Origin: a virus
IMG/VR virus record: IMGVR_UViG_3300047551_000607
Location: 1 to 23,635 of that record
Reading direction: 5' to 3' (one strand)
DNA length: 23,635 nt
Shown: piece after piece, positions 1 to 23,635 of the stretch
Layout: every line of letters begins with the position of its first letter
How positions within the stretch are numbered: the stretch's first letter is position 1
Notes under the pieces: model-generated
What the model saw: only the letters and a program-made list of their open reading frames with translations
The model's database searches: none
Told to the model about the DNA's origin: nothing
Program-made: the position numbers and the translations under genes

Positions 1-93
1 ATAAGGAATCGTAAGCTCAGAGCATTCAACCGCAGTTTGGAGAAAGTTAGTACGGTAACTACTTAGATGATCGTACCTTGATTTAGCGTTCAT
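1..93 (-). CDS. Head-tail connector (portal) protein, N-terminal part only
   Basis: This is the first 31 codons of a gene that runs off the low-coordinate end of the window. The ATG is at 93, five bases after the stop of the preceding gene, with no other start nearby. The visible residues include RYDHLSSYRTNFL followed by ECSELTIPY. This resembles the start of T7 gp8-type portals, where an Arg/Tyr-rich helix leads to a C.(R/E).T(I/L)P(Y/S) segment. The portal is the 12-subunit ring at the capsid vertex through which DNA is packaged. The position, directly after a gp7.3-like gene, matches T7 order. The identification rests on position and a short match, so it is good but not certain. Confidence 0.75.
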   Translation of the reverse strand, partial: MNAKSRYDHLSSYRTNFLQTAVECSELTIPY

Positions 94-97
94 CTAA

Positions 98-442
98 TTA
101 ACCAATGTTAGTTCCGCTTGTACCCAGGTCAACATTAGTGCCAGGGGTACGATTAATACGAAGAGAAGAGATACTAGCAGTTTTACCTGGAGCTTTTTGC
201 CGGGTACGCATTAGCGGAGTCGTGGCTTCAGCAGCAGTTTTTACTTTCATGGGAGCTTTAGAAGTCTCTGCAATCATTTGAAGTGCAGCTACTTGTTGTT
301 TGTTAGCCTCTTCTTGGAAAGCTCGCATACGTTCTTCTTGAGCGCGACGCTCACGTTCAGCAATCTCTCGCATGGCTCCAGCTTCAGCAGCTGCCCGACG
401 CTTTTCCTCTTCAATGTGATGCTGTGGTCTGCCTCCACACAT
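98..442 (-). CDS. Virion/tail assembly protein, T7 gp7.3-like
   Basis: A protein of 114 residues. It opens with MCGG, carries a highly charged Glu/Arg/Ala-rich helix at about residues 10-55 that probably forms a coiled coil, and ends in a Ser/Gly/Asn-rich tail (SLRIN, then GTSGTNIG). T7 gp7.3, the protein needed for infectivity and tail assembly, sits in the same place just upstream of the portal gene and also ends in a small-residue tail finishing GGGINI. I infer the same role from position and the tail. The start at 442 is preceded by AAGAGG, a fair ribosome binding site, three bases after the previous stop. Overall sequence similarity to T7 is low, so a lineage-specific structural protein remains possible. 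Confidence 0.6.
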   Translation of the reverse strand: MCGGRPQHHIEEEKRRAAAEAGAMREIAERERRAQEERMRAFQEEANKQQVAALQMIAETSKAPMKVKTAAEATTPLMRTRQKAPGKTASISSLRINRTPGTNVDLGTSGTNIG

Positions 443-445
443 AAT

Positions 446-631
446 TTAATCCTCTTGGGTAAGACGTGTTCGTATCCACTCCACAACACTTGCTTGACCA
501 GACCGATACATGATCTGATTAAGCGAAGTGTCAGGAGTAGGGTTGATGGGTGGATAAAGTTCCTCTAGCTCAGCCAACAACTTTTCAACAGTCAGAAGGT
601 TAAGCGTATTGAGGGAGGTTAGGGTTTGCAT
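446..631 (-). CDS. Small conserved-type protein downstream of RNR
   Basis: A 61-residue acidic protein starting MQTLTSLNTLN. The reading frame is open further upstream to 694, but that part only mirrors the RNR beta gene, so the ATG at 631 is preferred. It still overlaps the end of RNR beta by 32 bases. The C-terminal half contains the segment TSLNQIMYRSGQASVVEWI, a pattern I associate with small hypothetical proteins at this place in cyanopodoviruses. No catalytic motif or membrane segment is visible. It lies between the RNR genes and the gp7.3-like gene and is probably co-transcribed with both. No strong ribosome binding site precedes it, which suggests coupling to the upstream gene. Function unknown. 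Confidence 0.65.
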   Translation of the reverse strand: MQTLTSLNTLNLLTVEKLLAELEELYPPINPTPDTSLNQIMYRSGQASVVEWIRTRLTQED

Positions 632-1316
632 GTTCAAAGAACGCTGGCATCCGTGCTCGCTTGGTATCGGAAAGCTCAGGAGCTTTACCTTCATACATCA
701 GGCGATCACTTGCATCCAGCCAAAATTTTTTGTTCAAATATTTATTGGAGTGTACTCCAGAAAGGGGTTGCATCACCCAATTTATAGTTGCTTTACGCAG
801 TTTATCAAGAGAAGGAGAGACACTAAGCCCCAGCTCACGACAAACAAGGCTATTGGTAGCAACGTGAACTTGTTCATCACGACTAATGTCTGCGCTTACA
901 GTCCTCAGTCCTGCGTCACCATTGAAACGGAAAAAGGGGAGAAGGACGAAGAAAATTGCACGTTCGGCCACCATTGCTTTGAGGACCGTGTGATCTGGAT
1001 GTTCAATCCATGCATCCCTAAGTCGGATGGCTTCGGATTCAGCCTTCTCATCCACGCCCAAAGCGTTGGCGATGTAACCGAGTGCGAGATCATGCTTTTC
1101 CTCGTCCCGGATATTGGATTGTAGTAAACCCACTGACGCTGCTGGAACTTCATTCTTTAGAGCTTCATTGATAAAATCACCTACAGGCAACTCCATGTGA
1201 CGGAGAGCTAAGGCACGATAGATAGTTTCTTCAGCACCTTCGACCAGTTGACCAGCAGTGGTCTGAACAGGAGTCCAGGTGCGCTTACGATTAAGGAGTT
1301 TTTGATAGGGGTTCAT
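600..1316 (-). CDS. Class I ribonucleotide reductase beta subunit, ferritin-like
   Basis: A 238-residue helical diiron-type protein. Metal-ligand candidates fall in the right order: E29 or E30, E72..H75 (DEEKH), E118 (AERA) and E148..H151 (RDEQVH). This is the pattern of class I RNR small subunits, which make the radical used by the alpha subunit to convert ribonucleotides to deoxyribonucleotides. The residue four places after the first His, Tyr in E. coli NrdB, is Leu79 here, so a tyrosyl radical is unlikely and a metal-based radical of the Ic/Id kind is inferred. It is much shorter than NrdB (about 375 residues). The ATG at 1316 overlaps the alpha stop as ATGA; a TTG three codons upstream is less likely. 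Cyanopodovirus homologues are often annotated only as hypothetical. Confidence 0.8.
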   Translation of the reverse strand: MNPYQKLLNRKRTWTPVQTTAGQLVEGAEETIYRALALRHMELPVGDFINEALKNEVPAASVGLLQSNIRDEEKHDLALGYIANALGVDEKAESEAIRLRDAWIEHPDHTVLKAMVAERAIFFVLLPFFRFNGDAGLRTVSADISRDEQVHVATNSLVCRELGLSVSPSLDKLRKATINWVMQPLSGVHSNKYLNKKFWLDASDRLMYEGKAPELSDTKRARMPAFFEHANPNLPQYA

Positions 1317-2716
1317 TCGCCGCAATTACAATCAGGAGCAGGATCATCATCTCTGTCATAGAGAATCGACTCCAGGTAGGAATCCACTTCCGACTCCTCC
1401 AGTGCGGCGTAGGCACTGGTCTTGTCTTGGGTGTCACCCATAACCTGAAGCGAGTAGTAAAGGGAGGTCTGCGGAGATTGCAGCCACTCTTCAATAAACG
1501 CTTCGTCATAGGTGATCACATCAGACCAACTATTGAAGCTGTAACCGTGAAGAAGTCCCGTAGCCTCAAGCATCCTCATGATGCCATCAGCGACTTTCTT
1601 GTAAGCCTCCCAGCCAACTTCAGACGCGATCTCAACAGGACCGTAGTCAAAGCTCTGGACACCAAACGTACCGCTGTCACGGTCCACATGGCGGGCAATA
1701 GGAGGAGCAATTTCAGGGCAGGTGGTGTACCCATCAAGGTCCGTATAGCGGTAGCTACAGGACGCTGTAGGAGCAATAGCAAAAGCTCGCTCCATCCTGT
1801 TCACCTTGGCCACTTGAGCAGCAGCTTGGATGCCAGCGTGCAGCTCATGAGCAAGGATTGATGCTGGGGTTTGTGGGTGTGCTTGCTTGGAGTTGATTGC
1901 TGCCAAGGCTTCCCCAAACTCTTTGTAGGTCACACCGGAGCGACGGAGCAGGTTAGCCAGTCCGAGCACTCCCAGACCGACCTGGCGATCCGTCTTCGGA
2001 GGGAGGTACTCTCCGCTAGCTCCAACGCCTGTTTGTCCGTGAAGGGAGCACAGCTGGGACATTCCAGTGACAAATGCACTTTGAATGTCATTGAGTTCGC
2101 ACTGGCCAAGGTTGACATGTTGCAGTAGACAGGTTCCCCGTGAGGGCAGGTACACCTCCAGGCAAACGTTTCCCCGGATTCGATTTCCATTTCGATCAAC
2201 CTTTGTTTTGTTCAGCCAGATGTCGCCTTGGCGGATCCCTTGAAGGACAGCCTCCTTAACTTCCGATGTCGCCACATTCCACCAATGTGGATTAATGTTG
2301 ACGCAACGCTTAACCCAAGGAAGCTCAGAGCGACTAGCGGTAACAAAATCCAGGATGTCAGGATGATTAAGATCCAGGTGACACACTACAGCACCGTTCT
2401 TATAAACACCACCGCGTCGCAGGATTTCATTCAGTGTGGAGTAGATTTTGGCAAAGGAGACAGGGCCTGAAGCCACAAGGCCTTTGCCATTTTCATCGCC
2501 TTTCGGTCGGAGCTTGGATAGATGGACAGCCACGCCAGCTCCGTAGCGGAGAGCGTGGGAAACAAAACGCCAGGATGCTTCGATTCCATTTTCACCTTCC
2601 ATAGTGTCTTCCACCACAAAGACAGTGCAGGAGACAGGTAGGCGGCTGGTGGGATCGTCAATCCAAGACTGCACTCGCCCAGTACGGGCGATAAGTTCTT
2701 TGGTAGCGGTAGACAT
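1313..2716 (-). CDS. Ribonucleotide reductase alpha (catalytic) subunit, short form
   Basis: A 467-residue protein that provides dNTPs for phage DNA synthesis. Visible RNR features are the first redox Cys (LPVSC, C30), the active-site N-x-C-x-E motif (NVCLEV), the second redox Cys region (GTCLLQHVNLGQC), the phosphate-binding loop APTASCSY, and a C-terminal Cys pair (DCNCGE) that would relay reducing power from thioredoxin or glutaredoxin. It lacks the N-terminal allosteric ATP-cone and is far shorter than E. coli NrdA (761 residues). Cyanopodovirus enzymes like this were first called class II (B12-dependent) and later reassigned to class I because a beta subunit lies next to them. The same arrangement is seen here, with an ATGA overlap. 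It follows mazG by two bases. Confidence 0.9.
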   Translation of the reverse strand: MSTATKELIARTGRVQSWIDDPTSRLPVSCTVFVVEDTMEGENGIEASWRFVSHALRYGAGVAVHLSKLRPKGDENGKGLVASGPVSFAKIYSTLNEILRRGGVYKNGAVVCHLDLNHPDILDFVTASRSELPWVKRCVNINPHWWNVATSEVKEAVLQGIRQGDIWLNKTKVDRNGNRIRGNVCLEVYLPSRGTCLLQHVNLGQCELNDIQSAFVTGMSQLCSLHGQTGVGASGEYLPPKTDRQVGLGVLGLANLLRRSGVTYKEFGEALAAINSKQAHPQTPASILAHELHAGIQAAAQVAKVNRMERAFAIAPTASCSYRYTDLDGYTTCPEIAPPIARHVDRDSGTFGVQSFDYGPVEIASEVGWEAYKKVADGIMRMLEATGLLHGYSFNSWSDVITYDEAFIEEWLQSPQTSLYYSLQVMGDTQDKTSAYAALEESEVDSYLESILYDRDDDPAPDCNCGE

Positions 2717-2718
2717 TA

Positions 2719-3108
2719 TTAAACGAGATCAGTAAGTACAGGTGGTTGGTAGTTAGGCCCTTTCAGTACCTTGCCGTCTTCACGGCGTATCGGCTGACCA
2801 TCTTCTCCAAGCTTGGTCATATTGCTTTTGTGTACACGATCCAATGCTTCATCCAAATCCCAGCCAAGGTTTGCTGCGTATTGGAAGCAGACGTACACAA
2901 GGTCTGCCAGTTCTTTGAGGCACTCTTCAGAGTTGCGCTTGAAATCGATGATTAGCTGCTGCTCGGCTTCCAGAAATTCTTTGAACTCCTCAACGATCAA
3001 AGTCTTCTGCCCAGTCCGTGAAGCTGGATTCGTACTGTCTTTGACCTGGAAACTTTTCCGGAACTCCTTCGCTTGTTCGCTGATAAAGGATTTCGTTTTC
3101 AAGCTCAT
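2719..3108 (-). CDS. mazG: MazG-like nucleotide pyrophosphohydrolase
   Basis: A 129-residue all-alpha NTP pyrophosphatase. The metal-binding signature of the MazG/dUTPase superfamily is present: an EEFKEF helix at about residues 40-45 and ELADLVYV at about 66-73, which gives the E-x-x-E ... E-x-x-D pattern. It continues into NLGWDLDEALDRVHKSNMTKLG, the usual C-terminal helix and Asn/Lys loop. Such enzymes hydrolyse (d)NTPs or related nucleotides. In cyanophages MazG has been proposed to adjust the host nucleotide pool or stress response, but the in vivo substrate is not decided by sequence. The first 39 codons overlap the end of the DUF3310 gene in another frame. It sits directly upstream of the RNR pair, as expected of a nucleotide-metabolism cluster. 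Confidence 0.85.
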   Translation of the reverse strand: MSLKTKSFISEQAKEFRKSFQVKDSTNPASRTGQKTLIVEEFKEFLEAEQQLIIDFKRNSEECLKELADLVYVCFQYAANLGWDLDEALDRVHKSNMTKLGEDGQPIRREDGKVLKGPNYQPPVLTDLV

Positions 3109-3289
3109 TTTGTAGGTAGTGGATTGCTTTGCTTAGATCTTCTATGCGGGACTCTTTGTACCCCGCTCTTGCGATATATTTGACGGCGTTGCCAAGGTGG
3201 AAGTTCAGTCCTTGGTCCCGAATAAAGTCCCAGACTTGTATGGATCCTCGTCGGTAGTAGCTTGGGCCTGTGGTGTTGGAAGGGGCCAT
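2990..3289 (-). CDS. DUF3310 family protein
   Basis: A 99-residue protein. Residues 16-63 match the DUF3310 pattern: a YRRGSIQVWDFI opening, then FHLGNAVKYIARAGYKE, DLSKAIHYLQNEL. This family is widespread in phages, often labelled nucleotide kinase without evidence; its biochemical role is not established. The tail of about 35 residues after the domain, from NEILYQRTSEG to the end, lies largely inside the 119-base overlap with mazG and may be an accessory of that overlap. The ATG at 3289 has no clear ribosome binding site and lies within the preceding gene, which suggests translational coupling. Confidence 0.85.
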   Translation of the reverse strand: MAPSNTTGPSYYRRGSIQVWDFIRDQGLNFHLGNAVKYIARAGYKESRIEDLSKAIHYLQNELENEILYQRTSEGVPEKFPGQRQYESSFTDWAEDFDR

Positions 3290-3498
3290 TTTTTAATCAG
3301 GTTAGAAACGTTGTTACCAAGGACAAAACATTGACGTTGCAACGCAAGGAAGATGGTGATGATGTCTTCCTTGCGAGCTGATGGATCTTGAAGGGCATCT
3401 TCAATCTGCCGCATCTTGAACTCTTGCTCCATTGTCAGCTTGACCACTGGAGGCGGCGGTCCAAAGGATGGGTTGTTGATTGGTGAAATCGTAGTCAT
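3205..3498 (-). CDS. NblA-like protein (candidate phycobilisome degradation adaptor)
   Basis: A 97-residue protein with a Pro-rich N-terminus (PPPPVV), a helical core at residues 21-71 and an acidic/polar tail. The core reads LTMEQEFKMR, then ARKEDIITIF and LQRQ, then NN..NLIKKW. Cyanobacterial NblA proteins (about 60 residues) have the same order: L(S/T)hEQQFxh(R/Q), an ED-hydrophobic turn, an (R)Q helix, an Asn, and an (L/I)(I/L)K/R end. NblA binds phycobiliproteins and hands phycobilisomes to Clp protease. Phage nblA is known in the Microcystis phage Ma-LMM01. The comparison is from memory, so this is a candidate. The ATG at 3498 was chosen because upstream codons only mirror the exonuclease gene. 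It overlaps the exonuclease by 98 bases and the DUF3310 gene by 85. Confidence 0.55.
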   Translation of the reverse strand: MTTISPINNPSFGPPPPVVKLTMEQEFKMRQIEDALQDPSARKEDIITIFLALQRQCFVLGNNVSNLIKKWPLPTPQAQATTDEDPYKSGTLFGTKD

Positions 3499-4168
3499 TT
3501 GCTTGAAGGATCTTTGCGAGTCTTGCGTTAATGAGCGCGACATCTTCCGAAAGATCTTTTTCAGCAAATGCCTTAACGACGGTCTCCCACGTTGCTCCAT
3601 GTTCATCAAGTAAAGCAGCTGCTTTCTTGATACCAAGACCAGGTACGCCGGAGTATCCATCGGTTTGATCGCCCGCCATTGTCTGTATGTAATGCCAGCG
3701 TTCTCCATCTTCTTTTGTAATAGTCACTACTCCATCAGAAAGGTCGTACAGGTCGCCAGGAATCTGCCTCATGTCCTTATCAGGCGAGCAGATGATGTGG
3801 CCCTGTTCCTTGGTGGCATAGATGCCGATGGCATCGTCAGCCTCCAGTTGAGGCATGACAATTACTTGGTAATCTTCTTTGAGTTTATTGATGACCCGGC
3901 GATAGCCGCACGGCTTCTTTCTGTTTCGATGTCCTTTATACGCTGGATCAATAGATTTACGGAAGTTGACAGAATCAGAAAAGAACAGAATAGAATCATC
4001 AAAACATCCAAGGTCTGAGGCGATGGAGAGAAGCTCCCGCTGGACCATGTTGTAGGCTTCGCTGAATCGACTTGTGACAGTGATGACATCATCACCCCAG
4101 TCGATTTCTGATTCGTTGGCTGCACAGCACTTATAGACAATAAAGTCAGCATCAATCAACAGGCTCAT
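3401..4168 (-). CDS. 5'-3' exonuclease, T7 gp6-like
   Basis: A 255-residue FEN/PIN-type nuclease. Acidic metal-site motifs are in order: LLIDADFIVY at the N-terminus, then YKGHRNRKKP (the DNA-contact Arg/Lys segment), QLEADDAIGIYA, CSPDKDMRQI and AGDQTDGYSGVPGLGIKKAAALL, the helix-hairpin-helix region. T7 gp6 removes RNA primers and degrades host DNA to supply nucleotides, and is needed for recombination. The ATG at 4168 overlaps the stop of the 47-residue basic protein as ATGA. The last 30 or so residues after PILWT are shared DNA with the NblA-like gene and look less conserved in character. Confidence 0.92.
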   Translation of the reverse strand: MSLLIDADFIVYKCCAANESEIDWGDDVITVTSRFSEAYNMVQRELLSIASDLGCFDDSILFFSDSVNFRKSIDPAYKGHRNRKKPCGYRRVINKLKEDYQVIVMPQLEADDAIGIYATKEQGHIICSPDKDMRQIPGDLYDLSDGVVTITKEDGERWHYIQTMAGDQTDGYSGVPGLGIKKAAALLDEHGATWETVVKAFAEKDLSEDVALINARLAKILQANDYDFTNQQPILWTAASSGQADNGARVQDAAD

Positions 4169-4308
4169 TTGCCCTGCCCCCGACGAAGCTTCTTCGTTCC
4201 TTTTGGAAGGGATCGAGTTCCGTTGCCTTGTTTGGTGTGCTTGAATTTTGATCGTGACTCAAACTGTTTCTTTGCTAACTGAGTCTTCGATTTGGTTTTG
4301 GGTGGCAT
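4165..4308 (-). CDS. Small basic protein, 47 residues
   Basis: A short gene found by reading the gap between the HNH gene and the exonuclease. It starts MPPKTKSKTQLAKK at 4308 and ends GTKKLRRGQGK, with 17 Lys/Arg and almost no acidic residues. The stop overlaps the exonuclease ATG (ATGA), and the start lies inside the last 50 bases of the HNH gene. The motif ACCTATCCAC lies eight bases upstream of the ATG, as at several other gene starts in this genome. Small basic proteins with a KHTKQGNGTR-like core and a RGQGK end are typical of cyanophages, so it is probably real. A nucleic-acid-binding role is a guess from its charge. Confidence 0.7.
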   Translation of the reverse strand: MPPKTKSKTQLAKKQFESRSKFKHTKQGNGTRSLPKGTKKLRRGQGK

Positions 4309-4768
4309 CTACGTGAGTGGATAGGTAGTCTGTCAGTCTTTCTATTGCCTCAACTAATTGGGATTTGTTCGTCACTATTTTGCCTGCTATAACCTCGTCT
4401 ATTATGTTATTTAGCTGGCATCCAACTGTTATATTCTCAATAGAATGGTCGCAGTTGCCTCCGATTCCATGACGACAAACCTCCCAGGTCTCTAGTGGTC
4501 TGCCTAAGTAACATTCAAGATTAAATCTTCCGGCAACTACCCTAAACCTGTTTTTAATTCCCAGCTGTGTAGCTACTTCTTTGGGTAAGGCAATAGACTG
4601 CTTCGGTCGAAACTTTGCTCCACAATATGTATCTTGGAGCCTCCAGTATTTTGTTTTTACAGGTCTCCTGCTACCGCTGCCTTTTGTCCAGCATGTCCAT
4701 ACGTCTCCGTTGGCTGAGGCTCCTATGTCCTCACAAGAAGGGTGCACATAAATATCAATGGGTATCAC
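4259..4768 (-). CDS. HNH homing endonuclease
   Basis: A protein of about 169 residues from a GTG at 4768; the frame is open back to a TTG at 4852, but that part only mirrors the DNA polymerase gene. The N-terminal part (IPIDIYVHPSCEDIGAS.NGDVWT) resembles the NUMOD-like opening of phage HNH proteins, and the nuclease core is WEVCRHGIGGNCDHSIENITVG followed by CQLNNIIDEV, with the H...N.DH..N......N..D spacing of the HNH_3 type. Such enzymes cut intron-less or intein-less alleles and copy themselves in. It sits immediately after the DNA polymerase gene, a favoured home for these elements, and is absent from T7 at this place. It probably arrived as a mobile gene. Confidence 0.75.
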   Translation of the reverse strand: MIPIDIYVHPSCEDIGASANGDVWTCWTKGSGSRRPVKTKYWRLQDTYCGAKFRPKQSIALPKEVATQLGIKNRFRVVAGRFNLECYLGRPLETWEVCRHGIGGNCDHSIENITVGCQLNNIIDEVIAGKIVTNKSQLVEAIERLTDYLSTHVDATQNQIEDSVSKETV

Positions 4769-6023
4769 TCCATGTATTTCCGTGCCCAGACTCTGCAGCA
4801 ATTGGGATTCGCAAGTTGTAGTAAAGACCCGCCTTAACTGCGGACTGCTCAAGTGTCTCTTTTAATTCTGTTATTAGGTCTTTGCCACATTCATATTGGA
4901 GTTCATCATGGCAAAAAAGTACTTGATAAGCTTTCCATTTATTTCTTTTGACAACCTCATCAGTCATCACCATCCAGCGTTTTGCAATAACTCCGGCTCC
5001 TGACTGAAGCAGGTAGTTCAGAGCCTTATGCCCCGAGTCAACGCTGATACGCCTGTCGTCGATGCTGCGTACAAAACCTCGTTCAGCAGCTTTCTTAGTT
5101 GCATTAACAAGTTTCTCAAGGCCAGGAATGGCATCCATGTAGGCTTGCCTAATTTCCTTGCCTTTCTTTCGTGCCTCGTTCTGGGAAAGGCTTTGGTCGT
5201 AGGACAACCCAATCTTTTGATCTCCAGCACCGTATAGAAATGCGTAAGTAACTGTTTTAACGAGACGACGACTAATGCCTATCTTGTCAGCGTTCTCCTG
5301 GTGAATGTCACCGTTGAGAAGAACATCTGCGTAGCGGCCTCCATCGTATCTAGCCAGATAATGGGCAAGCAGTCGCAGTTCAATCCCTGCGAGGTCAGCA
5401 CCAACCATGCACATGTCAGGGCTAGCGCGGAATAGCTTTCTAAAATCAGCGTCACTGGGCACCTGGGCAAGGTTGGGTTTCCTATGTGCACACCGATGGG
5501 TGTTTGTAGCCACTGAGCAGTGGTGATGAATCCTGCTGTCTCTTACTAACTTCAGCCAGGCATTAATGCCTTCCGACAACATGCCAAGCTGTTTCGTTAG
5601 CTCCAGACAACGGAAGAACTGAAGAGCAATCGGCGTACCAATGTCTTTCAGGACTACCTCATCAATTGTGGCTTTACCTTTATCAGTGAACTGGGTTGGC
5701 TTCCACTTGTAGTGGGTCTCCATTACCCAGGCAATGTGATCCCTGGATGTAGGATTGAACTCCTTTAGTCGAGAGAAAGTAGCTCCTTCGACATAGCCGC
5801 TGGTTTTGTTAGCTCGTTTAGGAGTGAACTCCGATCCCTTAACGAGAGGGTGCCTGTCTCGTAGTAACTCAGTAAGACCTTCAAGTTCTTGTCTGAGAGT
5901 CGATTCAAGTTTCCATGCAGCAGGCTCATCAAAGTACCATCCATGTATTTCTTGATCAGTAAGAATTTGAGCAACTCTGTGCTCTAGCGCAACCCACTCA
6001 GGTAGGGGTGGAAGTGTTTGCAT
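4755..6023 (-). CDS. DNA polymerase, polymerase domain (T7 gp5 C-terminal part)
   Basis: A 422-residue polymerase half of a family A enzyme. Motif A is MVGADLAGIELRLLAHY, motif B is RRLVKTVTYAFLYGAG and motif C is VLFCHDELQYE, so both catalytic aspartates and the O-helix Lys and Tyr are present. The end (HGNTWSDTH) matches the way T7 gp5 ends (NWAICH). Its beginning, LPEWVALEHRVAQILTDQEIHGW, corresponds to a point in the middle of T7 gp5, just after the exonuclease domain. The exonuclease part is a separate overlapping frame upstream. The ATG at 6023 has no ribosome binding site, so it may be made by -1 frameshifting, by reinitiation, or the split may be a sequence error. The thioredoxin-binding insertion of T7 is not evident. 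Confidence 0.9.
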   Translation of the reverse strand: MQTLPPLPEWVALEHRVAQILTDQEIHGWYFDEPAAWKLESTLRQELEGLTELLRDRHPLVKGSEFTPKRANKTSGYVEGATFSRLKEFNPTSRDHIAWVMETHYKWKPTQFTDKGKATIDEVVLKDIGTPIALQFFRCLELTKQLGMLSEGINAWLKLVRDSRIHHHCSVATNTHRCAHRKPNLAQVPSDADFRKLFRASPDMCMVGADLAGIELRLLAHYLARYDGGRYADVLLNGDIHQENADKIGISRRLVKTVTYAFLYGAGDQKIGLSYDQSLSQNEARKKGKEIRQAYMDAIPGLEKLVNATKKAAERGFVRSIDDRRISVDSGHKALNYLLQSGAGVIAKRWMVMTDEVVKRNKWKAYQVLFCHDELQYECGKDLITELKETLEQSAVKAGLYYNLRIPIAAESGHGNTWSDTH

Positions 6024-6547
6024 AGTTTGTGTGTTACAACAACGTCTTGGACGCAGTAATCCTGCATCTCTTGTGACCACTCTTTCCAATCAGCTGTCTT
6101 GGAAAAGTTTCCCTTGTACTCACCCAGCCGGTAACCATAGGCTTCTAAAGAATGACGGCCATACAGTTGAGCAGGCATGTGCTTCCACGACCTGTTGGTA
6201 TCAATCTTCAGAATGTCTGTGTGGTACAGCCTGGACAGCACTAAAGTGTCAACAACCAAACCAGCAGGAGAAAACCAAGGAAATAGTTTATGAATAACAG
6301 GGCAATCGTAACCAATAATATTGTGGCCAATAATGCACGATGCGTCTTCAAGACGTTCAATGCCCCGAATAATAGGTTCCTCAGTCCCTTCGTCGTTGTA
6401 GACCAGCATTTGTTCCGCCTGGATATCAAAGATAGCCAAACAGTGGATACGGGTAACATCATTTAGAAACCCGTCTGTTTCAAGATCGAAGACGAGTGTC
6501 GGCCCATCCCCGATAGGTCTTGTCAACGAACTGGGCTCTAGTGACAT
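5984..6547 (-). CDS. DNA polymerase, 3'-5' exonuclease domain (T7 gp5 N-terminal part)
   Basis: A 187-residue proofreading domain. Exo I is LVFDLETDGF (the D and E of DxE), Exo II is IIGHNIIGYDCPVI, and Exo III is YCVQDVVVTHKL. These are the three metal-binding motifs of DEDD exonucleases. The reading frame stops at 5984, shortly after Exo III, where T7 gp5 would continue into the polymerase domain; the polymerase frame is one base back and overlaps by 40 bases. A run of four C (minus strand, 6008-6005) lies at the point where the two frames would have to join. If separate, the two subunits would have to associate. The gene lies 32 bases after the primase-helicase gene. Confidence 0.88.
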   Translation of the reverse strand: MSLEPSSLTRPIGDGPTLVFDLETDGFLNDVTRIHCLAIFDIQAEQMLVYNDEGTEEPIIRGIERLEDASCIIGHNIIGYDCPVIHKLFPWFSPAGLVVDTLVLSRLYHTDILKIDTNRSWKHMPAQLYGRHSLEAYGYRLGEYKGNFSKTADWKEWSQEMQDYCVQDVVVTHKLCKHFHPYLSGLR

Positions 6548-6579
6548 CTTCAGGTTTCGGTGGAATTGGTCGGGTTAAC

Positions 6580-8169
6580 TTAGAAATCTGTTGTTGCGTT
6601 GAAGTCTTCTGTTGCTTTAGTTTCATGGAACTTACAAGTATCTAGGTCGTAGCTCAAGTTGCACGCGACGCCAACTTCGCCCGAATAGCGATTTTTAAGG
6701 ACTCGCACTGTCGTATTACTTCCTCCAGATGCGGCCTGTTGGTCTCGCTCAAGTGCGATAACTCCATCAGAGAGTTGAGCAATTGCTGCGCTTCCCCTGA
6801 GCTGCCCCAGAGTGACGCGAGCGCCCTCCTCGTGATTTTTGTCATTGGATGTGCGACGTAGGTGTGAGACAAGGAACATCGCCACACCAGTCCGTTCAAC
6901 CAATGAACGTAGCTTGGTCATGGTGGTGTCGATCATTCGACGTTCATCACCATCCAAACCACTGAGAAGAATTGACAGGTGATCTAGAAAGATGACCCGT
7001 GCATCAAGACCCGCTGCCAGGTACTCAACTCGGTTGTAGATGAGATCAGGATCAAAAGAACCAAAGCCGTCGAAAAGAAAGAGATTCCAGTCAGCAAGAG
7101 TCTTTTGATAAGCGTCGGCGAGAGTAGATCGTTCATGCGTTCCTAGGTGGAGGTTTTTACCAACTGCTGCGGACATCAGTCCGAGAGCTGTGCGGCGATT
7201 TGACTCTTCGAGAGCCAGGTATCCAACTCGTTCACCGGAACTAAGAAGGTGAGTTGCCAACTCTCTACAGAAGCTGGATTTACCAATGCCAGATCCTGCA
7301 GTAATTGTAATAAGCTCGCCGTATCGGATCCCGTGAAGTTTATTTTGTAATCCGGCGAAAGGGTAGTCATGGTCTGATGGTGGAGAGGGTGTAGTGACTA
7401 GCTCTAAAAGGTTTTTCCCATCAACGATCCCATCTGGACGGTAAGGTTTCGCGTTCCAAATAGCGCAACGAACCGCCTCAGCGTCATTGGCAGAGAGGGC
7501 GTCTGACGCATCTTTGTAATCACCCTGGAGCGATGCAATCTTGCACTTGCCAGGTGGCAATACGCTTGCTGCCTCCTCCGTTGCCTTACGGCCTGCCTCG
7601 TCATTGTCGAAGAACAGGACAATCTCCTCATAACCCTGGAGCCAGGGGAGAGCCCGTTGAATCGCTTTCCTTGCCGCTGCGGCACCGCTAGGTAAAGACA
7701 CCATCGGCCACCCCGGCATAGCTTCAAAACACGAAGCCGCATCGAGTTCTCCTTCGGTGACCACAACTCGTTTTCCAGTGGAGGGAAACAAATGTTGTCC
7801 AAAGAGACATCCTGAGGTTTCGCCTTCATAGCTAAAGACCTTGCTTTTTGTTTTTACTTTGCAGCCTTTAAGGATGCCAGCATCGTCGAAATAATGGAAC
7901 CGTAGAACGTCTCCGTCTTTGTAGATCTTGTATTTTTCGCAGACTTTCTCAGAGATGTTTCGTTTTTGCAGCCGCTCGGCTGATCCTCTGATTGAGCTTG
8001 CTCGTGACATTGGTTGGTGAGTGTGAACATCGTTGTCGCTGTGTCCGTATGTATGACAGGAGAAACAAAAAGTGTGGCCATCAGAGTACAAGGAGTTTGC
8101 ATCTGATGACCCACAGTGTTCACACGGCAAGTGCCTCACGAACTCGCTTTCGGAGTTGTTCGTAAGCAT
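6580..8169 (-). CDS. Primase-helicase, T7 gp4-like
   Basis: A 529-residue replicative primase-helicase. The zinc-binding domain is at the N-terminus (LPCEHCGSSD ... HTFCFSCHTYG, two CxxC pairs). The Toprim fold follows with VVTEGELDAAS and VLFFDNDEAGRKA, then a RecA-like helicase with Walker A (TAGSGIGKSSF), a DARVIFLDHLSILL Walker B, and a SHLRRTSN switch segment. It unwinds DNA ahead of the polymerase and lays down RNA primers. The C-terminus ends ATTDF, acidic with a final Phe like T7 gp4, which uses this tail to bind the polymerase. The ATG at 8169 was chosen over an upstream TTG because the domain begins there. It overlaps the preceding 69-residue gene by 50 bases. Confidence 0.95.
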   Translation of the reverse strand: MLTNNSESEFVRHLPCEHCGSSDANSLYSDGHTFCFSCHTYGHSDNDVHTHQPMSRASSIRGSAERLQKRNISEKVCEKYKIYKDGDVLRFHYFDDAGILKGCKVKTKSKVFSYEGETSGCLFGQHLFPSTGKRVVVTEGELDAASCFEAMPGWPMVSLPSGAAAARKAIQRALPWLQGYEEIVLFFDNDEAGRKATEEAASVLPPGKCKIASLQGDYKDASDALSANDAEAVRCAIWNAKPYRPDGIVDGKNLLELVTTPSPPSDHDYPFAGLQNKLHGIRYGELITITAGSGIGKSSFCRELATHLLSSGERVGYLALEESNRRTALGLMSAAVGKNLHLGTHERSTLADAYQKTLADWNLFLFDGFGSFDPDLIYNRVEYLAAGLDARVIFLDHLSILLSGLDGDERRMIDTTMTKLRSLVERTGVAMFLVSHLRRTSNDKNHEEGARVTLGQLRGSAAIAQLSDGVIALERDQQAASGGSNTTVRVLKNRYSGEVGVACNLSYDLDTCKFHETKATEDFNATTDF

Positions 8170-8329
8170 TTGCTTGCGCTTGGTGATAGTTGAACCAGGA
8201 GTCAAGGGCTAAGAAGAAACCCCTGACGATGTTCTCAGCAATCTCCGGGTTTTCTGCTTCAACATCAGCCAATAAATCGCTGAACTGTTGTTCGTAAAAC
8301 TCCGGCGTGCCGTAGGTCAGGTGAGCCAT
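8120..8329 (-). CDS. Conserved-type small protein between endonuclease and primase
   Basis: A 69-residue protein beginning MAHLTYGTPEFYEQQFSDL. The centre is a predicted helix, ENIVRGFFLALDSWFNYH, and the end is YEQLRKRVREALAV. Proteins with this layout are common at this position in cyanopodoviruses, always as hypothetical. The ATG at 8329 is preferred over an upstream start at 8383, which only mirrors endonuclease I; the sequence TTCCACTCAC stands directly before it. It overlaps endonuclease I by 13 bases and the primase-helicase by 50 bases, so all three are probably translated in a coupled way. Function unknown; the place between two replication genes suggests a replication accessory. Confidence 0.75.
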   Translation of the reverse strand: MAHLTYGTPEFYEQQFSDLLADVEAENPEIAENIVRGFFLALDSWFNYHQAQANAYEQLRKRVREALAV

Positions 8330-8667
8330 GTGAGTGGAATGGTGGAATAAGAACACCAAAGGAACCCGTACTTCTCGGCCCATTTGGCGTAGGTGGTCTT
8401 TGATCCTTTGTTGATCTTGTTGTATGGAGCTTGAAAGACAAAGCGAATATCTAGTTCAGGATTGCTCTTCTTCACAGCGAGCATCTTCCTTCGATCTTCT
8501 ACCGTCAGCCTTCCCTTGACTTCCAAGTAAATGCCATTAGGCAAAAGGAAGTCAGGGGTGTAATTGCACTGGAGAATATAGGGAACTTTTGTTGACTCGT
8601 ATTCGTATTTGACCTTCAAGCTGGAGAGCAGATCAGCGACCTGCTGCTCCAAGCCTGATCGAAACAT
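8317..8667 (-). CDS. Endonuclease I (Holliday junction resolvase), T7 gp3-like
   Basis: A 116-residue enzyme. The catalytic residues of T7 gp3 are recognisable: D39 in YTPDFLLPNG, and E49 and K51 in YLEVKGR, with the same ten-residue spacing between D and E as in T7, plus an N-terminal Glu (E7) in a GLEQQVADLL helix. The enzyme resolves branched DNA during packaging and recombination and helps break down host DNA. T7 gp3 is 149 residues, so this is a compact version. The start overlaps the stop of the SSB gene as TGATG. Confidence 0.93.
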   Translation of the reverse strand: MFRSGLEQQVADLLSSLKVKYEYESTKVPYILQCNYTPDFLLPNGIYLEVKGRLTVEDRRKMLAVKKSNPELDIRFVFQAPYNKINKGSKTTYAKWAEKYGFLWCSYSTIPLTWLT

Positions 8668-9236
8668 CAGAAGTCGTCGTCCGTGTCCTCCGTGACCACA
8701 GGAGTCACGTTCGGGTCATTGGCTTTGTACCCCTTCGTCTGCCCAAACAGAGCAGCCACTTCGGTTTCACCAAGGTCACCCGTATCGACAGCAGCACCGC
8801 TGTTCAGGGCAATCACTTGGATGCCCACCAGCTTCAGACTGGTGCCGTAGGTGACGCCATCTTTGAGCACATAGGGCTTCTGACGAAAGGCCAGCTTCAC
8901 CTTGGAGCCGCTGTACAGGGGAGTGCTTTCATCGGTGATGGGCGTGCCTTCCGAATCGACCACAGGGGGACGGGTTTCGTCGTTCCAGTTGAACTTGACT
9001 TTGTATTTGCCTTCGCTCACTTCTTCCCAAGGTTCAGGCTTGAGCACGCTGCGCTTGGGGTTCTTCAGTTTCGATTCAGCCCATTTCAGGGTTTCAGTTC
9101 GATCCGCCTCCAGCAGTTCGATCAGATGGTCGTCAACCAGGGCTCCAAGCGAGTAGCCAAACTTGGAGGGTTTCATGATTGCCTGATAGCCTTCAAGGAC
9201 AACAGGATCTTTGGTGACGTGAACAGTTTGTGCCAT
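8667..9236 (-). CDS. Single-stranded DNA-binding protein, T7 gp2.5-like
   Basis: A 189-residue OB-fold-type SSB. It has the gp2.5-style body (SKFGYSLGALVDDHLIELL, KLAFRQKPYVLKDGVTYGTSLKL) and a strongly acidic C-terminal tail ending DTDDDF. In T7 this acidic tail with a final Phe contacts the DNA polymerase and primase-helicase, so the same interaction is likely here. It coats single-stranded DNA at the fork and promotes annealing. The ATG at 9236 overlaps the RNA polymerase stop as TAATG, so the two genes are coupled. The tail is longer and richer in Thr/Asn/Pro than in T7. Confidence 0.92.
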   Translation of the reverse strand: MAQTVHVTKDPVVLEGYQAIMKPSKFGYSLGALVDDHLIELLEADRTETLKWAESKLKNPKRSVLKPEPWEEVSEGKYKVKFNWNDETRPPVVDSEGTPITDESTPLYSGSKVKLAFRQKPYVLKDGVTYGTSLKLVGIQVIALNSGAAVDTGDLGETEVAALFGQTKGYKANDPNVTPVVTEDTDDDF

Positions 9237-11575
9237 TAACAGAAAAAGTAGGTGGATTCAATCACGGATTCGGCCTCAAGGCCGCCGATGATCGGAGGGT
9301 TTGATTGGGCACCGATTTGGTTTCCCCAATCAGTCAAGTAGTCGCGCTCTGCAAACAGGTGCATGTAGGTCTCCCGTACTAAAGTGGACAGGATCCCCAT
9401 GTCAGTAGCCCTGCACAGCACTGAGTCGTGGATCAATGCAATCGGTGCATTGAACCGAAGGGTTGACAAGTGAAGCAGTGACGCATCCAAAGAATGGATC
9501 AGGTTGGGAGCTGTTGCGTTTTTATGGTGAGACAAATCCACCTCGTCGGTTTCTCCAACAGCGGCGGCAATCTTGCACCGACCCAACAGTTGCAACTCAA
9601 TCGATTGGATTTCTTTTTTCATGAGCTTTTGTGTGACGACAAACCCTGATGGGGTTGTCCACTTCAGCTCCTTAGCGCCCGATCGGATTGCTTCTGCAAC
9701 CTGCTCTTCAATCCATTTCATCACAGCCATTGGACCAGGGACCACCTTGTTCATGGCGTCCCGTACAGCCTTTACGGTTGCGGTGAGATCGTCCTTTTCA
9801 ACCTCAACACCCTTCTCCTTCAACGCTTCACGAATGTAGCCACGGTTGGAGTACGGCTTGGCGTTGTAGGGGATGGTCATGACCGTTCGTTTGGTCACTT
9901 TGCGGTCCATGTACGGCTGCACTGTGGCAGGTACATGGGGCCTGGCAGCCTCTGCAATCACCTTGTAAGCATCTTGTGGTCGCTCGCTAGGCAAGACATT
10001 CACAAGACGTGCTGTAGAGGCATCTCGGGCCAATCCAGCCAGGATCTGCAGACCGCTGCAGGTTGCATCAGTGGCGACCATCAACCCCGTGTGCTGACGA
10101 TCACATTCAAGGATGCAGTGGTAGTACTCCTCACAGGCAGCCAAGAACTGCCAAGGCTCTTCCGCTGCTTCCCATTCACTGAGATTGTCGATGGGGTCTT
10201 TGGCGACCCGCCTGATCAACTCTTCGTTTTCAGCCACCCATGTCAGCCGTTCCTGCATGGGGGCTTTGTCCAAGCCGTAGGTGGTGGCGACCTGAAAGGC
10301 CAGCCAGTCTTCGGCTTCATGGGTTAGGAATGACTCCTCATAGAAGCGCAACAACGACTTGCCAAAGTCGGTGTCTTGAGGGGTCAGAAACGCAGGGATC
10401 GGGTACGCCCGTCCTCGATAATCAAACGACCAAGGGATGAAGAACTTCTCCCGCTCCTTGAAGATCTGAACAGCGTTCATCGTCATGCGGGTTCGCACGT
10501 TTCGCTCAAACGCTTGGGCGTTGATGTTTCTCACCTCCGCCGCCCGCCTCCTGTAATCCTTGCGAGAGTCGTAGTTCTCAGCAATGTCTACAGGCTTGGG
10601 AGGCAAAGGTAATTCGACAATCGGGACAAACTTGCCAACTGAGATCTGCTTCTCCAGAAGCGTCTCAGCCACCCCAATGATGAACGGGTTGAGGCGGTAG
10701 GCCACCTTTTGAATCTTGTTCAAAAAGGCGATGGGCGTTTCTCCCTGTATACGGGTGGGATCGCCCCGACGCACCATGTCATGGCCCCGCATGACTTCGT
10801 TGAGCAGGTAACCACCGCAGTGGTCGCTGCTCCAATCGTTGGGTTCGATCAACATGGGCCAAGCCAACGGGCTGAACAGTTCGGCCTGGCCCACCACCTG
10901 ATCCTTGATCTCCAGAAACTCTGGAGTGGGGACGACGAACTGGGGGGTCTTGTTGCCCACCCGTTTGGCCTCCCGCATGAACCAGTTGGTGGATTCGCAG
11001 ATGCAATCCAGCAACCAGCCCCCCAGCTTGATGCGGTTGGCGCGGCCCCAGGCTTGCCAATGGGGCACGTCGTAGCGGTTCATCAAGGTGCTGATCACCT
11101 TCACCTTTTGGTGCGTGCCAATGGAGCGGTGCCAGTAGTTCTCCTGCAGGGTGTGCAGCAACCCCGGCACCTCCCGCTCGTAGTGCCGCATCATGCACTC
11201 CGCTTCCAGGGCCGCCCCGATGGCATCGGTCACGTTCTGGATCTGGGAGCTGGCGGGCTTGACCCCGAACACCTTGTCAAAGGTGACCTTGCAGGCAATG
11301 GCAGCGGCCACCTCCGCTTCCACATCCGTGAGGTACTGCTTGATCTCTGCAAAGGCAACCCCAATCTTGCCTTCGTGGATGCGGTTGTTGGTTTCTTCGA
11401 TCCGTTTCACCACCAACGGAATCAACGTTTGGATGGACGCCACGCCGTACACCGACGCACTGGCGTACTCCTTGTCTTCCAATCGTTGCGTGTTGTCCCG
11501 TAGCTGCTTGAGGCCTTGTCGGATCTGATCGCGTTCCAATCGGATCTGCTCATCGATCTGAGCCGGTGTGGGCAT
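9236..11575 (-). CDS. Phage single-subunit RNA polymerase, T7 gp1-like
   Basis: A 779-residue enzyme (T7 has 883). Palm and finger motifs are clear: MVATDATCSGLQILAGLARD holds the first catalytic Asp at about residue 500, TKRTVMTIPYNAKPY holds the nucleotide-contacting Lys and Tyr at about 560-570, and ALIHDSVLCRATDM holds the second Asp at about 714. The shorter N-terminal part is in line with cyanophage enzymes of the Syn5 type. It would transcribe middle and late genes from phage promoters. The gene is preceded by a terminator, the attP candidate and the integrase gene, so its own expression depends on readthrough or on a promoter in the 85 bases upstream. A candidate internal promoter lies at 10743-10763. 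Confidence 0.96.
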   Translation of the reverse strand: MPTPAQIDEQIRLERDQIRQGLKQLRDNTQRLEDKEYASASVYGVASIQTLIPLVVKRIEETNNRIHEGKIGVAFAEIKQYLTDVEAEVAAAIACKVTFDKVFGVKPASSQIQNVTDAIGAALEAECMMRHYEREVPGLLHTLQENYWHRSIGTHQKVKVISTLMNRYDVPHWQAWGRANRIKLGGWLLDCICESTNWFMREAKRVGNKTPQFVVPTPEFLEIKDQVVGQAELFSPLAWPMLIEPNDWSSDHCGGYLLNEVMRGHDMVRRGDPTRIQGETPIAFLNKIQKVAYRLNPFIIGVAETLLEKQISVGKFVPIVELPLPPKPVDIAENYDSRKDYRRRAAEVRNINAQAFERNVRTRMTMNAVQIFKEREKFFIPWSFDYRGRAYPIPAFLTPQDTDFGKSLLRFYEESFLTHEAEDWLAFQVATTYGLDKAPMQERLTWVAENEELIRRVAKDPIDNLSEWEAAEEPWQFLAACEEYYHCILECDRQHTGLMVATDATCSGLQILAGLARDASTARLVNVLPSERPQDAYKVIAEAARPHVPATVQPYMDRKVTKRTVMTIPYNAKPYSNRGYIREALKEKGVEVEKDDLTATVKAVRDAMNKVVPGPMAVMKWIEEQVAEAIRSGAKELKWTTPSGFVVTQKLMKKEIQSIELQLLGRCKIAAAVGETDEVDLSHHKNATAPNLIHSLDASLLHLSTLRFNAPIALIHDSVLCRATDMGILSTLVRETYMHLFAERDYLTDWGNQIGAQSNPPIIGGLEAESVIESTYFFC
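10743..10763 (-). promoter_or_regulatory. Candidate phage RNA polymerase promoter inside the RNA polymerase gene
   Basis: On the minus strand this reads CGATCCCACC then CGTATACAGGG, and is identical over 21 bases to 18053-18073, the other copy in the same orientation in non-coding DNA. It continues into AGAAACG, so the TATACA-GGGAGA portion resembles the initiation region of T7 promoters (CTATA-GGGAGA). The CACCCGTA core also matches half of the Syn5 promoter as I remember it. Here it lies in coding sequence for DPTRIQGE. Initiation would feed the rest of the polymerase gene and the SSB, endonuclease and replication genes. A chance coding match cannot be excluded for this copy. Confidence 0.45.
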
Positions 11576-11623
11576 AGGCGTGAGTGTGAAGAATTGTGTA
11601 AGAATTGGACTCGACTGGGCGCC

Positions 11624-11638
11624 TAATATGTGCCCAAG
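11624..11638 (-). promoter_or_regulatory. Candidate phage promoter upstream of RNA polymerase gene
   Basis: The minus strand reads CTTGGGCACATATTA. The block TTGGGCAC equals the core of the Syn5 RNA polymerase promoter as I recall it (ATTGGGCACCCGTAA), and it lies between the integrase terminator and the RNA polymerase ATG, where a promoter is needed. The same bases form a short inverted repeat (TGGGC ... GCCCA). It would imply self-activation of the polymerase gene. The second half does not match, so confidence is low. Confidence 0.3.
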
Positions 11639-11660
11639 TGGAGAGATTGAAAACCCTAAT

Positions 11661-11683
11661 AAAAACGGGAGGTTTCCCTCCCG
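11661..11683 (-). terminator. Rho-independent terminator after integrase/attP
   Basis: On the minus strand CGGGAGG, loop GAAA, CCTCCCG form a perfect 7-bp GC-rich stem followed at once by TTTTT. It lies downstream of the integrase gene and the attP candidate and upstream of the RNA polymerase gene, so it would separate early/lysogeny transcription from the lytic genes. Confidence 0.85.
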
Positions 11684-11725
11684 AAAGTGCCTGTCTAATG
11701 CTGAGGTGGATGCTTAACGAACTGT

Positions 11726-11766
11726 GATTTTGAGTCGAGTCCGTCTACCAATTCCGGCACGCTCCC
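11726..11766 (-). other. Candidate attP: 41-bp tRNA-Leu gene fragment
   Basis: The minus strand reads as the 5' half of a bacterial tRNA-Leu: acceptor strand GGGAGCG, TG, the D-arm CCGGAATTGGTAGACGG typical of tRNA-Leu, then ACTCGA and the anticodon loop CTCAAAA (anticodon CAA), after which the tRNA pattern stops. The rest of the tRNA (anticodon 3' stem, variable arm, T arm, acceptor 3' strand) is missing, so this is not a functional tRNA. It lies directly downstream of the integrase gene. Prochlorococcus phage P-SSP7 has a similar tRNA-Leu match beside its integrase, described as a possible att site. Confidence 0.75.
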
Positions 11767-11848
11767 AAGGGATTCCAGCGATTCTCAACGTTGAGACCGC
11801 TTGGGAAATTCATGATAGCAGCCGAAATCTCCACTGCTTTAGACGGAC

Positions 11849-12790
11849 CTAGATACGCACGTCGCCTTGCGTGCTGACCCCACCTGTGTTATGGACGTAC
11901 CGCTCGGTCATGGCCACTGTGGAGTGACCCATGGCGAACTTAACATCCATGATTGGAGAGCCTGCCGCGATGCGCCAGGTGCCGTAGGTGTGGCGAAACG
12001 TGTGGAACACATGGGCATCGGTGATGCCATCCACGCGGGTCTTGACCACAGACTTCACCGGATTAAATGCCCGGTTGATCTGTTGTCTGTTGATCCAGTC
12101 CTCTCCAAAGATCAAATCGTTTGCGTCCTTGTGGAAGCACAAACGCTCGGCAAGTTCATGAATCCGCTCCGGTAATTGAACGGTTCGGTAGTTGCCCGTC
12201 TTGGTGATGGAGTCCTTCGTACCACCAACGTGGATCAAAGGTACGTTGAGTTTGTAGTCAAAGTCCCGGCGCTTTAGCTTGCGGAGTTCTTGTTGACGCA
12301 GCCCTGTGTAGGCCGCAAACAACATCAAATCCGCCAACTTGTGACGCTCGGTCTCCTTGGCGTACCCACACAACTGCTCGACATGCTCTTTGGTGTACCA
12401 CTCGGTACGACCCATCGTTTCTGCCTTGCGTGGGATGCGTGGCATCTTGGCGAGCATGTCGTGATCCAAGCACTCCTTAAAGGTGGTGCTTAAGAATGAA
12501 CAGAACTTGTTGCAGCTGGAATCACTCCAGTTGTAATGGTCCTGCATCTCGTTGATGATTTGCTTGACGTTGAAGTCGTCAGCAATGTACGCAATCGGAA
12601 TCGCGTCGCTCTCACAAAACTTCTCCAGCTGTTGCATGAAGCGTCTTGCGTTGTGCCCTTGACTGTTCTTCTCTCGATTGAGAGACCACTTGTCATGGGT
12701 TGAAAGAGCAAATTGGAAGGCGTGCTGAAAGGTCTTGATGGTGGACTTTTCAGGCTTGCGCTCCATTAATTTCTCAAGTCTTGTCGCCAT
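11849..12790 (-). CDS. int: Tyrosine recombinase (phage integrase)
   Basis: A 313-residue protein from the ATG at 12790; a second ATG at 12766 with GAG six bases before it is also possible. The N-terminal half is a SAM-like core-binding domain. The catalytic domain has the first Arg in YTGLRQQELRKL, a Lys in GGTKDSITKTGNYRTVQL, HTFRHTYGTW (H-x-x-R), the second His in MGHSTVAMTERY and the nucleophilic Tyr in TERYVHNTG. All six expected active-site residues are present, so it should be active. The gene overlaps the MarR-like gene by 17 bases and is followed by a tRNA-Leu fragment. Together they point to a capacity for site-specific integration, though lysogeny is rarely shown for marine cyanopodoviruses. 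Confidence 0.93.
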   Translation of the reverse strand: MATRLEKLMERKPEKSTIKTFQHAFQFALSTHDKWSLNREKNSQGHNARRFMQQLEKFCESDAIPIAYIADDFNVKQIINEMQDHYNWSDSSCNKFCSFLSTTFKECLDHDMLAKMPRIPRKAETMGRTEWYTKEHVEQLCGYAKETERHKLADLMLFAAYTGLRQQELRKLKRRDFDYKLNVPLIHVGGTKDSITKTGNYRTVQLPERIHELAERLCFHKDANDLIFGEDWINRQQINRAFNPVKSVVKTRVDGITDAHVFHTFRHTYGTWRIAAGSPIMDVKFAMGHSTVAMTERYVHNTGGVSTQGDVRI

Positions 12791-13136
12791 ACAGCAATTG
12801 GGTGATGTGGTGAACAAGCTGCTCCCCTTTTGGGGTCAGTTTGAGAATCGTTCGGCGTCTGTTGGTGGGATCTTCCTCCTTGGTGATCAGATTGAGGCCA
12901 GGCTTGCGAAGCCTGTGGAAACGGGAGAGCCAGTCCGTGTTGCGGCTGCCACTGCTGGTGGTGAAGTTCAAGTCCTGCTCCATCGCCGGTTTGTGGCACT
13001 CATTGTGGGAAGCCACGTATAAAAAAGTGGCTACCACTTGAGCTGGCATCTCTCGATCAAGGACGCGAATGGCTTCGACGACCTTGAGCAGTCGCTCGAT
13101 CTGCGGATTGGTGCGCTGTCTTCTGAGTGGATCCAT
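12774..13136 (-). CDS. MarR-like winged-helix regulator
   Basis: A 120-residue protein. The central part follows the MarR plan: a helix REMPAQVVATFLYVASH, a recognition-helix region with SSGSRNTDWLSRFHRL, and the wing LITKEEDPTNRRRTILKLTPKGEQLVHHI, in which D..NRRR..LKLT.KG is highly typical. MarR proteins bind palindromic operators as dimers and often repress their own or neighbouring genes. It is encoded directly upstream of, and overlapping, the integrase gene, so control of integrase or of the early region is a fair inference. The first 16 codons or so are basic and lie in the overlap with the preceding small frame. No effector-binding residues can be judged. Confidence 0.8.
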   Translation of the reverse strand: MDPLRRQRTNPQIERLLKVVEAIRVLDREMPAQVVATFLYVASHNECHKPAMEQDLNFTTSSGSRNTDWLSRFHRLRKPGLNLITKEEDPTNRRRTILKLTPKGEQLVHHITQLLYGDKT

Positions 13137-13272
13137 CGTATCGAGGACGACAGTCCCATTCTAGACGCAACCTACCCAAGTGGACAAGGTGTGCTGCAGG
13201 ATCTCGCCACACATCCCAAAAGGAATCCTGATCAATGCCCACGTACAACGGGCCAAGGCATACAAGCGTCAT
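13057..13272 (-). CDS. Small hypothetical protein, 71 residues
   Basis: The ATG at 13272 overlaps the stop of the 46-residue gene as ATGA, which is the strongest argument that this frame is translated. The first part, MTLVCLGPLYVGIDQDSFWDVW, then VHLGRLRLEWDCRPRYDG, has ordinary protein composition. The last 24 residues or so (Arg/Ser/Ala/Gln-rich) lie inside the MarR-like gene in another frame. Without this gene, 13137-13268 would be a gap of about 130 bases. No family recognised. It could also be a leader frame that couples translation into the MarR-like gene. Confidence 0.45.
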   Translation of the reverse strand: MTLVCLGPLYVGIDQDSFWDVWRDPAAHLVHLGRLRLEWDCRPRYDGSTQKTAHQSADRATAQGRRSHSRP

Positions 13273-13409
13273 GCGTCCTTTGCTACAAGTACAAATGTAT
13301 CATCTACAAGCTGCTCCTGGGCTAGTTTTAGGAGTTCTTCACTATGCGGATGATGCATAACGTCCGTGATCAGTTGCTGCAACCGGCGTTCAAAGGTGGT
13401 TTCACTCAT
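13269..13409 (-). CDS. Small protein, 46 residues
   Basis: A short gene found by reading the minus strand between the 102- and 71-residue genes. It reads MSETTFERRLQQLITDV and ends DDTFVLVAKDA. The start overlaps the preceding stop (13402-13404), and its own stop overlaps the next start as ATGA at 13272. The composition (amphipathic helices, charged) and the double coupling support it. It is acidic and probably helical throughout. No family recognised. Confidence 0.65.
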   Translation of the reverse strand: MSETTFERRLQQLITDVMHHPHSEELLKLAQEQLVDDTFVLVAKDA

Positions 13410-13710
13410 CGGAAGTTCTCATGGTGAGGTGGTGGATTCGTTCGTGGTCACATACAGTGAACTCAATACCAGGGGTTCGCATCAGTTCTGCGACCTTGTT
13501 TTCAGCCGCTGAATGACGCTGATAAACGTGTTCTTTAACCGCTCCAGTCTTGCAATCACTCACACGAATGATGCAGCAGACACTAGACGGTAGCTCCCAA
13601 TTGGCTACCTTCCATGTCATTAACTCCTCAAACGTGTGGGGCTCAAACATGTCATCTGGAGCCTCAAAATAAGAGTCCCAATTGTTGGGATAGTACCGCT
13701 TACCATTCAT
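13402..13710 (-). CDS. Hypothetical protein, 102 residues
   Basis: A soluble acidic protein starting MNGKRYYPNNWDSYFEAPDD. It has the segment HTFEELMTWKVANWELPSSVCCIIRV, then VYQRHSAAENKVAELM and a C-terminal EFTVCDHERIHHL. The aromatic/acidic N-terminus and the helix-strand alternation look like a small globular alpha-beta protein. AGAG stands just before the ATG at 13710. It overlaps the 53-residue gene by 11 bases and the 46-residue gene by eight. I know similar small proteins in cyanophage early regions but no function for them. Confidence 0.7.
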   Translation of the reverse strand: MNGKRYYPNNWDSYFEAPDDMFEPHTFEELMTWKVANWELPSSVCCIIRVSDCKTGAVKEHVYQRHSAAENKVAELMRTPGIEFTVCDHERIHHLTMRTSDE

Positions 13711-13861
13711 CTCTAAGCTTCACATTTATGAGCTGGTCGTTGTGTTCTTGGGACAGCTCAAGAGCAGACCACGCTGCATCTTCTGAGCTGGGCGCTAGGA
13801 TGTATCTAGTACCAGAACGCAGGGTAATTTCATACACTTTTGGCACAACAGCAAAAGTCAT
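13700..13861 (-). CDS. Small protein, 53 residues, YxI...AAW type
   Basis: A short gene starting MTFAVVPKVYEITLRSGTRY at 13861 and ending NVKLRDEW. AAAGG stands eight bases before the ATG, a good ribosome binding site. The plan, a beta strand (YEITLRSG), a small-residue turn, then SSEDAAWSALELSQEHN and a final strand with a V.L pattern, is the same as in the 58-residue protein at 14225-14401 (YQVWYGPG ... SSYESAWVIAEANKQPN ... DVHL). The two may be paralogues. It overlaps the 102-residue gene by 11 bases. Function unknown; probably an early host-takeover type protein by position. Confidence 0.7.
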   Translation of the reverse strand: MTFAVVPKVYEITLRSGTRYILAPSSEDAAWSALELSQEHNDQLINVKLRDEW

Positions 13862-13872
13862 ACAATTACCTT

Positions 13873-14100
13873 TCATGCGTTTTTATTTGCAGCCTTGGCA
13901 GCACTCCTGCGGCCTTGAGGCTTCTGGATTTCTTCCTTAATCGGTTCTTCTTCCTTAGTCTCCATTTCGTTTGTGACTGCTTGCTGCAGCACATCCCTGA
14001 GATCTTTGTACTGCGCTGCCCATTGATGTTGGGGAAAGTAATACAACCAACATTCAATCGCGTTGAGAAGAAGCCAACGCTCGCTTTTTTGTTCGGTCAT
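13873..14100 (-). CDS. Hypothetical protein, 75 residues
   Basis: Starts MTEQKSERWLLLNAIECWLYYFPQ and has an aromatic-rich N-terminal half (WLLLNAIECWLYYF, HQWAAQYKDLRDVL), which looks like two helices. The C-terminal third is a charged disordered tail of Glu/Lys then Arg/Ala/Lys (KEEEPIKEEIQK, GRRSAAKAANKNA). The ATG at 14100 overlaps the preceding stop as ATGA. No family recognised; the helical domain plus basic tail would suit a small binding protein. Confidence 0.65.
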   Translation of the reverse strand: MTEQKSERWLLLNAIECWLYYFPQHQWAAQYKDLRDVLQQAVTNEMETKEEEPIKEEIQKPQGRRSAAKAANKNA

Positions 14101-14228
14101 AGGTGGTGAGAAATACGATCAAGACGGTGGATGATGTTGAGCAGTTGTGTCCTTGTGAGAAGGCCACGGTGGAAGTCCTTGAGGAATTGATCCTCTAAGT
14201 CCTTGAGTTGTTGGTGGTTGTATTTCAT
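14097..14228 (-). CDS. Small protein, 43 residues
   Basis: A short gene starting MKYNHQQLKDLEDQFLKDFH and ending NIIHRLDRISHHL. It is entirely helical in character and rich in His, Leu and Asp. Both ends overlap neighbours by the ATGA pattern (ATG at 14228 on the upstream stop; its own stop at 14097-14099 on the next ATG), which supports translation. Function unknown. Confidence 0.65.
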   Translation of the reverse strand: MKYNHQQLKDLEDQFLKDFHRGLLTRTQLLNIIHRLDRISHHL

Positions 14229-14401
14229 TCGACAATAAATGTTCTGGCAAGATGTACATCTTGAACAACCTCATTTGGTTGTTTGTTTGCTTCAGCAATT
14301 ACCCAAGCTGATTCATAAGAACTAGCTTCAAAGTAACCGTTAGCAGTTGAGTAGGTATTAAGCCCAGGGCCATACCAAACTTGGTACGTTCTTGTGTTCA
14401 T
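14225..14401 (-). CDS. Small protein, 58 residues, YxV...SAW type
   Basis: A short gene starting MNTRTYQVWYGPGLNTYSTA at 14401 and ending VHLARTFIVE. The fold plan appears to be strand, turn, helix (SSYESAWVIAEAN) and strand, the same as in the 53-residue protein at 13700-13861. The start overlaps the preceding stop and the stop overlaps the next start, both as ATGA. It is neutral to slightly acidic. Small proteins of this plan recur in cyanophages, but I know no function. Confidence 0.7.
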   Translation of the reverse strand: MNTRTYQVWYGPGLNTYSTANGYFEASSYESAWVIAEANKQPNEVVQDVHLARTFIVE

Positions 14402-14586
14402 TCGTAAGAGTCCTCATCGATGTAGGAGATGTACTGCAAGTAATCTTTAATTGCGGCCCTGCGTTCATGCCAAGGGTCAATTGTTGTGAGCACTCGGTGA
14501 GCACCACGCTCAAATAACCCTTGCCAATAGTTACAACAGCCAGCTAGATTGTTGACCAGTTCGTAAGCAGTATTCTGAGAGAACAT
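14398..14586 (-). CDS. Small protein, 62 residues
   Basis: Starts MFSQNTAYELVNNLAGCCNYW and ends YLQYISYIDEDSYE. The composition is aromatic and the end acidic. It is the first gene after the hairpin at 14629-14655. The leader contains CACAAGGACGCAC, which is also found before the gene starting at 15746 and supplies the AAGGA ribosome binding site about ten bases before the ATG. No family recognised. Confidence 0.65.
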   Translation of the reverse strand: MFSQNTAYELVNNLAGCCNYWQGLFERGAHRVLTTIDPWHERRAAIKDYLQYISYIDEDSYE

Positions 14587-14628
14587 TTGGAGTGCGTCCT
14601 TGTGATGATTGTGAAAGGTTTGGGCACT

Positions 14629-14655
14629 AAAAAACTCCGGTTTGTGGCCGGAGTT
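14629..14655 (-). terminator. Rho-independent terminator or attenuator
   Basis: On the minus strand AACTCCGG, a 7-base loop and CCGGAGTT form a perfect 8-bp stem, and the T-run continues out of the stem (TTTTTT). It stands 11 bases after the stop at 14667 and 43 bases before the next ATG (14586). No promoter is evident between the hairpin and that ATG, so partial readthrough into the next small genes is likely. Confidence 0.85.
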
Positions 14656-14666
14656 AGTTGTTAGTT

Positions 14667-14813
14667 TTAGGTTTCAATTGGCACTATGTCGATATAACCT
14701 TTCGGGTATCGGTCACAGTATCCGTCGAGCACACTTTCCGCGTCTTCATAATTATCATATCCGTCGAGAATTTCGTTACCTTCCAGGGACCATTTAACGA
14801 TTGCGTAATACAT
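14667..14813 (-). CDS. Small acidic protein, 48 residues
   Basis: A short gene starting MYYAIVKWSLEGNEILDGYD and ending YPKGYIDIVPIET. The ATG at 14813 has TTAGG before it at proper spacing; an in-frame ATG at 14828 would add five residues and lies nine bases after the CCTGTCCAC motif. The repeated ILDGYD / VLDGYC segments suggest an internal short repeat. It is strongly acidic (Asp/Glu) and Tyr-rich, compatible with a small inhibitor or DNA-mimic, but that is only a guess from composition. A terminator follows. Confidence 0.7.
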   Translation of the reverse strand: MYYAIVKWSLEGNEILDGYDNYEDAESVLDGYCDRYPKGYIDIVPIET

Positions 14814-14837
14814 AATACCTAAGTGCATTGTGTGGAT

Positions 14838-14847
14838 GTGGACAGGT
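14838..14847 (-). repeat. Leader motif ACCTGTCCAC, copy 1
   Basis: An exact copy of the 10-mer found also at 15556-15565, 15976-15985 and 16128-16137. Here it begins at the last base of the preceding TAA stop and precedes the ATG at 14828 by nine bases. Confidence 0.6.
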
Positions 14848-15554
14848 TAGGCGGCGGTCACATACTTTGAGCCTGTGCCGTGAGCGTGCACAAATACATC
14901 AGCCTTGGCACCGTCACATAGTTTGCAGGTGATGCATTGTGCTGCACTTTGCTGCACTGTGGCCGGACACTGTTTGGCATAGGTTGGCGTCGCAACTTTG
15001 GAGACAACAGTGAAAGTTTTCCAGCCCATATCTGAGGCTTTCAAGTAATCATTAAAGCCATCGCAAGATGCCTGGAAAATACCTTTAAACGTTTGTGCAA
15101 AGTCACTTTCCCATTGATGGGTGTAACCAGTGTGCCCTTGTGCAAGATTGCTGAGCCTGATTACTGTATCTGGATTGATGATGCTGGGGTCACCATATGC
15201 TCCCCAGCGGATACGCCTGTTTCGCAGTATATGCGAAAGCCTGTGATAGCTCCAAACAGCAGGATATACGCCACGTTTGTAAGCCTTCCAGATACTGTTA
15301 GGACTTTGGCCTACGTTGACATAACACGACCTTGTGCCGTCAGCTTGTTTACGGTGTGGACAGTTGCCGCAGATCGTGACATCCTTGCCAGTCTGGACAG
15401 CTTCCACCGGGTTTATATCCTCACGCATAATCCAAACTTGCGCCATGTTGCCTGTCTTTCTGTTGCTACTTTCAAGGGTGAGAATAGCTACGTAAGGTTG
15501 GCCATCAATGGGTGATAGGCCACGGTCAATGATGAAGCCTTTTGATTGTGCCAT
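14847..15554 (-). CDS. Cysteine-rich phage protein (DUF7227-like)
   Basis: A 235-residue protein. Two Cys clusters stand out: ICGNCPHRK...RSCYVNVGQ near residue 65-85 and CPATVQQSAAQCITCKLCDGAK near the end. Between them lies RIRWGAYGDPSIINPDTV. This combination is one I know from a widespread family of phage proteins of unknown function (DUF7227). The Cys spacing could hold zinc or an iron-sulphur cluster, but no CxxxCxxC radical-SAM motif is present. The start at 15554 has no Shine-Dalgarno sequence; instead the motif ACCTGTCCAC lies one base before it and ACCTATCCAC 18 bases before. It is by far the largest of the early small genes. Confidence 0.75.
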   Translation of the reverse strand: MAQSKGFIIDRGLSPIDGQPYVAILTLESSNRKTGNMAQVWIMREDINPVEAVQTGKDVTICGNCPHRKQADGTRSCYVNVGQSPNSIWKAYKRGVYPAVWSYHRLSHILRNRRIRWGAYGDPSIINPDTVIRLSNLAQGHTGYTHQWESDFAQTFKGIFQASCDGFNDYLKASDMGWKTFTVVSKVATPTYAKQCPATVQQSAAQCITCKLCDGAKADVFVHAHGTGSKYVTAA

Positions 15555-15555
15555 G

Positions 15556-15582
15556 GTGGACAGGTTGGGTGAGTGGATAGGT
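15556..15582 (-). repeat. Tandem leader motif ACCTATCCAC + ACCTGTCCAC
   Basis: Two related 10-mers, ACCTATCCAC (15573-15582) and ACCTGTCCAC (15556-15565), separated by seven bases (TCACCCA). They fill the whole gap between the preceding stop and the ATG at 15554. The first, with its flank, shares 14 bases (ACCTATCCACTCAC) with the copy at 4313-4326. Confidence 0.6.
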
Positions 15583-15746
15583 TAAACAGGGTTTGACCAG
15601 GTGTCGCGTTGTTTCTGTGTGATCAGCTTGTCATCACACAATGAGTCGACAAAGTTCAGCCATGCTTCACGTTGTGCGATCTTGTCGCCGCGATACATGC
15701 TGCCAATACATTCCCGAAACTCTGCAACGGCTTGTGATTTGTTCAT
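15582..15746 (-). CDS. Small protein, 54 residues
   Basis: Starts MNKSQAVAEFRECIGSMYRGD at 15746, with IAQREAWLNFVDSLCDDKLIT and a QRDTWSNP end. The plan (two helices, REAWNxFVDxLCxDxxIT, W.NP) is a common small phage protein of unknown function. The leader holds CACAAGGACGCACC, with AAGGA as ribosome binding site. The open frame extends upstream to 15800, but that part overlaps the preceding gene and lacks this signal. Gap to the previous stop is 28 bases. Confidence 0.7.
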   Translation of the reverse strand: MNKSQAVAEFRECIGSMYRGDKIAQREAWLNFVDSLCDDKLITQKQRDTWSNPV

Positions 15747-15774
15747 GGTGGTGCGTCCTTGTGGTTTGTGTTGA

Positions 15775-15927
15775 TTAAGATTTGGGTTCAACACTGACAA
15801 GCTTGCGCTCAGGATTGTTGAACCACACTTCTAGATCTTGCGCGTACTTTGTAGCCTTTTTGAGAGTGTTGATGGGTCCGGCAAGTGTGCGCTCGTAACC
15901 ATCTGAGTAGGTGGCAAGGAAAGCCAT
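15775..15927 (-). CDS. Small protein, 50 residues, first gene of the early operon
   Basis: Starts MAFLATYSDGYERTLAGPIN and ends NNPERKLVSVEPKS. The ATG at 15927 has a textbook AGGAGG nine bases upstream, the best ribosome binding site in the window; the open frame continues upstream to 16164 but is not credible coding sequence there. It is a small alpha-beta protein with the strand-helix-strand plan of the other tiny early proteins (ATYSDG ... TLKKATKYAQDLEVW ... KLVSVEP). As the first gene after the promoter at 16114-16142 and its long leader, it would be among the earliest expressed. Confidence 0.75.
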   Translation of the reverse strand: MAFLATYSDGYERTLAGPINTLKKATKYAQDLEVWFNNPERKLVSVEPKS

Positions 15928-15975
15928 TGGAATGATCCTCCTGAGGGATTGTGTTGATGTGGAAAGTCTAGCGCA

Positions 15976-15985
15976 GTGGACAGGT
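15976..15985 (-). repeat. Leader motif ACCTGTCCAC, copy in early leader
   Basis: Exact 10-mer in the untranslated leader, 48 bases before the ATG at 15927. It is followed by TTCCACATCAACACAATCC, which resembles the CCACATCCACACAATGC next to the copy at 14838. Confidence 0.55.
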
Positions 15986-16014
15986 GGCATGTAGGTGTGG
16001 GCTCGGGTGCAGCT

Positions 16015-16058
16015 GGCCAGGCTGCCGTATGGCCTCAGCCTCTCACCATCGGAGGCTG
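16015..16058 (-). other. Paired hairpins in the early mRNA leader
   Basis: Two hairpins stand next to each other: CAGCCTC / GAGGCTG (7 bp, 9-base loop, 16036-16058) and GGCCA / TGGCC (5 bp, 16015-16034). They lie in the leader of about 180 bases between the predicted start site and the first early gene. Neither is followed by a T-run, so they are not simple terminators; RNA stability or regulation is possible. Confidence 0.45.
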
Positions 16059-16113
16059 CCCGCTTGCCCTTTTTCTGTTGTCTATGTGCTGACCGCTGCT
16101 GCGATCTGTGGGC

Positions 16114-16142
16114 AATATGCTGCGGATGTGGACAGGTGTCAA
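16114..16142 (-). promoter_or_regulatory. Sigma70-type promoter of the early operon
   Basis: On the minus strand a perfect -35 TTGACA (16142-16137) is followed after exactly 17 bases by CATATT (16119-16114), four of six matches to TATAAT. The predicted start is near 16107. It faces the early small genes. The motif ACCTGTCCAC (16128-16137) lies in the spacer and overlaps the -35 by one base, where a bound repressor would block the host polymerase. Confidence 0.65.
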
Positions 16143-16304
16143 CCATCTTGTGCAGGCTGTCCAACTGTCACACGACAGGGAGGCGCTACAGATCGAGCCT
16201 AATAATTTTGTACTAGCCCAGTGTTGGCCTATGGGTTCCGTGGTAGATTTAGTGTTCCCGGCCCCAGAACCACGCTACATCTGGTGTTCTGAGGCCTTCT
16301 GGTG

Positions 16305-16323
16305 ACTAGATTATTGATCTAGT
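16305..16323. promoter_or_regulatory. Palindromic operator candidate
   Basis: ACTAGATTATTGATCTAGT is a perfect inverted repeat with 7-bp arms and a 5-base centre. It has no T-run and lies in the middle of the control region between divergent transcription units, as expected for a dimeric regulator such as the MarR-like or RHH protein. No second copy was seen. Confidence 0.5.
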
Positions 16324-16517
16324 AGCCCGTTCAGGCCACCCCATAGGGGGGATTTGCGGCCCTGTAGACGCGGTATATGCCTTCAGAAATTTTTGTCAGA
16401 AAGTGAGCCAGATCTGCTGCACTCTGAGACCAACTCACATCACTGTGATACGTTATTGAGGTGGGGCCGCGTGCTTGCAACACCGACCCCGTGACCAACT
16501 CAACCGGAATTGAGCTG

Positions 16518-16700
16518 ATGACCCAAGTCTTACGAGCCCAGGCCAACCTGCAAGCTCTTTCAACAATTGCGACACGCAAACCAGTCCGTGTGACCGCCAC
16601 CTTGTCGTGGTCAACCTACCAACAACTTGTTAGTAAAAGTACTGAAGAAGGACGAAGTGTTAGCAACCTAATGGCGTTCATTCTTGAGACCCATCTATAA
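16518..16700 (+). CDS. Ribbon-helix-helix (CopG-like) regulator
   Basis: The only convincing plus-strand gene in the window, 60 residues from the ATG at 16518 (GTG starts at 16491 and 16461 are also in frame). The C-terminal 40 residues follow the RHH plan: a basic strand KPVRVTATLSWSTYQQLV, then STEEGRSVSNLMAFILETHL, where GRS.SNL..h(I/L)LE..L is characteristic of CopG-type helices. RHH proteins bind operators as dimers through the strand. Its divergent orientation from the early operon, across a 590-bp control region with repeats and a palindrome, fits a repressor or a plasmid/lysogeny-type regulator. It converges with the gene ending at 16728. Confidence 0.75.
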   Translation: MTQVLRAQANLQALSTIATRKPVRVTATLSWSTYQQLVSKSTEEGRSVSNLMAFILETHL

Positions 16701-16727
16701 GCCCCAGGAAGGCCCCTTAAATTACAT

Positions 16728-17018
16728 TTAGGAGCCAGTGTACCAAGGAGCAGTTAAACGCATCTCAGGGAGGCTTGTAGAGCCCTCTGAGAGCGTTTCT
16801 GTGTAAATAGGAGTCACATAATCAGGCTCAACCTTCTTGGCTTCAGTATGAAATTGTTCAATAGCAGTGTCTAAATTGGTTTTAATCCGATTATCTATCA
16901 CCCACCGCTCAATCCAGACCAGCAGACCAAGCAGCAGGTGATCAAACCAGGGGATGCCTTGTTTCCACGTCACATACAGTGTGTGGAACTCATTCAGTTT
17001 TAGTTCCCTCATTGCCAT
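16728..17018 (-). CDS. Putative membrane protein, 96 residues
   Basis: Begins MAMRELKLNEFHTLYVTW (a second ATG lies two codons in). A hydrophobic segment, WFDHLLLGLLVWIERWVI, at about residues 24-41 could be one membrane-spanning or membrane-lying helix. The rest is polar and acidic with a Thr/Glu-rich C-terminus. It overlaps the preceding gene by 29 bases and is the last gene of the thyX cluster; its stop lies 27 bases from the end of the converging RHH gene. No family recognised. The membrane helix invites a holin or host-membrane role, but there is no direct evidence. Confidence 0.65.
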   Translation of the reverse strand: MAMRELKLNEFHTLYVTWKQGIPWFDHLLLGLLVWIERWVIDNRIKTNLDTAIEQFHTEAKKVEPDYVTPIYTETLSEGSTSLPEMRLTAPWYTGS

Positions 17019-17202
17019 TAATCTTGTATTGGTCTAGTGCAAAAGCTTCCAACTCCTCAGCAAGTGCAAGCAGTTGCAGGCGATCACGTTTACAGTACAA
17101 AGCAGCGGCCTTTAGAACATCAGCAGCTGTAAGGTGATCTTCAATCGGTGCAAACTGGTAAGCATCTAGCACTGCTTGTGCAGCAGGGGAAAGGTCAGTC
17201 AT
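16990..17202 (-). CDS. Small helical protein, 70 residues, after thyX
   Basis: Starts MTDLSPAAQAVLDAYQFAPI at 17202; the frame upstream mirrors thyX, so this ATG is preferred. It continues HLTAADVLKAAALYCKRDRLQLL and ends NGNEGTKTE. The LSPAAQAVLDAY opening is common among small hypothetical proteins of cyanophages and other aquatic phages. It is all-alpha in character and overlaps thyX by eight bases and the next gene by 29. Function unknown. Confidence 0.7.
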   Translation of the reverse strand: MTDLSPAAQAVLDAYQFAPIEDHLTAADVLKAAALYCKRDRLQLLALAEELEAFALDQYKINGNEGTKTE

Positions 17203-17860
17203 CACTCCACATTGCCTCACAAACATTAGGAAGGTGTTGATACAGCAGGTCTTGGACTTGACCAGCTATTTGTGCGTGTTCCCTTTGTGTTCCATTACCA
17301 GTCCTAAGGTCGCAGTAATGCAACCAAGACCGAATGGTTCCATTCATGTACAGTTTGGTTGGAGCTGCCAAAGGAAGTACTTCTCTTGCACATTCTTTAG
17401 CAATGCCAGCATCAAGCATATCGGTGTAAAGCCGGTAAGCACTTAGGTAATGTTTACCGATTTCAAACTGAAATTTTTTATCCAGTACTTCATCTAAGTT
17501 ATCTATGCTGTTCTGCCGGTTCTTTAGGTCTTGAGTTCTGAGTTCAGGTATCATTGGCATTTCATTTACCCGTGCATACCGTTGACTAAACTCTTGAAAG
17601 TTAAAGGAACGATGACGAAGGATCTGTGCAGCTATGCTTCTAGTAGTTTCTATCTGAACACACATGTTCACCATCTCAAAGGGAGACCAGTGTTTGTGTT
17701 CAATGAGGTATCTAATTAACCTAGCACTTGTCTTAGTGTTGGTTTGATTAGAAGGGTTAGACACTCTTGCCATATAGGCAATAAGTTCTTCTGCATCAAG
17801 GGTAATGTGGATAAGCTGAACAGAGTGAATCAATGGTTCTACTTGGTGGTTAGCAGACAT
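17195..17860 (-). CDS. thyX: Flavin-dependent thymidylate synthase ThyX
   Basis: A 221-residue enzyme that makes dTMP from dUMP using FAD and methylene-tetrahydrofolate. The ThyX signature RHR-x7-S is present at residues 82-92 (RHRSFNFQEFS) followed by QRYA. Other typical parts are SARLIRYLIEHKHWSPFEMV, the ARE/PLA segment CAREVLPLAAPTKLYMNGTIRSWLHYCDLR (substrate binding) and the length, which is normal for the family. It serves the large demand for thymidine in phage replication and works with RNR and MazG encoded 15 kb away. The gene follows the hairpin-rich gap after the large terminase and begins the early-type region. Confidence 0.95.
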   Translation of the reverse strand: MSANHQVEPLIHSVQLIHITLDAEELIAYMARVSNPSNQTNTKTSARLIRYLIEHKHWSPFEMVNMCVQIETTRSIAAQILRHRSFNFQEFSQRYARVNEMPMIPELRTQDLKNRQNSIDNLDEVLDKKFQFEIGKHYLSAYRLYTDMLDAGIAKECAREVLPLAAPTKLYMNGTIRSWLHYCDLRTGNGTQREHAQIAGQVQDLLYQHLPNVCEAMWSDD

Positions 17861-17883
17861 ACTGTCTAATTAGTGATATAAGT

Positions 17884-17916
17884 GATGTCCCTTCCAGGAC
17901 ATCCGGTATATCCGGA
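17884..17916 (-). other. Two adjacent hairpins upstream of thyX
   Basis: GATGTCC-CTTCCA-GGACATC (7-bp perfect stem, 17884-17903) is followed by TCCGG-TATAT-CCGGA (17902-17916). They lie 24 bases upstream of the thyX ATG in the leader. Neither carries a T-run. A further hairpin like the first one is at 17960-17979. Confidence 0.5.
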
Positions 17917-17959
17917 ATTAAGTTCTTGAAGGGAGTGAGTTAAAGGTGGTACTTTTTAG

Positions 17960-17979
17960 ATGTCCATTCCCAGGGACAT
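17960..17979 (-). repeat. Hairpin related to the one at 17884-17903
   Basis: ATGTCC-ATTCCCAG-GGACAT forms a 6-bp stem. Stem and loop resemble the hairpin 76 bases away (GATGTCC with a CTTCCA loop), so the two are probably copies of one element. They flank the sequence between the late terminator and thyX. Confidence 0.5.
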
Positions 17980-17982
17980 AGT

Positions 17983-18020
17983 AAAAGGGGAAGATTGTCT
18001 TTATTTGACTTGTCTTCCCC
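17983..18020 (-). terminator. Late terminator after large terminase
   Basis: On the minus strand GGGGAAGA and TCTTCCCC form an 8-bp stem around an 18-base loop, followed by TTTTA. It lies about 57 bases after the terminase stop and would end late transcription, as a terminator should at the right end of a T7-type genome. Confidence 0.65.
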
Positions 18021-18052
18021 CGTACAGGGGTTCCGGTCCACCCTTCCATTCC

Positions 18053-18073
18053 CCCTGTATACGGGTGGGATCG
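18053..18073 (-). promoter_or_regulatory. Candidate phage RNA polymerase promoter at the genome-end gap
   Basis: Identical over 21 bases to 10743-10763 and in the same orientation. On the minus strand it ends CGTATACAGGG and runs into GGAATGG, so it has a TATACA-GGG initiation-like end. It lies in the non-coding gap just after the large terminase stop and 33 bases before the late terminator. That is where T7 has the right-end promoter phiOR, used in replication and packaging. Conservation in non-coding DNA argues for function. Confidence 0.55.
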
Positions 18074-18076
18074 GTC

Positions 18077-19840
18077 TTAAACCCAGGTGGGGACTGAACT
18101 TTTGGAATTGCCTCTGGCTTGTCTTTTTTGGTCTAGAGACATGCCAAGAACGATGTGGTTGGTCTCGCATTGGGGGTCGTCGATAAACCCCTGGAGCATG
18201 TCGCTCCACTCCTCCATCTTTCGTTGTTTGACCACCTCCATGGCTGAGATACCCATGGCGTCAGTGAAGTACTTAACACCTTGAGCTAGGGAGTCGAGAC
18301 GGTCATCGTGTTTGATGGCGTACTTTTCCCGACACATCCGACTCATCTGGTAGAACAGCATGTACAGGAGTCGTTTCTCTGGTGCGTCGTCGGGGTTGGA
18401 GTTGTAGTCCCACTCCACCACACCACGATCAACGATGAGGCGGTGTTGGTTCATGATGGGTTCCAGGGCGTCGATGATCCGCTCCTCTTTGCGGACGGTA
18501 GCCCGGACTTCTTCCACACCAATGGCTTGTTTGGTCTGTTGAAGGTGCTTCTTGAACAGCTCAGCCACGATGCCGTCACCAAAGTTGGTCTCGATGACAA
18601 GCTTGGTGACGTTGTACTTCTTACAGCCCCTCAGGATGTCAAGAAGGGTGGTGTCGGAGTAGCCGTCTCTGTACGCACGGATCTCGTGGACGTACAGGAA
18701 CCCGTTCTTTTGGCTTATGTAGGTGGCAGCTGTTTCGTCTGTGCCTCGACCTGACGGGTCAACGCTGCATATCGTTTCATCGTACGCACTCCACTCTCCT
18801 TGAAGCTGCATCGGGGAGTAGAAATAATCACCCGGTAGGCCAACTGTAGGCAAATCCTTGAGCACATTACGAGGATCACTGCACCACACAACAGAATCCG
18901 GCGCTTGAGTCGGGTTGACAGCGGTAACGATGAGGTCTTGGAACTTAAGTGGGAACTTTTCTGCATCACTAAGACTCGTATCAAGCATGAACTGGAGCAT
19001 GAAATTGCTCCGACCCATAGCGGCTTCCCGTTCCAGCAGGTCTTCATGACTGAAGCGGTCTGGATCCGTAATACCCCACGCTTCGGCACCTTGATCGATG
19101 TCCTCTTGGAGTTGAGGGGCGATCAATCCTTCGTATTGGGACAGCTTGCGTGGGTATCGAGCAGGCCACACAAACGGACGGTAGTTCCGTTCAGCCAGCT
19201 TGCGGTAAATGGTAAAGGTGGTTTGAGGTGTACCAAGGTACATAATGCGGGAGTCTTCCTTTGGGGTCAGGATGGACTCGGCTTCCGTGCACAGTTGTAG
19301 AAGCTTTTCTCGCATCATCTCTGTCATGGAGTTACCGGGCACCTCCACGTCATCAAGAATCATCAGGTCAGCACGAGAACCCGTAAGCTGACCCGTAATA
19401 CCGACCGATTTGACGGACGGTGCCTGGGACGGAGAGCAGTTCACATCAAAGGAGATACGAGACCAACGGGCATCGTCACTTTTAGGACGCAGGTGAACTA
19501 GCCACGGTGTCTCGATGATCAGCTTCTGAAGGAAGATCGACATGTTGTCAGCCCGTTCCTTGGAAGCCGAGATAATCATGATCTTCTTCTCTGGGTTGTT
19601 GAACAGAGTCCACAACACAAAGGCACCTGTGATCCACGACTTACCAACACCCCGGAACGCTTGGATCTGTAATCGCTTTGGTCCGTGCTGCAGGTAGTCT
19701 GCAATGGCGTATTGAGCACGGGTTGGAGAGGGCAGATCCAACTGCCCCCAAAGTGCTTGTAGAAAGAGCTTAAAATCTTGCTGTAGGGACTCAATCACGG
19801 AGACCCCCCTAGGAGCCTCTGTACGGCGTTTTATAGGCAT
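18077..19840 (-). CDS. Terminase large subunit, T7 gp19-like
   Basis: A 587-residue DNA-packaging motor and nuclease. The ATPase part has Walker A in QAFRGVGKSWITG (about residues 60-72) and Walker B in ADLMILDDVEVPG, with the coupling motif MYLGTPQT. The nuclease part has CSVDPSGRGTDETAA, VIETNFGDG and the final acidic HDDRLDSLAQGV, the RNase H-like metal site. The length matches T7 gp19 (586). It cuts concatemers and pumps DNA into the prohead through the portal. The leader from 19841 includes TTTATCCACTC, and no strong ribosome binding site. It follows the disordered 395-residue protein after a 111-base gap. Confidence 0.97.
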   Translation of the reverse strand: MPIKRRTEAPRGVSVIESLQQDFKLFLQALWGQLDLPSPTRAQYAIADYLQHGPKRLQIQAFRGVGKSWITGAFVLWTLFNNPEKKIMIISASKERADNMSIFLQKLIIETPWLVHLRPKSDDARWSRISFDVNCSPSQAPSVKSVGITGQLTGSRADLMILDDVEVPGNSMTEMMREKLLQLCTEAESILTPKEDSRIMYLGTPQTTFTIYRKLAERNYRPFVWPARYPRKLSQYEGLIAPQLQEDIDQGAEAWGITDPDRFSHEDLLEREAAMGRSNFMLQFMLDTSLSDAEKFPLKFQDLIVTAVNPTQAPDSVVWCSDPRNVLKDLPTVGLPGDYFYSPMQLQGEWSAYDETICSVDPSGRGTDETAATYISQKNGFLYVHEIRAYRDGYSDTTLLDILRGCKKYNVTKLVIETNFGDGIVAELFKKHLQQTKQAIGVEEVRATVRKEERIIDALEPIMNQHRLIVDRGVVEWDYNSNPDDAPEKRLLYMLFYQMSRMCREKYAIKHDDRLDSLAQGVKYFTDAMGISAMEVVKQRKMEEWSDMLQGFIDDPQCETNHIVLGMSLDQKRQARGNSKSSVPTWV

Positions 19841-19951
19841 TATGATAGAATGTACCTGAGTGGATAAATAGCGGCCTTCCAGGGGCTTCTAGGGGCCAAT
19901 AAGAGGCAATGCCGCCCCACGGTTAGGAGCGGCACGCATTTATGGAGTTAG

Positions 19952-21139
19952 TTACGCAAGACCTGATTTGCGTGCAGCAAGCATCCGTTCGCGCCTACGG
20001 CGTTGCTCAGCAGTTTCAGACTTGGGCATCTTGTCGGTTGATGCTTGGTTGAAGTACTTCGACGAATCAGCCTTGGTTGCGGCTTGATCGATCTTCAGGC
20101 TGTCCTTGACGCCTTCACCACCAGACTTAGAAGCAGCCTTTGGTTCTTGCTTGGGAGCCTCTTTGGCAACCGTTGGGGCATCAGCCCGTTGACCCGTGGC
20201 CTGATCCAGACCCATTTCCTTGCGGAAGCGGTTTAGCAGGGGGTTACCAGAGCCACCAACCTTGTCCCGGTACTCTTTAGTGCCTTGGTACAAGCCCTTA
20301 CCGCCGTCGCGGTAGGTCTCGCTTGTTTTCGGTGCAGGCTTGGAGGGAGTGCTGGCTTTGGCCTTGGGAGAGGGGTTGCGGACAGCCGTAGTGGGTTGTT
20401 GGCTAGCACTACGAACAGGACGTGCTGGTTGCTTTTCTGCAGGCTTAGCAGCTTCAGTATCAGTGAACTTCGACTGTTCTTTGCCAGGAACGTAGCGACC
20501 GTTGGTTGCAGTTGACCCCTTGTTTTCCGGGGTGTCCTTCATGTTGTACCGCTTGCGAAGCTCTTTAGACTTCCCCTTCCAAAATTCTGGATTGGCAGCA
20601 TCCTTTGCCGCACCTTGCATCATGCTGGCGATGGTCAAGGCTCCAATTACTTTGTTTGTACCAGCGCCTACACGAGGCCCTGCAAACATGCCTTCAGGAG
20701 TCAGTCGGCTAGTACCACGACCACGAGCCGTACGGACTTCACTGGAGCGGCTGCCTTGAGCAGCTTGCCGAGCCCTGTTCTCCGCCATTTCACGGCGGGT
20801 GGGCTCAGTCCGACTAGTGCCAGGACCAGAGCGACCAGGAGGAAGTTGGGGACGATTGCCAGGGTCAGCCATCGCTTCCCTTGCGGGAGGAAGCTGAGGC
20901 CGATCAGTGTTCACACGAACACGACGCACGTCTTGTCCAGACCCTTGCCGTTCACCCCACGGCTGGCTGGAGTTACCCACACGGTTTTGTCCTTGGCTGC
21001 TGGGGGGAAGTTGACGCCGGGGACCAGTGCGACGTGCGGGTTCAATCGGTGACTTTTGTGCGCGTTGACTATTAAGCTTTGCCTGCTGACGAGACCGCAT
21101 ACTGCCAGGCTTTTGCTTGGCTTTATTTTTAGGTGCCAT
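19952..21139 (-). CDS. Disordered basic protein, 395 residues
   Basis: A protein of low complexity, rich in Arg, Lys, Pro, Ser, Ala and Gln. The N-terminal part carries three copies of a QLPP motif (RRQLPPSS, RPQLPPAR, RPQLPPGR). A short less polar stretch near residue 165 (VIGALTIASMMQGAA) is the only ordered-looking part besides helices at NPEFWKGKSKELRKRY and NPLLNRFRKEMGL. It ends RRRRERMLAARKSGLA. It lies between the HNH gene and the large terminase. T7 has the Rz-like gene 18.5 here, which this does not resemble. A DNA-condensing or scaffold-like virion protein is a guess from the charge. The start at 21139 is two bases after the HNH stop. Confidence 0.75.
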   Translation of the reverse strand: MAPKNKAKQKPGSMRSRQQAKLNSQRAQKSPIEPARRTGPRRQLPPSSQGQNRVGNSSQPWGERQGSGQDVRRVRVNTDRPQLPPAREAMADPGNRPQLPPGRSGPGTSRTEPTRREMAENRARQAAQGSRSSEVRTARGRGTSRLTPEGMFAGPRVGAGTNKVIGALTIASMMQGAAKDAANPEFWKGKSKELRKRYNMKDTPENKGSTATNGRYVPGKEQSKFTDTEAAKPAEKQPARPVRSASQQPTTAVRNPSPKAKASTPSKPAPKTSETYRDGGKGLYQGTKEYRDKVGGSGNPLLNRFRKEMGLDQATGQRADAPTVAKEAPKQEPKAASKSGGEGVKDSLKIDQAATKADSSKYFNQASTDKMPKSETAEQRRRRERMLAARKSGLA

Positions 21140-21141
21140 TA

Positions 21142-21471
21142 TTAGTTAATGTGAGAAAGAATCATCCCTTCACGGGATGGATTAATACCAAATGTGCTCC
21201 TCATCCATTGGAGCCAATTGTTACTACCTTTTGCCTGATTACACTGCCAGCAGCTGGGTACAAGATTTGATGTAAGATCTTCCCCGCCAAGACAACGAGG
21301 GCGTACGTGGTCAAGTGTAAGTTCATGTAATTCATAGGTTTCTCCACAATAAACGCATTGACAGTTGAAGTGTTCCTTAATGGCTCTTCTCCAGAGCCGC
21401 TTTGCTTCTGGACTTGTCATCGTTATTAGGTTTTGGAGGTAGTGATCAGGCGTAGGTAGTAACGGAGTCAT
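21142..21471 (-). CDS. HNH endonuclease near terminase
   Basis: A 109-residue nuclease of the classic HNH type: CVYCGETYELHELTLDHVRPRCLGG with the first CxxC pair and DH, then DLTSNLVPSCWQCNQAKGS with the second CxxC, Asn and Lys. It has all zinc and catalytic residues. HNH proteins next to terminases have been shown to assist DNA cutting during packaging in several phages; a homing role is also possible. The start at 21471 overlaps the stop of the preceding gene as ATGA, which argues for a settled member of the operon. Confidence 0.88.
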   Translation of the reverse strand: MTPLLPTPDHYLQNLITMTSPEAKRLWRRAIKEHFNCQCVYCGETYELHELTLDHVRPRCLGGEDLTSNLVPSCWQCNQAKGSNNWLQWMRSTFGINPSREGMILSHIN

Positions 21472-21722
21472 GCGTACTTCTGGCCAGTACGGGGTCTGCG
21501 ACGATTGGCTGAGGGGTTTTCAAGCTTTCCCTTTGCTGGACCTGTGTGGGAGGCATCCATTCCGTCACCGTTCCCGTAGGTGCCAAGCTGTCGGTTCAAC
21601 TTGTTGGCATTTGTACGGATCTTTAGACCGTTGTTGGTTTTGTTGTATTTGGATTGCTGCTTTTGTCGGCGTTTACGTGCCTCAGGATTCTTTTTGTAGT
21701 ACTCAGACGTGCTTTGTGCCAT
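21468..21722 (-). CDS. Small basic protein, 84 residues
   Basis: Starts MAQSTSEYYKKNPEARKRRQKQQ and continues with an Asn/Lys-rich middle (NGLKIRTNANKLNRQLGTYGNGDGMDASH) and a polar end. The EYYKKNPEARKRR..QQ opening and the LGTYGNGDGxDASH segment recur in small cyanophage proteins next to packaging genes. It is very basic and probably binds nucleic acid. It overlaps the small terminase gene by 20 bases. Function unknown. Confidence 0.75.
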   Translation of the reverse strand: MAQSTSEYYKKNPEARKRRQKQQSKYNKTNNGLKIRTNANKLNRQLGTYGNGDGMDASHTGPAKGKLENPSANRRRPRTGQKYA

Positions 21723-21957
21723 ACAGCCTCCGTTGCACCATCTCAGGGTCTACCTTTGGCATCACAGACGCCAACTTATCAAGGGGGTTACCTTCGTAAG
21801 CAACCCCGCTGATGTCGTTTTTGGCCAGCCAGTCACACGCAGCCTTGAGGTCTGCAGTCGTTGCCTCTCCAGATTTGATACGAGCAAGGAACTCAGACGT
21901 AACAAGGTTATGGAGTTCGTTGAACTGGTCTTCTGTGGCTTTCTTTTTATTAGCCAT
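21703..21957 (-). CDS. Terminase small subunit, T7 gp18-like
   Basis: An 84-residue protein from the ATG at 21957. It has an N-terminal helix pair (TEDQFNELHNLVTSEFLARIKSG) and the segment ATTADLKAACDWLAKNDI, a pattern typical of small terminases of T7-like marine phages, where the helix-turn-helix region recognises the DNA to be packaged. T7 gp18 has 89 residues. Its place before the large terminase, after a holin-like gene, is the same as in T7 (17.5-18-19). A start four codons upstream is possible but less likely. Confidence 0.85.
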   Translation of the reverse strand: MANKKKATEDQFNELHNLVTSEFLARIKSGEATTADLKAACDWLAKNDISGVAYEGNPLDKLASVMPKVDPEMVQRRLYGTKHV

Positions 21958-22183
21958 GACGCAGAGCAATTTGATCTAGTTTGTTTTCGATGCGGACCAT
22001 GTGGTCTTCCATCTTTTTGAGAGCAGTCGATAGCTCTTCGCGTTGGACGTACTTCTCTGCAATACGCAGTTCAACACGATCAATACGGCTATCGACTTCA
22101 CCAATACGTTGGTTTAACTTTCCATGGAGAGCAACAACTCCTGTCAACGCTGCAATAGCAGCAGTGATAACTCCCTCAATCAT
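21950..22183 (-). CDS. Holin-like or spanin-like protein, 77 residues
   Basis: Starts MIEGVITAAIAALTGVVALHGKL, a hydrophobic helix of about 18 residues, then a long charged coiled coil (RIGEVDSRIDRVELRIAEKY, LKKMEDHMVRIENKLDQI). A single N-terminal membrane anchor followed by coiled coil is known for phage lysis proteins. T7 has its holin gp17.5 (67 residues) immediately before the small terminase, as here. The start overlaps the endolysin stop. Whether it forms holes or links membranes cannot be told. Confidence 0.65.
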   Translation of the reverse strand: MIEGVITAAIAALTGVVALHGKLNQRIGEVDSRIDRVELRIAEKYVQREELSTALKKMEDHMVRIENKLDQIALRHG

Positions 22184-22742
22184 TCTGCTCCATTAGGCGG
22201 ATGAGTTTTTGGGCGTAGACGGGATCGGTGGCGTATCCTTCACGCTTCAGGAGAAACGCACAGTCCTCACGACTGGTTGCACGATTAACTCCTTTGTAAC
22301 CTTTGTAATCTTTATACCACTGGGTAACCAGATGATTTACGCAGTCAAATGGAGTTGCAAAGTCCATAAACGCAGCCTTTATTGTCACTGGACCGCTGCC
22401 ATAGTCTTCCCAGGTGGTCTTAACCGTCCCTGGACCTTTGATGCCAAAGAAGTTGTTCTTACCGCTCAGGGCGGTGCCATACGCAGACTCAAGTGCCCAT
22501 TGGGCTGCCACAACTTCAGGAAACTTGGCACCAGCTGCAGCAGCAGCAGCTTCGATGCCATCCCATGTATTAGTGAATTGCTGCTTGGGAGGTTCAGCGG
22601 GAGGAAGCCTCCACAGTTGAACCCATTCCTGAGAATCAGAAAGGCCCTCCTTACCCAAGAGTTTCTCAAGGGCTTGGAGGGCTTTGATTTGGTTGGGCAG
22701 ACCTTTGTAGTACTTGGCTACGTCAGTCAGCCGGATACTCAT
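22176..22742 (-). CDS. Endolysin, glucosaminidase domain
   Basis: A 188-residue cell-wall hydrolase of the FlgJ/mannosyl-glycoprotein endo-glucosaminidase family. The diagnostic part is VVAAQWALESAYGTALSGKNNFFGIKG, with the catalytic Glu at residue 85, followed by a later FDCVNHLVTQWY and CAFLLKREGYATDPVYAQKL. It would cut peptidoglycan sugar bonds at lysis or entry. T7 uses an amidase (gp3.5) encoded elsewhere, so this is a different enzyme at a late position. No signal peptide; it needs a holin. The start overlaps the preceding stop as ATGA. Confidence 0.88.
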   Translation of the reverse strand: MSIRLTDVAKYYKGLPNQIKALQALEKLLGKEGLSDSQEWVQLWRLPPAEPPKQQFTNTWDGIEAAAAAAGAKFPEVVAAQWALESAYGTALSGKNNFFGIKGPGTVKTTWEDYGSGPVTIKAAFMDFATPFDCVNHLVTQWYKDYKGYKGVNRATSREDCAFLLKREGYATDPVYAQKLIRLMEQND

Positions 22743-22936
22743 TTAAACGTATCCTTGAGTTGTTGGAGTTTGTCGTCCTCTTTACGCAGAGGCTTCAGGG
22801 CGTTGATGCCAGCAAGGATGATTTGGACAACGCTATTCGATTTCAGTTTGCTGTTGCCAACCACTTCGGAGGCAACGAACAGGCCAAGGAAAAGCAGGGT
22901 CTCATAGGAGACCTTAAGGCCAAGAATGGTAAGCAT
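22739..22936 (-). CDS. Small membrane protein, 65 residues
   Basis: Begins MLTILGLKVSYETLLFLGLFVASEVVG, one clear membrane helix, then a second moderately hydrophobic stretch (SVVQIILAGINAL) and a charged end (RKEDDKLQQLKDTF). This plan is common in cyanopodoviruses next to the endolysin gene and is compatible with a holin with two segments. It is placed directly before, and overlaps, the endolysin gene. Whether this or the 77-residue protein is the holin is unclear. Confidence 0.7.
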   Translation of the reverse strand: MLTILGLKVSYETLLFLGLFVASEVVGNSKLKSNSVVQIILAGINALKPLRKEDDKLQQLKDTFK

Positions 22937-22966
22937 TGGTAGTTACCGGGTAAGGGGGTATGGTGA

Positions 22967-23275
22967 TCAATTCCAGGGCAGACCTGCAGCTTTAGTCGGT
23001 TGACGCTGTTCGTCGAGCTGGGCCTGGAGAGCAGCCTCAACTTCAGCGACCTTTTCAGCGCCAAGCTTGTCTTTGAGCCAACCCACAACGACTTCAGGGG
23101 TCAGCTCGCTAAACGGAATCAGTTCGTCCTCAGGACGCTCCAGACCAATGGAGCCGTATGCACCAGCTGCATAGGTGTCGTCTTTGGCGTCAACGGTGTA
23201 ATGCAGGGTGTACACGTAGCCGTCTTCGACTTCGCGCTCCATTTGGGCGATGTTCCAAGTGAAGGTGGTAGACAT
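22967..23275 (-). CDS. DUF7936-type phage protein, 102 residues
   Basis: From the ATG at 23275: MSTTFTWNIAQMEREVEDGY, then VYTLHYTVDAKDDTYAAGAYGSIGL, a beta-rich part, and a C-terminal helix part (VVVGWLKDKLGAEKVAEVEAALQAQ) ending KAAGLPWN. Proteins of this plan are found next to tail-fibre genes in cyanophages of all morphologies. The role is unknown; it could bind the fibre or be a minor virion part. The upstream extension to 23308 crosses the terminator and is not credible. TTTATCCAC stands eight bases before the ATG. Confidence 0.8.
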   Translation of the reverse strand: MSTTFTWNIAQMEREVEDGYVYTLHYTVDAKDDTYAAGAYGSIGLERPEDELIPFSELTPEVVVGWLKDKLGAEKVAEVEAALQAQLDEQRQPTKAAGLPWN

Positions 23276-23293
23276 AAGAAATTGTGGATAAAT

Positions 23294-23322
23294 AAAAAAA
23301 GAGCCCACCGATTGGTAGGCTC
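23294..23322 (-). terminator. Rho-independent terminator after tail fibre
   Basis: On the minus strand GAGCCTACC, loop AATC, GGTGGGCTC form a 9-bp stem with one T-G pair, followed directly by TTTTTTT. It lies 26 bases after the tail-fibre stop and before the DUF7936-type gene. Confidence 0.9.
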
Positions 23323-23347
23323 AGGTGAGAGTGGTTAGTGAGTAGGA

Positions 23348-23635
23348 CTACGACGCCTCAAGGGCTGCAACTTTGGCCTCAAGGGTTTCGATCTTGGCGA
23401 CGGCTTCTTGTAGTGCCTTAGTCAGCACGGGAATCAGTGCAGTGTGTTCTAGCCCGTAAAACTGTTCTTCTGGATCTTCAGGTGTAATTACGGCTTCGGG
23501 AATAACGTCTTTAACTTCCTGCGCGATAAAACCAAGATTGCGCCTAGCAGTTGATTCATCCTGATCTTTCATCAGGTAGGCAACTGGCCTTAGCTGCTTG
23601 AGCTGTTCGATTCCGTATGTGGAATCTGAAATTAA
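23348..23635 (-). CDS. Tail fibre, C-terminal chaperone domain (peptidase S74-like), partial
   Basis: The frame enters from outside the high-coordinate end; about 95 codons are visible. It reads ISDSTYGIEQLKQLRPVAYLM, then RRNLGFIAQEVKDVIPEAV, LEHTALIPVLTKALQEAVAKIE and a Leu/Ala coiled coil to the end. This is the endosialidase-type intramolecular chaperone that trimerises the fibre and then cleaves itself off. The catalytic Ser/Lys would lie near the visible edge (SDS...), partly out of view. The gene is followed by a terminator, as expected for a late gene at this place. Confidence 0.85.
   Translation of the reverse strand, partial: LISDSTYGIEQLKQLRPVAYLMKDQDESTARRNLGFIAQEVKDVIPEAVITPEDPEEQFYGLEHTALIPVLTKALQEAVAKIETLEAKVAALEAS

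Follow-up and report, generated by a model that had tools for sequence, protein, structure and literature searches.

The minus-strand gene at positions 3205-3498 of the window, by which we mean the whole stretch of DNA analysed (a virus record of 23.6 kb), encodes, with a probability of about 90%, a phage NblA, i.e., a small proteolysis adaptor of phycobilisome breakdown. The original prediction had proposed this identification and it is supported by our analysis, whereas phycobiliprotein binding, ClpC recruitment, and bleaching are activities that the protein may be expected to have by analogy with its family.

Genomic context of the nblA-like gene

The window belongs to a virus that infects Synechococcus of marine or estuarine waters and has the T7-like cyanophages S-CBP1, S-CBP3, and S-CBP4 as kin. 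Its gene set comprises a primase/helicase, a split DNA polymerase, an exonuclease, nblA, a DUF3310 protein, MazG, ribonucleotide reductase (RNR), and ThyX, and it follows the gene order of T7-like cyanophages (Autographiviridae), i.e., RNAP, SSB, endonuclease, primase/helicase, split polymerase, exonuclease, and RNR. The exonuclease-nblA-(DUF3310/MazG)-RNR order was also found in S-TIP37, P-SSP7, S-CBP3, NATL1A-7, and P-SSP2 and, by DNA similarity, in many further phages. The position of nblA in the replication/nucleotide module is fixed across T7-like cyanophages. The T7-like cyanophage setting that had been proposed is therefore borne out by relatives, gene content, and synteny alike.

The open reading frame has exactly the limits and the 97 residues originally claimed for it, to which we can add the strand, as none had been given. 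It starts with the ATG at position 3498 and overlaps both neighbours: its first 98 nt (3401-3498) lie, in a different frame, within the 3' end of the exonuclease gene, and the 85 nt encoding its tail (3205-3289) coincide with the start of the DUF3310 gene, so that only 111 nt of nblA do not overlap. A strong Shine-Dalgarno sequence is absent before the ORF. Coordinates are collected in Table 1.

Table 1. Location of nblA and of other features of the window.
Feature	Position	Strand	Basis
nblA-like CDS, 97 aa	3205..3498	-	PHROG 27006; Pfam PF04485 over residues 20-70
NblA domain, helix-loop-helix core, residues 20-70	3289..3441	-	Pfam placement; AlphaFold2
T7-like gene 6 5'-3' exonuclease, upstream of nblA	3401..4168	-	Pfam PF02739; ORF coordinates
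DUF3310 protein, downstream of nblA; PHROGs 'nucleotide kinase'-like	2990..3289	-	Pfam PF11753; PHROGs
MazG-like nucleotide pyrophosphohydrolase	2719..3108	-	PF01503 and PF12643
Ribonucleotide reductase large subunit	1313..2716	-	PF02867
Ribonucleotide reductase beta-like subunit	600..1292	-	phrog_6799, E 2.1e-132
Split DNA polymerase, exonuclease part and polymerase part	5984..6547 and 4755..6089	-	
197-aa ORF between DNA polymerase and exonuclease	4259..4852	-	
Tyrosine integrase adjoining MarR-like regulator	11849..13136	-	

Three other features of the window deserve mention. The two parts of the DNA polymerase are encoded in overlapping frames, the same arrangement as annotated in S-TIP37 and P-SSP7. 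The 197-aa ORF located between the DNA polymerase and the exonuclease had no match in Pfam, PHROGs, NCBIfam, or the deposited phage genomes; its cysteine/histidine pattern, CRHGIGGNCDHSIENITVGCQLNN, resembles by eye that of a homing HNH endonuclease. The tyrosine integrase adjoining a MarR-like regulator is like that of other T7-like cyanophages.

Membership of the NblA family

The Pfam scan of the window protein returned a single family, NblA (PF04485), with residues 20-70 aligned to positions 1-49 of the 50 in the profile (E = 4.7e-5). The score of 24.2 bits is 0.8 bit short of the curated cut-off of 25, and a genome-level search credited the protein, with its neighbours in frame, with 25.3 bits; no NblA equivalog was matched in NCBIfam. 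The family as a whole scores better, since PF04485 matches 35 of its 37 aligned phage members (best E = 1.2e-7). The ortholog of S-TIP37, which carries no GenBank annotation, reaches 27.8 bits, over the curated threshold, and is the sole PF04485 match in that 45-kb genome. The window protein lies on the Synechococcus-phage side of the family, the side that scores as NblA.

The link to cyanobacterial NblA was also observed with other searches. The phage alignment matched cyanobacterial NblA in hhalign with E = 1.8e-9 and 42% identity over 50 columns, and BLASTP of the window protein against the NblA of Roseofilum gave 44% over 50 aa. When bacterial genomes were scanned with the phage alignment, NblA genes on the chromosomes of Roseofilum, UBA2566, and a Pleurocapsales strain were retrieved; their products score 72-77 bits in Pfam. 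Against a profile of these three proteins, the window protein obtained 30.3 bits and its composition-preserving shuffles at most 6.5 bits (5000 copies, 3633 of which yielded a score). In the PDB, NblA matches were weak with a single sequence (E 0.11) and improved with a profile, which placed the NblA of PCC 7942 (3cs5) at the top (E 0.0038) and three more solved NblA structures among its five hits. The profile search that the original prediction had proposed as a check thus does recover NblA, from the single protein (Pfam), from its family, and with hhalign.

Relatives of the gene are abundant in phages. With tblastn we retrieved 37 deposited phage records at E <= 1, all of them cyanophages or uncultured marine phages, and the scan of IMG/VR yielded at least 154 stretches encoding relatives, including copies 87-100% identical to the window protein. 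A search of plasmids for the gene gave no match. The window protein falls in PHROG 27006 (E 3.8e-35), labelled 'unknown function', which can be named NblA-like. Across T7-like cyanophages the orthologs are usually unannotated or 'hypothetical', and annotation often overlooks the gene because both neighbours overlap it.

Two irregular cases were noticed. The cyanophage gene appears on bacterial MAG contigs labelled Gammaproteobacteria, Flavobacteriales, and TMED88 (L086-L089), probably owing to contamination of the bins by phage contigs. In S-RIP1 (L096:3379-3975) the ortholog is spread over two frames, with an HNH endonuclease gene inserted at its 3' end; it is a disrupted gene or a sequencing error.

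Finally, diverged syntenic orthologs are found in Prochlorococcus phages and in contigs binned as Prochlorococcus (L082:13741-14052, L085:2983-3294, L090:2983-3285, and NATL1A-7). The Prochlorococcus-phage orthologs, including that of P-SSP7, had no match to Pfam NblA. Against the cyanobacterial NblA profile the P-SSP7 protein gave a weak score of 10.6 bits, which exceeds that of every shuffle of the window protein. The P-SSP7 and L085 orthologs show purifying selection relative to each other (dN 0.09, dS 0.62).

Predicted structure

AlphaFold2, run with the phage alignment, predicted two helices (residues 23-37 and 43-69) with a core pLDDT of about 90 and low-confidence ends (residues 1-8 and 81-97). 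A cyanobacterial NblA predicted likewise as a control has its helices at residues 9-23 and 27-54. With E24 aligned to E10, the modelled helix limits of the two proteins match, and the turn of the phage protein is two residues longer. The comparison with the two-helix hairpin of NblA that had been suggested together with the identification is hence favourable at the level of the model. Foldseek against the PDB returned no NblA match for the window model, nor for the genuine cyanobacterial control, so this test is powerless for a two-helix protein; against BFVD, the window model had no useful match.

Conserved motifs, extensions, and selection

The order of landmarks claimed for NblA is present in the protein: LTMEQEFKMR (21-30), KED (43-45), QRQ (54-56), N62, and LIKK (67-70). 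These landmarks represent more than chance, because no shuffle came close to the score of the window protein against the cyanobacterial profile. E24, Q25, Q54, Q56, N62, L67, and W71 are invariant among the 37 aligned members, and LTxEQxFK ranks among the best-conserved stretches of the phage family. Judged from its sequence, the N-terminal ClpC-binding motif appears to be kept (LTMEQEFKM versus LTLEQQFKM). The canonical phycobiliprotein-binding sequence near the C terminus, KDNIVKHLMK, seems to be kept only in part, as LGNNVSNLIKK: N62, L67, and K69 align with N46, L51, and K53 of the Roseofilum NblA, but the residues around them differ.

The protein had also been described as carrying a Pro-rich extension and an acidic tail beyond the usual size of NblA. 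The Pro-rich segment exists, but it is in part typical of the family, since the GPPPP lead-in is conserved among the phages (G13, P15, and P17 at >=90%) and PCC 7942 NblA has PPLP at this place; the segment overlaps the exonuclease frame as well. The acidic tail (about residues 70-97) is likewise present, but we rejected it as a functional extension: past W71 both length and sequence vary, the S-TIP37 (L081) and L031 orthologs stop soon after W71, the tail is missing from many orthologs, and it overlaps the DUF3310 gene in a region that evolves nearly free of constraint. The median pairwise dN/dS was 0.145 in the non-overlapping region, 0.25 where nblA overlaps the exonuclease gene, and 0.77 where it overlaps the DUF3310 gene; at synonymous sites, saturation affects many core pairs, and the second frame confounds the values for the overlaps. 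The unique core of nblA is under purifying selection, with a dN/dS of about 0.15.

Proposed function and alternative explanations

In NblA, the binding site for ClpC lies close to the N terminus and that for phycobiliproteins close to the C terminus (PMC4103541; PMC7966870). By analogy, a dimer of the phage protein would dock on phycobiliproteins via its C-terminal part, and its conserved LTxEQxFK region would dock on the ClpC of the host. The antenna would be dismantled or uncoupled during infection, and phage replication could benefit from the amino acids freed and from the lowered light capture. The gene may be co-expressed with the adjoining nucleotide-scavenging genes (DUF3310, MazG, and ribonucleotide reductase). 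With an N-terminal motif that is retained and a C-terminal one that is altered in part, the protein would, reasoning from the family, most likely serve to dismantle or uncouple the phycobilisomes of infected Synechococcus.

The changed C-terminal motif leaves some room for a true NblA homolog that acts without ClpC-driven proteolysis; it would bind the phycobilisome and thereby uncouple or loosen it, with less energy transfer and no wholesale degradation. The C-terminal binding face unlike that of cyanobacterial NblA, next to a conserved N-terminal motif, would fit such an activity, and so would the proposal of Dines et al., as it is outlined in PMC4103541, that NblA acts by structural mimicry of phycobiliproteins and not purely as an adaptor. 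We consider this possible, if on balance unlikely, since the presence of LTxEQxFK among the best-conserved stretches argues that the ClpC-side motif is still in use, and since S. elongatus lost phycobilin upon expression of nblA genes taken from marine viral metagenomes, according to the account of Nadel 2019 in PMC9602691. A concern of another kind is that the ORF might be spurious, or might arise from reading the exonuclease/DUF3310 junction out of frame, given its overlaps on both sides, the absence of a strong Shine-Dalgarno sequence, and the many records in which it is unannotated. The chance of this is negligible, as the conservation data (the IMG/VR relatives and the dN/dS of the unique 111 nt) refute it and the NblA profile matches also speak against it.

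Prochlorococcus hosts are not known to have phycobilisomes. The copies in their phages would fit a descendant of NblA with a new purpose, e.g., delivering some other host protein to ClpC as an adaptor, and such a change would also agree with the diverged orthologs at the same position in P-SSP7, P-SSP3, and NATL1A-7, with the selection acting on P-SSP7 and its relative L085, and with the loss of the Pfam NblA score in these orthologs. For the window protein this is improbable, because it sits on the side of the family that scores as NblA; moreover, the Prochlorococcus cases could also result from phages that infect a broad range of hosts or have recently switched host, and the record of P-SSP2 lists a Synechococcus host. 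There is likewise a slim chance that divergence in this phage lineage has given NblA an adaptor role reaching beyond phycobilisomes, in which case the Synechococcus-phage form might share the extra target. If true, a non-phycobilisome adaptor would explain why a copy under selection is found in the same place in P-SSP7, P-SSP3, and NATL1A-7. What is unusual is that a diverged copy is retained by phages of Prochlorococcus, although these hosts are not known to have phycobilisomes, and the persistence of the gene in these phages is the most interesting follow-up and directly testable.

Comparison with known NblA proteins

Viral NblA in cyanopodoviruses is already known, and the window gene is a further carrier. 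As reported in PMC9602691, the predictions of Nadel et al. 2019 placed nblA in the myovirus S-TIM5 as well as in 14 isolates of cyanopodoviruses. We infer from the sequence matches that the window gene belongs to this cyanopodovirus cluster, because the PF04485 matches detected in 8 of the 12 T7-like genomes searched, never more than one per genome, fall on the window-gene family. A later work (Nadel et al. 2025, Nature 648:434) is presented as an experimental study of viral NblA in oceanic cyanobacteria, and a 2026 review cites it for an effect of up to 5% on global light capture. The significance of phage NblA is that it lowers the antenna capacity of abundant ocean photosynthesisers.

The proteins of the T7-like cyanophages S-TIP37, S-CBP1/3/4, S-RIP2, S-SBP1, and S-B28 (PHROG 27006) have the same domain, with 51-64% identity, and their genes occupy the same slot, with the gene 6 exonuclease on one side and the MazG/RNR genes on the other; nothing of substance distinguishes them from the window protein except the length of the C-terminal tail. 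With the cyanobacterial NblA proteins (PF04485; PCC 7942 3CS5, 1OJH, and Roseofilum) the window protein shares LTxEQxFK, matching helix limits, and 42-44% identity over the 50-aa core, but it differs from them in its length (97 aa versus about 60), the conserved GPPPP lead-in, the longer turn, the changed C-terminal motif with an invariant W at its end, and the non-conserved tail. The NblA proteins of the freshwater cyanophages Ma-LMM01, MaMV-DC, and PaV-LD are also phage-borne, with expression during infection reported for them (PMC4103541, PMC9602691), but these viruses are of other phage types, not T7-like, and in the published tree the marine and estuarine phage NblA sequences are distant from the freshwater ones (PMC9602691).

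Follow-up and report, generated by a model that had tools for sequence, protein, structure and literature searches.

A conserved dyad in the predicted terminal repeat of T7-like cyanophages is a candidate site for their own integrase

Introduction

A short palindrome near the genome ends of a T7-like cyanophage emerges, from comparison with its relatives, as a candidate core-type site of the phage's own tyrosine integrase. Sequence comparison places this dyad, ACTAGAT-TATTG-ATCTAGT, inside the predicted direct terminal repeat (DTR), ties its occurrence to a module of integrase and MarR-like genes, and reveals that its arms covary with the arm of the attachment site, attP. On balance, we favor the reading that the dyad is a core-type binding site for the integrase, likely serving to join the terminal repeats; binding, recombination, and the purpose of circularization we infer from these comparisons. 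More tentatively, and with something short of even confidence, we propose that T7-like cyanophages circularize by integrase-catalyzed recombination between DTR dyads, a single integrase accomplishing both end joining and host integration, with the two reactions separated by the central bases of their sites.

T7-like cyanophages are abundant, and they are known to integrate with an integrase and attP, without stable lysogeny. The available passages of one study (PMC8776855) describe a tRNA-Leu system of T7-like cyanophages in which P-SSP7 and S-TIP37 were shown to integrate, the latter in an integrase- and attP-dependent manner, and stable lysogens were not found; the suggestion of an undescribed lysogeny in the initial annotation of this DNA is thereby superseded. 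As to how the circle needed for integration arises from linear DNA with terminal repeats, we found nothing in the literature searched, the coverage of which was partial. A single-copy, integrase-linked site in the repeats makes circularization directly testable with the existing S-TIP37 mutants, and in metagenomic contigs the dyad can serve to mark genome ends and the capacity to integrate.

A junction of genome ends

The window, that is, the whole stretch of 23,635 nucleotides analyzed (IMG/VR record IMGVR_UViG_3300047551_000607), is a 23.6-kb fragment with its ends joined. The closest named relatives found, S-CBP3 and DSL-LC07, are both T7-like cyanophages. Positions 15928-16700 represent, by alignment, the concatemer junction where both ends of a T7-like cyanophage genome meet. 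They are read in this way because P-SSP7, whose genome ends have been sequenced and whose 206-bp DTR was determined experimentally (PMC3350473), and T7 show the same order of parts. As a genome-end junction, the region is not one intergenic unit, and the earlier picture of operators placed between a divergent regulator and the early operon has to be given up: the palindrome lies inside the DTR, and the alignments assign the ribbon-helix-helix (RHH) gene and the early operon to opposite ends of virion DNA, the right and the left, respectively. The parts of the junction, none of which carries a strand, are as follows.

15928-16180 (upper limit ~16180): left-end leader upstream of the first early gene (cf. 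the T7 0-925 region), located with reference to the predicted DTR
16181-16375: predicted DTR, one copy per virion DNA end, from alignment with the P-SSP7 206-bp DTR and T7
16305-16323: within the DTR, the dyad ACTAGAT-TATTG-ATCTAGT, a candidate core-type site of the integrase; exact, conserved in module-carrying relatives, arms covarying with the attP arm
16339-16351: CCCC-ATA-GGGG hairpin of the DTR; at the same place, CCCCCATAGGGGG in T7 and CCCCCGTAGGGGG in P-SSP7
16375/16376: predicted terminus, at the same place as the P-SSP7 left terminus in the junction alignment
16376-16402: conserved element TATGCCTTCAGAAATTTTTGTCAGAAA just outside the predicted terminus, found equally far from the known termini of P-SSP7 and T7

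The window shares with phages of known ends the terminus element, the C/G hairpin, and the arrangement of last and first genes that mark a T7-type DTR junction, and the aligned P-SSP7 junction likewise has this C/G hairpin and, inside its DTR, a palindrome of the same kind. That the DTR stands at both virion ends of this phage is a prediction, and its lower edge (~16181) is approximate by tens of bases, having been set from a conserved ACAGAT motif that lies ~170-190 bp away in most relatives and 233 bp away in DSL-LC07. In T7, with a DTR of 160 bp, sequence comparison locates CCCCCATAGGGGG at about 26-38, an inverted repeat farther in, 66-82 bp from the terminus, and TCAGA-TTTTTATGG just outside. 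The T7 record (NC_001604) further annotates a 925-bp left leader with the leftward host promoter A0 and the rightward A1-A3. With such a leader and a palindrome of its own in the DTR, T7 disproves the view that such a region is missing from T7-like phages.

The element at 16376-16402 is kept in phages with and without the integrase/MarR module alike and is probably, on comparative grounds, part of the terminase recognition or cleavage region. On the minus strand at 16402-16368, and in all relatives, TTGRCA-N16-TATAWC spans the terminus, a sigma70-like promoter that would exist in full only where genomes are joined or at the right end. We rejected it as a junction promoter: it scores above shuffles, yet equally in module-carrying and module-free phages, and is therefore probably a terminase element. 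Contig ends, checked as markers of physical genome ends, gave no consistent pattern.

Linkage of the dyad to the integrase module

The module of the window comprises two genes.

11849-12817, minus strand: tyrosine integrase (Pfam Phage_integrase, 3.4e-21; PHROG integrase, 1.5e-39)
12774-13136, minus strand: MarR-like regulator, phrog_9665 (E 9.3e-47; Pfam HTH_27, weak)

The palindrome is present exactly as first reported. In the window alone, 21% of shuffles of the 586-bp gap give an equal one, and the window holds 14 such repeats; the palindrome is highly significant only because it is conserved in relatives. Another 12 loci, whose surroundings can differ completely, each carry a single exact TAGATN5ATCTA in the corresponding position (for example, GTTAGAT-ACTCA-ATCTAAC in L010), and a TAGAT core matching at 9 or 10 of 10 positions was found in 24 of the first 94 clusters, as compared with 0.14 expected from shuffles. 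Across 260 kb of integrase-carrying sequence there are 18 copies of the exact motif, with a maximum of one per genome. The dyad resides inside the DTRs of P-SSP7, of S-TIP37 (CTCTAGAT-GCTAG-ATCTAGAG, within 150-bp identical ends), and of the distant Syn5, whose integrase follows the RNA polymerase (CACTAGAT-GTCTG-ATCTAATG, within a 237-bp DTR). In these three isolates, for which both ends are deposited, identical sites stand in the same orientation in both genome ends.

Junctions were collected from public viral contigs through searches for terminase, MarR, integrase, and RNA polymerase and were grouped into 132 junction clusters, the terminus of each being inferred with a profile that left the palindrome out. 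A dyad 68-95 bp from the terminus is found in 43 of the 47 clusters with integrase and/or MarR and in 0 of the 27 without (Fisher 2.7e-16), where the clusters, being drawn from metagenomic contigs, are not fully independent, a module-negative call requires that the RNA polymerase be reached, and the dyad thresholds were chosen while viewing the data, the module-negative group nonetheless holding none. The exceptions are three module-carrying clusters devoid of a clear dyad (L367, L279, and L274) and one with a divergent dyad only (L272). Near the RNA polymerase of S-CBP4, S-RIP2, S-B28, and DSL-LC07, there are no module genes, and these phages have no dyad. On the terminase tree the module changes 11 times; among the six well-supported independent pairs, dyad and module change together in 5.8 on average and never in opposite directions (p 0.031). 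The notion that the palindrome goes with an integrase/MarR system, put forward from the window alone, is thus borne out, and the site looks functional.

Three phages separate the two genes of the module. L071, L326, and Syn5 carry the integrase and the dyad, with MarR undetected in the sequence searched (the early region up to 10 kb in L071 and L326, the first 8.5 kb in Syn5), and the retention of the dyad in them therefore points to the integrase. Upstream of the integrase of L071 and L326, MarR seems to have given way to a short ORF of no relation to it, and the ORFs of these two phages are alike (HP-RDEL motif). Second copies of the dyad occur in the gap between integrase and RNA polymerase in 2 of 20 cases (L038 and L248; 0.12 expected). 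As judged from co-occurrence, the dyad-integrase linkage is strong.

Resemblance to the attachment site

The attachment site of the window lies between the integrase and the RNA polymerase and copies tRNA-Leu from the D-arm to the anticodon loop.

11726-11763, minus strand: attP, a tRNA-Leu(CAA) segment ending in the anticodon loop, with core arm ACTCGAC at 11740-11734; the 29-base core is exact in Synechococcus/Cyanobium host tRNA-Leu genes

The host tRNA-Leu(CAA) reads ACTCGAC-TCAAA-ATCGAGC and the S-CBP3 DTR reads ACTCGAC-TGTTG-ATCGAGT. Among 37 phages, the attP arm and the DTR arms agree at 10.73 of 14 bases, compared to 9.10 when permuted (p below 5e-5). Phages with the attP arm ACTCGAC have DTR arms ACTAGAT, ACTCGAC, or ACTCGAT, and those with GCTAGTT have GCTAGAT, GTTAGAT, GCTAGTT, or GTTAGTT. 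Rarer types follow: L321 combines attP GCTGGTT with GCTGGAT in both DTR arms, and L272 combines GCCGGAC with GCAGGAT and GAGGGAT. The first arm base follows the attP type in 3.8 of 4 supported independent pairs on average (p 0.125, a small test). In the window's own phage the match is partial, with ACTAGAT in the DTR and ACTCGAC in attP. The center of the dyad varies between phages and is unlike the anticodon loop, and it is identical in both DTR copies of the isolates with both ends deposited. The dyad therefore has both the attP/attB-like arms and the co-occurrence with the integrase gene expected of a core-type site for a tRNA-Leu tyrosine integrase.

The RHH gene and the left-end leader

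On the right-end side of the terminus lie a small gene and its leader.

16377-16517, plus strand: conserved RHH gene leader with a ATCACTGTGAT palindrome at about 16443-16453; strong in 17 relatives, partial in S-CBP1 and S-CBP3
16518-16700, plus strand: right-end gene of the virion genome, encoding a 60-aa RHH protein (27.5 bits with Pfam RHH_5, cut-off 26; pN/pS 0.04-0.27)

Profile scores and selection mark this gene as genuine, and the plus-strand RHH gene adjoining minus-strand genes that the initial annotation described is indeed real. Its start is corrected to the ATG at 16518 because an upstream 1-bp indel breaks the longer GTG form in many relatives. Homologues are present, unannotated, in S-CBP1 and S-CBP3, that of S-CBP3 scoring 35.1 bits (RHH_5). 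The gene is always on the plus strand and starts just outside the terminus. It occurs in 15 of 45 module-carrying clusters versus 0 of 26 module-free ones and, where module status could not be assigned, in 8 of 23 dyad-bearing clusters versus 0 of 35 dyad-free ones; a function accessory to integration is possible. The leader, among the best conserved DNA of the region, holds two GACCAACTCA repeats in addition to ATCACTGTGAT, and these constitute a possible site of RHH autoregulation. L071 encodes, ~2.4 kb from the terminus on its early side, an early product of ~86 aa with a subthreshold resemblance to RHH_5 (23.2 bits).

On the opposite side, the left-end leader contains one promoter-like site.

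16114-16142, minus strand: sigma70-like promoter TTGACA-17-CATATT, directed towards the early genes (10/12 match)

The sigma70 promoter with a perfect -35 that had been described here is thus present as a sequence, but promoter-like sites in the window number 5 against 4.8 expected, which is chance level, and the -35 box is without conservation in most relatives. The recommended search of related genomes recovers the palindrome in module carriers and, in most relatives, does not recover the promoter -35. GTGGACAGG (TGTCCAC on the gene strand) has four copies in the window's leader, one of them inside the promoter spacer as originally noted; the module specificity of the leader copies is without clear support. 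In the attP flanks of relatives such as L358, L295, L328, L338, L220, L308, and L307, TGTCCAC has ~5x background density, and 11 of 12 occurrences lie 27-28 or 82-84 bases past the attP core start; these are candidate arm-type sites of the integrase.

The leaders of S-CBP3, S-RIP2, and L014 are unrelated to those of S-CBP1 and DSL-LC07, yet whole hairpin blocks are common to them (GAGACTCTCC..GGAGAGTC; CAGGTCGGGTTGCAACC..), as if cassette-swapped. Elsewhere in the window, a 25-base repeat with CCCGTATACAGGG, 96% identical, occupies 10739-10763 (inside the RNA polymerase gene) and 18049-18073 (between terminase and ThyX) and is a candidate promoter of the phage RNA polymerase.

Candidate roles of the dyad

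Under the favored reading, location in the DTR would give each linear genome one dyad per end, in the same orientation. The dyad arms are similar to the anticodon-stem arm of tRNA-Leu, which serves the integrase at attP/attB, and their 7-bp spacing recalls an anticodon loop. Integrase would bind the core-type dyad in each DTR and join the two terminal repeats, or cut monomer circles from concatemers, yielding a circle with one repeat that could then integrate at tRNA-Leu through attP; the different central bases would keep DTR x DTR recombination apart from attP x attB. Weighing against end joining, the ~10-bp phasing of the dyads goes beyond what simple recombination would demand; T7, which lacks an integrase, has a palindrome in a comparable position; and LUZ100 has an integrase without a dyad in its DTR. 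Homologous recombination between DTRs could moreover offer a dyad-free route to circularization.

It is unlikely, although the best surviving of the alternatives, that the MarR-like regulator uses the dyad as its operator, repressing transcription across the joined ends of the circular or integrated genome. MarR and integrase are nearly always found together, such that the module association fits both proteins; a MarR dimer would fit the 10-bp spacing of the half-sites; TAGTT half-sites in one clade accompany an altered recognition helix (SRNTTWLTG); and MarR control has been proposed for LUZ100. Nonetheless, the dyad persists in the three phages in which no MarR was found in the sequence searched, its arms track attP, and a comparable site upstream of MarR occurs in 0 of 30 loci (0.39 expected), so that the regulator's own promoter does not carry one.

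A smaller chance still attaches to the integrase binding the dyad without recombining, the binding serving to mark or block the terminus, for example, by stopping the terminase from cutting joined ends. This would account for the helical phasing: across 66 dyads in junction loci the distance to the terminus is quantized in ~10-bp steps, with peaks at -71, -81, and -91 (R 0.70 at 10.5 bp), as if a bound protein must face the terminus. The perfect two-arm geometry and phage-specific center look instead like a crossover site.

Short dyads are common targets of RHH proteins, and the RHH gene is confined to phages with the module. That the palindrome is an RHH operator in a lysis/lysogeny or timing switch, as originally suggested, is nevertheless very improbable. 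Most dyad-bearing phages have no RHH gene, including 27 module clusters and the named phages P-SSP7, S-TIP37, and S-SRP01; conversely, L018, L020, and L024 pair an RHH gene with a decayed dyad. Such a switch is further disfavored by the placement of the gene and the early operon at opposite virion ends and by the failure to find stable lysogens in T7-like cyanophages. We therefore reject the RHH operator; more generally, a temperate repressor-operator switch is not supported, since the dyad is not tied to a repressor, occurring without RHH and also where MarR was not found in the sequence searched. Least probable of all is that the dyad serves only the packaging or replication of T7-type terminal repeats and has no connection with the integrase: the T7 DTR holds a palindrome at a similar distance, but the dyad is missing in 27 of 27 module-free relatives, in which the remainder of the junction element is retained, and we reject a general packaging element on that account.

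Comparison with known systems

The Cre/loxP system of phage P1 joins terminally redundant ends. The likeness is that identical direct sites in the two linear ends, acted on by a tyrosine recombinase, would give a circle; the differences are that here the integrase targets a tRNA gene, the site is a 7-5-7 dyad in a fixed T7-type DTR, and the recombination is a proposed one. With the tRNA-Leu integration system described for P-SSP7 and S-TIP37 (PMC8776855), the phage studied here shares the integrase family, the attP, and the kind of phage; the second, terminal-repeat site is not mentioned in the available passages of that source, and our literature search, partial in coverage, returned no publication describing it. 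LUZ100, for which MarR-based lysogeny control was proposed (PMC10134795), likewise has MarR and integrase adjoining the phage RNA polymerase gene, but its 244-bp DTR is without the dyad. The T7 and P-SSP7 DTR and leader (PMC3350473; NC_001604) provide the closest architectural parallel, with a terminus, a C/G hairpin at about 26-40, a palindrome further in, and early promoters in the leader; the differences are a TAGAT-type dyad confined to integrase/MarR-carrying cyanophages and a plus-strand RHH gene at the right end.
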